Positions 1 through 62,500 of a stretch of 62,500 bases of DNA are shown here, one piece after another (within the stretch, counting starts at the first letter, position 1; every line of letters begins with the position of its first letter). Source of the stretch: Bacillota bacterium (GTDB lineage Bacteria > Bacillota > Desulfitobacteriia > Desulfitobacteriales > JAJXUE01); contig JAJXUE010000013.1 in NCBI GenBank assembly GCA_021783135.1, forward strand, positions 1 through 62,500, read 5' to 3'. The translations under genes were made by a program, and so were the position numbers. The notes under the pieces are model-generated. The model searched no databases. It was not told the origin of the DNA and saw only the letters and a program-made list of their open reading frames with translations.

Positions 1-500
1 TAGCTTGCTTGGCGACCATCCATTTTGATAAAAATTCGGGTCAAAATATCTTTGGCATAGGGGCGATCTAAAAACTCCGTCAGGCTCATTCTCCCAGCCT
101 GGTGCAGTTCTACTTCCGTATCCAACGCCAAAAGCACAGTCAAAAGGTCAGAAAAACCATATTTAGCAAATACCGATGCTCCTAAAGTTGCCACATTGCG
201 CAACTGCACGCCCACAATATTACCCAGCGCCAGCGGAACAATTCCATTGAAATTGTCCAGTAGGCAGCTATGCGTCTCAAGTGCGCGCAGGCTGGTCATG
301 GCTCCAATTTCAATATAGCCTTCTTGCTCTTTAATGTAATCAAGTTGCAGCTTGGACAAATCCACTGCCGTACCTATTCGCTTTGCGCCCATTTTCAAAT
401 AGGCACATCCGCCCAGTACAGTATTATTCCTTTTATCCGTGAGTATTTTGTATGCTTCTTCAACGGTATCTGGTTGAACTAAATCACGCAACGTAAACAC
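1..500 (-). CDS. Molybdopterin dehydrogenase FAD-binding subunit (CoxM/XdhB-like), 3' part cut by window edge
   Basis: Translating the minus strand from a GTG at 500 gives an open frame to the window edge (166 residues). The GTG sits 7 nt after a perfect AAAGGAGG. The protein starts FTLRDLVQPDTVEEAYKIL, has TVLGGCAYLKMG and later IVGVQLRNVATLGASV. This is the layout of the FAD_binding_5 domain of xanthine dehydrogenase/CO dehydrogenase medium subunits, where the glycine-rich and RN-ATLGG loops bind FAD. In those enzymes it passes electrons between the molybdenum and iron-sulfur subunits and FAD. Odd points: the usual glycine pair after ATLG reads AS here, and AYLKM stands where most members have TDL. 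Partner subunits should lie to the left of the window. Family assignment is confident; the substrate is unknown. Confidence 0.85.
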   Translation of the reverse strand, partial: MFTLRDLVQPDTVEEAYKILTDKRNNTVLGGCAYLKMGAKRIGTAVDLSKLQLDYIKEQEGYIEIGAMTSLRALETHSCLLDNFNGIVPLALGNIVGVQLRNVATLGASVFAKYGFSDLLTVLLALDTEVELHQAGRMSLTEFLDRPYAKDILTRIFIKMDGRQAS

Positions 501-640
501 CCAAAATCCTCCTTTAATGAGCGAAAAGCTTCTCTACGTACCAAATCACATAGTTTTATTATACCTGTAAATGGTGAACATCTTCAATATATATGTTACT
601 AATGTTCGACTTTTGGTAAGAAATACCGTTCTGTAGAACG

Positions 641-674
641 AAAAACCCCTCACAGATATAATTCTGAGAAGGGC
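641..674 (-). terminator. Intrinsic terminator of glnS
   Basis: On the minus strand an 11-bp imperfect hairpin (CCCTTCTCAGA pairing with TCTGTGAGGGG) is followed directly by TTTTTCG. It lies about 50 nt past the glnS stop codon. Confidence 0.65.
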
Positions 675-726
675 TGACCTTTCACGCCGCAGCCAGTGAA
701 CTTTTGCCGACTATAGAGTGTCTTTG

Positions 727-2376
727 CTACTTCTTAATTTCAAATGAACTTTTTAAGGAAACTATCTGATTAAAAACAACTTTTTCCTGATTTGTATACT
801 TAGGATCGACATTGAAATAACCGTGACGGAAAAACTGAAACTTGTCATGCGGGCCGACATTGTGTAAGTTGGGCTCTATAAAACCTTGCAAGATCTCAAG
901 CGAGCCAGGATTAACATTTTCGAGAAAGGATTTTTCATCTTCTTCATCTTGCACGATTAAATCACTATACAATCTAAATTCTGCGGGCCGAGCCTTGCCG
1001 GCATCAACCCAATGAATCGTGCCTTTAACTTTGCGGCCGGTAAAGCCTGAGCCGCTTTTAGTTTCTGGATCATACGTACAGTGAATCTCTTTAATATTGC
1101 CTTGTTCGTCCTTAAAGACATCATTACATTTGATAAAATATGCATGCTTAAGTCTGACTTCATTACCGGGAAATAGTCTAAAATATTTTGCAGGAGGATC
1201 TTCCATAAAATCGTCTTGCTCGATATATATTTCACGCGAAAACGGAATTTGTCGATTACCCATGGCCGGATTTTCCGGGTTAATTTCTGCTTCCAGCATC
1301 TCGACCTGTTCTTCCGGATAGTTTGTTATCACAACTTTTAATGGGCTTAAAACCCCCATTGTGCGCGGTGCTTTCAATTTCAGGTCTTCCCGGATAAAAT
1401 GTTCCAACATTTTTGCGTCTACAATGCTATCAGACTTCGCAACTCCGATTTCGCGTGCAAAAGCGCGAATAGCCTCTGGCGTATACCCTCGGCGTCGCAA
1501 GCCTGAAATTGTGGGCATACGCGGATCATCCCAACCATCAACAACGTGTTCTTCCACTAGTTGCTTAAGTTTACGCTTGCTCATTACAGTATTGGTTAAG
1601 TTTAAACGAGCGAATTCATACTGTCTCGGAGTGTGCTCCATTTCGCAAGCGCGAATCACCCAATCATAGAGAGGACGGTGGTCCTCAAACTCCAAGGTAC
1701 AAATGGAATGTGTTACTCCTTCCAGCGCATCCTCAATCGGATGAGCATAGTCGTACATGGGATATATACACCATGCATCACCAGTATTATGATGTGAGGC
1801 ATGGGCAATTCTATATAGAATTGGATCTCTTAAATTAATATTAGGGGATGTCATGTCTATTTTAGCGCGTAATACCTTTTCGCCGTCTTTAAACTCTCCT
1901 GCCCGCATCTTGGCAAACAATTGCAAGTTTGTGGAGACTTCTCGGTTACGGTAGGGACTCTCTTGCCCGGGTTTGGTTAAAGTGCCCCTGGTAAGTCTGA
2001 TCTGCTCTGCCGGCAAGTCACAGACATAGGCCAAGCCCTTGTTGATTAGCAAAACTGCTCGATCGTACATCGCTTCAAAGTAATCTGAGGCGTAAAATAA
2101 GTTATCCCAACGGTACCCTAGCCACAGCACATCCTCTTTGATCGACTCAACATACTCAATATCTTCCTTGGAAGGGTTAGTGTCATCAAAACGCAAATTT
2201 GTTTTACCCTTAAATTCGTCAGCCAAATCGAAATTGAGGCAAATGGACTTAGCGTGACCGATATGTAAATATCCATTTGGCTCCGGCGGGAAGCGAGTAA
2301 CAACTTCTTTAACTTTCCCCGCATTAACATCGTCTGCAATAATATTACGCAAAAAATTCGATGACCTATTATCCAC
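727..2376 (-). CDS. glnS: Glutaminyl-tRNA synthetase
   Basis: Class I aminoacyl-tRNA synthetase that charges tRNA-Gln directly with glutamine. The 549-residue protein has the expected layout: Rossmann fold with [12 protein letters not shown] at 31-41, the KMSKS-type loop as MSKRK at 265-269, and the two C-terminal beta-barrels of the anticodon-binding region. The length matches bacterial GlnRS (about 550). The start is a GTG preceded by AAAGGA about 9 nt upstream. A TTGAAC-N17-TATTAT promoter lies about 40-70 nt upstream and a hairpin terminator follows. Most Bacillota lack GlnRS and make Gln-tRNA by GatCAB transamidation, so this is a patchily distributed gene, probably acquired by transfer in an ancestor (inference). 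Confidence 0.97.
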
Positions 2377-2416
2377 CTTTAAACATCCTTTCCCGAAGCA
2401 CCGCAGCTATAGTAAA

Positions 2417-2445
2417 ATAATACTTTTTACACCGTAAGAGTTCAA
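2417..2445 (-). promoter_or_regulatory. Sigma-A type promoter of glnS
   Basis: Minus-strand TTGAAC (2445-2440), 17-nt spacer, TATTAT (2422-2417). The predicted start of transcription is about 35 nt before the glnS GTG. Confidence 0.65.
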
Positions 2446-2497
2446 TACACTTTTTAAGATTTTACCCACCTTTGCCTCGCTCTAACCAGCAAACATC

Positions 2498-2528
2498 AGG
2501 CCGGCCTAAAAGTAATTTAGACCGGCCT
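2498..2528 (-). terminator. GC-rich inverted repeat after the 56-aa ORF, probable terminator
   Basis: A 12-bp stem (AGGCCGGTCTAA / TTAGGCCGGCCT read on the minus strand, one G-T pair) with a 7-nt loop, 15 nt past the stop of the small ORF at 2544. The T-tract after it is weak on the minus strand (GATGTTTG), so termination efficiency is uncertain. It separates the riboswitch-controlled unit from glnS. Confidence 0.5.
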
Positions 2529-2543
2529 ACGGAAAAATTTTTC

Positions 2544-2714
2544 TTACGAAACGCTTTTGCTGTCTTTGGGTTTAGTTAAGCTCTCGGGCAATATGCTGGC
2601 TGGAAAGCGGGGTGCAATATCCAAGTAATCCTTAATCCCGCTACGCATAGGTTTAAGTTTAACTTCCAGACCTGTTGGTTTGGAGTTAAGCCGCAAACTA
2701 ATTTTCCGGAACAT
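2544..2714 (-). CDS. 56-aa hypothetical protein under a c-di-AMP riboswitch
   Basis: I do not recognise this protein. The minus-strand frame begins ATG at 2714, 6 nt after AAAGGGAGGG, and runs MFRKISLRLNSKPTGLEV... to a TAA at 2544. It is basic, without Cys, and has no obvious membrane segment. Its reality is supported by context: consensus promoter, then a ydaO/yuaA aptamer, then a strong Shine-Dalgarno sequence immediately beyond the aptamer's closing stem, then this ORF, then a hairpin. The short distance from aptamer to Shine-Dalgarno suggests translational rather than transcriptional control. In other bacteria this riboswitch controls cell-wall, osmolyte and potassium genes; a role in those processes is only an inference here. 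Confidence 0.65.
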   Translation of the reverse strand: MFRKISLRLNSKPTGLEVKLKPMRSGIKDYLDIAPRFPASILPESLTKPKDSKSVS

Positions 2715-2732
2715 GGCATGCCCTCCCTTTCA

Positions 2733-2846
2733 ACGCTTACGAGGTTAGCTGACGGGTTCGGGTCGAAAAGATTAACCCTACCTGTAGTAATACAGGATTC
2801 ACCCCAAAGTTGGTTCCCCCGCTCTTCCAAAGGAAAATTAAGCGCA
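2733..2846 (-). promoter_or_regulatory. Cyclic-di-AMP riboswitch (ydaO/yuaA class)
   Basis: Read on the minus strand, the leader contains the conserved blocks of this class in order: GGGGGAACCAA, TTTGGGGTGAATCC, a small variable hairpin, GTAGGGTTAATC, then GACCCGAACCCGTCAG, CTAACCTCGTAAGCG. The closing stem pairs CGCTTA (2844-2839) with TAAGCG (2739-2734). A consensus promoter lies just upstream, and the Shine-Dalgarno sequence of the 56-aa ORF begins within a few nt of the closing stem. Identification rests on recognised consensus blocks; no covariance model was run. Confidence 0.9.
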
Positions 2847-2866
2847 ATTACTATGCAGTTAACATC

Positions 2867-2895
2867 ATTATACGCAGATTTGTTGATTTTGACAA
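2867..2895 (-). promoter_or_regulatory. Consensus sigma-A promoter driving the c-di-AMP riboswitch
   Basis: Minus strand TTGTCA (2895-2890), exactly 17 nt, TATAAT (2872-2867). Transcription would start near 2860, a few nt before the aptamer. Confidence 0.85.
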
Positions 2896-2908
2896 CATTA
2901 GGCTACGG

Positions 2909-3508
2909 TTATCTGTTGCGTACTGCCGCTTGTTTATCCAGCCACTTACTCAGTTTCACCGGACGGCGTGGAGCCCTGGCGTGCGCTACGCAGTCTGAAA
3001 CGGAGACGGAATATTTTCTGCCGAACAAATTTCGCTGCTTTACAGTGAAATCGTATTGCTTGCTCGCGATTAGTTTATTTCTAAACCATTCCGTATGAAG
3101 ATGCTCATCGACAAAATTATGCTGCAGCAAACGGATTGTCTCAGCGCTGTCAGGATTTTCTTGGCGCAATCTACTAATTAGTTTGTTATAGTCTTGCATT
3201 GCCTTTTGTTCTAGCGCAATATTTAAACTTAGGACGCCGTTTAGTCCCGTTTGGGCCGAAATATTTCCGGCAAGCCGCCCGAAGAGCGGCGCAATTAAAT
3301 CGCCCAAAAAGGTTGGGGTGCCGCCGATTTCCCTTATCTTTGCCGCTATATTATCGACATGCTGTTGTTCTATGAGTGCTATACGCTCAAAAACGATGCC
3401 GGAGTAGCGTTTGGCAAACCATTTGCTTTGCGCTGTATATAACTTCACTTGACTTTGTTCCAAACTGTAAAACCAATTAAGTTGTGCAATAAGTTGATTA
3501 TTTTCCAT
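2909..3508 (-). CDS. Ferritin-like diiron-domain protein (COQ7/rubrerythrin-like fold)
   Basis: About 199 residues, with a four-helix pattern carrying the carboxylate/His ligands of diiron ferritin-like proteins: LEQSQVKLY, then ERIALIEQQHVDNI (E-x6-E-x2-H), then NIALEQKAMQDY, then FVDEHLHTEWF. This resembles the demethoxyubiquinone hydroxylase-like and rubrerythrin-like families. A possible role is oxygen or peroxide handling or iron oxidation; the substrate cannot be told. I chose the second ATG (3508) because GAGGA lies 7 nt before it and only 1 nt before the upstream ATG. The C-terminus after residue about 150 is basic and outside the core fold. The c-di-AMP riboswitch promoter begins right after its stop codon. 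Confidence 0.8.
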   Translation of the reverse strand: MENNQLIAQLNWFYSLEQSQVKLYTAQSKWFAKRYSGIVFERIALIEQQHVDNIAAKIREIGGTPTFLGDLIAPLFGRLAGNISAQTGLNGVLSLNIALEQKAMQDYNKLISRLRQENPDSAETIRLLQHNFVDEHLHTEWFRNKLIASKQYDFTVKQRNLFGRKYSVSVSDCVAHARAPRRPVKLSKWLDKQAAVRNR

Positions 3509-3612
3509 ATACATATCCTCACGTGTAGTAGTCCTAGCTTATACCGCATCGCCATCAATTATACCGCCTCAACTAACCACTTAATTGTTGGCATCGTTTG
3601 CCATCTATCCGG

Positions 3613-3641
3613 TTGACACAGTTAAATAATCTGCCTATAAT
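3613..3641 (+). promoter_or_regulatory. Consensus sigma-A promoter for the zinc-ribbon gene
   Basis: TTGACA (3613-3618), 17-nt spacer, TATAAT (3636-3641), a perfect match. It leaves a 5' leader of about 105 nt before the ORF at 3753. Confidence 0.85.
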
Positions 3642-3752
3642 TATTTTAGCTCGTTAAATTGTCATTCTGCCAAAACCTTAATTTGGACGTAGCTGCGGCA
3701 ATTTTTGTGACCATTTTCACAGAACGGGCAATATGATGTTGGAGGTCATCCC

Positions 3753-4055
3753 ATGTTTACAGACAAAGTGTTAACCTGCAGAGAGTGCGGACGCGAATTC
3801 GACTTTACCGCATCAGAGCAGGAGTTCTACGCCGAGAAAGGGTTTACGAATGAACCAGGTCGTTGCCCGGAATGTAGAGCAGCCCGTAAGGCCCAAACCA
3901 GAAATGGTGGAGGATTTGGTCGTCCGCAGCGTCAAATGTACCCAGCCGTATGTTCCGACTGCGGTAAAGAAACTACCGTACCATTTCAACCAACCGGTGA
4001 TAAACCGGTATACTGCCGGGAGTGTTTTCAAGCTCGCAACCAAAATAATTGGTAG
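3753..4055 (+). CDS. Zinc-ribbon protein with two CxxC pairs at each end
   Basis: 100 residues. The N-terminal ribbon has LTCRECGREFDF and GRCPECRAAR, the C-terminal one AVCSDCGKE and VYCRECFQAR, joined by a Gly/Arg-rich linker (RNGGGFGRPQR). This matches the small zinc-ribbon (zf-trcl type) proteins common in Bacillota, which often carry a second CxxC...CxxC unit. They are thought to bind zinc and perhaps nucleic acid; the real function is unknown. TTGGAGGTC precedes the ATG by a normal distance. The gene is a stand-alone unit with a perfect promoter 105 nt upstream and a strong terminator after it, which suggests high constitutive expression. Confidence 0.85.
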   Translation: MFTDKVLTCRECGREFDFTASEQEFYAEKGFTNEPGRCPECRAARKAQTRNGGGFGRPQRQMYPAVCSDCGKETTVPFQPTGDKPVYCRECFQARNQNNW

Positions 4056-4064
4056 AAATTAAAT

Positions 4065-4104
4065 AAGCCTTCCCCAGTCTTAGGTGACTAGGGAAGGCTT
4101 TTTT
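4065..4104. terminator. Strong intrinsic terminator (bidirectional)
   Basis: Stem AAGCCTTCCC (4065-4074) with GGGAAGGCTT (4091-4100), an inner AGTC/GACT extension, then a T-run on the plus strand. On the minus strand the tail is TTATTTAATTT, so it can also serve the opposing gene at 4125. Confidence 0.9.
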
Positions 4105-4124
4105 GCATTTGTTGCATTTGTGTC

Positions 4125-4373
4125 CTAGGCCAGAAGCTCAAGCGATTTGACCAAGGCATGATGATGCTCAGGGGGTAATTTAACTTCACTATTTTTAACG
4201 TCATTTAACGCTTTGTGGTGTGCTTTTATGGCAGCTTCCGACGAAGAAAAACACCCATCCACCAGATTACCCAAAGATTCCGCCAGTTGGTGCTGACCAT
4301 TAACTTGTAAGTAGTCGTAGAGCACCTGAGCATACTTGTACACATCTTCCGTCGAGTTAATATTGTACGACAT
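4125..4373 (-). CDS. 82-aa hypothetical cytosolic helical protein
   Basis: Not recognised. The ATG follows a full AGGAGG, so translation is likely. The sequence is acidic and predicted largely alpha-helical (DVYKYAQVLYDYLQ, LAESLGNLVD), with a histidine-rich patch (PPEHHHALVKS) near the C-terminus and a single Cys. No signal peptide or membrane segment is seen. It converges on the zinc-ribbon gene across a shared terminator. Confidence 0.7.
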   Translation of the reverse strand: MSYNINSTEDVYKYAQVLYDYLQVNGQHQLAESLGNLVDGCFSSSEAAIKAHHKALNDVKNSEVKLPPEHHHALVKSLELLA

Positions 4374-4489
4374 TACATTACCTCCTTTTGAACAACTATT
4401 ACTGTATAGTAATTACTAAATTTCTCTCATAGTAACAGATTTACACTGTTTTCGCAAAGAAATTGCCCGAAAACTAAAATCCATTCAAT

Positions 4490-4690
4490 TCACAAGCTGC
4501 TTTTAAGCACAAATGGTACTAAAGCCAGGATAATTCCGACTCCGACATTCAACGCGACGCCAGGTATAAAATATGAGTAAAACATTAACACCAGACCTAC
4601 TATAAGAAAAATCAACCGCGTAGTTTTTTTGCCATAGACAAAATAAGCTAAACCAACAGAGCTTATAACCAGGTTGAAAAACAGAGCCAT
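4490..4690 (-). CDS. 66-aa small membrane protein, two transmembrane segments
   Basis: Two hydrophobic helices, about residues 3-20 (LFFNLVISSVGLAYFVYG) and 26-60, separated by the basic loop KKTTR. This basic loop suggests an N-out/C-out hairpin. GGAGGTGG lies 6 nt before the ATG. I do not recognise the family with certainty; similar tiny proteins occur in many spore-forming Bacillota. Function unknown. An overlapping longer frame (4503-4751) has atypical composition and is a shadow. Confidence 0.7.
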   Translation of the reverse strand: MALFFNLVISSVGLAYFVYGKKTTRLIFLIVGLVLMFYSYFIPGVALNVGVGIILALVPFVLKSSL

Positions 4691-4929
4691 TTGCGTCCAC
4701 CTCCAAGGTTTGATTTTGTTCCACCTGTAATAGGCGCAGATCTAAATTCAACGGGTTTGCGCAGGCACTTAATCCTAATCTGTTTACAGTTGTTCTTGGT
4801 TACAGCAAATATTCCTGCTTAACTCACTATCCTTTAGCTGAAATTAAGGTTAAAATGAAAAAGTGTCGCGAACTAGCGCAACACTATTAATCACTATTTA
4901 TTAATCATTATTTATTAAGAGGTGTTAAT

Positions 4930-5427
4930 ATGGGCAAAAAAAAACACTGTGAGGTTCCCCTGCCGTATGATGATGAATATACGAGGCGCGTCAGTCGTTT
5001 AGTTGATGACTACGAAAGTCATATCATGGCCCATCTCAATGAACAATACCTTAAACGCACCTCACCAGGTGATCGCTTATCTGATAAAATCGCTAAATTT
5101 GGTGGCAGTTGGTACTTCATCGTTGTTTTTGCTGTCTTTTTAACCTTATGGATGGTCTGGAACAGTTTGCGCTTTACATACCATTTCGACGCGGAACCAT
5201 TCATTTTGTTAAACTTAATCCTTTCCTTTACTGCTGCCTTTCAGGCGCCCATTATTTTAATGAGCCAGAATCGCCAGGCGCAACGCGAAAAGCATGAAAC
5301 TGTAATTGACTTTGCGATCAATTACAAGGCTGAGCTGGAAATCGACGATATCCAATCCCATTTGCACCGGATAGAAGGTGATTTGGCGGATCTGAAGGAT
5401 ATGTTATTAGCCAATACGCCAAAATAA
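4930..5427 (+). CDS. DUF1003 family membrane protein
   Basis: 165 residues. A charged N-terminal stretch of about 60 residues is followed by two membrane helices (about 62-82 and 90-110, FIVVFAVFLTLWMVWN and FILLNLILSFTAAFQAPI), then the signature ILMSQNRQAQREK and a C-terminal coiled coil (IDDIQSHLHRIEGDLADLKDML). This is the DUF1003 architecture. The biochemical role is not known. AAGAGGTG lies 6 nt before the ATG. It is convergent with lutC, sharing a perfect 25-bp hairpin. Confidence 0.85.
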   Translation: MGKKKHCEVPLPYDDEYTRRVSRLVDDYESHIMAHLNEQYLKRTSPGDRLSDKIAKFGGSWYFIVVFAVFLTLWMVWNSLRFTYHFDAEPFILLNLILSFTAAFQAPIILMSQNRQAQREKHETVIDFAINYKAELEIDDIQSHLHRIEGDLADLKDMLLANTPK

Positions 5428-5432
5428 ACACT

Positions 5433-5491
5433 GCGAATACTAACTAAGCCCAACTCCTCATTATTTGGAGTTGGGCTTAGTTAGTATTCGC
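5433..5491. terminator. Perfect 25-bp inverted repeat between convergent genes
   Basis: Positions 5433-5457 are exactly complementary to 5467-5491 with a 9-nt loop. It sits between the stop codons of the DUF1003 gene (+) and lutC (-). There is no T-run on the plus strand; on the minus strand AGTGTTTATTTT follows. A shared transcription stop and 3'-end protector is the simplest reading. Confidence 0.7.
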
Positions 5492-5501
5492 CCCAGCGTA
5501 A

Positions 5502-6209
5502 TTAATTTGTTACGCTGGAATCAAGTATCAACACAAAAACTTGCCCCGGTCCATGCACGCCCAAAGCCAGATCCATTTCAATGTCCGAAGTCCGACTGGG
5601 ACCGGTAATGAAGTTTACGGCAGCCGGCATCTTCGCTGCATCGAGTTGCGCAAAAACATTTCCCAGCGTTGGCAGGAGTTTGTTTTGGTCCACTACAGCA
5701 ATGTGCACCGGCGGCAGCAGACTGACAACACGACTTTGCTGCGGATTACTCATGATGGCCAATGTACCGGTATTAGCGATCGCAAAGTCGGCCCAGGTGA
5801 TACCAACATCAACGCTCGCACAACGGCGTAACATCGTCGCCCTTGCGGCTAGATTGTCCCACAAGGTTACGTTAACTCCGGAAGCGCGGCAAATATCCGG
5901 AATACCAGCTTGCAAGATTTTGGCGGAATTCCAGGTTATTACTGACTTAGCCTTAAGTTCTGCCAGCAAAGCACTTATGCTCGCCTGTAATTGTGTGATG
6001 TCCGGCACGACCGTACACCGCGTAGTTAACTTAGTGCAATTCGATGTAAATTCACTGATCAGTTGGTCCGAGTTTGCTGCGTTCACAGGCGACAATTCAG
6101 GCCTTAGCGCAGCTGGACGTGTGGGTCTGGTGTCAGGCAATGGACGCCCCAAACATTTTGTCAATTTTGCCAAGAAGACTTGTTCAGCACCACCGTCTTG
6201 GCTAGCCAT
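5502..6209 (-). CDS. lutC: Lactate utilization protein C (LUD domain)
   Basis: 235 residues with the LUD fold: ITWADFAIANTGTLAI around 140-155, then VSLLPPVHIAVV and the C-terminal FITGPSRTSDIEMDLALGVHGPG, which is highly typical of LutC. LutABC together oxidise L-lactate to pyruvate in Bacillus. The start codon overlaps the lutB stop by one base, so the genes are translationally coupled as lutA-lutB-lutC. N-terminal residues 1-60 are poorly conserved, as usual. Confidence 0.93.
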   Translation of the reverse strand: MASQDGGAEQVFLAKLTKCLGRPLPDTRPTRPAALRPELSPVNAANSDQLISEFTSNCTKLTTRCTVVPDITQLQASISALLAELKAKSVITWNSAKILQAGIPDICRASGVNVTLWDNLAARATMLRRCASVDVGITWADFAIANTGTLAIMSNPQQSRVVSLLPPVHIAVVDQNKLLPTLGNVFAQLDAAKMPAAVNFITGPSRTSDIEMDLALGVHGPGQVFVLILDSSVTN

Positions 6210-7633
6210 TAATCTTGCACCTCTTTTACCAGTTTGTCCCAGCGCTTACGAAAAGGCTCCTTGGCTACTGCAGGAAAATAGCGGGAATTAGTCCAACCGG
6301 CAAGCGGTGTCGGACCGCCTTCCAAGTGGTTGCCGTGCATCAATGGCCGTTGCAGAAAATAACCAGATTGCATCGCCCAACGGTATTTCCCCGGTCGGCT
6401 AAACAAACTGCCCCAGGTGCGAAAGGCCATACGTTCCAGTTCCGGGGTGTACCCGGCTTTGCAACGTCGATAGCGTAGGCGAACCAAATGTTCGTGCAAC
6501 GGTATCATCACCGGGCATGCTTCGCTACACGCGGCACATAAGGTTGAGGCATAAGCTAATTCTCCCCAATGCTGTAGATCATCATTAAGCAATGGTGTAA
6601 TAACTGAACCGATGGGACCACCGTAAACAGAACCATAGGCAAACCCGCCAATTTGTCGGTACACAGGACAAACGTTAAAACATGCCCCGCAGCGGATACA
6701 GTGTAAAGCTGAGCGGAATTCCGGATCAACGAGAAGATTAGTACGGCCATTATCGACAATAATGACGTGGAGTTCCTCCGGGCCGTCTAGTTCGCCTTGC
6801 TGATGTGGCCCAGTGATTAACGAAACATAGCTCGTAAGTTTTTGGCCGGTAGCACTACGCGGCAACAAGTTCAAGACCACTTCCAGGTCACTCAGGGAAG
6901 GCACTATGCGTTCCATACCCATCAAGACAATATGAACCTTAGGCAGGCTAGTGACCATCCGCCCGTTGCCCTCATTTGTCACTAAGGCGATTGACCCGGT
7001 CTCAGCCACGGCAAAATTGCATCCACTTAGCCCAACATCGGCAGCGAGAAACCTCTCGCGCAGCATTCTCCGAGCGAAGGAATTGAGCGAAGGAGTATCA
7101 GCTGGGATAACTTCACCGGCGACGTGCGAAAACAACTCTGCGATCTGATAGCGGTTTTTGTGAATCGCGGGAACGATGATGTGTGAGGGTGGTTCATCTG
7201 CCAACTGGATAATGTACTCCGCCAAATCTGTTTCCACCACTGTCACACCGCTGTCTTGCAGTGCCTTATTGAGATGTACTTCCTCGGAAACCATGGACTT
7301 CGATTTCACCATAATTTTGGCTTGATGGGCAGTAACAACTTGGCTTACGGTTTGAATCACATCATTAGCACTGTCGGCAAAATGCACCTGTCCGCCATTA
7401 CGCCGGACATTGCCTGCGAATTCTTGCAAATAGTAATCCAAATTTGCAATTACATGTTCCCGGATATCCTTCCCAAGTGCACGCCATGCATTCCAATTAC
7501 CACGCTCCTCAGCCGCCTTTAACCTATTATTCCGCAAAATTGCCGTAGCCTTTTTTACTGCTTGCCGCATGTTCTGATCTTGGAGGGCATTTTTGATGCG
7601 CCTTTTAAATTGAGCATTATTTGGTGCTGTCAT
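6209..7633 (-). CDS. lutB: Lactate utilization iron-sulfur protein B
   Basis: 474 residues, the usual LutB length. An N-terminal LUD domain (about 60-300, with ETGSIALVTNEGNGRM at 211-226 and SLITGPHQQGELDGPEELHV) is followed by a 2[4Fe-4S] domain with C312-x2-C315-x2-C318-x3-C322 and C366-x2-C369-x3-C373. It carries electrons from lactate oxidation in the cytosolic LutABC complex. The start overlaps the end of lutA by 4 nt (ATGA type). Confidence 0.95.
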   Translation of the reverse strand: MTAPNNAQFKRRIKNALQDQNMRQAVKKATAILRNNRLKAAEERGNWNAWRALGKDIREHVIANLDYYLQEFAGNVRRNGGQVHFADSANDVIQTVSQVVTAHQAKIMVKSKSMVSEEVHLNKALQDSGVTVVETDLAEYIIQLADEPPSHIIVPAIHKNRYQIAELFSHVAGEVIPADTPSLNSFARRMLRERFLAADVGLSGCNFAVAETGSIALVTNEGNGRMVTSLPKVHIVLMGMERIVPSLSDLEVVLNLLPRSATGQKLTSYVSLITGPHQQGELDGPEELHVIIVDNGRTNLLVDPEFRSALHCIRCGACFNVCPVYRQIGGFAYGSVYGGPIGSVITPLLNDDLQHWGELAYASTLCAACSEACPVMIPLHEHLVRLRYRRCKAGYTPELERMAFRTWGSLFSRPGKYRWAMQSGYFLQRPLMHGNHLEGGPTPLAGWTNSRYFPAVAKEPFRKRWDKLVKEVQD

Positions 7634-8358
7634 TGACTCATCCCCTCAGCCAGCAATTGAGTGATGTGAACCGCCCTAACTGCATGTCCTTGATGTTGCA
7701 GTCGACCCCCAATATTCATTAGGCAGCCCAAATCAACCCCTGTTACGACATCCGCACCGGACCGAAGAATATTTTGCACCTTCTCCTCCACCATTTCTTC
7801 CGAGACAGCTGCCATCTTTACGGCAAATGTACCGCCAAAGCCACAACAGTCTGATGCGTTAGGCAGCTCAACTAATTCTAAATCTTGCACCTGGCGCAGT
7901 AACTTTAAAGGTTCATCTTTAATTCCCAGTAAGCGCGTGGCGTGACAAGACGGATGATAGGTTACTTTGGCGGGATAGCGCGCGCCAAGATTCTCCAAAT
8001 GTAATACATTGACTAAGAATTGAGTTACTTCAAACGTCTTTTCCCCCAGCTGTTTCACCTTTACTTCCCACTGCGCGTCACCTTGGAATAACAGCGGATA
8101 ATCAATTTTAAACATGGCAACACAGGAACCTGACGGTGAGATTACATAATCGCTGGCTGCGAAAGCTTCAATCATGCCTTTGGCAACATCGCGTGCTTCA
8201 TCCCAGTAACCCGAATTAAATGCCGGTTGTCCGCAGCAAGTTTGTTCGGGTGGAAAGTCCAGCTTAATCCCTTGTCCGTTGAGAAGCTTGATTACGCATT
8301 CTCCGACTTCAGGAAAGAAATTATCAGCAATGCAGGTAACAAAAAAAGAGGCCTTCAT
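7630..8358 (-). CDS. lutA: Lactate utilization protein A (CCG-domain Fe-S oxidoreductase)
   Basis: 242 residues with two cysteine-rich CCG domains: CCGQPAFNSG at 41-50 and CCGFGGTFAVK at 171-181, plus the YHPSCH element at 134-139. This is the GlpC/LutA type heterodisulfide-reductase-like module that binds unusual iron-sulfur clusters. GAGGAGG lies 6 nt before the ATG. It is the first of three coupled lut genes. The chemoreceptor gene ends only 65 nt upstream on the same strand, so all four may share a transcript. Confidence 0.95.
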   Translation of the reverse strand: MKASFFVTCIADNFFPEVGECVIKLLNGQGIKLDFPPEQTCCGQPAFNSGYWDEARDVAKGMIEAFAASDYVISPSGSCVAMFKIDYPLLFQGDAQWEVKVKQLGEKTFEVTQFLVNVLHLENLGARYPAKVTYHPSCHATRLLGIKDEPLKLLRQVQDLELVELPNASDCCGFGGTFAVKMAAVSEEMVEEKVQNILRSGADVVTGVDLGCLMNIGGRLQHQGHAVRAVHITQLLAEGMSQ

Positions 8359-8423
8359 AAGGCTACCTCCTCAAGCTTCTTTCCTTGAGAAGTATTCCCT
8401 GAAGCCTCTCTTACAATACAGAA

Positions 8424-10043
8424 CTACCAAACAAAACGGCGCAGAATGCTCTGCAAATCATTAGCGGTGTTGGCAAGCTCATCCGCAGTACCGGCAACCT
8501 CTTGCGTTAAACTCGATTGGCTTTCAACTGTGGCGACAGCTTGTTTTGTCGCTTCCGCAAACTCAGTGGCAATAGCATTGGCGCTATTTTGGGTAACGGA
8601 CAGAATTTCACTTTGCTGCAGCAAATAATCGGTATTACTCAAGTTGTCTTGTGCTTTAGCCGCCGTAGAATAAATAACTTCATCCAAAGTATTTATGGCC
8701 ATTCCCGCCTTTTTAATGACCAACTTTCCCTTATCTACCTCAGACAGGCCGACCCCCATGCCTTCGACAGCTTCATATACCATTTTATGAACCTTGTCGA
8801 CCAGTTCTTTAATCAAACCCGTTGAGTTAGCAGTATTGTCAGCAAGTTTGCGAACTTCTTCCGCCACTACCGCAAAACCTGCCCCGTGCTCGCCCGCCCT
8901 TGCCGCTTCTATAGCCGCATTTAGCGCCAGTAAGTTAGTCTGCGCTGCTACCCCTTCAATAATTGACACAATGTCACCGATCTTTTTCGTCTCATCCGCC
9001 AAATTCAAGATGGAATTATTAACTTGAGTGGTAACTTGAAAGATTGTCTCCATTTCAGCGGTTGCGTCACTCACAGCCGTTTTTCCATCCTTACTGGTTT
9101 GTTTGGCTGAGGTTGCAAGTTGTAGGACATCATTGCTGCTGGCTTTAATACTGGTTATAGCGGTTTCGATATCCTGCATGCTGGTTTTTGCCCTTTGCAT
9201 ACTTTCGAGCTGCTCAAGTGAGCCACTGCTAAATTCTTCTAAAACAGACAATAAATGATGATAATTGCTTGCCAACATTTTGGTATGATCGACTTGAAAT
9301 TTACTGATTCGTTCCGACTGACCTGAAGCGGTTGCCAAGTTAATGATGATTGATTTAACCCCCATCGAAAGTTTGTTAACTTCATAGCCAAGTGTACCCA
9401 ATTCGTCTTGCGCCTTGGGGCTTGCCAAAACTCGCAAATCGCCCTTAGCAACAGCTTTAGTGACCCTGAAGCTTTCATGTAAAGATGCAATAATCTTGTT
9501 AATAAATAAACATATAAGTCCGACTTGAATTAGGACCATAAGCACAGCGATTGCGGTATTAATGGGCGAAAATGGCGATCGTACAGTCACCATAATGCCT
9601 AGCACAATTGTCGGAAGTGTACCGAGTAAAGCTCGTTGAGTGAGCTTGGCTTGATGCCCTGGAATTCCTAAGCGAATATAGTAGCAGTGTTCGCCTTGTA
9701 GGTAAATTGGACATGCCACGTCAATCAATACTTCGCCGGTATTGCGATGGTAAATCTGAATAATCGGCTCTTTACTTTCAGCACCCTTTTTACCTACTGG
9801 ATCGTCAAATAAAATGCCTTCGCGTAAACGATTAGAATGAAGCAAAGCGCGTGTATCTAAGGAACAGATCAACAGGTATTCATTGTTTCCGATATTATCC
9901 TCAATTAGTTGTCGTAACTCGTCAATACATCCGCGCCAATCCCCACCTGATTGGGTTAAAACAGCTTCAAACAGAGTGGCAATAGCAGAAATTTGTTTAA
10001 TGGCCGCTTTACGTTTGCCAGAACTCAAGCTTATTTCTGCCAA
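8424..10043 (-). CDS. Methyl-accepting chemotaxis protein, upstream of lutABC
   Basis: 539 residues. The N-terminal 130 residues form a predicted cytosolic or membrane-proximal sensor region (with CSLDTRALLHSNRL and a GEVLIDVACPIYL strand typical of Cache/PAS-like domains). Two membrane helices follow with almost no external loop (about 138-156 and 162-184), then HAMP (VTKAVAKGDLRVL) and the signalling domain with the hairpin tip [33 protein letters not shown] (given here in two overlapping parts of the known motif). The tight TM hairpin means that sensing is probably not periplasmic. Its position suggests that it may sense lactate-related redox state or the metabolite itself (inference). Confidence 0.93.
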   Translation of the reverse strand: MAEISLSSGKRKAAIKQISAIATLFEAVLTQSGGDWRGCIDELRQLIEDNIGNNEYLLICSLDTRALLHSNRLREGILFDDPVGKKGAESKEPIIQIYHRNTGEVLIDVACPIYLQGEHCYYIRLGIPGHQAKLTQRALLGTLPTIVLGIMVTVRSPFSPINTAIAVLMVLIQVGLICLFINKIIASLHESFRVTKAVAKGDLRVLASPKAQDELGTLGYEVNKLSMGVKSIIINLATASGQSERISKFQVDHTKMLASNYHHLLSVLEEFSSGSLEQLESMQRAKTSMQDIETAITSIKASSNDVLQLATSAKQTSKDGKTAVSDATAEMETIFQVTTQVNNSILNLADETKKIGDIVSIIEGVAAQTNLLALNAAIEAARAGEHGAGFAVVAEEVRKLADNTANSTGLIKELVDKVHKMVYEAVEGMGVGLSEVDKGKLVIKKAGMAINTLDEVIYSTAAKAQDNLSNTDYLLQQSEILSVTQNSANAIATEFAEATKQAVATVESQSSLTQEVAGTADELANTANDLQSILRRFVW

Positions 10044-10271
10044 GATATGTCCCCCTTTGCATAATTTTACAGTTGAAATTGTAAAAATTGATACATTATT
10101 GTGCTTTATTATATATTACTAGTAAAAATCGCTATAATCAAGATATTATGCAGAATATTCTTTATAAATGTTTTGTATTCTTTTTTTCTATCATCAGGTG
10201 ATGACTGGCCCGATGCCCGGAGTTATACTATAGAAGTTGATTGCTAAAAGTTGGTTTAAGGAGCAATTTCT

Positions 10272-11033
10272 ATGTGGTTTAATATAACAGTGATATCCGT
10301 ACTGGGTTTTTTGGCCGCTGCCGTGGATGCTATCGCCGGCGGGGGCGGCTTAATCAGTTTGCCGGCCTTACTCTTTGTGGGTGTTCCACCCCATATGGCC
10401 TTAGGTACTAATAAGTTCGCCTCTACTTGTGCTTCTCTCAATAGTTCTGTAACCTATGCTCGCTCAGGCAAGACCTACCTGCCGCTAGTCAAATGGCAAA
10501 TTATCTTTACATTTTTCGGAGCAGTGCTTGGGGTCATCTCCGTGCTTGCCCTCAGCTCTGATTTTCTGAACAAGGCCGTTCTGATTATGATTCTTGCTGT
10601 TGGTATTTATACCTTAGCGCGCAAAAACTTGGGCATGCACGATAATTTTCAAGGCTTAACTTCGCGCAAAATCGCCATTGGGTGCTGCTTTGCTCTGCTG
10701 CTTGGCTTTTACGACGGATTTTTCGGACCTGGTACAGGTTCCTTTTTGATTTTTTGCTTTATTACTATTTATGGTTTTGACTTTCTTTCTGCCTCCGCCA
10801 ATGCCAAGGCGCTTAATTTCACAAGTAATTTGGCAGCTTTAATCCTGTTTGCTTGGAATGGCAAGATTGTTTTTAGTTTCGGTATACCAATGGCCCTCGC
10901 CATGATTTTAGGCTCTGTGTGTGGGACAAAACTCGCAATTAAGCAAGGCGCCAAGCTTGTAAAGCCGATCTTTGTTACAATGTCTTTACTTGTCGCTGCC
11001 AAACTGGGATACCAACTATTCCTAAACACCTAG
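10272..11033 (+). CDS. TSUP (TauE/SafE) family membrane permease
   Basis: 253 residues, about eight membrane helices. The first repeat carries AAAVDAIAGGGGLISLPALL and the second LGFYDGFFGPGTGSFL, the two paired motifs of the TauE/SafE/YfcA family. Members move sulfite, organosulfonates or other small anions; the substrate is not determinable. TAAGGAG lies 7 nt before the ATG. It is a single-gene unit between a divergent chemoreceptor and a convergent fhs. Confidence 0.92.
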   Translation: MWFNITVISVLGFLAAAVDAIAGGGGLISLPALLFVGVPPHMALGTNKFASTCASLNSSVTYARSGKTYLPLVKWQIIFTFFGAVLGVISVLALSSDFLNKAVLIMILAVGIYTLARKNLGMHDNFQGLTSRKIAIGCCFALLLGFYDGFFGPGTGSFLIFCFITIYGFDFLSASANAKALNFTSNLAALILFAWNGKIVFSFGIPMALAMILGSVCGTKLAIKQGAKLVKPIFVTMSLLVAAKLGYQLFLNT

Positions 11034-11061
11034 TAAAACCTAAAGTAATGGATCCTAAAGT

Positions 11062-11120
11062 AAAGGAACCTCACCTTACGCTTGTTGTGTCTCCAACACG
11101 TAAAGTGGGGTTCCTTTTGG
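11062..11120. terminator. Long imperfect hairpin terminator between TSUP gene and fhs
   Basis: Arms at 11062-11080 and 11099-11117 (19 bp with two imperfect pairs), with a plus-strand TTTTGGTTT tail. Its outer part carries the AAAGTAAAGGAACC sequence shared in style with hairpins at 21345 and 28421. Confidence 0.75.
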
Positions 11121-11143
11121 TTTGATTAAGTGTGCGGAAACTA

Positions 11144-12919
11144 CTAGAAGAGCCCGCTTACGGCACCTGTTTCAACATCAACATCGATACGACGGTAAGC
11201 TGGGTCTGACGCAGTACCCGGCATCAAGCTGATATCGCCGGCAACGGGACAGAGAAACTTCGCACCGCCATACACAAGAATATCGCGAATTGGTAACGTC
11301 CAGCCCTTAGGCACACCCTTTAATGTAGGGTCGTGGGTGAGACTTAAGTGTGTTTTTACCATCATTGTTTGGAAGTCGTCATAGTATGCATCAGCTTCAA
11401 AACGTTTGGCCTTAGCTTCGGCAAGAGGTGAAAACACTACCCCATCCGCTCCATACACTTCCTTAGCAATCGTCTGCACTCGCTCCCGCAAGGGCATCTC
11501 TAACGGGTAAAGCGGTTTATATTTCGATGGTTCATTACACGCATCCAAAACTAGATCAGCTAATTCAAGTGCACCTTCCCCGCCATACATCCAATGTTGA
11601 GAAAGTGCGCAGCGCACTCCTAATTCGGACATGGTTTGTTTAATTAAGTTGACTTCAGCTTGGGTATCCGTATAAAAGCTGTTAATGCATACGACCGGAA
11701 CAATCCCTGATTTCTGCACAACCTTGACCATATGAATCAGGTTCGCCATGCCCGCGGCAACCAGTTCCAGGTTTTCTTTGGTATATGCTTCAGGCAAAGG
11801 ACGCCCTGGCGCCACAGTAGGCCCGCCTCCGTGCATCTTAAGCGCACGGACTGTTGCCACAATGACGGATACGTTCGGTACATTGCCGCTCAGACGACAC
11901 TTAACATTCCAAAACTTTTCAAACCCAATATCGGCCGCAAAGCCGCTTTCTGTTACAGTGTAATCAAACAGTTTTAAGGCTAAACGGTCCGAGATAATTG
12001 AGTTTTGACCTATCGCAATATTGGCGAAGGGACCGGCATGCACTAAGACTGGCTGGCCTTCCACAGAGTAACACAAGGTCGGATTTATCGTATTACGCAT
12101 CCAAGCAGCCATGGCTCCGGCAACATCTAGATCAGAAGTCGTAACAGGCTTACCTGTTCGATCATATCCGACAATTACATGGCCTAACCGTTCCCTTAAG
12201 TCAGCCAAGTCGCGCGAAACCGCTAAAATCGCCATCAACTCGGAGCCGACTGTTATGCCAAATTTTGATTGAAACATCAAGCCGTCTTTCTTCCCGCCAA
12301 CTCCAATAATGATATTGCGCAAGGCTTGCGCAGCAAAATCCATTACCCAACCCATCTCTACATTTTTGGGATCAACATCCAGCCGCCGTAGATTGCGCTG
12401 GGCAAGCTCTGCATCAGTATAATTTGCTTCATGCTGCATGCGCGATGTCAACGCCACCATTGCCAAGTTGTGAGCGTTGGCAATATCATTAATATCGCCG
12501 GTAAGCCCTAAAGAAAACTCGGTCATGGGAATTAACAAGGCATTACCGCCGCCAGCGGCAGTACCTTTGATGTTCATGGTTGGTCCGCCGGAGGGTTGCC
12601 GTAAAGCTCCCCCTACTTTCATACCTCTTTTTCCGAGGCCTTGAATCAGCCCCATGGAAACCGTAGTTTTTCCCTCGCCCAGCGGAGTTGGCGTAATTGC
12701 CGTAACTTCTATGTACTTACCGTCCGGTTTATCCCGGAGACGCTGCATAATGTTGAGGAAATTTAATTTTGGTGTCTTGCCGTATGGGATAATTTCGTCT
12801 TTTTGCAGGCCCAACATTTCCACCCATGCTTCGGGCGCAGGCAAATGTTTTTCCGCCTCTTCGGCGATTTGCCAGTCTTTATACTTGGTTGGGTCCATAG
12901 TTTTTGGATCGTAAGGCAT
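11144..12919 (-). CDS. fhs: Formate-tetrahydrofolate ligase (long form)
   Basis: ATP-dependent formation of 10-formyl-THF from formate, a step of the methyl branch of the Wood-Ljungdahl pathway and of purine one-carbon supply. 591 residues; the P-loop-like [11 protein letters not shown] spans 76-86, followed by [20 protein letters not shown] and AHNLAMV. It is about 30 residues longer than the Moorella-type enzyme (about 560), with an N-terminal extension starting [13 protein letters not shown]. This long form is, to my knowledge, more typical of delta-proteobacterial and syntrophic lineages, so transfer is possible. An in-frame TAA directly precedes the ATG, fixing the start; the nearest Shine-Dalgarno (GGAG) is about 11 nt away, rather far. 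Confidence 0.97.
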
Positions 12920-13112
12920 TATTTATTCCACATCTCCATTCCACTTGGCTATTGTCGGCACCCTGCAACAACCGTATAGTTCCACCTCCTTAGAGCTGCT
13001 GCATTATTGGCTATAATAACTAATTATACCAATTTTTATCACGTGTGAGTAGGAAACTGCTCTCTATTAATCTTGCATTTTCGACATAAATAGCCGCCAG
13101 GACGAGCGCATA

Positions 13113-13145
13113 ACAAAAAACGCCTTGACTCAATGTCAAGGCGTT
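13113..13145 (-). terminator. Intrinsic terminator of the EamA gene
   Basis: Perfect 11-bp stem AACGCCTTGAC / GTCAAGGCGTT (13119-13129 and 13135-13145) with a 5-nt loop, followed on the minus strand by TTTTGTTA. Confidence 0.85.
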
Positions 13146-13212
13146 ACTACACTTTCAAGCTGTCGTTGCTGTACACAGTTTTTGTTCGGACAAGTTTTAA
13201 CTTCTTTAGCTT

Positions 13213-14178
13213 TTAGCCTGATAGTTTTTTACTATTTGCTCTGTTCACAAACACAAGACCAAGCGCTACTAAGACCAGACCGGCCAACATGGCAGCACTT
13301 AACCGCTCACCAGGCAATAACAAAGCCGACAATATTGCCCCCGCAACCGGAGTAATAAAAGAATAAATAACGATTTCTCCCGCCTTGTTATATTTAAGTA
13401 GGGAATACCAAAGAAAAAAAGCTATCGCTGAGATAAATGCTGCATAGATAAGCAACAGCCAAGCGGAAGTACTAAATACCATATCGCCGCCTTTTAGCCC
13501 CGGCAACCCAGCTGCCAAGAGCACTAGGGAACCCATCAAGAGTTGTCCTGCTGTCAACAGTATTGGGTCAATATCTTTAGCCATACGCTTTCCCAGCAGA
13601 TTACCGGCCGCACTGGCCAAACCGGCAATTAGCATAAAGCCCTCCCCAACCAGGGTAAAATCCAAACTGAAGTTTTTGCCCCAGTTTACTAAAATAATCC
13701 CACCCAATCCGGTCAGCAATCCCAATAATTTGCGCCGGTTCAATTTATCATTGGTATAGATGAAATGAGCCATAAGCACTACAAAGAATGTAGAGCTTGA
13801 AGATAGGATTGCGCCCTTCATTCCGCTGGTATGATTCAATCCGTAATAGAAAAAGAAATACTGCATACTTATTTGCACAACGCCTAGGACTGTGAGTTTC
13901 CAGCCTAGGCCTTTTTGCCATTTAAGCACTTCCCTATTACTTAGTAAAATTAGAGTAAATAAGAGTAGGCTAGCGAGCAAAAACCGCATTCCGGCAAGCA
14001 CAAGTTGTGCTGCAAGATTACCCGGGTCGATATGCATAATAACAAAACTTATTTTTAGCACAGGAAAAGCGCTGCCCCACAGAATAGACGCCGCAATTGC
14101 CAGTATAACGACGGAAACCTTATTCCTAAAAAGCTTACCTGAGACCATCTCAGCCGGATCTGATTTAACGTTGTCCAC
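13213..14178 (-). CDS. EamA/DMT family transporter
   Basis: 321 residues with ten hydrophobic helices arranged as two five-helix EamA repeats. It shows ILWGSAFPVLKISF in helix 1 and GLTGLGGIILVNWG-type sequence closing the first repeat. These proteins export metabolites or amino acids; the substrate is unknown. The start is a GTG at 14178 with AAGGGG 8 nt upstream. It is a monocistronic unit with its own terminator. The intergenic gap to the divergent acyl-CoA synthetase holds an operator-like palindrome at 14341. Confidence 0.9.
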   Translation of the reverse strand: MDNVKSDPAEMVSGKLFRNKVSVVILAIAASILWGSAFPVLKISFVIMHIDPGNLAAQLVLAGMRFLLASLLLFTLILLSNREVLKWQKGLGWKLTVLGVVQISMQYFFFYYGLNHTSGMKGAILSSSSTFFVVLMAHFIYTNDKLNRRKLLGLLTGLGGIILVNWGKNFSLDFTLVGEGFMLIAGLASAAGNLLGKRMAKDIDPILLTAGQLLMGSLVLLAAGLPGLKGGDMVFSTSAWLLLIYAAFISAIAFFLWYSLLKYNKAGEIVIYSFITPVAGAILSALLLPGERLSAAMLAGLVLVALGLVFVNRANSKKLSG

Positions 14179-14340
14179 TCAGGCAGCCCCTTCTCTCAAA
14201 ATCAAAATTCTATAAATTATAACCTATCTTAACCCTCGTGTAAATATTAACTTGGGAAGTTAGATTATTTTTTACCGTTAAAAGCTGTTTTCGTATCATT
14301 ATAACCTATTTTATTACCGTTCACACTCGTATTATTGTTT

Positions 14341-14356
14341 TTCAGAACATTCTGAA
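14341..14356. promoter_or_regulatory. Operator-like 16-bp palindrome upstream of the acyl-CoA synthetase gene
   Basis: Perfect 7-2-7 palindrome TTCAGAACATTCTGAA, 56 nt before the ATG at 14412. No T-run follows, so a protein-binding site is more likely than a terminator. The cognate regulator is unknown. Confidence 0.45.
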
Positions 14357-14411
14357 CCATAATCAAACTGATACAAGAAAGTTTTAGTTTAATCGCGAAA
14401 GGAGTATGCAC

Positions 14412-16352
14412 ATGAATGAGCTAAAGTCTGGTACCGGTTTAGTTCCTCCCCAAGTGAGTAACTTCATCAAATGGGCAGAGGAAGACGTGGATGGTTTTTG
14501 GGAAAAGGCCGCCTTAGACGCCGCAGATGAGATCCACTGGTTTAAAAAATGGGACAAAGTTTTTAGTTGGGACTATCCGAATTTCAAATGGTATGAAGGT
14601 GGCCTAACCAACATTTCATATAATTGTCTCGACTATAATGTCGAACGGGGACGCGGCGGCAAAGCGGCATTAGTTTTTGAATCAGGCGAGACTGACTCGA
14701 CAGAAGTGATTACCTATGCTCAACTTTTACACTTGGTGAAACGTTATGCTGCTGCCCTACGTGGTCTGGGCGTGGAAAAAGGCGACCGAGTGTGTATTTA
14801 CATGCCGACCAGTATTGAATCAGTGGCCTCTATGTTGGCGTGCGCTAGGGTTGGCGCCATTCATGTCGTCATCTTTGCCGGTTTTTCTCCGGTTGCGATT
14901 TCCGACCGAGTGACAATTTCCGGAGCTGAATATATGTTAGTTCAGGATCAAGGATCACGCCGTGGCAAACCTATTGACCTTAAAAAATTAGTCGACGATG
15001 GTATCGCTCTCTGCCCACAGGGCCAAGTTAAGCAAGTAGTAGTTCTAAACAAGAGTGAAAATCCTTCGTTGCAGGCTGGACGCGATATACTTTGGGAGGA
15101 TTTCCTAGCCGGTGCAGAGGGTCAGGGGTCTGCCCCTGAACCCATGGAATCCAATGACCCTCTCTTTTTATTGCCCACTTCCGGCACCACCGCTAAACCC
15201 AAGGTTACAGTGCAAAAACACGGCGGCTATCAAATGTATGTCTACTCAATGGGTAAATGGATATACGGGCTAAACGAAAATGATGTTTGGTTCTGCACTT
15301 CCGATATTGGGTGGATTGTCGGTCATAGCTTCAATGTGTATGGTCCTTTGCTCAGTGGATGCACGTCAGTCCTCTACGATGGAGCGCCGGACTACCCGCG
15401 CAAAGATATGTGGTGGGATGTAGCGGAGCGCAATAAAGCTACGGCAATGTGGCTTTCACCAACTGGTGTGCGTGGTTTAATGCGTTTAGGGGATGATCAA
15501 CCGCGCAAGCACGATTTAAGCTCTGTGCAACGTATTTTCTGCGCCGGAGAGGTATTGAATCCACCCGCGTGGCAGTGGTTGCAGGTTGAAATTTTCGAAA
15601 ATAGAATCCCGGTAATTGACCATATGTGGCAAACTGAAACCGCCGCTCCGATCTTCGCCAACCCTTACGGTCTGGGTATAATCCCTATTAAACCAGGTTC
15701 GGCTGGAATTCCGGTACCAGGTGTTGTGGCCATGGTCGTCGACGAAAAAACAGGCGAACCGCTTGCGCCTGGTGAAAAAGGGGTTGTGATAATTAAACGT
15801 CCCTTCCCAGGACTGACATCCACTTTATGGCAAGACAATGAGAACTACAAAAACCAATATTGGGAGAAAACTACTGCCTCCATGCGTTCTTACTACTGTG
15901 GTGATGCCGCAGCCATGGATGAAGACGGCTATGTATGGTTTGCCGGCCGCTCAGATGAGGTTATGAAAATTGCAGCCCACCGTATCGGTACGGTGGAAGT
16001 AGAAAGTGCGCTTATTTCACACCCGGCTGTAGTCGAAGCCGGTGTTTCTGGGGTGCCGGATGAACTTAGAGGTGAGGTTGCCTGCGCCTTTGTAGTACTC
16101 CGTGCTGGATTCGAGCCAAGTGCAGCCCTGCAAAAAGAATTAATTCAACACGTACGTGACACCATGGGACCGATTGTCGTTATGCGTGATATTGAATTTG
16201 TTAAAACATTACCAAAAACCCGTAGCGGTAAAATTATGCGTCGCATCATGCGCACCCTGCTATCCGGAAGTCAACCCGGGGACCTCTCAACGATTGAAGA
16301 AGAAGCCTCAATCGAAGAAATTAAGGATGCAATCAGTAAAATGAAGGCCTAA
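14412..16352 (+). CDS. AMP-forming acetyl-CoA (short-chain acyl-CoA) synthetase
   Basis: Converts a short-chain carboxylate, ATP and CoA to acyl-CoA. 646 residues with the ACS layout: N-terminal cap, A3 motif TSGTTAKPK at 256-264, MWQTET at 405-410, YYCGDAAAMDEDGYVWF at 495-510, hinge GRSDEVMKIAAHRIG, and the catalytic Lys607 in KTRSGKIMRR. Oddities: the A3 loop has Ala where TSGTTGKPK is usual, and the hinge has KIAAHR rather than NVSGHR. The Trp that shapes the acetate pocket seems kept (W406), favouring acetate or propionate (inference). The second ATG is chosen because AAAGGAG lies 7 nt before it. Confidence 0.92.
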   Translation: MNELKSGTGLVPPQVSNFIKWAEEDVDGFWEKAALDAADEIHWFKKWDKVFSWDYPNFKWYEGGLTNISYNCLDYNVERGRGGKAALVFESGETDSTEVITYAQLLHLVKRYAAALRGLGVEKGDRVCIYMPTSIESVASMLACARVGAIHVVIFAGFSPVAISDRVTISGAEYMLVQDQGSRRGKPIDLKKLVDDGIALCPQGQVKQVVVLNKSENPSLQAGRDILWEDFLAGAEGQGSAPEPMESNDPLFLLPTSGTTAKPKVTVQKHGGYQMYVYSMGKWIYGLNENDVWFCTSDIGWIVGHSFNVYGPLLSGCTSVLYDGAPDYPRKDMWWDVAERNKATAMWLSPTGVRGLMRLGDDQPRKHDLSSVQRIFCAGEVLNPPAWQWLQVEIFENRIPVIDHMWQTETAAPIFANPYGLGIIPIKPGSAGIPVPGVVAMVVDEKTGEPLAPGEKGVVIIKRPFPGLTSTLWQDNENYKNQYWEKTTASMRSYYCGDAAAMDEDGYVWFAGRSDEVMKIAAHRIGTVEVESALISHPAVVEAGVSGVPDELRGEVACAFVVLRAGFEPSAALQKELIQHVRDTMGPIVVMRDIEFVKTLPKTRSGKIMRRIMRTLLSGSQPGDLSTIEEEASIEEIKDAISKMKA

Positions 16353-16390
16353 GCCCCACACAATAACACTCATAGAATACTTTGAGTTCG

Positions 16391-16440
16391 AATAACCTCA
16401 CACCATGTCAAACACAGACATGGTGTGAGGTTATTTTTTA
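16391..16440 (+). terminator. Intrinsic terminator of the acyl-CoA synthetase gene
   Basis: Perfect 19-bp stem (16391-16409 with 16417-16435) closed by the 7-nt loop AAACACA and followed by TTTTTA. Confidence 0.95.
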
Positions 16441-16473
16441 TCAACGCTCGCCTCCTGTTTAAAAAAAAAGTAG

Positions 16474-16502
16474 TTGACCAAGCGACTTTTGCATTTTAAT
16501 AT
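16474..16502 (+). promoter_or_regulatory. Promoter of the padR-MFS operon
   Basis: TTGACC (16474-16479), 17-nt spacer, TAATAT (16497-16502). The expected start of transcription is near 16509, just before the palindromic operator. Confidence 0.75.
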
Positions 16503-16517
16503 ATATGTTATTAACAT

Positions 16518-16538
16518 CTTACTGTAAATCACAGTAAG
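16518..16538. promoter_or_regulatory. Palindromic operator, probable PadR autoregulatory site
   Basis: CTTACTGT-N5-ACAGTAAG, an exact 8-bp dyad centred about 20 nt after the predicted transcription start and 22 nt before the padR ATG. PadR-type repressors bind such TACTGT/ACAGTA-like dyads (ATGT/ACAT cores are usual). Position and symmetry argue for autorepression. Confidence 0.7.
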
Positions 16539-16559
16539 CATTGAAAACGGAGTGATTTT

Positions 16560-16937
16560 ATGTCTGAACGCAAAAAGGCACATGCCTCACGTCATGCTCC
16601 TGCCTTTATCCTTCTCTTTTTGGCGCGAGGTGCGAATTACGGCGCGGCCCTGCTCGCCCAAATGGAACAAGAAATGCCGCATTTTCTAGGTGACAGTGCT
16701 ATGATTTACAGGACTCTGCGCGACTTGGAAAACCAAGAGTGTCTCAAAACGTCCTGGCAAACTGAGGGCAGTGGCCCTCCGAAAAAAATTTATCAGATAA
16801 CACCCAAGGGCTGGCTGAGATTGACAGAATTTAAACAAGATATCTTGAAGCGGCAAGAAAACTTCTCTTACTTTTTGAGCTCGTTCCAAGCAATCCAGCA
16901 CTCTGAGCAACCACAGACTGGGGAGGAATTACGATGA
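16560..16937 (+). CDS. PadR-family transcriptional regulator
   Basis: 125 residues: winged helix-turn-helix with FILLFLARGANYGAALLAQM (helix 1 to 2), SAMIYRTLRDLENQECLK (recognition helix) and the wing PPKKIYQITPKGW, followed by a short C-terminal dimerisation helix. PadR proteins repress efflux or stress genes and are released by small ligands. It overlaps the downstream MFS gene by 4 nt (ATGA), so the two are co-translated. The exact dyad at 16518-16538 is its likely binding site. Confidence 0.93.
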   Translation: MSERKKAHASRHAPAFILLFLARGANYGAALLAQMEQEMPHFLGDSAMIYRTLRDLENQECLKTSWQTEGSGPPKKIYQITPKGWLRLTEFKQDILKRQENFSYFLSSFQAIQHSEQPQTGEELR

Positions 16938-18112
16938 GTACAGTCTATCCTGAGGGCAGCAAGAGCCGAGTTAATATCTGGCGCACCAGCATCTTTACTA
17001 TTGCCCACATGTTTAACGACACATCACCAAACTTATATCCGGTCTTATTACCTGTACTAATGGTACAGCTAAACTTTGGCACTGCCGCGGCTGGTTTAAT
17101 CAGTACCGTCAGCGCCCTTACTGCTCAGCTTTTGCAACCGGTCATGGGAATGTGGGCTGACCGGATTGGCGGCAAGTATTTTGTAGTTGGCGGTTTAGCA
17201 ATTGGCAGTATTCTAGCAGGTGTTTCCTTAGGCTTAGCTCCGACGTATAACCTATTACTGCTAGGCTTACTGGTTGCAGGCTTAGGTAATGCGTCATTTC
17301 ATCCGCACGCTTCTGCGCTGGTCAGCGATGTTACCGGCAACCGAAAAGGCTTTGGCATGAGTCTATTTATGATTGGCGGCAACTTTGGCCGCGCATTAGC
17401 GCCCATAATGGCTAGTACTGCCTTTCTCCTTGGCGGTCGACACGGCCTGATTTTAGCTGCTCTACCCGGAATTATTATGTCCATCGTGATGTTTCGCGTC
17501 CTAACTCCTGCCCCCGAACCGAAGCCTCACCTCGGTAAGATATTTACCCCGGAATTTATCAAGGGTTTACGTAAGGCGAGCAGTCTGCTGGTCGTCGTTG
17601 GACTGCGGTCCATGGCTACATTGACCACTTTAACATTACTGCCGATTTTGTGGAAGTTATGGGGGCATCCCATGGCTGAAACGGCCGGATTACTCTCATT
17701 AATGTTCATTGCCGGCAGTTTGGGAAATGTTGCAGGCGGCTATCTGTCTGACATTTTCGGGCCCAAGCCGGTACTGGTAGCTTCAGCGATATTATCCAGC
17801 CTGTGGTTGATACTCTTTCTAAGCACAAGTAATCCGGTTCTATCATTTTTGTTAATTGCCTTGTTGGGAGCCTCACTCTATTCTACCGGCTCTGTTGTAA
17901 TGGTATTCAGCCAAGCCCTCTTCCCCGCGAACAAGGGCATGGCCTCAGGCCTAACCTTGGGCATTGGTAATACCCTAGGTTCACTAGGCGTAGCGGTGCT
18001 GGGCTTCATTTCAGACCGCTATTCCCCTGCCATCGGGCTTTGGCTCACCGCAGGTGCTTTGTTGTTAAGCGTGCCATTTGTCCTTGGACTGAAATTTAAC
18101 AACCCCGACTGA
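16934..18112 (+). CDS. MFS efflux transporter (fosmidomycin-resistance-like)
   Basis: 392 residues, 12 membrane helices. Helix 1 carries the FTIAHMFNDTSPNLYPVLLP type sequence typical of the Fsr-like MFS branch, and loop 2-3 carries GMWADRIGGKY (motif A). Loop 8-9 has GYLSDIFGPKPV. It probably exports a drug or toxic metabolite; its expression should be set by the co-translated PadR repressor. The substrate is unknown. Confidence 0.88.
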   Translation: MSTVYPEGSKSRVNIWRTSIFTIAHMFNDTSPNLYPVLLPVLMVQLNFGTAAAGLISTVSALTAQLLQPVMGMWADRIGGKYFVVGGLAIGSILAGVSLGLAPTYNLLLLGLLVAGLGNASFHPHASALVSDVTGNRKGFGMSLFMIGGNFGRALAPIMASTAFLLGGRHGLILAALPGIIMSIVMFRVLTPAPEPKPHLGKIFTPEFIKGLRKASSLLVVVGLRSMATLTTLTLLPILWKLWGHPMAETAGLLSLMFIAGSLGNVAGGYLSDIFGPKPVLVASAILSSLWLILFLSTSNPVLSFLLIALLGASLYSTGSVVMVFSQALFPANKGMASGLTLGIGNTLGSLGVAVLGFISDRYSPAIGLWLTAGALLLSVPFVLGLKFNNPD

Positions 18113-18138
18113 TAAAGCGTCGCCAGCCTCTTCGCTTT

Positions 18139-20532
18139 TTACTCGTCACAGCCAAATTCAGCAGCAAATTCACCCAAATCCATCAAAACCTGGCGCGGTT
18201 TACTCCCCTCAAATCCGCCTACAACGCCTCTTTGCTCCAGCAAATCCATGAGGCGGGCTGCCCTGGTATACCCTACTCTTAACCGACGTTGCAATAAGGA
18301 TACTGAAGCCATCCCACTGGTAATGAATAAGCGCGCCGCTTCAGCAAATAGCTCATCATCTTCTATCTCTGCTTCAGCCGTAGCTGCTGCCTCAAAAGGG
18401 ATGGAAAGGTATTCAGGCCTCGCCTGGCCTTTCCAATGTGTCACCACCCGGTCTACTTCCTGATCGGATAGAAAACACCCTTGAACCCGCAACGGTTTTG
18501 GCATCCCCAGTGGATAATAGAGCATATCCCCTTTTCCCAGCAATTTATCGGCCCCGGCTCCGTCCAATATGGTGCGCGAATCAATTTGCGAACTGACTGC
18601 AAATGCTATCCGCGATGGAATATTAGCTTTAATAATACCGGTAATGACGTCCACAGAGGGCCGCTGAGTAGCAACCACCAAATGGATGCCGGCGGCTCGA
18701 GCCTTTTGCGCCAGACGACATATGGACTCTTCCACATCGCCGGGCGCAACCATCATCAAATCAGCTAACTCGTCAATTAGAACCATAATATAGGGCAAGG
18801 GCGGTTTCGGTTTATTAACTTCGTTATAGCGAGTAATTTCTCTTACCCCTGCACCCGCAAATAGTTCATAACGTGTTTCCATTTCGTTCACAATCCAGCG
18901 TAAAGCAGCGGCTGCCTTTTTAGGGTCAGTAACCACCGGTGCTATGAGGTGCGGAATACCATTATATTTAGCCAATTCCACCATTTTAGGATCAACCAGC
19001 AAGAATTTCACTTCATCCGGTTTTGCCCTATACAATATACTGGTAATGATACTGTTCATGCAAACACTTTTACCCGAGCCAGTCGCACCCGCCACCAGCA
19101 GATGAGGCATCCGGGCTAAATCGGCAACAATCCTCTTGCCTGCGATGTCCTTACCTAGCGCAAATAGCAATTTACTCTCGCCGTCCGGTTTTTCTGACTC
19201 CAGCACCTCGCGGAATTTAACCGGTGTCACATGCTTATTGGGTACTTCAATCCCAACAGCTGACTTTCCGGGGATCGGAGCTTCAATCCGAATGTCCGGG
19301 GCCGCCAGCGCCAAAGCCATATCGTCTGCCAGATTCACAATCCGGCTGATTTTAATACCGGGTGCCGGTTGCACTTCATAGCGAGTAATTGCGGGACCGT
19401 GCGAAATTTCAATCACTTTTACTTTAACACCGAAATTTGCTAGTACCTCTTCGAGCTTAGCACCGTTTTTTTCAGCACTACCGTCATTGATAAAATTGAC
19501 AGGTTCAACAGAGTCGAGTAAAGTCCACGGTGGAAGACTTATCGGCTTCCCGACCCTGGCTGTAGGCAAATTATGAGGTGACTGTGCGGATATAGCCAGA
19601 TCGTCAGTCAAGTCATTTATATTCTTAGTGTCTGCCGAGTCAAGCACGTAAGCCATATCCAAGGTATTGTCCAAGTCTAAGGTATCATCCAAATCTAAAG
19701 TATCATCCAAATCTAAGGTATCATCCAAGGCTGAGGCATTATCCAGGGCTGAGGCATTATCCAGGGCTGAGGCATTATCCAGGGCTGAGGCATTATCCAG
19801 GGCTGAGGCATTATCCAAGTTTACGCTAGCAACCAAATTTACGGTATTATTCAGTTCCATGGTTTCTTGATATCGTGGAACTGACCGATTTAACTGCTGT
19901 GGCTGGGGTGAAACTTCCCACTTCAATTGTTTTAGGGTTTGTTTGGCGTTCCGAACCTCTTCCACAGGCATTTTTGCCTTTACATCTTCTGCACTGTCTT
20001 CGGCAAAGTAGTCAGTAAATGGACGCCCGATACTGGTAAGATTAGCTTTACCGCCTGAACCTGAGCCAAAATAGGTAGTAAAGTTGTGCCCCACGTCATC
20101 TAGCGCTGCCAATGGCTCGAGCGGTGTTTTCGCTTCATCAAGCGGATCAGGGTCAGCAAAGTATACTTGGAAACCTCGTTTGTTGACTGAGACCTCACTT
20201 TTATTGCCTAAAGGGCTTGCATTTGACCGTTTTAGCACGCTGCTATCCCGTTCACGGCTGGGCTTTTGTTCCGGTTTAGCTGCTTTAGACTTAGGATTGG
20301 CGGTGACTAAAAATAAACCTATGGCAGCAGTGATAAACGGACCTAGCCAAGCAAGTTGTCCCAGTCCGGCCTCAAAAACTTTTGCCAATTTCTCACCCAG
20401 CATGCCCCCTGCACCAAAAAAACCAATCACCGCAAACAATGAAAAAAGGATCATTAAGCTGCCGATAGCAACTAAATATATCCTCTTATTAATGCTAGAT
20501 CTCTGTGCCCGCTGTGGATATCTGTCTGACAT
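18139..20532 (-). CDS. ftsK: FtsK/SpoIIIE family DNA translocase with two TM helices and a repeat-expanded linker
   Basis: ATP-driven double-stranded DNA pump that clears chromosomes from the septum in division or sporulation. 797 residues: two membrane helices (about 18-40 and 58-78) instead of the usual four, a 250-residue acidic linker, then the motor with Walker A GATGSGKS at 482-489, [17 protein letters not shown], Walker B region [15 protein letters not shown], and a C-terminal gamma winged helix ([20 protein letters not shown]) that reads the orienting KOPS/SRS sites. The linker holds nine 6-residue repeats (about 239-292). The reduced TM number places it with the shorter SpoIIIE/SftA-like forms. 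AGGGGGC precedes the ATG. Confidence 0.95.
19663..19824 (-). repeat. In-frame 18-bp minisatellite, nine units, in the FtsK/SpoIIIE linker
   Basis: Nine consecutive 18-bp units from 19663 to 19824. One set encodes LDDTLD-like units and the other near-identical set encodes ALDNAS units. Five units around 19735-19806 are practically identical, pointing to recent expansion. The 18-bp length keeps the frame, so copy-number change only alters linker length. Confidence 0.95.
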
Positions 20533-20602
20533 AATTGCCCCCTAATTTAGTGCATTTAGTAACATATTCTAGTAGTAATTATGGATTAACCTCTGAATCT
20601 TG

Positions 20603-20635
20603 TCAAACAAATAACAACAGGTGAACCTGTTGTTA
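20603..20635 (-). terminator. Terminator of the GerMN lipoprotein gene
   Basis: Perfect 11-bp dyad TAACAACAGGT / ACCTGTTGTTA (20612-20622, 20625-20635) with a 2-nt centre; on the minus strand it is followed by TTTGTTTGAC. It separates the lipoprotein gene from ftsK. Confidence 0.7.
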
Positions 20636-20659
20636 CCTAGTGGATAAATAGGTTTAAGC

Positions 20660-21253
20660 TTAAGATTTAATTAAAGCAGGGTTGCGTTCCAGCGGAATAT
20701 GGGTATCCAAATGACCCAGGATGCTTTCTTCAACTTTGCCTTCCAGAAGGAACTGAACCCTATGGATCTGCGGCAATTCTGTAAGTGAGTTGACGATACC
20801 AAAAATTGTAGCATTTTCACCCGAAGTTCCGCCCCAATGCCGTTCGCGAAATTCGTGTGAAAAATCCAAATACACAATATCATCCTTGACCCAGGCGCGC
20901 AGTAGCTTAGCTTGCTCCGGTATAACTTTGCCATAGCGTGGATCACCTTGTTGCAGAGCGGCGATTATGCTTTTCACGATACCTCCATTAACTACCGTAA
21001 CGTCGCGGTAAACCTTAACCAAGAAATCTCCTTGTTGCTCATAGCTAGGAAAATACAGGGCCACTTTCAACTGTTTTATTTGTGGCTTAGACGGAACGGT
21101 AGTCGAGGGCTTTTGCGGTGCAGGGGTGGGGGTGGGTGTAGGAACAGTTTGTGTTGGCGCCGGCTGCACAACTGGTTGAACTTCGAATTTTGTGACAGCA
21201 GAACACCCTGTCAACATCAGTCCTGCCAAAAGTACGACAAATACTCGTTTCAA
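20660..21253 (-). CDS. GerMN-domain lipoprotein
   Basis: About 197 residues. Signal peptide with lipobox: MKRVFVVLLAGLMLTGCSAV, so the mature protein is lipid-anchored on the outer face of the membrane. A Pro/Thr-rich linker (PTPTPTPAPQKPSTT) leads to one GerMN domain (VALYFPSYEQQGDFLVKV ... YLDFSHEFRERHWGG ... GIVNSLTELPQIHRVQFL). In Bacillus, GerM is needed for sporulation and spore germination. I chose a TTG start at 21253: AGGAGG lies exactly 7 nt before it, and the upstream ATG would itself overlap that ribosome binding site. Confidence 0.88.
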   Translation of the reverse strand: MKRVFVVLLAGLMLTGCSAVTKFEVQPVVQPAPTQTVPTPTPTPAPQKPSTTVPSKPQIKQLKVALYFPSYEQQGDFLVKVYRDVTVVNGGIVKSIIAALQQGDPRYGKVIPEQAKLLRAWVKDDIVYLDFSHEFRERHWGGTSGENATIFGIVNSLTELPQIHRVQFLLEGKVEESILGHLDTHIPLERNPALIKS

Positions 21254-21344
21254 GCTCTCTCCTCCTCGATACATTTTAGTTGATATCTATCTGTATGCCT
21301 CATAGGCTAGTATTGCTAAACAGATGATTTTACGCCCAAAGTAA

Positions 21345-21380
21345 AGTAAAGCCTCGCAACTACCGTTGCGAGGCTTTACT
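21345..21380 (-). terminator. Intrinsic terminator of the YdjM-like gene
   Basis: Perfect 16-bp stem (21345-21360 with 21365-21380), 4-nt loop; the minus-strand tail is TTACTTTGGG. The stem edge carries AAAGTAAAG as at 11062 and 28421. Confidence 0.8.
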
Positions 21381-21392
21381 TCAGACGATTTA

Positions 21393-22331
21393 TTATGCTA
21401 TTTTTATACTCTTTTTAGCGTTGTAGGGTTCGAAAGTCTGTTCCAGCAATACACCTTCTTGGTCTAAAATTGCAGTACCGGTATGCATAAAACCACGTTT
21501 GGCATGATAGCGCAAATCCTTAAACTGCACAATCTGACAATCATTAAGCCACTGGTGGGAAACATGATAGTGGGGCGTGAAATCACGAAATACCTCGCCT
21601 AGCTCACTATCTTCTGCTGTATCAATTGCCGGATGCTGTCGTTTGTCCAAGATTTCTTTAACAACAATAGTTGGCTTTCCGAAAGGTACCGAACCAATTA
21701 CAACGTCATTTTCACGCTCAAGCACAAAGTTCCAACTAAAAAGTCGATACATGGCCGGAAAAACCATAATTTCGTTGCGTTCCCCACCTAATTGTTGTTG
21801 CACCATATTTAAGACATCACACTTACCACGCCAGCGTAGGAAAACGTATACTGCGGACACTGCAAACGCCCAGCCGGAAAAGTTTTGATTATAGATATTA
21901 TGCCAAAAGGTAAATATAAAGGAACCCAAGATAATCGGATCACTGACAATGATCGAATTAATAGTAAGCCGTCGCTTCACAAACGGCCAGAGCAACCTCG
22001 CACCGTAAGAATTGAGCAAATCGAAAATTCCATGTGAAAGGGTTCCTGCTAAAGTCCACCCAAATAACGACCAAAAATGAACACCTGGAAACGCAAAGTA
22101 GAGTACTCCGCTAATTACCAATGCAATGCCGGTCAAAACCGGCAGTGAGTGAGATATTCCACGGTGGTGCTTTAAATAGGTTAAATGCCCCTTTGTCTGC
22201 ATGATAATATCCAAATCAGGCGCCATCGAACCCAAAATCGAGCCAATATAGATGGGATTGTCCCAGGCAAAAGGTTGACCAGAGAGTGCTGCTACCCCGG
22301 CGCCTATGAGAGCGTGGGAAATTGGATCCAC
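21393..22331 (-). CDS. YdjM-like membrane-bound metal-dependent hydrolase family protein (PF04307)
   Basis: About 312 residues. The N-terminus DPISHALIGAGVAAL, the GSMAPDLDII and the HHRGISHSLPVL elements are the His/Asp metal-site signature of this family. Four to five membrane helices follow in the first 170 residues, and a soluble C-terminal domain of about 130 residues ends the protein. E. coli YdjM is SOS-induced; function is poorly defined, probably a membrane phosphatase or hydrolase. I start at the GTG at 22331 since the family begins at the (M)DPxxHAL motif and AAGGTGAT lies just upstream; another GTG exists at 22340. Confidence 0.83.
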   Translation of the reverse strand: MDPISHALIGAGVAALSGQPFAWDNPIYIGSILGSMAPDLDIIMQTKGHLTYLKHHRGISHSLPVLTGIALVISGVLYFAFPGVHFWSLFGWTLAGTLSHGIFDLLNSYGARLLWPFVKRRLTINSIIVSDPIILGSFIFTFWHNIYNQNFSGWAFAVSAVYVFLRWRGKCDVLNMVQQQLGGERNEIMVFPAMYRLFSWNFVLERENDVVIGSVPFGKPTIVVKEILDKRQHPAIDTAEDSELGEVFRDFTPHYHVSHQWLNDCQIVQFKDLRYHAKRGFMHTGTAILDQEGVLLEQTFEPYNAKKSIKIA

Positions 22332-22490
22332 TTGTATCACCTTTTCTAAACTTAGAATTTTTTTAAATTCATTTATCAGTTGAATTATACCATTATATTA
22401 AGCATTACACACGTGAAATTCATGTAAATATAGCGTATATTTAGTTATTTTTATACCAAATTTGTTATTTTGTGGGGCAACCATTAGAGC

Positions 22491-22534
22491 AAAAACCCCC
22501 ATGCAGTTCAGTTCAGTTTGTGCAGGGGGTTTTT
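22491..22534. terminator. Bidirectional terminator downstream of the permease gene
   Basis: AAAAACCCCC and GGGGGTTTTT arms with an inner TGCA pairing flank a 14-nt loop made of GTTCA repeats. T-runs occur on both strands; the adjacent minus-strand permease is the main client. Confidence 0.85.
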
Positions 22535-22583
22535 ACCAGTATATTATTTAACTGTCACACTTTAAGCAACTAACATTTAGCAT

Positions 22584-23660
22584 TCAAAAAAGCAGGTTGG
22601 CGGCAAATCCGGCGAGAATTCCTGCAACGACAACTGTAGCAGTTGTGAAAGCGAGAATACGCCAGGTAAACACTCTTTTGACAATCATGATCGAAGGCAG
22701 ACTGATGGCCGGCAAGGTGATTAGTAAAGCCGCAGCAGGTCCTACCCCTAAGCCGAAGGATAGCAGCGTCTGAATGATGGGTACCTCACCTGCTGTAGGA
22801 ATAACAAAGAGTGCCCCGGCGATGGCGAGAGTGATTAAGACAATAATACTATTGTCCCAAGCTGGTGTGAGAACCGGAAACAACCAAGCACGCGCCGCCC
22901 CTAGGACAAACACCACGATCAAGTAAGCTGGTATTGTATCGATAATTAATACTCCAAGTGCGCGCAGCCAACGTACGACCAAATTACCTTCATCGCTTGA
23001 GCTTGCAGGTTGTGCCTCTGCTATGACATTATCACTAAGCTGAGTGGCATCGGCCCACTTGTCCCCTAAGGGAGCGATAGCGAAAATGAGAATTACTCCA
23101 ACAACTATCCTTAATATAGCGTACTTCCAGGATAGCACAAATCCCATAAAAATTATCGTAGCAGGATTTAGTACAGGGTTAGCTAACCAGAAGGCTAAGG
23201 AGGAACCTACGGAAGCTTGTTGTTTGCGTAGCCCCACAGTAACTGGTGCCGCACAGCAAGTGCACATCATCGAAGGTACAGCGAGTGCTGATGCAGCCGC
23301 CGCACTACCGAAAGATGTACGGTTAAACATGCGTATAACCCAGTCTGTCGGGATTAATACCTGAACCAAAGATCCTAAAAGGATACCTAGCACAACTGCT
23401 TCCCAGACGGATTTAAAATACCCAACTGTAAAACTCCAGGCTGCAGCCCAGGAGGGTGCAGGCGGGACGTTAGTTTTGCCGGAAATTATAGATGCGCCAA
23501 TAGAGTGCTTTGCGGCAGCAATAAATACCTTGTGATAGTATGGATTCCATTTGACGTAAAATACGCCCGCCACCGCTATGATAGCAAAGATGAGTGCCAA
23601 CCAAATGTTGCGTTGATATTTTTCGCCCGTTACTTGCGAGTTTAGACCGGTTTGAGACAT
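22584..23660 (-). CDS. Permease of the ArsP/DUF318 family (PF03773) with CTCC motif
   Basis: 358 residues with eight or more membrane helices. The hallmark SMMCTCCAAPVTVGLR (about 139-154) and NPVLNPATIIFMGF are repeated in a second half (GEVPIIQTLL), as in two-repeat permeases of this family that export organoarsenicals or other thiol-reactive metal(loid) species. The Cys-rich CTCC motif in a membrane helix favours soft-metal or arsenical substrates (inference). AAAGGAG precedes the ATG. The 190-bp upstream region is very AT-rich with dyads (TATATTGTATATAA), but no regulator gene is next to it. Confidence 0.82.
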   Translation of the reverse strand: MSQTGLNSQVTGEKYQRNIWLALIFAIIAVAGVFYVKWNPYYHKVFIAAAKHSIGASIISGKTNVPPAPSWAAAWSFTVGYFKSVWEAVVLGILLGSLVQVLIPTDWVIRMFNRTSFGSAAAASALAVPSMMCTCCAAPVTVGLRKQQASVGSSLAFWLANPVLNPATIIFMGFVLSWKYAILRIVVGVILIFAIAPLGDKWADATQLSDNVIAEAQPASSSDEGNLVVRWLRALGVLIIDTIPAYLIVVFVLGAARAWLFPVLTPAWDNSIIVLITLAIAGALFVIPTAGEVPIIQTLLSFGLGVGPAAALLITLPAISLPSIMIVKRVFTWRILAFTTATVVVAGILAGFAANLLF

Positions 23661-23799
23661 TAAAAGTACTCCTTTCAGCTCTTTAACTTCTAGTAAATAA
23701 AAATTATTAATTTCGCTTTATTGTACTATATTATAGTTATATTGTATATAAACAATTATGTTTATCAATAATTCAAGATTCCTGTTCGCTATGTAACGA

Positions 23800-23841
23800 A
23801 GAATTAAAACGGCAGGTACATGTGCCCAAAGTACCTGCCGT
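23800..23841 (-). terminator. Terminator of the YlaI-like gene
   Basis: 11-bp stem ACGGCAGGTAC / GTACCTGCCGT (23809-23819 and 23831-23841) followed on the minus strand by TTTTAATTCTT. Confidence 0.85.
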
Positions 23842-23855
23842 ACGTACATGCATAT

Positions 23856-24020
23856 TTACTTTTTGCGAAATAACTGATGTTTCTGCATCTCGGCCTGGAC
23901 TTGAATACTGCATCTTTCGCAGATATAGGTATAGTTTGTGTTTTTGGCTAATTTAGGGTAATCCTTATGGGCCTTGGTCAAATCGCTAGTTCCACCGCAA
24001 ATAGTGCACTTTACCTGCAT
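23856..24020 (-). CDS. 54-aa zinc-ribbon protein, YlaI-like (DUF2197)
   Basis: Too short for most ORF filters. The minus-strand ATG at 24020 follows AGGAGAGG by 6 nt and reads MQVKCTICGGTSDLT, ending FRKK at a TAA. Two cysteine pairs (KCTICGG near the start, YICERCSIQV in the middle) form a rubredoxin-like zinc knuckle. Length and spacing match Bacillus YlaI. Function unknown. Its own terminator follows. Confidence 0.82.
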   Translation of the reverse strand: MQVKCTICGGTSDLTKAHKDYPKLAKNTNYTYICERCSIQVQAEMQKHQLFRKK

Positions 24021-24183
24021 AATAATCCTCTCCTCATATGCTTAGATGCCGTGCCTTTGTCCCGGCTCGCCAGGCCTAAGTGCATAATATAGGTTATGAA
24101 CCCCAACCACATTGGTGTATTTTAATAGCGATACGCCGTAAATAAACACCACAGCTTTAAGACTTAAAAATGCCGCCACTCAC

Positions 24184-24214
24184 CAAAACAACCACCCCGT
24201 AATGAGGTGGTTGT
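24184..24214 (-). terminator. Terminator of the ferredoxin gene
   Basis: 9-bp stem ACAACCACC / GGTGGTTGT (24188-24196 with 24206-24214), followed on the minus strand by a TTTTGG tail, immediately after the stop codon. Confidence 0.85.
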
Positions 24215-24220
24215 CATATA

Positions 24221-24412
24221 TTAGTCCGTTACGCTAATCGCTGCAACAGGGCATTGATCTTCCGCCTCTTTGGCGGTATCAAGCCATTCTTCCTTAACTT
24301 CTTCTACTTTAACGTGGGCAAAACCGTCGTCTTGCAGTTCAAAAACTTCCGGACACACTTCCGGACACAGTCCACAGCCAATACACTCGGTGCTAACTTC
24401 AGCTTTACTCAT
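24221..24412 (-). CDS. Small [4Fe-4S] ferredoxin
   Basis: 63 residues. Cysteines C10, C13, C16 and C20 with C54 in QCPVAAI match the single-cluster clostridial ferredoxin type, where three N-terminal cysteines plus the C-terminal CP hold one [4Fe-4S] cluster. The rest is acidic, as expected for a low-potential electron carrier. It could serve the pyruvate-ferredoxin oxidoreductase encoded about 5 kb away. TTAGGAGGTC precedes the ATG; monocistronic. Confidence 0.95.
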   Translation of the reverse strand: MSKAEVSTECIGCGLCPEVCPEVFELQDDGFAHVKVEEVKEEWLDTAKEAEDQCPVAAISVTD

Positions 24413-24482
24413 AACTTATTGACCTCCTAATTTGAAAATTCCCCCTTTAGATTCCCCAAGACAAGGCACAGCCATACAAAGT

Positions 24483-25646
24483 TCACTTCTCGATCTTCAG
24501 TAAGTTGGTTAACCCACTATTTTCGACTTTAGCCTTGACAACTACTTGCACTGCTTGGTTAGGAAACTCTTCTTCCCAGGTATCTTTAAGATCACGCCAT
24601 TGAGCCGGGAATTTCCGCGCAGTAGCCGCGCCTAAGCCTAAAATATCCAATTTATACTCTGTCTGCGCCCGCGTGACCACATTTTGAATTTCTTGTTTGA
24701 CCGCTGCACCTTGTTCAGCTTCTAATTGCTTTAGCATACCTGGATCATCCAAGAGATCCGCACCCATCTGCTCCCCTATGTTGCTTGTCACCTCAACATC
24801 AATCGAATATTTAACCGTGCCGTCTTCCAAGTATGGTTTAACCTTACCTGATGCATTTTTGATCTCGAGTGAAATTCGCTGATTCGGCTTGCCGGGGTAA
24901 GGCACTACAATAATTCCACTCTTAACCTCACCTCGGATAAACAGGTAGCCTCTGGTTTGCGTGGCAGTGAGCCATCCCACCAGCTTGTCCGTACGAAAAA
25001 CATATGATCCAACCAGCCTAGCGATTTTTTGTCCGTTTATCACATTAATTTCGACTCTGCTTAACACCGGCTGCAAAGACTCATCGGCACACTCATTGAA
25101 AGTGTCTAAAATATTAGTTGAAACCGATTTCGCAACATCATGCGAATCTTTTAACAACATTTCAAGGTTTTGGGCCGGAATTGGTCCCAGTAAGGGTTTA
25201 AGGTTGATAACATCGGCTGCACTACCGCTACTTACCAGAAACCATGTTGTAAGACGTAGTTCATGGTCCCGTAGAAAAAAATCCAGTACCGGTAAAATTC
25301 CTTCACGCGCTAAGCCTTCTCCAACTACTATAGCCATAGTATGAGGGTAATAGAGTTTACGCCCGGATTCTTCGACGAAATTGCGTACAGCATCAAAAAC
25401 CGTCTTTCCCTGCGCCGTGAGAATCTCTACTGCCGTATTCTCACTTGCACTCCCTTCCGAGCTAGCAGAGGCAACAGGTTTGATCACCTGGGCTGTAAGG
25501 ATAACTTGTTGGTCTTCCCCCTTATCAATGCCCATTGCTGCGACAATTACCAGCTGATTCAAGTCGCGTCGGTTCCAACAGCCCGTTACCAGAAATAAAC
25601 TTATTACAAGGCAGAAAAGAAAGACAAACTTTTTACGATGTTTCAT
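24483..25646 (-). CDS. Spore germination receptor lipoprotein, GerC family
   Basis: 387 residues. Signal peptide with lipobox (LFLVTGCWNRRDLNQL at about 17-32) and the family's conserved start WNRRDLN. Three domains of the Ger(x)C fold follow, with AMGIDKGEDQQVILTAQV and a C-terminal long helix. GerC lipoproteins complete nutrient germinant receptors in the spore inner membrane. Its start overlaps the gerA stop by 4 nt, so it is translationally coupled. Confidence 0.95.
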   Translation of the reverse strand: MKHRKKFVFLFCLVISLFLVTGCWNRRDLNQLVIVAAMGIDKGEDQQVILTAQVIKPVASASSEGSASENTAVEILTAQGKTVFDAVRNFVEESGRKLYYPHTMAIVVGEGLAREGILPVLDFFLRDHELRLTTWFLVSSGSAADVINLKPLLGPIPAQNLEMLLKDSHDVAKSVSTNILDTFNECADESLQPVLSRVEINVINGQKIARLVGSYVFRTDKLVGWLTATQTRGYLFIRGEVKSGIIVVPYPGKPNQRISLEIKNASGKVKPYLEDGTVKYSIDVEVTSNIGEQMGADLLDDPGMLKQLEAEQGAAVKQEIQNVVTRAQTEYKLDILGLGAATARKFPAQWRDLKDTWEEEFPNQAVQVVVKAKVENSGLTNLLKIEK

Positions 25647-27241
25647 GGCTGCTGAGACCGTTCATTTTTCGGTTTAGCCGCTTTTGCAACTCGCCTGCGC
25701 CCGGCCAGGGGGGTTAATAACGCTGGTCTGGTTTGCATCGACCATACTGGGGCTTTAATTAGCACATCTTTTAAACCCTGGACATTTCCCGGAGCCACAG
25801 GATACAAGTAAGGTACGCCAAAGGAACGCAATTTTGCTAAATGAACCAGTACTAAGATCATCCCGGCAAGTATCCCGAACAAGCCCATAAACATTGCAGA
25901 AAGGGCAAAAAATATACGCAATATGATAATTGAATCCCCTAAGGGCACCAAAACAAAACTGGCTATGGCGGTTAGAGCGACTACAATAACCATCGTATTA
26001 CTGATTAATCCTGCCTGTACTGCAGCCTCTCCTAAAACCAAGGCTCCCACGATACTTACCGCTTGCCCAATAGGCCGTGGCATTCTGACTCCTGCTTCCC
26101 GCATGATTTCGAATATCACACCCATAATAAACACTTCCACATAGGCGGGATAAGGAATTCCCTCCCGTGCCCCGGCCATGGTGACTACTAGCAGCGTTGG
26201 CAGCAAGTCTGGTTGAAAACTCTCCAAACTAATATACAGAGCCGGTGATAAAACAGTTATGAATAAGGCTGCGACTCTAATCCAGCGCACAATTGTTACG
26301 GAATAAGGCCTGGAATAATAATCCTCAGCACTTTGCAGCGCTTCGCTGAAGAGGAACGGTACTGTCAGTACAAATGGTGTTCCGTCCACAAAAACCGCCA
26401 CTCTGCCCTCAAGCACTTTGCCTGCTACAACATCCGGTTTTTCCGAGTTGCCTATCGTCGGAAAAATAGAAAGTTGATCTTCAATAAATTGTTCTATATA
26501 GCCGCTTTCTAATACCGCATCAATATCAATTTTTGCTAGGCGTAATTTTACTTCAGTGATGAGCTTAGGGTTGGCTATGTCGTGCACGTAGGCTATCGAC
26601 ACTGTGGTACTACTTTGCCGCCCCATGGTCAAGCTTTCAATCCTCAGGTTGGTACTTTTAATTTTACGCCGCAAAAGTGCCACGTTAACTCCGATAGTTT
26701 CATTAAATCCTTCACGCGGCCCACGTACAACATTTTCGGTTTCTGCCTTTTCGACCCCTCTGGACTCCCAGCCCTTGGTATTAATCAACAATCCCATGTG
26801 GGTGCCATCTAGCAATAACGCGGTTTTGCCTGAAAGAATACCAGCGATAATTTCTTCTAAGTACGCAGAGTTTTCCACGCTGTTGTTTGGTAACGCATAA
26901 TTTTGCAACAGGTCGATTATGTTATTGTGATTTAGCTCTTTGAGCCTGTTAGTTTCTTGTGTAAGTTCAAACATCAGTGGCTTTAAAATAGTGTCATTGA
27001 CTAATGCGGGACTGACAATTCCATCGATGTAGACTAGTGCCGCGCCATTTTTGGCATTGAAACCTAGTTTGAATTGGCGGTACACAACATCTGTCGAGTT
27101 GGCAAAGCGTGTTTGCAGCACCGCCAAATTCTTTTCCAGACTGCCATTCAGCAAAGGCCCGTCAACCTTTTGCTGTTTGACACCCATAGTATTATCTGCC
27201 AGACGACGATAACCAAGCATCCGTTTGAGCAATTCTAACAC
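25643..27241 (-). CDS. Spore germination receptor subunit A (GerA family)
   Basis: 532 residues. An N-terminal soluble domain of about 280 residues (STDVVYRQFKLG, LLLDGTHMGLLINTKGWESRGVEKAETENVVRGPREGFNE signature, quoted only as a recognised region) is followed by four to five membrane helices including the PRPIGQAVSIVGALVLGEAA motif and a Pro-rich tail. The GTG start lies after AAAGG with a rather long spacer. It is the second gene of a gerB-gerA-gerC operon, 28 nt after gerB. The subunit assembles the multimeric ion channel opened by nutrients. Confidence 0.95.
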   Translation of the reverse strand: MLELLKRMLGYRRLADNTMGVKQQKVDGPLLNGSLEKNLAVLQTRFANSTDVVYRQFKLGFNAKNGAALVYIDGIVSPALVNDTILKPLMFELTQETNRLKELNHNNIIDLLQNYALPNNSVENSAYLEEIIAGILSGKTALLLDGTHMGLLINTKGWESRGVEKAETENVVRGPREGFNETIGVNVALLRRKIKSTNLRIESLTMGRQSSTTVSIAYVHDIANPKLITEVKLRLAKIDIDAVLESGYIEQFIEDQLSIFPTIGNSEKPDVVAGKVLEGRVAVFVDGTPFVLTVPFLFSEALQSAEDYYSRPYSVTIVRWIRVAALFITVLSPALYISLESFQPDLLPTLLVVTMAGAREGIPYPAYVEVFIMGVIFEIMREAGVRMPRPIGQAVSIVGALVLGEAAVQAGLISNTMVIVVALTAIASFVLVPLGDSIIILRIFFALSAMFMGLFGILAGMILVLVHLAKLRSFGVPYLYPVAPGNVQGLKDVLIKAPVWSMQTRPALLTPLAGRRRVAKAAKPKNERSQQP

Positions 27242-27269
27242 TAATATTCCGACCTTTCCCCCGCCATGC

Positions 27270-28379
27270 TCAGCTTTGACGCAGTCTTAACAGACTGACA
27301 AGCAAGAGTAAGCCTAAAAGCAGACCTTCAACCATGATTGTTAAATAAGGAAGTGTATTTACCACAAAATATTGACGCGCGGCCACACTCGGGAATGCTA
27401 GAGTTGTCACCAGCAGGAGCACCCCCCCGTTTATTATTGTCAGCAATCTGTGTTTATGCGTTAGACCTGTAACTTGCTCCAAGCCTAATGTACTACAGTA
27501 ATTCGTTAGGATAACACCGATAAAACTTCCCGCCACCCAGATTATTACCAATAAAGATTCCACATGTTCTAAAAAATCACCGACACTAATCATCTGAACT
27601 AAACGGTAAATAGGGTAAATTTGCGTACTGCTGAGGTTAACGCCGATCACTGCAATCGTTTCCACCAATATAATCATCAGACCCACTACAATAGCTGTGG
27701 TTGCAGCCAAAATGGCTAAGAGTGTTTTGTGCTTGTTGTTGTGCTGGGGTAGCAACATGCCCGCAACAATAAGGTTGCCGAGCCAAGTAGTTGGCAGGAA
27801 ACTGCTTTGGACAATTTCTCCAAATGTATGTTGAAAAACAGGTTCCAGGTATTCTAAATGTACATTGTTAATACTCAACGTGATTATTAAGCAGAGCGAA
27901 CCTACGATAACAGGTGCAATTACTTCACTTACACGCGCAATCACTTCCAACCCTGCATCAACGGTGTAGGCGCAAATCAGCAAAATTAGCAGCGAAAAGG
28001 CTAATTTCGGAGTTTCCGGCATCATAACTGTAGCAAGGTAATCAACTACCACCATTAAAATCTGTATACTTATACCGGCAAAATAAATTACAAACACCAA
28101 TCCAGCTAATTTGCCTAGCCACTTACCGAATAAAGTTTCACAATACTGCACCATGGTTTGGTTAGGATGTCTGAGGCTAAGCACGTAAATAATTACACCG
28201 AAACAACTATCAAAAAACAAGGACAGCAAGAGAACAAGCCAAACATCTTGTTGTGCTTGATTGATCATCATCTTGGGTAGGGTAAATAACATTGAACCAA
28301 TGGCGAGACAAAACAGCAAAAATATCAACTGGCGAGTGGAGATTCGTTCATCTGTAAGCATATCACTGTAATTCCCCAA
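27270..28379 (-). CDS. Spore germination receptor subunit B (GerAB/APC-like)
   Basis: 369 residues, ten membrane helices of the LeuT/APC fold. The start region ERISTRQLIFLLFCLAIGSM and LRHPNQTMVQYCETLFGKWLGK are family hallmarks. GerB-type subunits bind the germinant amino acid or sugar and transmit this to subunit A. The gene order here is B-A-C rather than A-B-C. The annotated start is a TTG at 28379 with AGGA upstream; an ATG seven codons in is an alternative. Confidence 0.93.
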   Translation of the reverse strand: MGNYSDMLTDERISTRQLIFLLFCLAIGSMLFTLPKMMINQAQQDVWLVLLLSLFFDSCFGVIIYVLSLRHPNQTMVQYCETLFGKWLGKLAGLVFVIYFAGISIQILMVVVDYLATVMMPETPKLAFSLLILLICAYTVDAGLEVIARVSEVIAPVIVGSLCLIITLSINNVHLEYLEPVFQHTFGEIVQSSFLPTTWLGNLIVAGMLLPQHNNKHKTLLAILAATTAIVVGLMIILVETIAVIGVNLSSTQIYPIYRLVQMISVGDFLEHVESLLVIIWVAGSFIGVILTNYCSTLGLEQVTGLTHKHRLLTIINGGVLLLVTTLAFPSVAARQYFVVNTLPYLTIMVEGLLLGLLLLVSLLRLRQS

Positions 28380-28420
28380 CTATATTTTCCTATAGGTATG
28401 ATGTACGATTTTACTGGTTT

Positions 28421-28478
28421 AAATGCACCCAAAGTAAAGGGAGAGGACTCGTCCTCTCCCTTTACTTTGGGTGCATTT
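28421..28478. terminator. Perfect 27-28-bp inverted repeat between porB and the ger operon
   Basis: 28421-28447 is exactly complementary to 28452-28478, and the central CTCG adds one further pair, leaving almost no loop. It lies 18 nt past the porB stop and 42 nt before gerB. There is no clear U-tract on the minus strand. It may act as terminator or 3'-end block for por mRNA, or be a cruciform-forming element. Confidence 0.65.
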
Positions 28479-28496
28479 ATTGCATTTGTTTACTAC

Positions 28497-29387
28497 CTAG
28501 AAACCGCAACCACTGTTAAATTTATCCCACTTCGCGTCCACGTCAGCCTGGATCGCACTCACTGTCTCCGGGCTCAAGTGGGCAAATCTGCCTTGTTGGT
28601 TTAAATACTCGCCAACCGGCTTGCGGTTTACGGGTCGGTGCGTAAATCTAAATTCTCCCTGTTCATGTTCAGCCAAAGGCCAAATTCCAGTTTGCACGGC
28701 AAGTCGCCCCATGGCCACGGTTTGGCTTGTAGCGTGTCCCCACCCTGGCGGACACGGTGCTAAAACCTGAATATAAGCGGGGCCAGGTGCTTGCATCGCC
28801 TTTTGGATTTTTTTGATGTAATCATCGGGATAGGCGATGCTGGCTGAAGCAACATAAGGTATGCCATGATCGACCGCAATGGCCAACATATCCTTCTTCG
28901 GTCTGTTTTCCCACATTTCGTTTGGTCCGCCGGGGGTAGTTGAAGTTATAGCGCCGTAAGGCGTAGCTCCGCTGCGCTGAGTACCGGTATTCATGTAGGC
29001 TTCATTATCGTAGCATAGCCAAATGAACTTTTCGCCGCGTTCCATCGCACCGGAGAGCGCTTGAAGACCGATGTCCACCGTACCACCGTCACCGACAAAG
29101 CCCAGGACGTTAACGTCTTCCCGTCCTTTACGTTTTAGGCCGGCTACAACGCCCGAAACAACTGCTCCCGTACCTGGAAAGACGGAAGTTACACAGGTCA
29201 CTCCAAAAGCTAATTGCGGATAAAAAGTGGTAACCCCCATTAAACAACTGGCGGTAGTTACTACAACGGTATTTTTCCCTAAAACCTTAAGCGCCAGACG
29301 CAGAGCCAGGTTGCCGCCGCAGCCTGCGCAGGCCATGCTGCCGTACACTAATTCCTCTGCCGGAAGTTCTTTAATGCTGTTTATCAT
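28497..29387 (-). CDS. porB: Pyruvate:ferredoxin oxidoreductase, beta subunit
   Basis: 296 residues. Thiamine-diphosphate-binding subunit: CAGCGGNLALRL at about 20-31, GFVGDGGTVDIGLQAL (GDG motif), and CYDNEAYMNTGTQRSGATPYGA, which is characteristic of archaeal-type four-subunit pyruvate enzymes. A final Cys near the C-terminus (NSGCGF) completes the set that holds a [4Fe-4S] cluster. Last gene of porGDAB, 2 nt after porA. Oxidises pyruvate to acetyl-CoA while reducing ferredoxin, linking lactate oxidation (lut) and acetate activation in this region. Confidence 0.93.
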   Translation of the reverse strand: MINSIKELPAEELVYGSMACAGCGGNLALRLALKVLGKNTVVVTTASCLMGVTTFYPQLAFGVTCVTSVFPGTGAVVSGVVAGLKRKGREDVNVLGFVGDGGTVDIGLQALSGAMERGEKFIWLCYDNEAYMNTGTQRSGATPYGAITSTTPGGPNEMWENRPKKDMLAIAVDHGIPYVASASIAYPDDYIKKIQKAMQAPGPAYIQVLAPCPPGWGHATSQTVAMGRLAVQTGIWPLAEHEQGEFRFTHRPVNRKPVGEYLNQQGRFAHLSPETVSAIQADVDAKWDKFNSGCGF

Positions 29388-29389
29388 CT

Positions 29390-30568
29390 TTACCCCCTTA
29401 GCCCTATAAACTCAACAGGTTGCGCTACAGTATCAAGTTCCACTGCTTGTACAATTTTTTGATACATCAGTTCAAGATCACTTGGCTTAATATCACGCCC
29501 GCCTAACCCGGCGATAAAGTTAATAATTTGCTGCTGCGCTGTGTTGCCGGCTAGTGCAGCTTTGACCTCGGTGCCAAGTGCACCTTGATTGCCGAAGGAA
29601 TAGTTGCGGTCTAAAATACCAATACCTTTCACCTGGCTTAAAACTTCAACCAGGGCTTTACTGGGAAAGGGTCGAAATGAGCGTACTTTAAGGACTCCGG
29701 TTTTCAGACCGCTAGAGCGCAATTTATCCGCTACAACACGCGCGGTACCAGTAACCGAACCCATGGTGACAAGTACATATTCCGCATCTGCACAGCGATA
29801 GGCGTCAATTAAACCGGCCTGCTCGCGGCCGAATATTGCTGCAAACCGCGCAGAAATTTGCGGAATTAAGTGTAGGGCTGCATCCATCCCTAACTGCTGA
29901 CTGTATTTGTATTCCATGTAACGATCAGGTGCCACGCCAATGGAAAACGTAAAAGGAGTTGCTGGATCAATGCTATAAAGCGGTTGATAGGTTGGCAAGA
30001 ATTGCTGTACTGCTTGTAAGTCGGGTAATTCCACCAACTCGTCGGTATGTGAAACCACAAAACCATCTAGACAGACCATAACCGGTGTCCGTACAGCGGA
30101 GTCTTCACTGAGCAAGTAGGCTTGCAGACAAGTGTCAAAGGCTTCTTGGGCGTTTTCTACATATAACTGAATCCAGCCTTGATCACGCATGGAAACAGAA
30201 TCTTGGTGGTCCCCCCAGATAGTCCAAGGTGCTGCCATACCTCGATTCGCCACAGCCATCACCATCGGCATCCGATTACCGCTGACATAGGGCAGCATTT
30301 CGCACATATAAGCCAGTCCCTGCGAACTGGTAGCGGTAAATACACGACATCCGGCGCTGACGGCCCCAAAGCATGCTGCTAGAGCGGAGTGTTCTGATTC
30401 TACCTTAATATACTCGGCATCCAATTCGCCCTGTGCGATGAATTCAGCCACTTTTTCCACAATTGTAGATTGAGGCGTAATCGGGTAGGCAGCTATCACC
30501 TCAGGTTGAATCATTCTGACAGCGTGAGCAACAGCAGCATTACCGTTAATAAACTTGCGTTCAAACAT
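29390..30568 (-). CDS. porA: Pyruvate:ferredoxin oxidoreductase, alpha subunit
   Basis: About 392 residues: MFERKFINGNAAVAHAVRM, then the pyrimidine-binding YPITPQSTIVEKVAEF and EHSALAACFGAVSAG, and the CoA-domain part GVLKVRSFRPFP near the end. Typical for the alpha subunit of 2-oxoacid:ferredoxin oxidoreductases. I chose the ATG at 30568: GAGGAGG lies 7 nt upstream, within the overlapping porD 3' end; an in-frame earlier start at 30583 has no such site. Confidence 0.93.
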   Translation of the reverse strand: MFERKFINGNAAVAHAVRMIQPEVIAAYPITPQSTIVEKVAEFIAQGELDAEYIKVESEHSALAACFGAVSAGCRVFTATSSQGLAYMCEMLPYVSGNRMPMVMAVANRGMAAPWTIWGDHQDSVSMRDQGWIQLYVENAQEAFDTCLQAYLLSEDSAVRTPVMVCLDGFVVSHTDELVELPDLQAVQQFLPTYQPLYSIDPATPFTFSIGVAPDRYMEYKYSQQLGMDAALHLIPQISARFAAIFGREQAGLIDAYRCADAEYVLVTMGSVTGTARVVADKLRSSGLKTGVLKVRSFRPFPSKALVEVLSQVKGIGILDRNYSFGNQGALGTEVKAALAGNTAQQQIINFIAGLGGRDIKPSDLELMYQKIVQAVELDTVAQPVEFIGLRG

Positions 30569-30833
30569 TGGCGACCTCCTCAACCATGACCATAGCTTGA
30601 CGGTAACATTCGGTGGCGCAAATTCCGCAGCCTTTACAATAATCCCAGTCGATTGTCAAACCTGCTGCAGTTAATTTTATTACGCCATCAGGACATAAAA
30701 CATCACATAGACCGCACAAATTGCATTTTTCAACCTGGACTTGCGGACGCATCGAACGCCATGAACCGGTTGTAAGCGGACGTTGCGGACACTTAAGGTG
30801 CGGCGCTAAATTAGCGTGTGGCGAATTCGGCAT
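30561..30833 (-). CDS. porD: Pyruvate:ferredoxin oxidoreductase, delta (ferredoxin) subunit
   Basis: 90 residues with two [4Fe-4S] motifs: CNLCGLCDVLCPDG and CKGCGICATECYRQ. It passes electrons from the beta subunit to ferredoxin. The true start is the ATG at 30833, with GGGAGG 7 nt upstream inside the 3' end of porG; the longer frame upstream is Pro/Arg-rich shadow sequence. It overlaps porG by 23 nt and porA by 8 nt, so the operon is tightly coupled. Confidence 0.93.
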   Translation of the reverse strand: MPNSPHANLAPHLKCPQRPLTTGSWRSMRPQVQVEKCNLCGLCDVLCPDGVIKLTAAGLTIDWDYCKGCGICATECYRQAMVMVEEVANV

Positions 30834-31383
30834 TGTGTTTCCTCCCACTGATAGCGTTAAAGGCTGCGGCTGCGGCTGCGACATTCTTGGCCGCCAGCTG
30901 CGACGGCAGGGCCTCCGCAATTGCTTTTTGCACCGCGGCCAGACTTACTATTCCTGTTGCTGCGCTTAGCGCACCAACCATAGTTGTATTGGTAATCGGC
31001 CGGCCGATAATGCTTTGCGCAATTTGAGTCGCATCAATTGCTATGTACTCATAGTCGGAGGAACTTGGTTGCTCCGCTTGGGCACCGGGCCAATTGATAA
31101 CAACTTTGCCACCCGGTTTTAGTCCTGCAGTAACATTGACCGTACCTAAAAGAGTGGAGTCAAGCACGACGACATAGTCCGGTTCGTATATTTCGCTGCG
31201 ATCTAAAATTACTCCCGCGTCGATTTTCGTGAAAGCCATTACCGGGGCGCCTCTGCGCTCTACACCAAAGGCCGGAAAAGATTGGGCGTAGTAGTTTTCA
31301 TATACACTGGCAGCCAGCCCCAAGATCCTAGCCGCAGTCACTGCACCTTGTCCTCCCCTGCCATGCCATCTGATTTGCAACAA
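30811..31383 (-). CDS. porG: Pyruvate:ferredoxin oxidoreductase, gamma subunit
   Basis: About 190 residues: IRWHGRGGQGAVTAARIL at the N-terminus and YAQSFPAFGVERRGAPVMAF, the hallmark of the gamma subunit. First gene of the por operon. Three in-frame TTG codons are possible starts (31389, 31383, 31380) after TAAGGAGG; 31383 has the best spacing (9 nt). A consensus promoter with an overlapping dyad lies about 90 nt upstream. Confidence 0.9.
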   Translation of the reverse strand: MLQIRWHGRGGQGAVTAARILGLAASVYENYYAQSFPAFGVERRGAPVMAFTKIDAGVILDRSEIYEPDYVVVLDSTLLGTVNVTAGLKPGGKVVINWPGAQAEQPSSSDYEYIAIDATQIAQSIIGRPITNTTMVGALSAATGIVSLAAVQKAIAEALPSQLAAKNVAAAAAAFNAISGRKHNAEFATR

Positions 31384-31455
31384 CCTCAAACCCCTCCTTA
31401 AAACTCACTTGCTCTAATTAGTTAAATGTTATTATCTGATATTAATATCTGGTAA

Positions 31456-31470
31456 TAGTACCAGGTACTA
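31456..31470. promoter_or_regulatory. Palindrome at the por transcription start, putative operator
   Basis: TAGTACC-A-GGTACTA, a 15-nt dyad that immediately follows the -10 box of the por promoter and covers the expected transcription start. Another AT-rich dyad (GATATTAATATC) lies 15 nt further downstream. The position suggests repressor control. Confidence 0.5.
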
Positions 31471-31472
31471 AT

Positions 31473-31501
31473 ATTATAGTTTATTTACCCATTTTTAGCA
31501 A
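31473..31501 (-). promoter_or_regulatory. Promoter of the porGDAB operon
   Basis: Minus strand TTGCTA (31501-31496), 17 nt, TATAAT (31478-31473). Confidence 0.75.
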
Positions 31502-31546
31502 GTGATGCTCAGTTTGCCACAGGGGTCGCCGACAACTACGAATGCT

Positions 31547-32389
31547 TTAAGGTGCCTTGGGGTAAGAGCCTAACAATTTAACTTTAACCTGTTGCTGCTG
31601 CAGGGCCGCCAGCACGTCTTGAATAGGTACTGAAAGAGCGTAGCCGTCGACATCAATAAAAAAGATATATTCCCCCAGACGTTGTTTGGACGGCCGGGAT
31701 TGAATATGCGTTAAATTAATTTCGCGTACCGCAAACTCATGCAACACTTGGTAGAGCGCACCAGGTCTGTCTGCCGTTACCAATGCCAACGAAGTTTTGT
31801 CACAGTTGCTCATCTCCGCCAGGCGGTGTCCGACCATTATGAACCGTGTTTCGTTCTGCCTAATGTCTTGAATACCCTCCGCTTGGCAGCACAGACCGTA
31901 TACCTCGGCTGCCCGCAGCGGGGCGATAGCTGCCCAGTTTTGCTTAGCGGCTGCCACTTGCTTCGCAGCTTCTGCTGTACTTGAGCACACGACCTGAACA
32001 GCACTACCCAAGTTTTGTTCAATAAATTCACGGCACTGCCCGAGCCCTTGTTCATGCGAATAAACCGTTGCGATTTGACTAAGCTCCAGCGGGTGTGCTG
32101 TTAACAGGCATTGTTTAATATGATGTTTGAATTCACGGTAAATCAGCAGTTCTTCCGATTGGATCAAGGTATCCAGTGTAGCTCCAACTTGACCCTCTAT
32201 CGAATTTTCCACCGGCACAAAAGCCCAATCTATTGCCTTTTGATCACACGCTCGCAACAGCTGGGGAATCGTAGTATAAATGCATACCTGGGGTGGATTA
32301 CGCTTAAACTCAGCGTCACCGGCTAAAAAACAGTGGACTGCCTCTTCGGAAAAACTCCCTTCAGGGCCCAAACAACCTATGCGCTGCAT
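31547..32389 (-). CDS. pheA: Prephenate dehydratase with ACT domain
   Basis: Converts prephenate to phenylpyruvate in Phe synthesis. 280 residues: catalytic domain 1-180 (IGCLGPEGSFSEEAV, FVPVENSIEGQVGATLD, and a Thr-Arg-Phe triad as NETRFIMVG) and C-terminal ACT domain (SLALVTADRPGALYQVLHEFA ... NLTHIQSRPSKQ) that binds Phe for feedback inhibition. The ESRP-like motif reads QSRPSK. The ATG overlaps the end of the upstream DAHP synthase by 13 nt, so both are under the Phe-type T-box. Confidence 0.96.
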   Translation of the reverse strand: MQRIGCLGPEGSFSEEAVHCFLAGDAEFKRNPPQVCIYTTIPQLLRACDQKAIDWAFVPVENSIEGQVGATLDTLIQSEELLIYREFKHHIKQCLLTAHPLELSQIATVYSHEQGLGQCREFIEQNLGSAVQVVCSSTAEAAKQVAAAKQNWAAIAPLRAAEVYGLCCQAEGIQDIRQNETRFIMVGHRLAEMSNCDKTSLALVTADRPGALYQVLHEFAVREINLTHIQSRPSKQRLGEYIFFIDVDGYALSVPIQDVLAALQQQQVKVKLLGSYPKAP

Positions 32390-33537
32390 ATATTCAATTC
32401 TCCTTTGCGTACATTATCCTCAGTTTTGCTGACTGATACTGGACCTTTGGCCCCAATCTCAGCCTGTATTTGCACTGAATGGGCAAATATTTGACTATAT
32501 AAATCCTCAATCAGCTCGGGTGAACAGTCCATATTTTGCGCTGCATGTCGGAGACGTTGGATGATTGACGCTTCCCGTGCGCTATCTTGAATTGTGCCCT
32601 TACCTTTCGCCCAACCTATATGTTGGACTAATTGCATGCGCTGCGCTATTAGGTCCACCAAGGCTATATCCACTATATCAATCCTGGCACGTAAGGCCGC
32701 AAGCGTATTACCGTGCACCGGACCAGCAAAACTGCGTTGCACAGAGTGAGCAACCGCTACCAATTCTGTGGCTAAAAGTTTAAACTGTTCAGGGGTAAGA
32801 GACTGTGGGCCATCGCTTTTTGCTTCGGCCGGATTAGGGTGCATTTCAATCAACAACCCATCTGCTCCCGCGGCCACTGCCGCCTTGGCCAAACCAGGTA
32901 TGATGTCGGTTCTACCCGCGGCATGACTAGGGTCGACAATGACAGGCAAATGAGATAATCCTTTGGCTACCAGCATCGCACCAAGATCCAGGGTATTCCG
33001 GGTCGTTGTTTCAAAAGTACGAATCCCTCGTTCACATAATATTACGCGTGGGTTGCCGCTGGCAAGGATGTATTCTGCTGCCATCAGCCACTCCTCAACC
33101 GTAGCCGCTAAACCCCGTTTTAAAATTACAGGCAGGTCGGTTTTGCCGGCCAGCTTTAACAGTTGGAAATTTTGCATATTGCGCGCCCCGATTTGAATGA
33201 TATCAACCTCAGCAGCCACTAAGTTTAGGCTTTCCGGATCGATTACCTCTGTTGCCGCCAAAAGTCCATGCGCATGTGCGGCCTCTACTAAATATTGGAT
33301 GCCCTGCTGCCCCAGTCCCTGGAAACTGTACGGGGAGGTGCGTGGCTTAAATACCCCGCCGCGCAATACCTTGCCACCGCACTCGGACACGGTTTGAGCG
33401 GCCTGGTACATCTGCGCCGCAGATTCAACAGCACACGGTCCACCCATCAACATAACTTCACGCCCACCTAAAGTGGCCCCGGCCAAATCCAACACAGTGC
33501 GCGAAGCTTTAATTCCGGCTAAATGCAAATCTTTCAT
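32377..33537 (-). CDS. aroF: DAHP synthase (type I, AroF/KdsA-like) fused to C-terminal chorismate mutase
   Basis: 386 residues. Residues 1-265 form the DAHP synthase barrel: MGGPCAVES, GGVFKPRTSPYSFQG, IIQIGARNMQNF, LKRG, and LPVIVDPSHAAGR, catalysing the entry step of the shikimate pathway. Residues about 275-370 form an AroQ-type chorismate mutase (LRARIDIVDIALVDLIAQRM ... EASIIQRL). Linking first step and branch enzyme in one chain usually gives allosteric control by prephenate or chorismate. Most Bacillota have the opposite order (mutase at the N-terminus), so the C-terminal mutase is notable. Directly behind a T-box leader; co-transcribed with pheA. Confidence 0.95.
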   Translation of the reverse strand: MKDLHLAGIKASRTVLDLAGATLGGREVMLMGGPCAVESAAQMYQAAQTVSECGGKVLRGGVFKPRTSPYSFQGLGQQGIQYLVEAAHAHGLLAATEVIDPESLNLVAAEVDIIQIGARNMQNFQLLKLAGKTDLPVILKRGLAATVEEWLMAAEYILASGNPRVILCERGIRTFETTTRNTLDLGAMLVAKGLSHLPVIVDPSHAAGRTDIIPGLAKAAVAAGADGLLIEMHPNPAEAKSDGPQSLTPEQFKLLATELVAVAHSVQRSFAGPVHGNTLAALRARIDIVDIALVDLIAQRMQLVQHIGWAKGKGTIQDSAREASIIQRLRHAAQNMDCSPELIEDLYSQIFAHSVQIQAEIGAKGPVSVSKTEDNVRKGELNICSA

Positions 33538-33948
33538 TTTTACGTCCCCCTAAATATTAAAAGTTCACGGCTTTCATCCCCTAGGGACGAAAGCCGTGAA
33601 CTTCCGTGGTACCACCCATTTTGGCCAAAATTGACCCACTTAAGCGAGTACACCATATTAATCCACGCTTTCCGGACCAAATAAAAAAACTTCTCATCCC
33701 TAAGGGACGAGAAGTTGTCTCGCAAAACCACCCAAACTGTAAAGTCCGCAAAGGTACAGGAGCATATCCGATACCCCCTTCCAACTAACGGGGAAGAACC
33801 GTCCTAGCCTACTTTTATGTTCAGCCGGCAGCTCAGGAGGGAACTTCAACTGGTACACCTATAGAAGAGCTTTCAGTCTATGACTCTTCCTCCCTAAAAA
33901 GTTGCAGGCAGTTTACTTTTCTCCATCATCGCTTTTAAATTTTCAATT
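33538..33948 (-). promoter_or_regulatory. T-box leader, probable Phe (UUC) specifier, controlling aroF-pheA
   Basis: This gene-free stretch holds a T-box riboswitch. Minus-strand elements in order: a stem I with AAAAGTAAAC near the base, arms AGGGAGGAA / TTCCCTCCT, then specifier region with TTC (33843-33841) followed by CCTCCTGAG as in other T-boxes, then CCGGCTGAAC, an extra hairpin with a T7 tail (33683-33716), the T-box sequence GGGTGGTACCACGG (33618-33605), and the terminator stem (33561-33575 / 33589-33603). When uncharged tRNA-Phe binds, readthrough into the aromatic genes is expected. Specifier assignment is by alignment of the flanking consensus, not by folding. Confidence 0.9.
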
Positions 33949-33954
33949 TTGTTT

Positions 33955-33983
33955 ATTATATGGCACGAAATTGCCACTGTCAA
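33955..33983 (-). promoter_or_regulatory. Consensus sigma-A promoter of the T-box leader
   Basis: Minus strand TTGACA (33983-33978), 17 nt, TATAAT (33960-33955), a perfect match. It sits in the narrow gap after the cbiO stop codon. Confidence 0.9.
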
Positions 33984-33993
33984 TAGTTAAAGC

Positions 33994-34863
33994 CTATTTT
34001 GCCAAAACGTTTTGCTTGCCTTCTAAGCGGGCATTTTGAACTTCAGTCTTAATAGCAGCTTTAGCTTGACCAATGGTTAAGGGCAATACGTCACAAGCCA
34101 ACACATCTTCGCGCTGTAACAATTCGGCTAAATGCGCTATACGCGGCAGACGCAGCTTATTGTGGCGAATTATTTCCTTGGCGTCAAACGCTTCGGCAGT
34201 TGTGCCTGAAAAAACAATTTCCCCTTGGTTCATAACCACAACTCGGTCCGCCAGTAAAGGCACCACATCAACATCATGCGAAGCAAAGACTAGGGTGATG
34301 TGCAGCGTTTGATTAATCTGGTTGAGTAGATCTACCAACTGTGCCACACCACGCGGATCTAAAGCGGCCGTTGGTTCATCGAGCACGAGTACTTCTGGTT
34401 GCATAGCTAAGACAGTGGCCAAAGCTACTCGTTTTTTCTCGCCTCCACTTAGGCGACTGGGACTTTTGTGGGTGTAACCAGTCAGACCGACCACATCGAG
34501 AGCCCAACTAACTTGCTCCTCAAGCGAGTTTTTAGGTACCCCAAGATTGAGCAAACCATAACTTATCTCTTGGTGAACTGTGGCGGAAAAAAGTTGATCA
34601 TCCGGGTCTTGAAAGACCATACCCACGCTACGGCGGATTGTCTTATAATTTTCTTTCACCACAGGTAACCCTTTAAACAAAACTTCACCAGCTGAGGGTT
34701 GCAGTAGTCCATTAAACAGTTGAAACAAGGTCGATTTCCCGGCACCGTTGGCTCCAAGTATCGCTACTCTTTCCCCTGGTAAAACTGACAAGTTGATGTT
34801 CTTTAACGCTTGCGTTCCATCGTAATAAGAATAACTCACATCGGTCAATTTCAACAATTCCAT
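33994..34863 (-). CDS. cbiO: Cobalt ECF transporter ATPase
   Basis: 289 residues. ABC ATPase with Walker A GANGAGKST, Q-loop MVFQDPDDQLFSATVHQEI (the FQDPDDQLF signature of ECF-type CbiO), signature LSGGEKKRVALA, Walker B VLVLDEPTAALDP and switch His in FASHDVDVV. The C-terminal 60 residues form the extension usual in CbiO. The ATG at 34863 has GAGG 8 nt upstream; an earlier TTG (34887) lacks a clear site. Last gene of the B12-controlled cbiMNQO operon. Confidence 0.95.
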   Translation of the reverse strand: MELLKLTDVSYSYYDGTQALKNINLSVLPGERVAILGANGAGKSTLFQLFNGLLQPSAGEVLFKGLPVVKENYKTIRRSVGMVFQDPDDQLFSATVHQEISYGLLNLGVPKNSLEEQVSWALDVVGLTGYTHKSPSRLSGGEKKRVALATVLAMQPEVLVLDEPTAALDPRGVAQLVDLLNQINQTLHITLVFASHDVDVVPLLADRVVVMNQGEIVFSGTTAEAFDAKEIIRHNKLRLPRIAHLAELLQREDVLACDVLPLTIGQAKAAIKTEVQNARLEGKQNVLAK

Positions 34864-34919
34864 CACTGTATCCTCAATTTCCCCCAAATAATCTGTCTAA
34901 ACTAACTAAGGCAAACCAA

Positions 34920-35702
34920 TTAGTGCAAAAACAGGTCGGAAGCCACCACAACCACTAAGGCCAAAACGCCACTATAAGCAAATCTTAAATCACCGGGCGA
35001 AATCTTATGTTTATAATACGGCGGCACAGCAGCATCTTCATCATAACCGCGCGAGAGCATTGCTTTATAAATTCGCGTACTGCGATCAAGCGCTTTGATT
35101 AAAACATGTCCGGCAATACTGCCCACATCCATGGCTTGTTTGTACCACGGTTGCCAGGAGCTGCCACGGCTGAGCTGAGCGCGCCGCATACTTAGCGCTG
35201 TCTCCTCGACCAATAAAATATACCTATACATCATCTCCGCAAGATCCACCATAATGCCGGGGGTGTGCAGTGCTCGCAAGGTTGCCAGGATTTCCGGCAT
35301 CGGAGTGCTTAATGCCAGCAAAACTGCCAGCGAAACTGCCGTTATAATCCTTAGCAATACTAAAACTCCCAGCGCGAGACCTTCCCGGTAGGCTGGTAAA
35401 ACCCAAAAATATAGGTTAACCCGGAACATAATGGTGTGGCCTTGGGTAAATAACAGATTAAGCAATACCAACCACGCTACTTCAAACGGTATTAGCATCC
35501 TTGTGAAAAATTTTGTCCAAGGTAACTGCATCGTGGAAAATAGAAATACTGCCGCAAACAACACAGCCCCTACTGTATACCAGTGCCGCAATGCCACTAC
35601 CACGAAAATTGCCCCTAAAAACAAGCAGGTCTTGACACGCCCATCCAAGCGATGCAGTAGTGATTCATTTGGTTCGAATTCTTTGAGTAAGGCTAAATCC
35701 AT
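34920..35702 (-). CDS. cbiQ: Cobalt ECF transporter T component
   Basis: 260 residues with five to six membrane helices and the two cytosolic coupling motifs AxxxRG: RRAQLSRGSSW and KAMLSRGYDED, which dock to the CbiO ATPase. Conserved N-terminal HRLDGRVKT is typical of CbiQ/EcfT. Third gene of cbiMNQO. Confidence 0.95.
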   Translation of the reverse strand: MDLALLKEFEPNESLLHRLDGRVKTCLFLGAIFVVVALRHWYTVGAVLFAAVFLFSTMQLPWTKFFTRMLIPFEVAWLVLLNLLFTQGHTIMFRVNLYFWVLPAYREGLALGVLVLLRIITAVSLAVLLALSTPMPEILATLRALHTPGIMVDLAEMMYRYILLVEETALSMRRAQLSRGSSWQPWYKQAMDVGSIAGHVLIKALDRSTRIYKAMLSRGYDEDAAVPPYYKHKISPGDLRFAYSGVLALVVVVASDLFLH

Positions 35703-35711
35703 GCATGACCT

Positions 35712-36053
35712 CTATTCTTCCGGCTTCGGTTCCGGAAAAAGTTTCTGCCAGTTATGACCTACGATCATGCCGACAAAGAAATTAGCGACCGAAAATGCCC
35801 CTACCTGGGCATCTCCCGGCAAATTAATAAATGGGTGCGGCTGTTGATGTGACACCACTGCTGCCATTTGGTTCACGGTATCATCGGTGCCGACTCCGGT
35901 CATATTGTGAGCATCCATATATTTAGCCGAGGCGAAAATGGCAAACAGCAACACAAACATCGTAATTAACATCGTGCGGGTGAATGGATCAAACCAGCTT
36001 ACTTCACTATTCGGCTTTACTGCCTTATTCGGCTGTAGTGCATTATTTTTCAC
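35712..36053 (-). CDS. cbiN: Cobalt transport accessory membrane protein
   Basis: 113 residues: membrane helix near 24-43 (TRTMLITMFVLLFAIFASAKY), an extracytoplasmic loop with D/N/H residues including HQQPHPF, and a second helix near 85-105. CbiN assists CbiM in capturing cobalt. The GTG start overlaps the cbiM stop (GTGA), so translation is coupled. Slightly longer at the N-terminus than enterobacterial CbiN (about 93). Confidence 0.92.
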   Translation of the reverse strand: MKNNALQPNKAVKPNSEVSWFDPFTRTMLITMFVLLFAIFASAKYMDAHNMTGVGTDDTVNQMAAVVSHQQPHPFINLPGDAQVGAFSVANFFVGMIVGHNWQKLFPEPKPEE

Positions 36054-36733
36054 TTAGCTGCCTCCCGCTTTGCTTTGGAATTGGTTATAACCCCGGGTAA
36101 TAAATCAGGGCGGCGGTTAACCATGACCCTAAGAACGGCCGCGGTAAACACTGCTTCAGCTATCGCTAAGGGAAGCTGGGTCGGACCGTAACCGAGGAAG
36201 AAAATCAGCCATTGCTGCAATAGCGGAACGTGACCGTGCAAGCTTAAGGCGAGTTCAAACGAACTGGTTAAATAAGTTGCAACATCACCGATAAAACCCG
36301 CCACTCCGGCCGCCAGCCACAGCGGACCCTTGACGGCGCGAATTAGTTTCCAACAAAAATATCCGGCAAAAGCACCCACAATACCCATCGAAAAAGTGTT
36401 GGCTCCGATAGTAGTTATCCCACCATGACCTAACAAGATAGCTTGAAAAAACAATACAATAGTAGATATTACAACTGTAGCAAACGGACCGACAACAATA
36501 GCTGCCAGCGGCGTGCCGACAGGATGCGAACACGAGCCCGACACCGGTACCGGCAAATGCATGGCGGAAATGACAAAAACCGCCACTCCTGCCATGGCCA
36601 GAAATGGCTTATAGGAAAGATTATCTGCCACCCGGCGCTTAATTTCTCTAATTCCAGGAATAATAAATACAGCTGTTACACCGTACCAAGCCGCACACGC
36701 TTGGGGTGACAATATACCATCTTCAATATGCAA
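36050..36733 (-). CDS. cbiM: Cobalt ECF transporter S component
   Basis: 227 residues, six to seven membrane helices. I place the start at a TTG (36733): GGAGGAGG lies about 6 nt upstream, and it gives Met1-His2-Ile-Glu-Asp-Gly. In structures of the NikM/CbiM family the metal is held by the N-terminal amine, His2 and later histidines, so the protein must begin M-H. Further conserved parts are ISAMHLPVPVSGSCSHPVG (metal-site His) and GHGGITTIGANTFSMG. A longer frame adds 20 residues and would destroy that site. Confidence 0.95.
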   Translation of the reverse strand: MHIEDGILSPQACAAWYGVTAVFIIPGIREIKRRVADNLSYKPFLAMAGVAVFVISAMHLPVPVSGSCSHPVGTPLAAIVVGPFATVVISTIVLFFQAILLGHGGITTIGANTFSMGIVGAFAGYFCWKLIRAVKGPLWLAAGVAGFIGDVATYLTSSFELALSLHGHVPLLQQWLIFFLGYGPTQLPLAIAEAVFTAAVLRVMVNRRPDLLPGVITNSKAKREAAK

Positions 36734-36774
36734 AAAATGCTCCTCCTCCAATAATATCTCTAGCAAAAGCGCGT

Positions 36775-36802
36775 AAAAAAACCTCTGCAACATTGCAGAG
36801 GG
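36775..36802 (-). terminator. Terminator of the cobalamin riboswitch expression platform
   Basis: Minus-strand CCTCTGCAATGTTGCAGAGG (an exact dyad, 36782-36801) followed by seven Ts, between the B12 aptamer and the cbiM Shine-Dalgarno sequence. Confidence 0.9.
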
Positions 36803-36867
36803 TCACCGGTACTCATTCATAAAGTACACAAAAACTACCCCCTATCTTCCGTAGGTTGCCGTACTCA

Positions 36868-37040
36868 GAACAAGCAGGTCTCCTGGCTTAAGGTCATTGC
36901 CATCTTACGCCTTCCCGGTATACACCAGTGACATCTTGTAAGATAACTCCCTTTTACAGTGGCGGGACCGCGTCAGATTGTAACTGACTTCCCTTTTAAA
37001 CACATTCCCCTCAGGGAAGTGTACTTGCTCCGCTCATGAT
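36868..37040 (-). promoter_or_regulatory. Cobalamin (adenosylcobalamin) riboswitch upstream of cbiMNQO
   Basis: This fills the long gene-free gap before cbiM. Minus-strand consensus blocks: AAAAGGGAAG, CTGACGCGGTCCCGCCACTG, TCACTGG...CCGGGAAGGCG and the B12 box AGCCAGGAGACCTGC (about 36893-36879). With cobalamin bound, the following hairpin-T7 terminator should form and shut cobalt uptake. Confidence 0.97.
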
Positions 37041-37055
37041 TAAATTGTCTTTAAC

Positions 37056-37084
37056 AATTTACCATTTTTAGGTACGTTTGTCAA
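37056..37084 (-). promoter_or_regulatory. Promoter of the cobalamin riboswitch-cbiMNQO unit
   Basis: Minus strand TTGACA (37084-37079), 17 nt, TAAATT (37061-37056). Confidence 0.75.
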
Positions 37085-37114
37085 TCCTCACTGGAGTTAA
37101 CTGCCTGAATATTT

Positions 37115-38017
37115 TTAACTAAGATTGTGGGCAGAAACCTGAATAGTATTGCTGATCCCAGTTATGCCTGCAACCTGACGCGCCAACTGTTCAGCTCGCA
37201 CACGATCATCTACATCAAACACTTCACCATACAAAAAAGCCATACCCTTGACCACGTGCACCTTAATTGTGCCCCGGCTGAGATTTTTTTCCCGGCTAAG
37301 CATATCTCTAAGCCGATTAGTAAGAGCCCTGTCTCCATCCGTTGCACCGTGTCTGGCCTTGAGTTCGGAATGGATGGCCCGCACACCCGGAATGCGATAG
37401 GCAATATCGGCTGCAAGTTCAATATCTTTAATGCTATCCACCATGCCCTGGAATTTAACAACACCATTAAGGGTGGATGTGTTTATTTTCCTTACATCAA
37501 GTATGCCGGAATTAGCTATAGCACGCTCTACAGCATTAGTAACGTTCGCATCATCTGGACTGTCGGTCTCGCCGACTTTAATTTGACTTACGACATCCTT
37601 CACGCAACGCACCCCAGCAGCTATGGCTTCCGCCGTATGAGCGATATCGAGTGTTGGTGCGTGCCCAAGTAAGTATACGATGCCATCTTTGGTGGTGGCG
37701 CCTAACTTGCGCACCCCTTCACGCTCTGATTTGGCTAAATGGGCTAAAACTTGGGTATTGATATCCTTGTCAGGCAAAAAATTATCCATGGCCACGGTCA
37801 GCCCGTTTTCCACCCGCTCAACGCCATATACTTGTTGCGCTATTTTCTCAGCAGTGAGTTTTTCTGCCAACACATCTACAATTCCCCAGAGCGACACTAC
37901 CCCATCCTGCGCAGCCACATTAATACATAGACCGCTATCCTTCATTTCGGCAATCAGGGCATGCCGAATCGTCTCGCTTAAATCCACTTGCTTATTTTCT
38001 GTCAATCGTTTATCCAT
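37115..38017 (-). CDS. Protein with four BON domains
   Basis: 300 residues made almost entirely of four BON units, about 12-80, 86-150, 158-222 and 228-298. Each has the GxVxLxG strand (VVSLWGIVD, IVYLLGHA, VVKFQGMVD, MAFLYGEVF) and a following helix with A-x2-IA / V-GV. BON domains are small and bind lipids or membranes in proteins such as OsmY. No signal peptide is visible, so it may act in the cytosol at the membrane, as do BON proteins related to Kbp, which binds potassium. A potassium channel gene lies next door. Confidence 0.88.
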   Translation of the reverse strand: MDKRLTENKQVDLSETIRHALIAEMKDSGLCINVAAQDGVVSLWGIVDVLAEKLTAEKIAQQVYGVERVENGLTVAMDNFLPDKDINTQVLAHLAKSEREGVRKLGATTKDGIVYLLGHAPTLDIAHTAEAIAAGVRCVKDVVSQIKVGETDSPDDANVTNAVERAIANSGILDVRKINTSTLNGVVKFQGMVDSIKDIELAADIAYRIPGVRAIHSELKARHGATDGDRALTNRLRDMLSREKNLSRGTIKVHVVKGMAFLYGEVFDVDDRVRAEQLARQVAGITGISNTIQVSAHNLS

Positions 38018-38119
38018 ACCTACACTCCTTTGTTTTGGGTAAACTGAATTTTGTTCCTAGTTTTCCCCGGAGTGCTACTTTTAGACTGGAAAGTTTAGCA
38101 CCGATTTTGGAAAAATTGT

Positions 38120-39121
38120 TTACTTGCCCGCATTGGCTAATGCCAACGGTTCCAATTTAGCTACTTGAAGTGGCGTACCCAGCACGATTAATAAGTCACC
38201 TGCAGCAATAGTTTCATCCGCGGCGGGATTATTAATTACCTGGTCACCGCGCATGATCGCCAAGATAATAGCCCCAATAGTTTCGCGAATGCCGCAATTA
38301 TTTAACGCCTTGCCCACTAATTCTGATTTGGCGTTAACCAAAACCTCAACAATCTCCATTTCCAGATGTTTGTCATGAATGAGATTGTCAACATATTCAC
38401 ATGTACTAGGCTTGAGAATGGAAATTGCCATCCGCCTACCGCCGAGAATTGCGGGTGAAATCACCTTATCTGCCCCGGCACGACGTAACTTCGATTCTGA
38501 TTCTACTCTGTCCATTCGCGCCACTACCAGCAAGCTTGGGTTTAAGCCCTTACTGGTAAGGGTTACAAACACATTTTGAGCATCATCCGGTAAGGCTGTA
38601 ATTAAGCCTCTCGCCTGATCAATGCCAAGATCTAGCAACAAAGCGTCTGAGGTTGCATCACCATCAACTGCTAAAACACCCTCCTCCCGTAGTTGTTGGA
38701 CAATCTTTTCGTCCTTTTCTACCACCACAAAAGGCACGTTTTCGTTACGCATCCGCTCAATTACCTGATGTCCGACCCTTCCGGCCCCACAGATTATGAT
38801 ATGGTCTTTCAATTTGTCTATTTTACGTTGCATATTCCGTCTCCCAAAAAGTTCACCAAGATCCCCTTCAATTACCGTCGCCACAATTGTACTGGCAAAG
38901 TACAAGGCTATGCCTACCCCAACTACCATGATAAAAATAGTCAATAGCTTCCCTAAAAAGGTATGGGGTATTACATCACCGTAACCTACAGTAGTAATAG
39001 TGGATATTGTGAAATAGATTGCCTGAAAAAAAGTCATTTTCTCCAGGTACATGTAGCCCAAAGCGCCAAAAAGGGTGACACTAATCATATAAATGAAGGC
39101 TAAAGTCAAGCGCTTTCTCAA
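38120..39121 (-). CDS. Two-TM potassium channel with RCK (TrkA-N/TrkA-C) domains
   Basis: 333 residues, MthK-like. Two membrane helices flank the selectivity filter TTVGYGD at 43-49. An RCK-N Rossmann domain follows (IIICGAGRVGHQVIERM, then D in VVEKDEK), which binds nucleotide, and an RCK-C domain lies near 240-325. It probably gates K+ flux in response to ligand or nucleotides such as c-di-AMP, known for several RCK-C proteins (inference). The start is a TTG 3 nt after the ADP-ribosylglycohydrolase stop codon, with GGGGG upstream, so the two are coupled. Confidence 0.93.
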   Translation of the reverse strand: MRKRLTLAFIYMISVTLFGALGYMYLEKMTFFQAIYFTISTITTVGYGDVIPHTFLGKLLTIFIMVVGVGIALYFASTIVATVIEGDLGELFGRRNMQRKIDKLKDHIIICGAGRVGHQVIERMRNENVPFVVVEKDEKIVQQLREEGVLAVDGDATSDALLLDLGIDQARGLITALPDDAQNVFVTLTSKGLNPSLLVVARMDRVESESKLRRAGADKVISPAILGGRRMAISILKPSTCEYVDNLIHDKHLEMEIVEVLVNAKSELVGKALNNCGIRETIGAIILAIMRGDQVINNPAADETIAAGDLLIVLGTPLQVAKLEPLALANAGK

Positions 39122-39124
39122 ATG

Positions 39125-40147
39125 CTAACCCCCGATTTCTGCCTGATGACCTCTGACAATGTGTTGTTGATCTTGCCGCAGCCCAATCAATTGCTCCGCC
39201 AGTTGGTCTAAATTAAGATCGTTAGCCTGGCGCACCTCATCCAGCCAATTCTGGGGTAAGGTTGAAGGATTCAAAGCTGCCGCTAAGGCACCAGCCATGC
39301 CTGCGACAGCATCTGCATCGCCGCCTTGGTTAACAGCGTGCAAAATGGCTTCTTTGGCGTTAAGCAAGGTACAAGCCAAAATAATCGCAGTTGGTACCGC
39401 TTCGTTAGCTGAGAAGCCGCACCCGATCTGCTCATAAACCCGATCCCATAAATCCTTGCCACTATACTCCATAGCTAAATTAATGGAGATTTGAATCTTT
39501 TCGGCTACCGAAGTGAGTCCGTCAGGATAGCCAAATTGTTCGGCCTCTTTGGCCGCCTTCAGAGCTTGCAGCATTACGTAACCTGCCGGCCATCCCTCAA
39601 TGGCTGCCGCATAAGCCGCCGCGATGGCAGCAGCTCCCGCCACCGCTGTGGTACCCCCATGCGTCATCGCCGAAGCTTTGGCAACATCAGCTGCAATTTT
39701 GGCCAAAGCAGCAGCCTTATTGATAATCCCGATCGGGGCAACCCTTGTAGCAGCCCCAGTGCCGGAGCCTTTAAGTGCTACATGACCGATATCCTTGGTC
39801 AGAATAAAGTGGAACGAACGCGAAGAAGTACCGATTCCCTTGGTGTCGCAATTTAACAGATAACGTGCAACCGCAAGTTGGTCAACCTCTCCCACACTCA
39901 GAACAGCCTGAGCTATCGCAACAGTTTGCCTAGAGTCCTCGGTCACTTCTGCCCTGCCCCAACTAAATTGGCTCAAGGGCTGGATTGGTTCGATGAAGCG
40001 ATTGATTTTGTGACCGTATGTCTCCATGATCCTAGCCGGTGAATAACCCTCGGTGATTTTGCCCATGGCATCGCCGACTGCCCCACCCCATAGACAGGCA
40101 ATGGCACGTTCAGCGATCGTTTCCTGCTTCACTTTACCTTTGGCCAT
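39125..40147 (-). CDS. ADP-ribosylglycohydrolase family protein
   Basis: 340 residues with the DraG/ARH fold signatures: GGAVGDAMGK at about 21-30, the metal-binding TEDSRQTVAIA (T-E-D here instead of the usual T-D-D), and NQGGDADAVAGMAGALAAA near 275-293. DraG-type enzymes remove ADP-ribose from proteins or nucleic acids using two Mg ions. ATG 40147 is chosen because GTGGAGG lies 7 nt before it. It shares an operon with the RCK potassium channel, whose Rossmann domain may bind NAD-type ligands. Confidence 0.92.
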   Translation of the reverse strand: MAKGKVKQETIAERAIACLWGGAVGDAMGKITEGYSPARIMETYGHKINRFIEPIQPLSQFSWGRAEVTEDSRQTVAIAQAVLSVGEVDQLAVARYLLNCDTKGIGTSSRSFHFILTKDIGHVALKGSGTGAATRVAPIGIINKAAALAKIAADVAKASAMTHGGTTAVAGAAAIAAAYAAAIEGWPAGYVMLQALKAAKEAEQFGYPDGLTSVAEKIQISINLAMEYSGKDLWDRVYEQIGCGFSANEAVPTAIILACTLLNAKEAILHAVNQGGDADAVAGMAGALAAALNPSTLPQNWLDEVRQANDLNLDQLAEQLIGLRQDQQHIVRGHQAEIGG

Positions 40148-40303
40148 GTCCACGCCTCCACCGACCTAAAAAATTGCACCAATGTTAGTCTATACTTAGC
40201 AACAAAGTAAGATGTAACCAATTTTAATTTTTCTTTACTGCACCATCATAATCCTGCCAGCATAAAAAATATTACCCGGAAAAGTAATGCCAGGATTAGA
40301 CCA

Positions 40304-40332
40304 TTGACAGCATTGACGTTTTTTAATATAAT
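40304..40332 (+). promoter_or_regulatory. Consensus promoter of the tRNA-Trp gene
   Basis: TTGACA (40304-40309), 17 nt, TATAAT (40327-40332), a perfect match about 32 nt before the tRNA. Confidence 0.9.
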
Positions 40333-40363
40333 ACTGTTTGTCGCTCATGATAATTATTTTATT

Positions 40364-40437
40364 AGGGGATTAGTTTAATGGTAGAACAGCGGTCTCCAAA
40401 ACCGCTAGTGTGGGTTCAACTCCTACATCCCCTGCCA
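40364..40437 (+). tRNA. tRNA-Trp (CCA anticodon)
   Basis: Cloverleaf readable by eye: acceptor AGGGGAT/ATCCCCT, D arm with TTTAATGGTAGA, anticodon stem GCGGT/ACCGC with loop CTCCAAA (anticodon CCA), T arm GTGGGTTCAACTCCTAC, discriminator G and encoded CCA. Stand-alone gene with its own promoter and terminator. Confidence 0.97.
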
Positions 40438-40456
40438 AAACGTTTTGTATTTACAG

Positions 40457-40493
40457 GCATACTCACGGTGAACCCGTGGCTATGCTTTTTTAG
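40457..40493 (+). terminator. Terminator of the tRNA-Trp gene
   Basis: GGCATACTCACGG pairs imperfectly with CCGTGGCTATGC, followed by TTTTTTAG. Confidence 0.85.
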
Positions 40494-40511
40494 TTTTATC
40501 AACAGGTAAGC

Positions 40512-40546
40512 AAAAAAACCCTTCCAAAAATGTAATGTGGAAAGGT
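40512..40546 (-). terminator. Terminator of the chemoreceptor gene
   Basis: Minus strand AACCTTTCCA ... GGAAGGGTT hairpin with a TTTTTTGC tail, right after the receptor stop codon. Confidence 0.85.
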
Positions 40547-40578
40547 TCTATTTAATCTTTACCAACTCTTTTGTGAGC

Positions 40579-42297
40579 CTATAACCTAAAGCTACTCACA
40601 GCCTTCTGAAGTTCTGCCGCCATTTGGGCTAGGCTTTGGCTCGCATTCGCAATTTGTTCAACAGAGGCGGATTGTTCCTCTGTGGCAGCTGCGACCGTCT
40701 GGGTTTGACCAGCGCTCTCTTTGCTGATAGTTTCAACTTCCCGAACAGAAGCAACAATTTGCTGGCTGCTTCCCGCCATCTGTTGAGTTGCGGCAGAAAT
40801 TTCTTGCACTTGGTTGGAAACAAGCCCAATTGCCGCAGCTATTGATTGTAAGGCATGACCAGCTTCACCGACGACTTCTGTACCTATTTTAACGTCCAGG
40901 GATCCTTGGTCTATCGCTGTTACTGCGATGTCAATGTCAATTTGATTTGCTTGAATTAAGTGGGTGATTTTTTGCGCAGCACTGGCCGATTCCTCTGCTA
41001 ATTTCCGAACTTCTTCGGCAACTACTGCAAAGCCACGCCCCTGTTCGCCTGCGCGAGCAGCCTCAATCGCTGCATTAAGAGCAAGCAAATTGGTCTGACT
41101 GGATATCCCTGTAATCAAATCAATGATTTCCGCGATTTCGACAGCGCTATCAGCCAATTTTTTGATAGCTGCTTGAACCTTAGCACTTCCCTGATCTACT
41201 TTCCCCATCTGCACTATAGCCTTGTCAAGAGCTTCTTGGCCTTCTTGAGCAGTCCGCGTGGTACTTTGGGTCTGATTAGCGACATTGTTACTATTTGCAG
41301 CTACTTGCTGAATACTGTCTGAAACTTGTTCTATTGCCAATGTCGTTTCATTTAATGCTTTAACTTGCTTTTCAGCGCCGGATGCCACAGAAGCAATAGA
41401 GGTCGCAACCTGCGAAGATGCCGAGGAATTCTGCGTGGCACTGGCTGTCAGTTCTTGTGATGACGCGGCAACAAGTTCTGTAGATTCTGCAACTTTTTGG
41501 ATTAGACTTCGTAGGTTCACTAACATGGCTGTTAGAGTAACACTCAGCTGGCCAACCTCGTCTTTCGAGTCAATTTTGACCATTTTAAGTGCCAAATTTC
41601 CTTTAGCTATCTCCTCGGCGTTATCTATCATCAGCTTAAGCGGCTTGGCAATCATCTGAGCAACGGCAACTCCTAGGACTAAAGATAAAACAATCGCCAA
41701 TACAATGATACTCAGGATTATCTCAGAAGAAAGAGTAGACTCACGCTTAGTTTGCACGTTTGTGACGTCCGCCAAGTTGGCATTGTAATCAGCAAGGTCG
41801 GACAGTGATTGGTCAATAGTGTCAGATAATAGGTCTAAGTTGTTTATATAATACGTATAGGCTGCAGTCGAATCACCACCTTGGACCAATGCAAGAACCT
41901 TTTGTACACCGCCTTCATACGTATTAACATTCAAAATCAGTTCAGACAGTTTTGATTTTTCGTTAGGAGCTACGTTCTGCTTATTATAATTTGCCAAATC
42001 TGAGTTCAGGGCGTCAACGGCTGTAGTTGCTTCTTGACTTAAGCCTACTACCTTATTCCTATCAGTTGCCTCAATGATTGACTGAAATGTGATCCCTTCA
42101 TATTGTCGCATACGCGCACGAGCATCATTCAACCATTTAACGGGCAATAGTTCCCCTTGGTATGCCTCATTCGAACTATTACTGGCCCTATTGTTATAAT
42201 AAAACCCTACCGAACCAATTCCGATCATAAATATGACCATTAGCAACACTAACCCAACAATTTTACGGCTGGTTTTAAGATCCTTAATCCACTGCAT
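40579..42297 (-). CDS. Methyl-accepting chemotaxis protein with four-helix-bundle sensor
   Basis: 572 residues of classical topology: TM1 about 12-34, an external 4HB_MCP helical bundle about 35-190 ([20 protein letters not shown]), TM2 about 192-213, HAMP ([18 protein letters not shown]), and the coiled-coil signalling domain with [20 protein letters not shown] at the tip. CGGAGGATA precedes the ATG. Monocistronic. The ligand is unknown. Confidence 0.96.
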
Positions 42298-42420
42298 TCT
42301 TCATATCCTCCGTTATCTTGCTACGAAACTTGGATAATAGTTCCTACTTGTGATATTACAGTCAATATATCCAAGAATCAACATAATTTGACTTGCCGGT
42401 TGAGCCACACTAGTGGAAAG

Positions 42421-42457
42421 AAAAAATAAGAGCTTTTAATCCAAGCCCTTATTTTTT
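42421..42457. terminator. AT-rich bidirectional terminator
   Basis: 15-bp arms AAAAAATAAGAGCTT (42421-42435) and AAGCCCTTATTTTTT (42443-42457), one imperfect pair, 7-nt loop. It lies 34 nt past the DUF3606 stop. Confidence 0.85.
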
Positions 42458-42490
42458 ACACCATTTCTATATCTTCTTTGTTCTTATATG

Positions 42491-42667
42491 TTATTTATTG
42501 AGATGTTTCCTGACCTCATCCGCCGACGTTCCCACTGCGTAAACAGCACTCTTTAGCTCACTTTCTGTGCAGCCGAGTTCATGGCACCACCAACGCACCT
42601 CAAACTGGTCGTGAATATTTACTTTCGAAGTATCGTCCGGTCTTTTTTTAGGCAAATCTTCTGGCAT
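42491..42667 (-). CDS. 58-aa DUF3606 protein
   Basis: Found by direct reading; too short for most ORF filters. ATG at 42667 after AGGAGGTGG, reading MPEDLPKKRPDDTSKVNIHD and then EVRWWCHELGCTESELKSAV. The phrase structure (K-x-P-D-D-x-S-x-I-N, then E-V-x-W-W-x-x-E-L-G) matches DUF3606, common in proteobacteria and rarer in Bacillota. Function unknown; the sequence predicts two helices. Own terminator downstream. Confidence 0.8.
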   Translation of the reverse strand: MPEDLPKKRPDDTSKVNIHDQFEVRWWCHELGCTESELKSAVYAVGTSADEVRKHLNK

Positions 42668-42827
42668 GAGTATTTACCACCTCCTAGGTGCATATTTCGA
42701 CAAAAGGAAGTGTTTTCCTGCATATTCAAGTATTTAACATGTCAAAAAAATCACTAAATTCTGCAGGGTTTGCTGTTGCTTTGGTACCCTACTGTGCAAG
42801 AACACGGACTAAACTTACAGTCCTGAC

Positions 42828-43193
42828 TCACTGTCCGGTAGGCGCTTTAGGTTGGCCGTTGCCGTCAAGGGGCTGAACATTATTTGTTGCTGCAAGTGGA
42901 TTGGCTCCATTTTGTTTCGCGCTTGTACTTAATTGGTGCGTACCTGCGGCAGTTATCGCTATCAAAAATGCATTAAGCAAAGCCAGTCCAACGCTTTCCA
43001 CACTCACCTTACCATTCACATAAAGGACAAAACTCTGTAGGACAAATGCGATCAATACTGCTAGGAGACGTACCCACCAATCGTTAAAGCGCTTTTTGAT
43101 CGGCTCCTTAAAAAATTGCACCAGCAAATAAGTGGCGGCTACTAGACCGGCGAAAGTGCCCAGATAGCTTGTGGTAAACAAATCAGTTCCCAT
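42828..43193 (-). CDS. Holin-like small membrane protein
   Basis: 121 residues with three hydrophobic segments (about 8-27, 42-61, 68-84) and a polar, Asn/Gln-rich tail. The N-terminal layout (TSYLGTFAGLVAATYLLVQFFKEPIKK) resembles holin-like proteins of clostridial phages. It is the second gene after a DUF1906 lysin-like protein, 25 nt apart, with GGGAGGGG upstream. Assignment as a holin rests on topology and context, not on a firm family match. Confidence 0.6.
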   Translation of the reverse strand: MGTDLFTTSYLGTFAGLVAATYLLVQFFKEPIKKRFNDWWVRLLAVLIAFVLQSFVLYVNGKVSVESVGLALLNAFLIAITAAGTHQLSTSAKQNGANPLAATNNVQPLDGNGQPKAPTGQ

Positions 43194-43218
43194 TTACTGG
43201 TCCCCTCCCTGTACCTAT

Positions 43219-44088
43219 TCACACCTTACCGGCCTTATAGGCATCCGCTACCACAACTAATGTGTCCATCGCCGTCTTACCTGATAAGTATACTTCCCCT
43301 GGGCAGTTTAAGGCCGGTCCGCCAATAGTGTATTTCACCTTAGCCTTAAGGGCATCAGGATTCACCACTGCACTACCATTGCGGCAAAACATCGCACAAC
43401 TGCCATGATTATTGGCCACGGCGAGAGCTACAGAATAATCTGCGGGCGAAAAATAAATCACGACTGTCTCCATCAAAGATCCTCCTTGTTCAACTGAATT
43501 GGTCCACAGGCCGGCACTAGCATAAATCTTGTCCCGATCAGCTTCTATCCCCGCTATGCTGACACTATTTTGGTATTGGTAGATGTTGTTGGCGGCAAAA
43601 ACTTTCCCACCTGACCAAGCGTAAGTCTGATAATAGCTGTCCGGCGCACCGGTTGAATTTTGCAGCGCAGCTAAGACACTATACGAACCATACGCGCCCA
43701 CCTTATACCGACCCGTAATTCCGGCCCGCACACCACGGAAATAGTCAATTATTGCGCTCATATTTGCTGGCTGGGCATCAAAATCGACTGTGAAATAAAT
43801 AGTGTTGCCTTGCGGCGCCACCAGATAATCGGCCTCTTCTACCGCCAGTTTGGCATCAGCCTCCCCTTTGGCATAGGTGAAATATGCCGCATAGGTCGGA
43901 TTTGATTCCCACAACAAAAACAAGCCTAGTCCGGCCGCATGGATTGCCGTCACTTCATCCGGCGTGAGCGTCTTGCCCCAACTCTGCGTTTTGTACCCTA
44001 AATACCTCCCCACAGCTATCAGCCCTGCACTTTTTACGGCGGTAGCTGATTTGACAGTTAACCTGGTTGCACAATCCATTCCTTCCAT
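43219..44088 (-). CDS. DUF1906 (glycoside hydrolase-like) domain protein
   Basis: 289 residues. Residues 1-195 form a DUF1906/Rv2525c-like barrel: GMDCATRLT at the N-terminus (conserved Asp), GLIAVGRYLG, GLGLFLLWESN, IYFTVDFDAQPANM (catalytic-type Asp) and YKVGAYGSYSVL. The C-terminal 80 residues (METVVIYFSPADYSVALAVANN) resemble a cell-wall or membrane association module that I cannot name. No signal peptide is present, consistent with release through a holin; the next gene is holin-like. AAGGGGA lies 8 nt before the ATG. Confidence 0.85.
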   Translation of the reverse strand: MEGMDCATRLTVKSATAVKSAGLIAVGRYLGYKTQSWGKTLTPDEVTAIHAAGLGLFLLWESNPTYAAYFTYAKGEADAKLAVEEADYLVAPQGNTIYFTVDFDAQPANMSAIIDYFRGVRAGITGRYKVGAYGSYSVLAALQNSTGAPDSYYQTYAWSGGKVFAANNIYQYQNSVSIAGIEADRDKIYASAGLWTNSVEQGGSLMETVVIYFSPADYSVALAVANNHGSCAMFCRNGSAVVNPDALKAKVKYTIGGPALNCPGEVYLSGKTAMDTLVVVADAYKAGKV

Positions 44089-44310
44089 TCGCTAAATCCC
44101 CTTCGTCAGTTATGCGCCTGTTTGGCCTGTTTCGAGTTGATGCACAGCTTGGTATATCTTACGCATGAACAGGTTGTTTGGGTTCATTTAAAATTTGTTT
44201 ACAATTATTTTAGAATCAAAACATATTGAGAAACCCCCAACCCAAGTTGAATCAGGTATAATATTATCTAACTAAACATTGCATAGATTAGGTAGAGAGG
44301 AGAATTTGAC

Positions 44311-45339
44311 GTGAATATCACATCACGTAAATTGCACATTGTGTCGCTTGCTGTCTTGCTCGGTGTGGGAACCTGCGGTTTGAGTACTGCAATCCACAGT
44401 AATACGCCTGTTTCAGCTTCGGTTTTGGCCCGGACATTTGCACAACAACGTTTTGTTAAACAAGACCAAAAACTACATGTCTTACATACTGCGGCGCCCA
44501 CTGTAAGTCTTCCGGCTAATACGCAACAATCCCTTAATTGGGCTGGCTATATAGATACTCCGGCAGGGAATACTGCTTATACCAGTGTTTCTGCTACCTG
44601 GCAGGTACCTAACATTTCTACTAGTCGCCGCGATGCTGTGGCTGCGCAGTGGATTGGTTTAGGCGGGGTGAATACGACTGACCTCTTACAAATGGGCACC
44701 ATCGAACAAATGCAGAACGGACAACCTACTGCGCAAGTATTTTGGGAGCAGCTGCCCGCACTCTCGCAAGACGTGATGACTGTGCCGACAGGATCTATCA
44801 TTAAAGCCAGTATTGCTGAGGTCTCCAATTCAAACACCTGGAATATTACCTTCAGCGCAACTGATCCTAATGGCCAAACCCAAACTCAAACTCTGCCAGT
44901 CACCCTGGATGCTGCTTATGCGCAAGGCATTGGCACCTCAGCGGAATGGATTAGTGAAGACCCTTCCGATGCTAATATGCGCTTGTATCCATTAGCGAAC
45001 TCCGGCAAGGTGCAATACTCCAACGCTTTGGTGGACGGCCAACCCATAGCTGCCTCGCAAAATCAGGTTCAGCCTGTAGCTATGACCAACAATAATGGCA
45101 CAGTCTTGGTTGCGCCTTCTCAGTTATCTGATTCCGGTGACTCCTTCTTTACCACGGTGCTTAACACTAACGTGGCGCGGCATCGCGGAAATAGGGAGAC
45201 CTGGTATCCCGTGAGCGTACCGAATTGGTTGTCCACCGGCTTGCCGAGCGGTTGGACTTTTCCGGTTTCACCGGCTTTTGATTCAAATTCAGGTTCAGGC
45301 TCTGCCTGGGGTTGGACCTGGAGCTGGAGTTGGAACTAA
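44311..45339 (+). CDS. Secreted G1 family (glutamic) peptidase
   Basis: 342 residues. Signal peptide about 1-37, a propeptide-like stretch to about 72, then the eqolisin beta-sandwich: NWAGYIDTPAGN, SVSATWQVPN, catalytic Gln113 in AAQWIGLGG and catalytic Glu212 in SAEWISEDP. G1 peptidases use a Gln-Glu dyad and work at acidic pH; they are best known from fungi and occur in scattered, often acid-living bacteria. The tail ends in a Ser/Gly- and Trp-rich run (GSGSAWGWTWSWSWN). The GTG start has GAGAGGAG 8 nt upstream. Monocistronic, with a strong terminator. Confidence 0.88.
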   Translation: MNITSRKLHIVSLAVLLGVGTCGLSTAIHSNTPVSASVLARTFAQQRFVKQDQKLHVLHTAAPTVSLPANTQQSLNWAGYIDTPAGNTAYTSVSATWQVPNISTSRRDAVAAQWIGLGGVNTTDLLQMGTIEQMQNGQPTAQVFWEQLPALSQDVMTVPTGSIIKASIAEVSNSNTWNITFSATDPNGQTQTQTLPVTLDAAYAQGIGTSAEWISEDPSDANMRLYPLANSGKVQYSNALVDGQPIAASQNQVQPVAMTNNNGTVLVAPSQLSDSGDSFFTTVLNTNVARHRGNRETWYPVSVPNWLSTGLPSGWTFPVSPAFDSNSGSGSAWGWTWSWSWN

Positions 45340-45355
45340 CCATAATTTAATTCAC

Positions 45356-45416
45356 AAAGCTCCTCTGGCCACATTAAACATGTTTAGGCAACATGTTAAG
45401 GCCACAGGAGCTTTTT
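45356..45416 (+). terminator. Long hairpin terminator of the G1 peptidase gene
   Basis: AAAGCTCCTCTGGCC pairs with GGCCACAGGAGCTTT around an inner AACATGTT repeat and is followed by TTTTTGCTTT (last stem arm ends about 45414). Confidence 0.9.
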
Positions 45417-45455
45417 GCTTTGTACGCTGGATATTTTGCGTGTTCTATACACTAA

Positions 45456-46856
45456 CTATTTAGCTAGTTTTCCGAAGGTCCTGCCTACTGCTTCGGCAAC
45501 CGGTCCGGATAACCAATAGTTATTGACATCATCCGGTACAATCAAGGCAAGGTTGATTAAATTCACCACTGCCTTAGTCAGTGCATCGACATCAAGCTTA
45601 AGTACATCCTCCATAACCCTTAACGGCAGGGGGCAATACGTAGCTAACAGGCTTAGTATCTTTTTTTCATTATTATTTAAGGTCAACTTGCCTAGTTGCT
45701 GCGTAAAAGCATTGGCCCGAAAATCAACTAAGGATGCCTTATCAGCCAGGACTAGTTCCAAGCCTCGTTCCTTAATCAGCTCAATTGCATAATACACAGC
45801 CGGTGCGAATCCACCGAGGTATTCAGCAACCTCTGCAACCTGCGCTGAAGTTAGTTCAACATTGTTAGCCTTGGCAACGCAAACTATTAAGTATTTAACC
45901 TCATCAATATTTAATGGATCCAGACGAATAAATGGAATGCTCTTGGCACCATAACTACGCTCTTGTACCGGCAAACGATTAGTAATTAAGCATAAATATA
46001 CATCGTCCCCGCTATTTACATTGCTAATAATTGTTCTGACTGCCTGGGCAATCTGTCCGGTGCTGTCTAACAACCCGCCCCGGTCGAGGAATATTGGTAA
46101 CTCCCCCGTCGCAGTCATGCGGCGCATATTAGTCAAAATTCTTTTAATCAGCTCAGAGTCAGGCAAGTTGTCAATGCTGGCAAAAATTTGTTTTAATTCT
46201 TCGTTAGAGGTGTAGGGTTCTGTCAGTTTAATTACCTTATGTGCTATGTCTTTGAGCATGTCTTGCGAATCCAGCTTGATGACAACTTGCTTAGGCAAGT
46301 TTAGCGTTTCTTGCGCTAGCGACCGCAGAAAAGTTTTACGTCCAATCCCCTCTAAACCATAAAGACCAAAAACACTTGGTGTATCTACACCATCGCCAAG
46401 TGTCAAAGTAGTTTTGGCTTGTTTTAGTTCCTTAGTACGGCCCACATATTCCGGTAGTTCGCCTTGACCTAAAATTTGATTTAACCAATACCTTATTTCC
46501 CTAGCCACAAACTTGGGTGAAAGTGCTCTTACAATCCGGCAGCGCCGCAATACTTCAGGCAATTGCGTCACATCGCTCGACTTATCCAGCAAAAAAACAA
46601 GCACCTTACTCAAATCAGGGAGTTGCGCTGCAACGGCTGCCTCATCAATTTTCAACCATTCCATATGCGGTTCGAGCCAACCCATGCTGACAAAAAGTAC
46701 TACCAGGCCCTGCTCATCTGACCCGTTCAGCAATATCGGCTTGATTTCTTCCGGATTCACAAATGGCCATGCAACACAAAACTGTCTGCCCACCTCTGCG
46801 GTAACAGCCCTGACATAGTTATAATCAGTGCAAGAGTGGCAAAGCAACGCCTTCAT
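45456..46856 (-). CDS. TIR-like domain fused to STAND-type NTPase and winged helix
   Basis: 466 residues, not a characterised protein. Residues 1-130 read as a TIR-like domain: ALLCHSCTDYNYV in place of (I/L)SHS-x-D, LVVLFVSMGWLEPHMEWLKIDE where E72 fits the NADase glutamate, and KVLVFLLD. After GELPEYVGRTKEL comes a STAND NTPase: Walker A-like GLEGIGRKT at 167-175 (Arg where the P-loop Lys usually stands, Lys-Thr following), Walker B IFLD near 258, RNBS-like LCLITNRLP, GLxP-like GGFAPAVYY, and a winged helix at about 390-466. No C-terminal repeat sensor is present. Such architecture is typical of NLR-like immune or signalling proteins. AAAGG precedes the ATG; upstream lies a tandem decamer. 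Confidence 0.7.
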   Translation of the reverse strand: MKALLCHSCTDYNYVRAVTAEVGRQFCVAWPFVNPEEIKPILLNGSDEQGLVVLFVSMGWLEPHMEWLKIDEAAVAAQLPDLSKVLVFLLDKSSDVTQLPEVLRRCRIVRALSPKFVAREIRYWLNQILGQGELPEYVGRTKELKQAKTTLTLGDGVDTPSVFGLYGLEGIGRKTFLRSLAQETLNLPKQVVIKLDSQDMLKDIAHKVIKLTEPYTSNEELKQIFASIDNLPDSELIKRILTNMRRMTATGELPIFLDRGGLLDSTGQIAQAVRTIISNVNSGDDVYLCLITNRLPVQERSYGAKSIPFIRLDPLNIDEVKYLIVCVAKANNVELTSAQVAEVAEYLGGFAPAVYYAIELIKERGLELVLADKASLVDFRANAFTQQLGKLTLNNNEKKILSLLATYCPLPLRVMEDVLKLDVDALTKAVVNLINLALIVPDDVNNYWLSGPVAEAVGRTFGKLAK

Positions 46857-46900
46857 ACTAACAACCTTTCTATCTAAAGAGAGTTATGGTCAAATTTAAA

Positions 46901-46920
46901 GCTATTTAGGGCTATTTAGG
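46901..46920 (-). repeat. Tandem decamer upstream of the TIR-STAND gene
   Basis: GCTATTTAGG occurs twice head to tail, 45-64 nt before the ATG at 46856. Possible tandem binding sites or a duplicated promoter element. Confidence 0.7.
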
Positions 46921-47099
46921 ACATTGTCACAATATGCTTTAATTAGTTTTCTACTCCTTATGTACAATTCCTTCAATTATCTTCATTTCAAACGCGAAAT
47001 TTTCAAACCTCATTGAGAAAAAATAGAAGGAGTATGGCGTCTCTTGTCGAAAATGTGAAGAGATACACAAGGTGCTTAGATTTGGTAATCGAGGTTATC

Positions 47100-47456
47100 A
47101 TGGGCGAAAAAATATTTTGTCCCGAATGTAAACGCAAACTTGTCCGCAGAACAATTTACCGTACCGGTAAAATGTTTGGTTGCTTAATGATGTGTTTATT
47201 TATCTTAAGTGTTGCGTTTATCGGGCTCGGAGTTTACCTATATAAAATAGCCGCCACTGACCCTGTTCTACAAATCGGTGGTGTTTGTTTTTTTCTTTCC
47301 GGTGTATCCGCAGTTACGTTTTTAATACCTTGTGTCTTTTTGCGCCGCGGCGAACACGTCTGGTACTGTAGCAGATGTGGATTTCTTCAGACTGCTGTCT
47401 CAGACAGCACCAATGACGACAATACTGATCAAGATTTTAAGCAATCAGGTGCATAA
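47100..47456 (+). CDS. Zinc-ribbon membrane protein, 118 aa
   Basis: N-terminal CPECKRKLV and C-terminal WYCSRCGF form one zinc ribbon split by two membrane helices (about 25-48 and 57-80). The split places both Cys pairs on the same side of the membrane, probably the cytosol. The start at 47100 is chosen because GAGG lies 5 nt upstream and it gives MGEKIFCPECKRK; the longer upstream frame adds 29 atypical residues. It diverges from the TIR-STAND gene. Function unknown. Confidence 0.72.
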   Translation: MGEKIFCPECKRKLVRRTIYRTGKMFGCLMMCLFILSVAFIGLGVYLYKIAATDPVLQIGGVCFFLSGVSAVTFLIPCVFLRRGEHVWYCSRCGFLQTAVSDSTNDDNTDQDFKQSGA

Positions 47457-47466
47457 TTATCGATGC

Positions 47467-47520
47467 AAAGTGGCTGTTACGCTACGAACTAAATTGTTCG
47501 TAACGTAACAGCCACTTTTT
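47467..47520. terminator. 23-bp hairpin terminator after the zinc-ribbon membrane gene
   Basis: 47467-47489 pairs with 47496-47518 with a single mismatch, 6-nt loop; plus-strand tail TTTTTATTT. Confidence 0.9.
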
Positions 47521-47596
47521 ATTTGCCTTTTAAACATTAATTACCTCTTTATATTGCCTAATCTTGGCAATAATTTCACGTCATTTACGCAACACT

Positions 47597-49288
47597 TTAC
47601 TCTGGTCGGCGCTTTTCTTGTACGAACGAAGTTGCGGCTGCAATCAGTGACATTGCGGCCGAAATATAGAAAGCAACTCTTAGACTGGACATCACGGCAG
47701 GAGCAATCGTTAACGGGAAAAAGTTATTGCCTAAAATATAACCCTTAGTAGCCGCCGGCAGATGGCTTAGCAGGCTCGCTGGCAACAACTGTGCCATTGG
47801 ATTATAACCTAAGAATGCGGCGAATAAAGCACCGGTGGGCGGTAGGTTGGCTATTTTGTCAGCTACACCACCTGGTATGCCAGCAGCCGTCAGACCGTGT
47901 GACAACGCGAACGGCAGATTTTTCACCATACCAAAAATAATTATGCTGAAATATAAGGTCATACTCAAACTCATACCCGCATTTTGATTCGTAGCCCGCA
48001 TGCCGGAGGAAACTCCTCGGTGTTCGGCTGGAACCGTATTCATGATCGCGGTAGTGTTTGGGGCGGAGAACATCCCCATGCCAAAGCCGAGCAACAACAA
48101 GATAAATACAAACGGCAAATACGTGAAATTTGCTGGGAGCATCGCTAGGAAGATGAATCCTGCCACCGAAAGAAGCATTCCCACTGTAGCCAATTCTCTG
48201 GCCCCGATCCGATCGGAAAGCCAACCGCTAAGCGGTCCCATGATAAAGAACCCAACCATCATCGGCAACATATAAATACCGGCCCAAAGCGGTGTACTCT
48301 CAAAACTATACCCATGCAGGGGCAACCAAATTCCCTGCAGCCAGATAATTAACATAAACTGTAACCCGCCTCGCGCTACCGAGGATAAAAACAGACTGAT
48401 ATTCCCGAAAGCAAAGGTTTTATTTTGAAACAGACTCAAGCGAAACATGGGTGTTTCTACCCTAAGCTCAATCCAAACAAAGGCGACGAGCAAAATTAGA
48501 CCCACGCCTATACCTGTAATTACCCATGGGTTTCCCCAGCCCATTTTCGCATTGCCGTACGGCATAATGCCGTAGGTAAGCGCTAATAACAGCACAGTTA
48601 AGCCGATAGCAAAGCTGCCGTTACCCAGCCAATCCAGCTTTTGTTTGGCTTTAATTACCCCTGTTTCCTGTAACTTAAGATAGCCCCAGATCGTACCGAA
48701 TAAGCCAACCGGTACACTGACGAGGAAAACCAGCCGCCAGTGAATATCTGCCAAAACCCCACCTAAAACCAGTCCCAGTAATGATCCTCCGACCGCAGCC
48801 ACCTGATTGAGTCCCATCGCCATCCCACGTTCATGCGGGGGGAATGCATCGACCAGAATCGCGGTGCTGTTGGAAAACAAAAACCCGGCTCCAACCCCTT
48901 GGATGAGACGGAATATAATCATCTCTGTAGCCCCGGTCGGACCGGTTCCGGGGGTAAAGTAGAGGAGAATTGAACCGGCTGTAAACACTGCAAAGCCTAA
49001 GTTATACAAGCGTACCCTGCCCAGCATATCGGAAATTCGGCCGAACGATACTAAGAGTGTTGCTGTGACTACAGTATAGCCCATCAACATCCAAAGCATA
49101 TAGGATACTCCGCCAGGCGCCATAGGATTGATTTTAATCCCGCGAAATATTGCGGGGAGTGAAATCAAAATAATATTGGAGTTTAAGGATGCCATTAACA
49201 CACCAAGGGTGGTGTTAGAAAGGGCAATCCATTTGTAATTTGCTCCCAGAGTGTTTACTCCCTGAGCGTTATCCTTAACACTTAACAT
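47597..49288 (-). CDS. DHA2-type MFS multidrug exporter (EmrB/QacA-like)
   Basis: 563 residues with 14 membrane helices. Signatures: LNSNIILISLPAI in helix 1, GRISDMLGRVRLYN in loop 2-3 (motif A), RLIQGVGAGFLFSNS in helix 4, and GxxxGPxLGG-type motif C as GGSLLGLVLGGVLADIHW. The first helix has N-S-N where many members carry D at motif D1. It exports hydrophobic drugs in exchange for protons. GAAGGAGC precedes the ATG; the promoter region carries an inverted repeat, and the selenoprotein-like peroxiredoxin diverges from it. Confidence 0.93.
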   Translation of the reverse strand: MLSVKDNAQGVNTLGANYKWIALSNTTLGVLMASLNSNIILISLPAIFRGIKINPMAPGGVSYMLWMLMGYTVVTATLLVSFGRISDMLGRVRLYNLGFAVFTAGSILLYFTPGTGPTGATEMIIFRLIQGVGAGFLFSNSTAILVDAFPPHERGMAMGLNQVAAVGGSLLGLVLGGVLADIHWRLVFLVSVPVGLFGTIWGYLKLQETGVIKAKQKLDWLGNGSFAIGLTVLLLALTYGIMPYGNAKMGWGNPWVITGIGVGLILLVAFVWIELRVETPMFRLSLFQNKTFAFGNISLFLSSVARGGLQFMLIIWLQGIWLPLHGYSFESTPLWAGIYMLPMMVGFFIMGPLSGWLSDRIGARELATVGMLLSVAGFIFLAMLPANFTYLPFVFILLLLGFGMGMFSAPNTTAIMNTVPAEHRGVSSGMRATNQNAGMSLSMTLYFSIIIFGMVKNLPFALSHGLTAAGIPGGVADKIANLPPTGALFAAFLGYNPMAQLLPASLLSHLPAATKGYILGNNFFPLTIAPAVMSSLRVAFYISAAMSLIAAATSFVQEKRRPE

Positions 49289-49340
49289 TATGCTCCTTCT
49301 TCCTTTTTGCCAGAACTGAATTTACTTCGGTACACGAAGA

Positions 49341-49372
49341 ACATTGTAATACAACGGTCAATGTACTGTCAA
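49341..49372 (-). promoter_or_regulatory. Promoter of the MFS exporter with overlapping operator dyad
   Basis: Minus strand TTGACA (49372-49367), 18 nt, TACAAT (49348-49343). A dyad ACATTG-N12-CAATGT (49341-49364) covers the -10 box and the spacer, the classical place for a TetR/MarR-type repressor; no such gene is adjacent. Confidence 0.65.
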
Positions 49373-49525
49373 TAAGGAACGCAGTGATTCCCGCTCAACC
49401 TAACTCTACCAATTGGGTTTAGTTTCTCGGTTACCATTTGGCGCAAAAGCCTTAGCTCAAGCGTAAATTACACTAAATTAAAATTTAATGAAAGAAAGTG
49501 AGTGAGTGAGTGAGGAGGTGACACT

Positions 49526-50095
49526 CTGAATACGCTGGTAAAACCTGCTGCTGCAGCACCTGACTTTGTGGCTGAGGCACTATACCAAGGTAAAAAAATA
49601 ACCATCCGACTTAGTGATTATAAAAACCAGTGGGTAGTTTTGTTCTTTTACGCCAGTGACTTCACTTTCACCTGACCGACAGAATTGGCAGCCGTGGCAA
49701 GCCGTCACCATCTGTTAATCAAACTTGGCGTCAAAGTTTTAGCTATTAGTACAGATAGCGTTTACTCCCACAAAATTTTCAGCGAAACATCTCCAGCCGC
49801 GAAAACCATTCAATATCCTTTACTTTCCGATCGTTCGCATCAAATATCTCTATTGTACGGGGTTCTGCGGGAAGCGCTTGGCTTTGCTTTCCGGGCCACA
49901 TTTATCATCACTCCAGAAGGGAAGGTCAGCTACGCCTCCCTCTACCCACCCGAGGTCGGGCGCGAAATAGATGAGATCATCCGCATTATTCAAGCTCTCC
50001 AATTCGAAAAGAGTACCGGCTTGGCAGTTCCCGCCGAATGGCATCCCGGTATGCCTGGTATCGAGCGTGATTTTAACATGGTCGGTAGAATCTAA
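49526..50095 (+). CDS. prxU: Selenocysteine-containing peroxiredoxin (in-frame TGA at the peroxidatic site)
   Basis: 189 codons from a CTG at 49526 (AGGAGG exactly 7 nt before it; no ATG/GTG/TTG is available between the in-frame stop and the domain start). The frame runs [14 protein letters not shown], then [14 protein letters not shown], then TGA (49673-49675, residue 50), then [30 protein letters not shown], a [10 protein letters not shown] strand and EWHPGMPG to TAA. In 2-Cys peroxiredoxins this site reads DFTFVCPTE, so the TGA replaces exactly the peroxidatic Cys. No other stop, no frameshift, and no Cys codon exist in the gene. A SECIS-like stem-loop begins 8 nt after the TGA. Reduction of peroxides with Sec at the active site is inferred. 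A pseudogene made by Cys-to-stop mutation is the alternative. Confidence 0.82.
49684..49719 (+). promoter_or_regulatory. SECIS-like stem-loop of the peroxiredoxin
   Basis: ATTGGCAG (49684-49691) pairs with CTGTTAAT (49712-49719, two G-U pairs), then an internal loop, then GTGGC (49694-49698) pairs with GTCAC (49704-49708, one G-U) under the 5-nt loop AAGCC. The apical loop begins 23 nt after the TGA, in the distance range of bacterial SECIS elements that bind SelB. The fold was made by eye. Confidence 0.6.
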
Positions 50096-51909
50096 TGCGG
50101 ACGTTGTGCTGCATCTATGTCAATTCCGGCCAGCTTAATTAGGTAAAGGGCATTACGCGTAGTCGATACGCCGGGGCGCAGCTTATAATCAAAGGCTATT
50201 TGGTCATTTTTATAGTATTCGCGGAAATGGAAGTTTTTAATTTTACCACCGCTGGTTTGCTCTAAATCACTTAACTCCAAATCATGCGTGGACACCAGGC
50301 CCATGGCGCCGCGAGTGCTTAACTGGTTGATTAAGATTCTCGCCCCGGTATGCCTGTCCTCTGAGTTGGTACCTTTAAAAACCTCGTCTAAGAGAAAAAA
50401 TACCGGTTGGGTCGCAGAAGCCTCAATCATCATTTTAATCCTGACAAGTTCTGCATAAAACGAGGAAATGCTTTTTTCCAGATTATCGCTTACGCGCATA
50501 CTTGTGTATACCTGCATAATAGGACAGTGAAATTCCTCCGCGCACACCAAGGCGCCGGCATAGGCTAAAATCAGGTTGATGCCGATAGAGCGTAGGAAGG
50601 TGCTTTTACCGGACATATTCGAGCCTGTTATCAGCAAAATACCTGTCGGGGGTGCGATATTTACATCATTTGCCACTCGCGTCTCCGGCAAGAGCGGATG
50701 AGCCAATGCTTTAGCGCGGACAAAGGGAGCCCTCTCAGCTAACTGCGGTTCTGCACAATCCGGGTGCTCACACCCGATCACGGCCAAGCTCACCAAGGCT
50801 TCTAACTCGCCCAATGCATCAAGCCACTTCGCAAGGTGGGGGGCTGATTCTTGGCGCCATGCTTCTAAGGCAATCATGCACTGATAATCCCAAAGTGTCA
50901 GGATATTCAGCAAAAGATACATGGAACTATAGCGGTTCGCAATAGCCGCGACTATGCGCATCAAACTTGCCGTCTGCGCAGAAGCACTAGCTTTCCCTTT
51001 ACTGTTAAGACTGAGGCGCAAATTTTCTAGGCGTTCCGCTTGAAAAGATTTTCTTTCCACGTGTTGCAGCATCCGTACGTAAATCTTAATACCAGCCTCA
51101 TGCTTGTGAACCGTTCCCAACGCGTTGGCACGGGTCTTACCTCCCGGAAGCAGTAAGATAATTTGCGCAGTAAGAGTCAGAATTGGGATGTAGTTTGGTA
51201 CCAAATTTGTGGCCAGAGCAAGTATGCCGGACACAATAGTGACCGCCGGCAGGGCCCGAAACACGAGTTTGACCCATGTTTGACGATAAAAAAACTCATG
51301 CCCTTTAACCCAAGCCAGCAATGGTTCCGGGTCAGTCATCTGGCGGGCAATCACCTTGCCTTCTGCGGCAAAATGCTGTAACCAGTCTAACTTAGCGCTC
51401 AACTCGCGAATCGCCATTTGGCGAAGTTTAATTTCAGCAGAATTGGTCACCGGTATGCTGAGCATCTGCTTTAAATGTTGCCTGCCCTTGTAAGTAGAAG
51501 TTAAATTGATCCACTGAAACAATGAACCTTGACCAAATATATCTAAGTCCACAGCAAAAGGATGGCTAAAGTCGACAAATTCAGCCCCAACATCTGTAAA
51601 GCTAGTCCATTCTCCATTTAACCGTTTCAACCCATCTAAGTTTAGTTCGCACAGCATTTGGGCGTACTGTTTTTTAGCTTTGACCTTTTGGTTCCACCGC
51701 ACCAAAGCTGCAAAGAGGATAAAAGCCGCTGCCAAGAGGAATGTGCCATAGGCATAGCTTTTTAAAAGGTATAAGTAGGTAACTCCGGCAGCGCCGATAA
51801 CAAATTCAATTAGTCGCAACAAACTGATATTGTTGCTGACTTTTTCTTGTATGGCAACAAATTTCCGGTAGTGGTTTAAACGCCTCTGATAACGAAGTGC
51901 TGCCTGCAA
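50092..51909 (-). CDS. Membrane-anchored MutS-like ATPase
   Basis: 605 residues. The C-terminal third is a MutS ATPase: Walker A GSNMSGKST at 429-437, then SSFYAELVRIKMM, Walker B FFLLDEVFKGTNSEDRH and STHDLELSD. There is a core/lever-like middle (MLSIPVTNSAEIKLRQMAI) but no mismatch-recognition or Smr domain. Two pairs of membrane helices are present (about 32-70 and 217-256). This is the small MutS-related group with TM segments found in Bacillota and Bacteroidota; its role in repair is not established. The ORF converges on prxU with a 4-nt overlap. Confidence 0.85.
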   Translation of the reverse strand: MQAALRYQRRLNHYRKFVAIQEKVSNNISLLRLIEFVIGAAGVTYLYLLKSYAYGTFLLAAAFILFAALVRWNQKVKAKKQYAQMLCELNLDGLKRLNGEWTSFTDVGAEFVDFSHPFAVDLDIFGQGSLFQWINLTSTYKGRQHLKQMLSIPVTNSAEIKLRQMAIRELSAKLDWLQHFAAEGKVIARQMTDPEPLLAWVKGHEFFYRQTWVKLVFRALPAVTIVSGILALATNLVPNYIPILTLTAQIILLLPGGKTRANALGTVHKHEAGIKIYVRMLQHVERKSFQAERLENLRLSLNSKGKASASAQTASLMRIVAAIANRYSSMYLLLNILTLWDYQCMIALEAWRQESAPHLAKWLDALGELEALVSLAVIGCEHPDCAEPQLAERAPFVRAKALAHPLLPETRVANDVNIAPPTGILLITGSNMSGKSTFLRSIGINLILAYAGALVCAEEFHCPIMQVYTSMRVSDNLEKSISSFYAELVRIKMMIEASATQPVFFLLDEVFKGTNSEDRHTGARILINQLSTRGAMGLVSTHDLELSDLEQTSGGKIKNFHFREYYKNDQIAFDYKLRPGVSTTRNALYLIKLAGIDIDAAQRPH

Positions 51910-51957
51910 AATAATAACCCTCCCACACTTGCTTTGGTCTTAGTTTGCCCAATTAAT

Positions 51958-51989
51958 ATAAAAAGGGAATTCTCCGTTTGGAGAACCCC
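51958..51989 (-). terminator. Possible terminator of the Sm-like gene
   Basis: Minus strand GGGGTTCTCC-AAAC-GGAGAATTCCC hairpin with a TTTTTATATT tail, about 80 nt past the gene at 52068 and before mutS. Confidence 0.5.
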
Positions 51990-52067
51990 TACTTTTTTAC
52001 CAAAGGGTTCTTTTTCTTTAATTCGCAAATACTCTCCCGGATTCCTCCTCCTTGCCCCAACCAATCC

Positions 52068-52310
52068 CTATTTACCACGGGCTCTCAGATACTTAACATC
52101 TTGAAGAACTTCGATCGATGATATCGAGCCAAGAGGAATAAGACAGATACTGTCGTTCTCCTGACAAACTGAAATCAGGTTGTTTAACGCGTCATATTCA
52201 ATTATTCTGCCCAAGCGGACCCTTTTGTCAGTCCCTGAAGTAGCAATTGTAATAATTACTTTACACCCGCTGCTGATAACTGCGGCCATATTTTGGGGTT
52301 GTTCTTCCAT
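52068..52310 (-). CDS. 80-aa hypothetical protein with Sm/Hfq-like strand pattern
   Basis: Not recognised. After MEEQPQNMAAVISSG comes KVIITIATSGTDKRVRLGRI, then EYDALNNLISVCQEN, and ISSIEVLQ; the G-x-I-x-x-Y-D-x-x-N-x-I spacing resembles the beta-barrel of Sm-like or Hfq-like proteins, but conserved RNA-binding residues cannot be fixed. The ATG at 52310 is preferred: GAGGTG lies 8 nt upstream and contains the GTG of a slightly longer frame. It lies 158 nt upstream of the MutS-like gene on the same strand. Confidence 0.6.
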   Translation of the reverse strand: MEEQPQNMAAVISSGCKVIITIATSGTDKRVRLGRIIEYDALNNLISVCQENDSICLIPLGSISSIEVLQDVKYLRARGK

Positions 52311-52401
52311 TTTTAACACCTCAACTTAAACATATCATATGGCGCGATTTTGCCAAGGCGTATTGTGTCTGTTGATATAAGCTACTTTAGACAAAAATTT
52401 C

Positions 52402-52423
52402 AGGCAGGCTATGTAGCCTGCCT
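52402..52423 (-). terminator. Terminator of the VanW-family gene
   Basis: Exact dyad: AGGCAGGCTA, TG, TAGCCTGCCT; the minus-strand tail is GAAATTTTTGT. Confidence 0.85.
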
Positions 52424-52453
52424 AATTACCGCTAGATATTAAATTATCGACAC

Positions 52454-53836
52454 TTATGGGCCGACCATGACAATCCGGTTTGTCGGTTGATATACACTCC
52501 TACCCAGATTTTCTTGCTTCACAGTTTTACCGTCTTGCTTAAAGGTTCGATACGTTTGGGTAATATAGCCGAGGTGTCCCGCTTGTTGCAGGACCTCACT
52601 CCCGTGCGCGAGTGATTTGTTAACAATCGTTTGTTCTTTAGGAGCAAGCGTTGATAGCACCTGGGCGGAAACGCTAACCTGCTGCCCCGGTTTAACTCGG
52701 CCATAGAGGAAAAACCCGACGCTGGACCCGCTTACTTTGCTGCGAATCAAAACATAAGCTCCGGTATCATTCTTGAACTTAAAATCCAATGTCGGGTAAG
52801 CTACCGTAGCATCTCGTCCTAGAGGTACATAAGTGATGGCAAGACTGTGGTTATTCCGTTCAGCTATACCCAGTCCACTTAGTAACACAGCATTATATAG
52901 GGTACTGGAAACCTGACAAACTCCGCCGCCTAAGCCCGGTACGAATTCGCCGTCAACTATGACAAACGCATCCTGATAGCCTGCCTGTACCGTACGCTCC
53001 CCTACTGTTTGATTAAAAGAAAACACCTCGCCTGGCTTAACAAGCGTACCGTCGATTGTTTTGGCTGCTGTACGTAAATTATCTGAGCGATTAAGCTGGG
53101 AACTGTCAAATTGAGTTGTGTAGGACCCAATTAAGCCGGTAATCTTTTGTTGGTCCAACTGAGCAGCGGAAACTTTCGCCGCTATGGGATTGAACCCAAC
53201 TACAATATCAGGAAGATTATGCACGTTGGCTGCTTGGATGGCCTTGCTTAACGCGTCAATGTCAACCGTGCGGCCGGGCTGCTCCGGTTTAATTTGCATC
53301 TGATTAGCCGAATTGATGGTGAAACTTGCATCAATGGGGGATATGTCGAATACTTTCAGCATGCTTTGCAAGGTACTATGCAACTTTTTCTCATCCCACT
53401 TGGGGTCTACGGGAAAGTCAACGCCTAGGGCCGCCCTGCGAATGCTAACGGCTCGTTCCGCAAGATTGCTCTGGCGACCAATAGCATAGGCTTGATCAAC
53501 CGCAGCACTGACCGGAAAACTTAAGCCCAGCTGCCCAAGTTTTGCAGTGACAATCTTGCCGCCTACATTTAGCTTAAGGTTTTTGTCCAGAATGGGATTA
53601 ACTGCCGCATTCACTTTGGTAAGAGTCTGTTGCGGATTCAGGTTGCCAACTGCGATACCTGCAATGGTCACACCGGGTGCCATTAAACCTCGATTCCAAG
53701 TATATACCCCAAACGCAATACCTGTTGACATCAGCAAGATAATGGCCACCGACAGGATAACCAGTACTACTTTATTCTTGCCAACCCAAGATGGCCTCAG
53801 CCGGCTCGTTTTACCCGACGCCGTTTGTTGCTCCAA
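52454..53836 (-). CDS. VanW family protein with peptidoglycan-binding and G5 domains
   Basis: 460 residues: one membrane anchor near 24-48, two PG-binding-4 units (about 55-230), the VanW core (TIDGTLVKPGEVFSFNQTVG, FVPGLGGGVCQVSSTLYNAV with the conserved Cys, HSLAITYVPLGRDATVAYP), and a C-terminal G5 domain (PKEQTIVNKSLAHGSEVLQQ). An extracytoplasmic role in wall binding or modification is likely, as for many VanW proteins in spore formers. The TTG start has GGGGAG 8 nt upstream. Confidence 0.93.
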   Translation of the reverse strand: MEQQTASGKTSRLRPSWVGKNKVVLVILSVAIILLMSTGIAFGVYTWNRGLMAPGVTIAGIAVGNLNPQQTLTKVNAAVNPILDKNLKLNVGGKIVTAKLGQLGLSFPVSAAVDQAYAIGRQSNLAERAVSIRRAALGVDFPVDPKWDEKKLHSTLQSMLKVFDISPIDASFTINSANQMQIKPEQPGRTVDIDALSKAIQAANVHNLPDIVVGFNPIAAKVSAAQLDQQKITGLIGSYTTQFDSSQLNRSDNLRTAAKTIDGTLVKPGEVFSFNQTVGERTVQAGYQDAFVIVDGEFVPGLGGGVCQVSSTLYNAVLLSGLGIAERNNHSLAITYVPLGRDATVAYPTLDFKFKNDTGAYVLIRSKVSGSSVGFFLYGRVKPGQQVSVSAQVLSTLAPKEQTIVNKSLAHGSEVLQQAGHLGYITQTYRTFKQDGKTVKQENLGRSVYQPTNRIVMVGP

Positions 53837-53944
53837 CTAAATCTCTCCCCTTTATCAACATGGTTATGTATATTCGCCGTAGTGCAGTTATTTCCTCTCA
53901 AATCACCGCAATGTTTTTCCTATAACTGGAATTGAATATGCGCG

Positions 53945-53978
53945 CAAAAAAAACTAGCGTGTCCAAAGACACGCTAGT
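53945..53978 (-). terminator. Terminator of the EF-G-like gene
   Basis: Perfect 11-bp stem ACTAGCGTGTC / GACACGCTAGT (53953-53963 and 53968-53978) followed by eight Ts on the minus strand. Confidence 0.95.
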
Positions 53979-54025
53979 ACACCTTATTCTAGACGCTTTT
54001 GTCCGCGCTCACACCGAGGGCGTAA

Positions 54026-56038
54026 TCAATTAGCTTGTGCCGCCACTATTTCTTCGCTAATCTTGGTCGGCACCTCTTCATAATGAGCGTACTCCATGCG
54101 GAAGCTGCCCCTCCCCTGTGTCAACGCGCGTAAATCGATAGCATAACGCAACATTTCTGACATTGGAACATTAGCTTTGACCACCTGAAATTTGCCGGAT
54201 GGTTCCATCCCAATTACCTTGCCTCGTTTACCGTTTAAATCTCCGATAACCTCGCCCATAAATATTTCCGGTACAGTTACCTCTACGTGCATAATTGGTT
54301 CCAGAATTACCGGCTTCGCAAGCTCCGCACCTTTACGAAAAGCGAGTATAGCCGCTAACTTAAAAGCCATCTCAGATGAATCTACGGTGTGATAGGAACC
54401 ATCGTAAAGCGTAACCTTGACATCAGTTACCGGAAAACCCGCTACTACGCCTTCGTGCATAGCTTCACGCACGCCCTTTTCGACTGCAGGAAAGTATTGT
54501 TTCGGCACAGCTCCACCAAAAATTGCCTCATTGAATTCGAACTCATGCCCCGCAGCCGGTTCCAGCTTCAACCAAACATGCCCATATTGGCCGTGACCGC
54601 CGGATTGCTTTTTGTGTTTGCCTTCCACCTGAATTTGCTTGCGTAAGGTTTCGCGGTACGGAATCTTAGGGGGAAATAGGTTAACCCCTACCCCGAATTT
54701 CCGGGCCAATTTCTCCACCAGAATTTCCAGATGCATTTCGCCCAAGCCGGTTAACAGCATTTGGTGTGTTTCCGTATTCTTAGTAATGCTTATAGACGGG
54801 TCCTCTTCGACTAAACGGGCCAACGCTGCACCTAATTTATCCTCATCACCCTTACTTTTAGGTTCAATGGCCACCGTAAGGCAGGGTTCAGGAAATTGAA
54901 TCCCTGCCAAAGCTACCGGTTTTTCTTTGCTACATAGCGTATCGCCGGTGGAAACATCCATAAGTTTAGCGATAACGCCGATATCTCCAACGCTGACCTC
55001 TGGCACTGGCTCCTGCGTTTTACCGCGCAAGAAGAATATTTGGCCAATTTTTTCGTCCTTTTGTAAGGTGGAATTATACACTACCGAGTCCGACTTAATC
55101 GTCCCCCCGAAAACCTTGAAATAACTTAATTTGCCTACGAACGGATCAGCTAAAGTCTTAAAGATCAAGGCTGCCTTGTCTTGCCCTGCAGCTTGAGGTT
55201 GAGGCATATATGTTGCTGCAAAATCCAGTACAGGCTGAATCGCGATGTTTTTGTAGGCAGAACCGCACAACACAGGCACCACCATATTGGCCGCCACAGC
55301 TTGCCGCAAACAGGCCTGAAGTTCTGCCACCGTTAAAGCTTCTCCATCTAAATATTTATTTAAAACGTTGTCATCAAATTCAGCCACCGCTTCTGCCAAG
55401 GCCTCACGCGCTGTCTCTGCTTCTGTCTGCAAATCGTCAGGCACTTGTTCCAGCTTAAATTTTCCGCTGCCGTTAGTGTCATAAATCAGGGCTTGTTGGG
55501 TTATGACGTCCACAACACCTTTAAATCCGGCTTCACTGCCAATGGGAATTTGTACCGCTACCACGCGCGATTTACTATAAAAAGATTTTACCTGCTCTAA
55601 GACGCGGCTAAAATTCGCGTTTTCCCGGTCCAGTTTGTTGACAAAAACAAATTTGGGCAGGTTTAGACTATCCGTATATTCCCACAAAATCTCTGCCTGT
55701 ACCTCCAAGCCGCCAACCCCGCACAACACCATTAATGCGCCCTCGCTCACCCGCAGGGCACTCTTAACTTCGCCAAAGAAGTCGGAATAACCGGGAGTAT
55801 CGAGCCAATTTATTTTGTGTTCTTTCCATTCACACGGAATTAAGGATGTGCTGATGGAGACATTGTGCTTAATTTCCTCCGGCAAGTAATCTGACACAGT
55901 ATTTCCGTCACCCACCCGGCCAAGGCGGTTGATCACTCCGGAGTTAAACAAACAGGCCTCAACCAAAGAGGTCTTACCGGCTCCACCGTGGGCAATAACA
56001 CCCAGGTTTCTGAGCCTGCCAATTTCGTAGGATTTCAA
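54026..56038 (-). CDS. Elongation factor G-like GTPase with altered switch II
   Basis: 670 residues with all EF-G domains (G, II, III, IV with HGQYGHVWLKLEP, V with MHVEVTVPEIFMGEVIGDLNGKRG). The G domain departs from true EF-G: G1 is AHGGAGKTS at 16-24 (AHIDAGKTT is normal), and switch II is DTPGYSDF, with Tyr84 in place of the catalytic His. NKLDREN keeps guanine specificity. This places it in the EF-G-like (FusA2-type) group of poorly defined function, possibly recycling or stress translation. The TTG start has AAGGAGGAG upstream. Confidence 0.92.
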   Translation of the reverse strand: MKSYEIGRLRNLGVIAHGGAGKTSLVEACLFNSGVINRLGRVGDGNTVSDYLPEEIKHNVSISTSLIPCEWKEHKINWLDTPGYSDFFGEVKSALRVSEGALMVLCGVGGLEVQAEILWEYTDSLNLPKFVFVNKLDRENANFSRVLEQVKSFYSKSRVVAVQIPIGSEAGFKGVVDVITQQALIYDTNGSGKFKLEQVPDDLQTEAETAREALAEAVAEFDDNVLNKYLDGEALTVAELQACLRQAVAANMVVPVLCGSAYKNIAIQPVLDFAATYMPQPQAAGQDKAALIFKTLADPFVGKLSYFKVFGGTIKSDSVVYNSTLQKDEKIGQIFFLRGKTQEPVPEVSVGDIGVIAKLMDVSTGDTLCSKEKPVALAGIQFPEPCLTVAIEPKSKGDEDKLGAALARLVEEDPSISITKNTETHQMLLTGLGEMHLEILVEKLARKFGVGVNLFPPKIPYRETLRKQIQVEGKHKKQSGGHGQYGHVWLKLEPAAGHEFEFNEAIFGGAVPKQYFPAVEKGVREAMHEGVVAGFPVTDVKVTLYDGSYHTVDSSEMAFKLAAILAFRKGAELAKPVILEPIMHVEVTVPEIFMGEVIGDLNGKRGKVIGMEPSGKFQVVKANVPMSEMLRYAIDLRALTQGRGSFRMEYAHYEEVPTKISEEIVAAQAN

Positions 56039-56243
56039 GACAATCTCCTCCTTGCAGTGTTGTTTTATTCGATAGGCTTTCCCGCCTAGTCAAACCAACC
56101 TAGGAGTGTAATTCCATGTCTTAGGCCCACTAATTTATTGTAGACACCAGTTTGCTCGGAAAATTGTTTGTATGTACAAGTATATCTTGGAATAGAGTGT
56201 AAGGAAAATTAACTTAAGCACAAAGGCGAGAGGAGTTGGCATT

Positions 56244-56462
56244 ATGAAAGAAAAAATTCATCCGAATTACTTTCAAACCACGATTCGTTGTTCGTGCGGG
56301 GAAACCTTTGTTACCGGTTCTACCAGTCAAAATATCCACGTCGAGGTTTGTGCCAAGTGTCACCCCTACTTTACCGGCGTCCAAAAAATCATCGACAAAA
56401 CTGGCCGGGTTGACAAATTTATGCGACGCCTTGACCAAACTAACAAAATGCATACAGACTAG
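56244..56462 (+). CDS. rpmE: 50S ribosomal protein L31 (zinc-binding form)
   Basis: 72 residues beginning MKEKIHPNYF, with the zinc Cys set C16, C18, C36 and C39, and a VDKFMRRLDQ tail. The zinc form is the C+ type that is replaced by a C- paralogue under zinc starvation in many bacteria. GAGAGGAG lies 8 nt before the ATG. An inverted repeat GGGTGCCTT / AAGGCACCC (56485-56522) just downstream overlaps the 3' end of the convergent iadA and may stop transcription. Confidence 0.97.
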   Translation: MKEKIHPNYFQTTIRCSCGETFVTGSTSQNIHVEVCAKCHPYFTGVQKIIDKTGRVDKFMRRLDQTNKMHTD

Positions 56463-56491
56463 TAGCCAGTGGGCACACTGCGTTGGGTGCC

Positions 56492-57664
56492 TTAGGCTTG
56501 GTCCTTTGGTTCAAAGGCACCCCATACTACCGCTCGACCGTTATCAACCATTAAACGCCCGCGGGCAAATACCTTGTTCACGTGTAAATCTGCGTCTAAA
56601 ATCGTGATATCAGCATCATACCCCGAAGCCAAGTTGCCCTTAGACGGTAACTGCAAAATACGCGCTGTGTTTGTAGTAGCCAACGGCAGAACCTCCGCCA
56701 AACTTAATTTATGGTTTTGCACGGTCTGCCGCAAATCATGCCACAGGACCTGCACCGAGCCTTTTGCCAAACCGGTTAATTTTCCTTCGGCATCGAACAA
56801 CGGTAAACTACCGTTACCGTCGGACGTAACTGTAACCCTGTCTAACGGCAATCCTTTAGCTTTAATTAAAGCCAAAGCGTCTGATACCAAAATACCTTCA
56901 TTTAAATCTTCTCCGCCCGCGGTTAAATCAATATTCCCGCCCTTGGCCAAAAATTCCAAACTCTGTTGAAACAGTTTGGTTGTCCGATTGACGTGGGTTG
57001 GTAAAAATTGTGTAATCGGTATCTCGCTGACCTCCAACACCTGGTTGATCGGAGTAAGGCCACGCTTACCCTCGCCCAAGTGCAGATGCAAAATCCCAGC
57101 TTTGCCCCCCAGCATGCCGCCCACTCGAGCCTCTGCTGCCAACTTGGCCAAATCTTCGACCTGCGGCTGCGCTGAACGGTGATCTGATATAGCAATCTCA
57201 CCGGCACCAACCACTTTATCCACCAACGTTAAATCTTGGCGCAAATTTTCCAGTAAAGTCCGAGCCGGTAACTGATACGCCCCGCTGTAAATAAACGTCG
57301 ATATTCCTTCCGCTTGCAGACCGTTTGCCTTGGCCAGCAAACCAGCCATACTGCGCGTAACAGCGTCCGTACCTAATAGACCGACAACGGTGGTAATGCC
57401 TGCCGTTGTGATTTCACTGAGCATAATTTCCGGCGTGCGTGTTACCGGCCCGCCTTCCCCTCCGCCGCCGCATATGTGCACATGTCCGTCGATCAAGCCC
57501 GGTATAGCAAGCAGGCCAGTGCAATCATATTCCTCGGCGCCAAATTCGGGCGGTAAATCAATCCTGGGCGCCAACTTGGCGATTGCCGTGCCTACAACCA
57601 ATATATCAACGATACCCACATCTTTTGGTGCATAAGCATGCACCCGGCGAATTATTTTGAACAT
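56492..57664 (-). CDS. iadA: Isoaspartyl dipeptidase
   Basis: 390 residues of the amidohydrolase superfamily. Metal ligands H61 and H63 in GLIDGHVHICGGGGEGG, then TTVVGLLGTD, GEIAISDHRS, GILHLHLGEG and VTSDGNGSLP (Asp ligand). IadA cleaves beta-aspartyl dipeptides that arise from protein deamidation and damage. Typical length about 390. The Shine-Dalgarno sequence is weak (AAGTGAT). It shares strand with ppaX but a 78-nt gap separates them. Confidence 0.94.
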   Translation of the reverse strand: MFKIIRRVHAYAPKDVGIVDILVVGTAIAKLAPRIDLPPEFGAEEYDCTGLLAIPGLIDGHVHICGGGGEGGPVTRTPEIMLSEITTAGITTVVGLLGTDAVTRSMAGLLAKANGLQAEGISTFIYSGAYQLPARTLLENLRQDLTLVDKVVGAGEIAISDHRSAQPQVEDLAKLAAEARVGGMLGGKAGILHLHLGEGKRGLTPINQVLEVSEIPITQFLPTHVNRTTKLFQQSLEFLAKGGNIDLTAGGEDLNEGILVSDALALIKAKGLPLDRVTVTSDGNGSLPLFDAEGKLTGLAKGSVQVLWHDLRQTVQNHKLSLAEVLPLATTNTARILQLPSKGNLASGYDADITILDADLHVNKVFARGRLMVDNGRAVVWGAFEPKDQA

Positions 57665-57742
57665 ATCATCACTTCGCTTATCAAATGGTAATTACGTTAA
57701 TTACGTTATTATCACCTGAAAAGCCTTTGCCTATGCGCAGCG

Positions 57743-58372
57743 TTAAATTAGCTGCAAAAGGTCAGACACATTTTCCAATATATAGTCAGGTTGTTCAGCC
57801 AGTAACACTTCTCGCTCGTAGGCGCTCCACATCACAGCAGCGCTTTTAACTCCCGCTGCTTTGGCACAGCGAATATCGTAAGTAGAATCACCAACATAAA
57901 GCACCCCGTCAGTATCATGCTGCAAGCTGTTCAAGGCATGCAGAATTGGTGCTGCTTCCGGCTTATGCTGTTCTGTATCTTCATACGCCACAAACACCTG
58001 AAAAAAATCTTTCAGGCCAAAGAGCCCCAGCCCGCGCTGCGCGGAAAGCTTCAGTTTTGAGGTCACCACTCCGAGGGTAATTCCCTTTTGGTGCAATACT
58101 TGTAAGGTTGCATGGATTCCTGCGATTTCTTTGGCTAAGGCATCGTGATTCGCAAGGTTAAACGAACGGTAAGTTTGAATTAACTCCTCGGCCTGACCGG
58201 GGGCAAAACGCTCTAAAGAATAGATTAAAGGTTCGCCAAAATAAGGAATAAATTTTTCCGGTCCCCAATCCTGCCCCAAATGGGTGCGGATAGTATGTTG
58301 GTAAGACTTAATAACCAGGTCATTTGTATCAATCAAGGTCCCGTCTAAATCAAACAAGATACAATCAAACAT
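57743..58372 (-). CDS. ppaX: HAD phosphatase, PpaX-type pyrophosphatase
   Basis: 209 residues. HAD motifs: DLDGTLIDT (D8, D10), VVTSKLKLSA (motif II Thr/Ser), KPEAAPIL (motif III Lys) and YVGDSTYDIRCAKAAGV (motif IV). The sequence LFDLDGTLIDTNDLVIKSYQHT is close to PpaX of Bacillus, which hydrolyses pyrophosphate released by HPr(Ser) phosphorolysis. Phosphoglycolate phosphatase is an alternative. Confidence 0.88.
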   Translation of the reverse strand: MFDCILFDLDGTLIDTNDLVIKSYQHTIRTHLGQDWGPEKFIPYFGEPLIYSLERFAPGQAEELIQTYRSFNLANHDALAKEIAGIHATLQVLHQKGITLGVVTSKLKLSAQRGLGLFGLKDFFQVFVAYEDTEQHKPEAAPILHALNSLQHDTDGVLYVGDSTYDIRCAKAAGVKSAAVMWSAYEREVLLAEQPDYILENVSDLLQLI

Positions 58373-58536
58373 ATTTCATCCCTCGAATTCTGTCCGAAAA
58401 TTGAGTCCCTGCTCCGTATTTTCTCTCTCGTAGTGGCAAAATCCTTTTACGCCCTATAATTTACCACTCAATTCCCTAACCTGTCCTATGCGGGGTTGTG
58501 CCGGCATAAACATTATTGGACAGGGGGGGGATATAG

Positions 58537-60081
58537 TTGGCAAAAAAACAACTTATCTATGGTACGTTGATCCTGTTTGCGGCCAATTTGTTTAGCCGCA
58601 TTCTAGGTTTCATTTATCAGTATTTTGTGATGAAATGGGTTGGCGCAGAGGCCTATGGCATCTATCAAATGGTCTTTCCCACCTACATAATGGCTTTGGT
58701 GTTAACTACAGCCGGGCTTCCCCTCGCCGTTTCCAAGCTTGTTTCCGAGCACGCCGCGCGCGGGGAGTATGCTTCAGGCCGCAAAATTTTTCGTGTAGCC
58801 CTGGTTTTACTGCTCATTAGCGGTCTGGTAGTATCTTTGGCTTTGTATATAGTTATTCCCTCGCTCACCGGGAAGCTGTTTCCCGATTCACGTGTAGTGC
58901 CGGTTTTTCTCGTGTGCATTCCAGCCATCTTTATTGTGGCGGCCAGTTCCGCCTTTCGCGGCTATTTTCAAGGGCTGCAAGAAATGCGTCCGACTGCGCT
59001 GTCGCAGATATTTGAGCAAATTACCCGCGTCAGTTTAGGTCTGGGCGCAGCTGTTAAACTACTGCCCTATGGCATGGAATACGCTGCGGTAGGTTTGGCC
59101 TTAGGTATGGGGGGTGGGGAACTGATTGGCTTGTTAGTAACGTTGGTTGTCTACAACAAACATAAGGCCAAGCTACGGCCGGATGACGCCCAGACCGTAC
59201 CAAATGCTTTCGCGATCACAAAAGATTTATTTCGTTTGGGCTTGCCGATAACAGGTGGGCGGCTTGTAGCCAGCGCGTCACAAGCCGTCGATTCGATGCT
59301 CATACCGCTGCGACTGCAGGCGGCCGGGTATTCCCTTCGCGCAGCAACAGCCTTGTATGGACAATTAAACGGAGCCGCTATCACCTTATTAACCTTTCCG
59401 ACGGTATTTACCTTCTCCCTCGCAACTTCGCTGGTACCAGCAATCTCCGAAGGTATCGCTAAAGGGCAGCATCGCGCTGTCCGGTTCAGAGTGGAAGAAG
59501 CCCTGCGGTACACAGTCTTGGTAGGACTCCCGTTCCTGGTATTTATCTACTTTTACGCCGCTGAATTGAGTGCGATTTTCAACAGTCCCAACGCCGGCAG
59601 TGTATTGTCTACTCTCTGTTTGGCCGGTATTTTCTTTTATTTACAAAGCACCACTAGTGGTATTCTGCAGGGCATGGGCTACCCGCAAATTCCGGTATTC
59701 CACTTAATTATTGCTTCAATTCTAAAACTAGTTGTCCTTTACCATTTGACCAGTATTCCGACCTTGGCCTTGCAAGGTACCGCGATAGCCTATGATTTCG
59801 CTTTCATACTCACCGCCTGCTTAAATATTGCCGCTATCGCCCAAAAAACAGGGCTTGATTTTGACATACAGCGGTTACTGTTGCAACCTCTGAGCGCAGC
59901 GGCCCTAATGGGATTAACGCTTTATGTACTCAAAACGTCCCTCGTGTTTACCCACGGGATAATGCTGGTAAATTTTATTCTGAGCTGTGCGGTGTATCTG
60001 CTAACCCTAATTATTAATCGTGGTCTAAACAGGAGTGACCTGCGTCGTCTCCCCATAATAAACCGTTTCCTGGTGTTTTAG
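58537..60081 (+). CDS. spoVB: Stage V sporulation protein B-like polysaccharide flippase
   Basis: 514 residues, 14 membrane helices of the MOP/MurJ flippase fold. N-terminal LIYGTLILFAANLFSRILGF and YQYFVMKWVGAEAYGIYQMV, then SSAFRGYFQGLQEMRPTALSQ, are SpoVB hallmarks. In Bacillus it moves lipid-linked cell-wall precursors and is needed for cortex synthesis. The start is a TTG at 58537, 6 nt after a run of eight Gs that must act as the ribosome binding site. Confidence 0.93.
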   Translation: MAKKQLIYGTLILFAANLFSRILGFIYQYFVMKWVGAEAYGIYQMVFPTYIMALVLTTAGLPLAVSKLVSEHAARGEYASGRKIFRVALVLLLISGLVVSLALYIVIPSLTGKLFPDSRVVPVFLVCIPAIFIVAASSAFRGYFQGLQEMRPTALSQIFEQITRVSLGLGAAVKLLPYGMEYAAVGLALGMGGGELIGLLVTLVVYNKHKAKLRPDDAQTVPNAFAITKDLFRLGLPITGGRLVASASQAVDSMLIPLRLQAAGYSLRAATALYGQLNGAAITLLTFPTVFTFSLATSLVPAISEGIAKGQHRAVRFRVEEALRYTVLVGLPFLVFIYFYAAELSAIFNSPNAGSVLSTLCLAGIFFYLQSTTSGILQGMGYPQIPVFHLIIASILKLVVLYHLTSIPTLALQGTAIAYDFAFILTACLNIAAIAQKTGLDFDIQRLLLQPLSAAALMGLTLYVLKTSLVFTHGIMLVNFILSCAVYLLTLIINRGLNRSDLRRLPIINRFLVF

Positions 60082-60324
60082 CTAATGACGGAAATAATCC
60101 CGCAAGGACCATGCGGTTAGGGCAGCCAGCACCAGCACAAATAACAAGATAGCAAGCTTATACACAAAATAAATTTTAAGTACAGAAAGTCCTGCCGCCA
60201 ACAAAATGACAAAAATAGGAGCCATAAACTTATTAAAAGGAGATTTTGCGTGCTTGCGACTTTTATTCGGCAAAATAAATATGATAAATATGACTATGCA
60301 AGCTAGGATAATTTTAAGAATCAT
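60082..60324 (-). CDS. 80-aa small membrane protein
   Basis: Two hydrophobic segments: about 2-18 (ILKIILACIVIFIIFIL), a basic stretch NKSRKHAKSPFNKF, then about 35-70 (APIFVILLAAGLSVLKIYF). Not recognised. ATG 60324 has GGAG 6 nt upstream, better than the TTG 15 nt earlier. Its stop codon abuts the spoVB stop codon exactly (convergent, no gap). Confidence 0.65.
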   Translation of the reverse strand: MILKIILACIVIFIIFILPNKSRKHAKSPFNKFMAPIFVILLAAGLSVLKIYFVYKLAILLFVLVLAALTAWSLRDYFRH

Positions 60325-60389
60325 CTGTTTCTCCAGCAAAAAATATTATTTAGTGATTTCCTTAATTTATATTTTCTATCCTAAATTGT

Positions 60390-60418
60390 TTGTAAAGCCA
60401 TTAACATTACACTATAAT
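60390..60418 (+). promoter_or_regulatory. Promoter candidate of the SASP gene
   Basis: TTGTAA (60390-60395), 17 nt, TATAAT (60413-60418). SASP genes normally use the forespore sigma-G, whose boxes are related but not identical; no clear sigma-G match was found, so the assignment is open. Confidence 0.45.
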
Positions 60419-60491
60419 AATATTTTAATTGTAAATACTACTATTAGAATCACAACAAGTCAAAAAATCATTAATAAAGGAGATGTCGCTC

Positions 60492-60716
60492 ATGGCTCAA
60501 TTCAATAATCAAGGTAAGGTGCTACCCCACTCCGTACTCGATCAATTCAAGTATGAAGTAGCTGAAGAGTTGGGCTTAACCAACAAAATCCAAACTATGG
60601 GCTGGGAAAACATGACTTCGCGTGAATGTGGTCATGTAGGTGGTCGTATCGGAGGGAGTATGGTCAAGGCCATGGTACGCAAAGCTGAAGAAGCCATGGC
60701 CCGGGGTAATTTATAA
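60492..60716 (+). CDS. Alpha/beta-type small acid-soluble spore protein
   Basis: 74 residues starting MAQFNNQ. It carries the family core: LDQFKYEVAEELGL, where the germination protease GPR cleaves within YEVA-type sequence, and ENMTSRECGHVGGRIGGSMVKAMVRKAEE. These proteins coat and protect spore DNA and become an amino-acid store at germination. ATG 60492 is used because AAAGGAG lies 9 nt upstream. Terminator directly follows. Confidence 0.97.
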   Translation: MAQFNNQGKVLPHSVLDQFKYEVAEELGLTNKIQTMGWENMTSRECGHVGGRIGGSMVKAMVRKAEEAMARGNL

Positions 60717-60730
60717 CATGCTTAGATTGA

Positions 60731-60758
60731 AACCAGCAGATTTTTCTGCTGGTTTTTT
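60731..60758 (+). terminator. Terminator of the SASP gene
   Basis: AACCAGCAGA / TCTGCTGGTT 10-bp stem (60731-60740, 60745-60754) with a T-run. Confidence 0.95.
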
Positions 60759-60791
60759 AATTACTTATATGGTGCTGCTGTATCTCTCTTT

Positions 60792-61556
60792 TTACTTCTC
60801 TATTTGCCATGATTTGACTAAATCAATAATTTTATAATTGGTTAAATCAAAGTGAATGGGCGTAATGGTAATTTCATTATTAGCATTAGCTTTAAAATCT
60901 GTGTCGTCATCATCTGTTCCATCGTCTAATATTTCGCCCCCTTGGACAAAATAGCGCTCGCCTGTTTCCGCTACAATTTCTTTAAACACATTTTTGTATT
61001 TAACATGACTCAACCTTGTTATCCGCACCCCTTTAATTTGGTCTGCCGGAACCGGCGGCACATTAACATTAAGCAAGGTATCCTCAATCATGTCATGCTC
61101 ATCAATGAACTCACATAATTTGCGGACAAACTTCGCGGCAGTATCGAAATCTTGGCTTTCGTAGCTTGTTAGAGATACGGCGATAGCAGGAACACCCTGC
61201 AGCGAAGCCTCAATCGCGGCTGAGACGGTTCCCGAATATAATACGTCAGTACCGATATTTTGGCCTTGATTAATACCGGAGACGACAAGGTCAGGTTTAG
61301 GCACTAAACCGCCTTGGATTGCCAGCTTGACACAATCGGCAGGCGTACCGCCTACTTCGTAGCCTTTAACCCCGCCACACTCCATTTCCACTTCGCGTAC
61401 CAGCATCGGTTTGGTTAAAGTGATCCCATGACTAGTAGCACTCTGTTGACTGTCAGGCGCTACAACTGATATATCGTAAATCATGTTCAAATATTTACAT
61501 AGGGTTTGGATCCCTTTAGCGTTAATGCCATCGTCATTAGTCAGTAAAATCTGCAT
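60792..61556 (-). CDS. surE: 5'/3'-nucleotidase
   Basis: 254 residues. LLTNDDGINAKGI at 4-16 supplies the two catalytic Asp (D8, D9), followed by APDSQQSATSHGITL, GTPADCVKLAI and VSGINQGQNIGTDVLYSGTVSAA. SurE dephosphorylates nucleoside monophosphates in stationary phase. The ATG overlaps the end of the upstream zinc-ribbon ORF by 20 nt; GAGGAATAAA precedes it. Confidence 0.97.
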   Translation of the reverse strand: MQILLTNDDGINAKGIQTLCKYLNMIYDISVVAPDSQQSATSHGITLTKPMLVREVEMECGGVKGYEVGGTPADCVKLAIQGGLVPKPDLVVSGINQGQNIGTDVLYSGTVSAAIEASLQGVPAIAVSLTSYESQDFDTAAKFVRKLCEFIDEHDMIEDTLLNVNVPPVPADQIKGVRITRLSHVKYKNVFKEIVAETGERYFVQGGEILDDGTDDDDTDFKANANNEITITPIHFDLTNYKIIDLVKSWQIEK

Positions 61557-61722
61557 CGATTTTTATTCCTCCTGCATTCAGCCGTACTGTACCATCGGGA
61601 TAGAGAGTATGCACTGTTTGACAGTAAGGACAGCGTACCGCAGCTATATACGGCGTAGACACTAGGTCCTCCCATACCTCAATATCTCTAAAGCAACGTA
61701 AACAATAACTTAAACACTCCAT
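61537..61722 (-). CDS. 61-aa zinc-ribbon-like protein upstream of surE
   Basis: MECLSYCLRCFRDIEVWEDL ... AAVRCPYCQTVHTLYPDG: two CxxC-type pairs (YCLRC and RCPYC) form a likely zinc ribbon. The ATG at 61722 lies 5 nt after a run of seven Gs that serves as the ribosome binding site. Translationally coupled to surE through a 20-nt overlap. Function unknown. Confidence 0.72.
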   Translation of the reverse strand: MECLSYCLRCFRDIEVWEDLVSTPYIAAVRCPYCQTVHTLYPDGTVRLNAGGIKIDADFTD

Positions 61723-61806
61723 ATTCACCCCCCCTGACAGCAAACTATTTTACTATAGTTTATGAACATGCTGTCCGAGTTGTCACGGCATTAGGTTAAG
61801 TTATCA

Positions 61807-61998
61807 TTAAACTTCGTAAATGGAGACTGTCATGCTGTCTCCTTTTTTGGTTAAGCCAAACATTATCTTTTGTTGCTTCAAAGATTTATTTAAAAAATCA
61901 ACTATTTTATACATCTGATCATTAGCCGTAAAAGTCTTTAGCGCAATTAATTCCAGTTTTGCTTCGGTATTACCTGCTGCGTTTGGATGTTCTTCCAC
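61807..61998 (-). CDS. YpmA-like (DUF4264) protein
   Basis: 63 residues. After a variable start, the core LIALKTFTANDQMYKIVDFLNKSLKQQKIMFGL matches the short YpmA family of Bacillota in order and length (quoted region: residues about 17-49, only partly typed here). Function unknown. Start GTG at 61998 with AAAGGAG exactly 7 nt upstream. Sits 25 nt after folE on the same strand. Confidence 0.8.
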   Translation of the reverse strand: MEEHPNAAGNTEAKLELIALKTFTANDQMYKIVDFLNKSLKQQKIMFGLTKKGDSMTVSIYEV

Positions 61999-62023
61999 CG
62001 CTCGGCTCCTTTCTAGATTGATT

Positions 62024-62500
62024 TTACCTGCTGTCGTGGATTAACGACATGGCCTCAGCACGCGTGGCTTGACTGGTTTTAAATTGCCCGCGTACTGCAG
62101 AAGTTAAGGTCTTAGAACCAGCCTTTTTAACCCCGCGCATAGTCATACACATATGTTCTGCTTCAATCACTACCAAGACACCGCGCGGTTGAAGCACCTC
62201 CATAATGGAATCGGCTATTTGTGATGTCAAGCGTTCCTGTAGTTGGGGCCTTCTGGCGTAACCTTCGGCAACACGGGCTAATTTGCTCAGACCGGTTACC
62301 CTGCCGGCCTTAGGAATATAAGCAATATGGGCCTTACCATAAAACGGGACCAGGTGGTGCTCACATAATGAGTAAATGGGTATATCCTTGACGATTACCA
62401 TTTCTTCATGGTCTTCGTCAAAGGTTACTTTAAGATGTTCTTTAGGATCATGGTACAGTCCATGACAAACTTCGGCATACATCCGCGCCACTCGAGCCGG
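62024..62500 (-). CDS. folE: GTP cyclohydrolase I, 5' end beyond the window
   Basis: At least 159 residues; the frame stays open to the right edge, adding PAR before [12 protein letters not shown], so the start codon lies outside. Zinc ligand set: [20 protein letters not shown] and [16 protein letters not shown]. Makes 7,8-dihydroneopterin triphosphate from GTP, the first step of folate synthesis. About 30 N-terminal residues are expected to be missing (family about 185-190). Confidence 0.97.

Follow-up and report, generated by a model that had tools for sequence, protein, structure and literature searches.

A c-di-AMP Riboswitch Probably Dedicated to a Conserved 56-Residue Protein in a Family of Bacillota

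In the 62,500-nucleotide stretch of DNA analyzed here (the window), a promoter, a c-di-AMP riboswitch, and the gene for a 56-aa basic protein probably make up a small monocistronic unit, with the protein as a genuine, conserved component of the c-di-AMP regulon of this Bacillota family. The RNA is of a known kind with a new target. The sequence itself shows the aptamer, the arrangement of Shine-Dalgarno (SD) sequence and ATG, and a second cassette, in another genus and in other genomic surroundings, whose RNA and protein are both homologous to those of the window. According to a preceding sequence-only reading, a mini-protein of its own, and not glnS, is under the control of the riboswitch; a riboswitch-ORF pair in another genome, where the gene order is different and no glnS lies downstream, supports this proposal.

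RESULTS

Organization of the riboswitch locus

On the minus strand, the promoter, the RF00379 aptamer, AAAGGGAGG, the 56-codon ORF, a hairpin, and glnS follow one another. A consensus scan placed a sigma-A-type promoter, TTGTCA-17 nt-TATAAT (2895-2867, minus strand), just 5' of the aptamer; at 11 of the 12 consensus bases, its earlier description as perfect was slightly overstated. The aptamer (2854-2718, minus strand) had been read as a full ydaO/yuaA element, and the RF00379 covariance model recovered it at full length, over all 134 model positions, with 109.1 bits (cmscan; gathering threshold, 38) and an E value of 4e-25. The element fully matches its class in sequence and structure. At its 3' end, the model extends into the ribosome-binding site of the ORF: the SD sequence AAAGGGAGG (2730-2722, minus strand) lies in the riboswitch tail, with a spacer of 7 nt between GGGAGG and the ATG, in agreement with the strong SD that had been noted at the aptamer end.

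The ORF (2714-2544, minus strand; ATG at 2714) encodes MFRKISLRLNSKPTGLEVKLKPMRSGIKDYLDIAPRFPASILPESLTKPKDSKSVS, with a conserved core at about residues 16 to 35. The hairpin said to close it exists, with 14 G+C-rich bp and a 5-nt loop (2529-2497, minus strand; z = -3.5), and is located just outside the 2895-2544 interval. Its T tail is weak (ATGTTTG), and its role as a terminator is doubtful; it may be a weak terminator or a 3' stabilizer. Upstream, a gene for a 201-aa ferritin-like/COQ7-like protein (2909-3514, minus strand; Pfam) is external to the riboswitch-ORF unit.

The window genome has three RF00379 elements, of which the window copy scores highest (109 bits). The second precedes an MpsC-domain gene followed by an APC-type transporter (named from sequence only), and the third precedes an NlpC/P60 hydrolase. 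These two copies thus stand before typical targets of the class, whereas the 56-aa target of the window copy is an orphan protein.

A second cassette in another genus

The search for homologues of the 56-aa product behind other ydaO elements, which the sequence-only reading had suggested, returned one. Among 61 related genomes, the only homologue outside the window's own genome was found in G001 (E = 3.2e-4 for that genome), which represents another genus of the same family; in the named collection, the locus is contig JAJZPO010000117.1 of the MAG "Bacillota bacterium isolate SKS1.bin126." An RF00379 element (L005:1247-1383, 105.8 bits) lies 108 nt upstream of this homologue, a complete 55-aa ORF that has an SD of its own. 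In a comparison of 71 aptamers, mostly from the class, the two cassette aptamers are most closely related to each other (84% identity, versus 68% for the next best; support, 0.983).

The small ORF is conserved at the protein level. The window and G001 proteins share 18 identical residues in a gapless alignment, concentrated in LKPxRxxIKDYLxIAP, and identity is low beyond the 20-residue core. They align locally with a score of 80, whereas the best of 20,000 shuffles reached 53. Synonymous codons occur at 12 of the 18 identical residues, differences within the core are distributed over the three codon positions as 8/6/14, with third positions differing most, and the ORF frame yields 18 shared residues versus 11 in each of the other two frames, which contain stops. 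This pattern is as expected of selection on the protein.

The small-protein family is narrow, with members in two genomes, both of them draft. Wider searches across the order (74 genomes), class (83 genomes), and phylum (398 genomes) found the window genome (G000) and G001 only, i.e., nothing beyond the taxonomic family, and a two-peptide-pattern scan of 84,980 species genomes gave the G001 locus as the sole match outside the window genome. Two draft genomes thus supply all of the evidence.

Mode of control

In G001, the aptamer is followed by an intrinsic terminator (AAGGACCAGGG-TACT-CCCCTGATCCTT-TTGTTTTTG), the SD, and the ORF, which is the classical OFF layout, and a second GGGGGAG precedes the ATG. 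Up to AAAGGGAGG, the window aptamer and tail differ little from their G001 counterparts, and at that point the similarity ends; no terminator is found between aptamer and ATG in the window, the SD is provided by the riboswitch tail, and the ATG lies immediately next to the aptamer. A deletion between two purine-rich GGGAG stretches would explain the missing terminator.

RF00379 tails in the class fall into two types. The first reads GTCAGCTAAC...GCGTTGAAAGG and usually comes with a terminator; the second reads GTCAACTAAC...GAAAGGTG, with the start codon about 24 nt further on and no terminator. The window element is a hybrid, combining the sequence of the first, terminator-bearing type with the direct-SD layout of the second. 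This layout is common for NlpC/P60 and LysM-like genes of the class, in whose leaders the SD is likewise in the riboswitch tail and the start about 21 to 30 nt after the aptamer core. Since such spacing is usual for these genes, translational control of the window ORF is plausible. The direct-SD wall-hydrolase aptamers, however, mostly read GTCAACTAAC...GAAAGGTG, whereas the window reads GTCAGCTAAC...GTTGAAAGGGAGG, and the window product has no recognizable enzyme domain. When the leader was folded with and without the aptamer helices enforced, SD accessibility did not change consistently and depended on the length folded, and pairing of the SD tail with the 5' strand of P2, as a coevolving anti-SD, was no better in true than in swapped pairs.

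For the kdpFABC riboswitch of Bacillus thuringiensis, which belongs to the same RNA class as the window element, c-di-AMP promotes termination, and c-di-AMP levels fall upon K+ limitation (PMC6488665). The layout of the G001 cassette is consistent with this OFF mechanism.

A serious rival to a functional switch in the window is a decaying cassette, in which deletion between the GGGAG repeats removed the terminator and left the small protein expressed without c-di-AMP control. The end of aptamer identity to G001 at AAAGGGAGG, the second GGGGGAG before the G001 ATG, the missing terminator behind an aptamer of the terminator-bearing type, and the inconsistent modeled SD switching all speak for such a loss. 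However, the rank of the window aptamer as the best scoring of the genome's three argues against decay, and many wall-hydrolase leaders of the class have the same direct-SD spacing. On balance, we regard loss of control as unlikely, yet as an explanation to be taken seriously.

The cassette as a unit distinct from glnS

The gene for glutaminyl-tRNA synthetase, glnS (727-2376, minus strand; Pfam tRNA-synt_1c), is the next gene on the same strand, 167 nt after the ORF, and the poor T tail of the intervening hairpin would allow it to be the gene controlled by the riboswitch, with the 56-aa ORF as a leader or spacer. Comparison of neighborhoods argues otherwise. Downstream of the orthologous riboswitch and ORF of G001 come a hairpin and a convergent gene but no glnS. 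The window flanks, i.e., the ferritin-like protein and glnS, have nothing in common with those of G001, which are a response regulator upstream and a convergent CitMHS/ArsB-type ion transporter; the ferritin-like gene had no match in G001 or in its congener G002. The latter genome has the same flanking genes as G001, at 80 to 87% DNA identity, and an operon reading as cysteine-rich 4Fe-4S (glpC-like) occupies the site of the G001 cassette. A homologue of the 56-aa protein was not found elsewhere in G002 (83% complete genome).

Because the window and G001 flanks differ and another operon fills the G001 site in G002, the cassette behaves as a unit: judged from these sequence comparisons, riboswitch and small ORF are inherited together, and their neighbors, including glnS, are outside the unit. 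Sister aptamers, protein homology, and differing flanks together thus indicate one inherited unit of which glnS is not the target.

A survey of the class points in the same direction. The first ORFs downstream of about 90 distinct RF00379 sites include wall hydrolases, lysine-aminomutase-like proteins, KUP transporters, citrate synthase, YopX-like proteins, MpsC-domain proteins, and others (all but the wall hydrolases read from N-terminal sequences), and glnS was seen among none of them. Conservation of the 56-aa sequence also disfavors a mere leader or spacer, as does a promoter-like site just before glnS (2417-2445, minus strand), between the hairpin and the gene. This site matches only 9 of 12 consensus bases, which is within chance expectation, and from it glnS may have its own promoter. 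The sequence-only reading had itself named glnS as the possible real target; given its absence behind the G001 cassette and in the survey, we judge that glnS is not the main target, and control of this gene by the riboswitch appears improbable.

Two side observations come from the same comparisons. RF00379 elements stand before citrate synthase, lysine-aminomutase-like, and YopX-like (~124-aa) genes, all identified by their sequences alone (e.g., L030-L033, L035, L042; L037, L051, L058; L036, L039, L074). In both G001 and G002, a Na+ riboswitch (RF03071) precedes the CitMHS/ArsB-type transporter (G001 L062:5504-5558, minus strand; G002 L124:5813-5867, plus strand), and in G001 the transporter gene behind it converges on the c-di-AMP riboswitch/mini-protein cassette.

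Identity of the 56-aa protein

As the sequence-only reading had it, the 56-aa protein is unrecognized: no match was found in Pfam, NCBIfam, PHROGs, PDB, plasmids, phages, or viral contigs, and it matches no known product of c-di-AMP regulons (wall hydrolase, K+/osmolyte transporter, KamA, YopX, MpsC). The lack of a family match in any library would suit a chance ORF left behind a riboswitch whose true gene was lost. Against this stand in-frame homology in another genus and the synonymous changes in the core, and we consider the explanation very improbable; because its homologue stands behind an orthologous riboswitch in another genus, the sequence argues that the ORF is more than a chance one. 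Least probable of all is a remnant or stand-alone copy of the N terminus of KamA (lysine aminomutase), itself a riboswitch target in G001, since the KamA-like N terminus of that genome, which reads ...LKHRISDYLEKEPDIPTGF and resembles LKPMRSGIKDYLDIAPRFP, has no significant homology to the 56-aa protein (pairwise score of 41 versus a 95% shuffle level of 43; profile-profile probability below 1%).

With a pI of about 10.3, the protein is basic; it is also hydrophilic (GRAVY, -0.4) and shows no obvious transmembrane segment. The first gene of the kdpFABC operon, kdpF, itself encodes a small protein. KdpF, however, is a membrane peptide coencoded with its transporter, whereas the 56-aa protein is hydrophilic, basic, and encoded alone. 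AlphaFold2, run from the two sequences, gave a model of low confidence in which a single short helix lies at the conserved IKDYL, and the protein is predicted to be largely unstructured. With a pLDDT of only 62.6 and a pTM of 0.14, the lack of a fold is the basis of any functional proposal.

Other features of the window

The RCK potassium channel to which the sequence-only reading had drawn attention is indeed encoded in the window (38120-39121, minus strand; Ion_trans_2, TrkA_N, and TrkA_C), but it is 35 kb away and nothing ties it to the riboswitch locus. It is directly downstream of an ADP-ribosylglycohydrolase-family gene (38120-40153, minus strand, for the pair). The window also carries a T-box leader (33580-33938, minus strand; 108.7 bits) followed by a DAHP synthase/chorismate mutase gene (33537-32377), a cobalamin riboswitch (36856-37043, minus strand; 121 bits) before a CbiM-type cobalt uptake gene (36793-36050), and a gene for a Peptidase A4 domain protein (44311-45339, plus strand), here in a bacterium.

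DISCUSSION

If the riboswitch acts on the small protein as other ydaO switches do on their targets, high c-di-AMP would lower its expression. In G001, the response would proceed via terminator formation; in the window, the switch would hinder 30S loading at the ribosome-binding site that directly abuts stem P1. Cells would then make the 56-aa protein at low c-di-AMP, i.e., under K+ limitation or hyperosmotic or wall stress. The least certain step is what the protein does. The lack of a predicted fold and the single conserved 20-residue segment suggest that it is probably a short peptide that would bind and modulate another protein of the c-di-AMP response. More specifically, and with somewhat less than even confidence, we propose a stand-alone small protein that, through the linear motif LKPxRxxIKDYLxIAP, might serve as a c-di-AMP effector, made at low c-di-AMP and binding a protein of ion, osmotic, or wall homeostasis.

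Known targets of c-di-AMP riboswitches are enzymes, hydrolases, and transporters, to which this mini-protein adds a likely regulator or effector. In two genera, a c-di-AMP riboswitch serves it alone, and annotation pipelines would tend to miss it. The window and G001 loci also present the same switch in two natural versions, one with a terminator and one lacking it, that can be compared.
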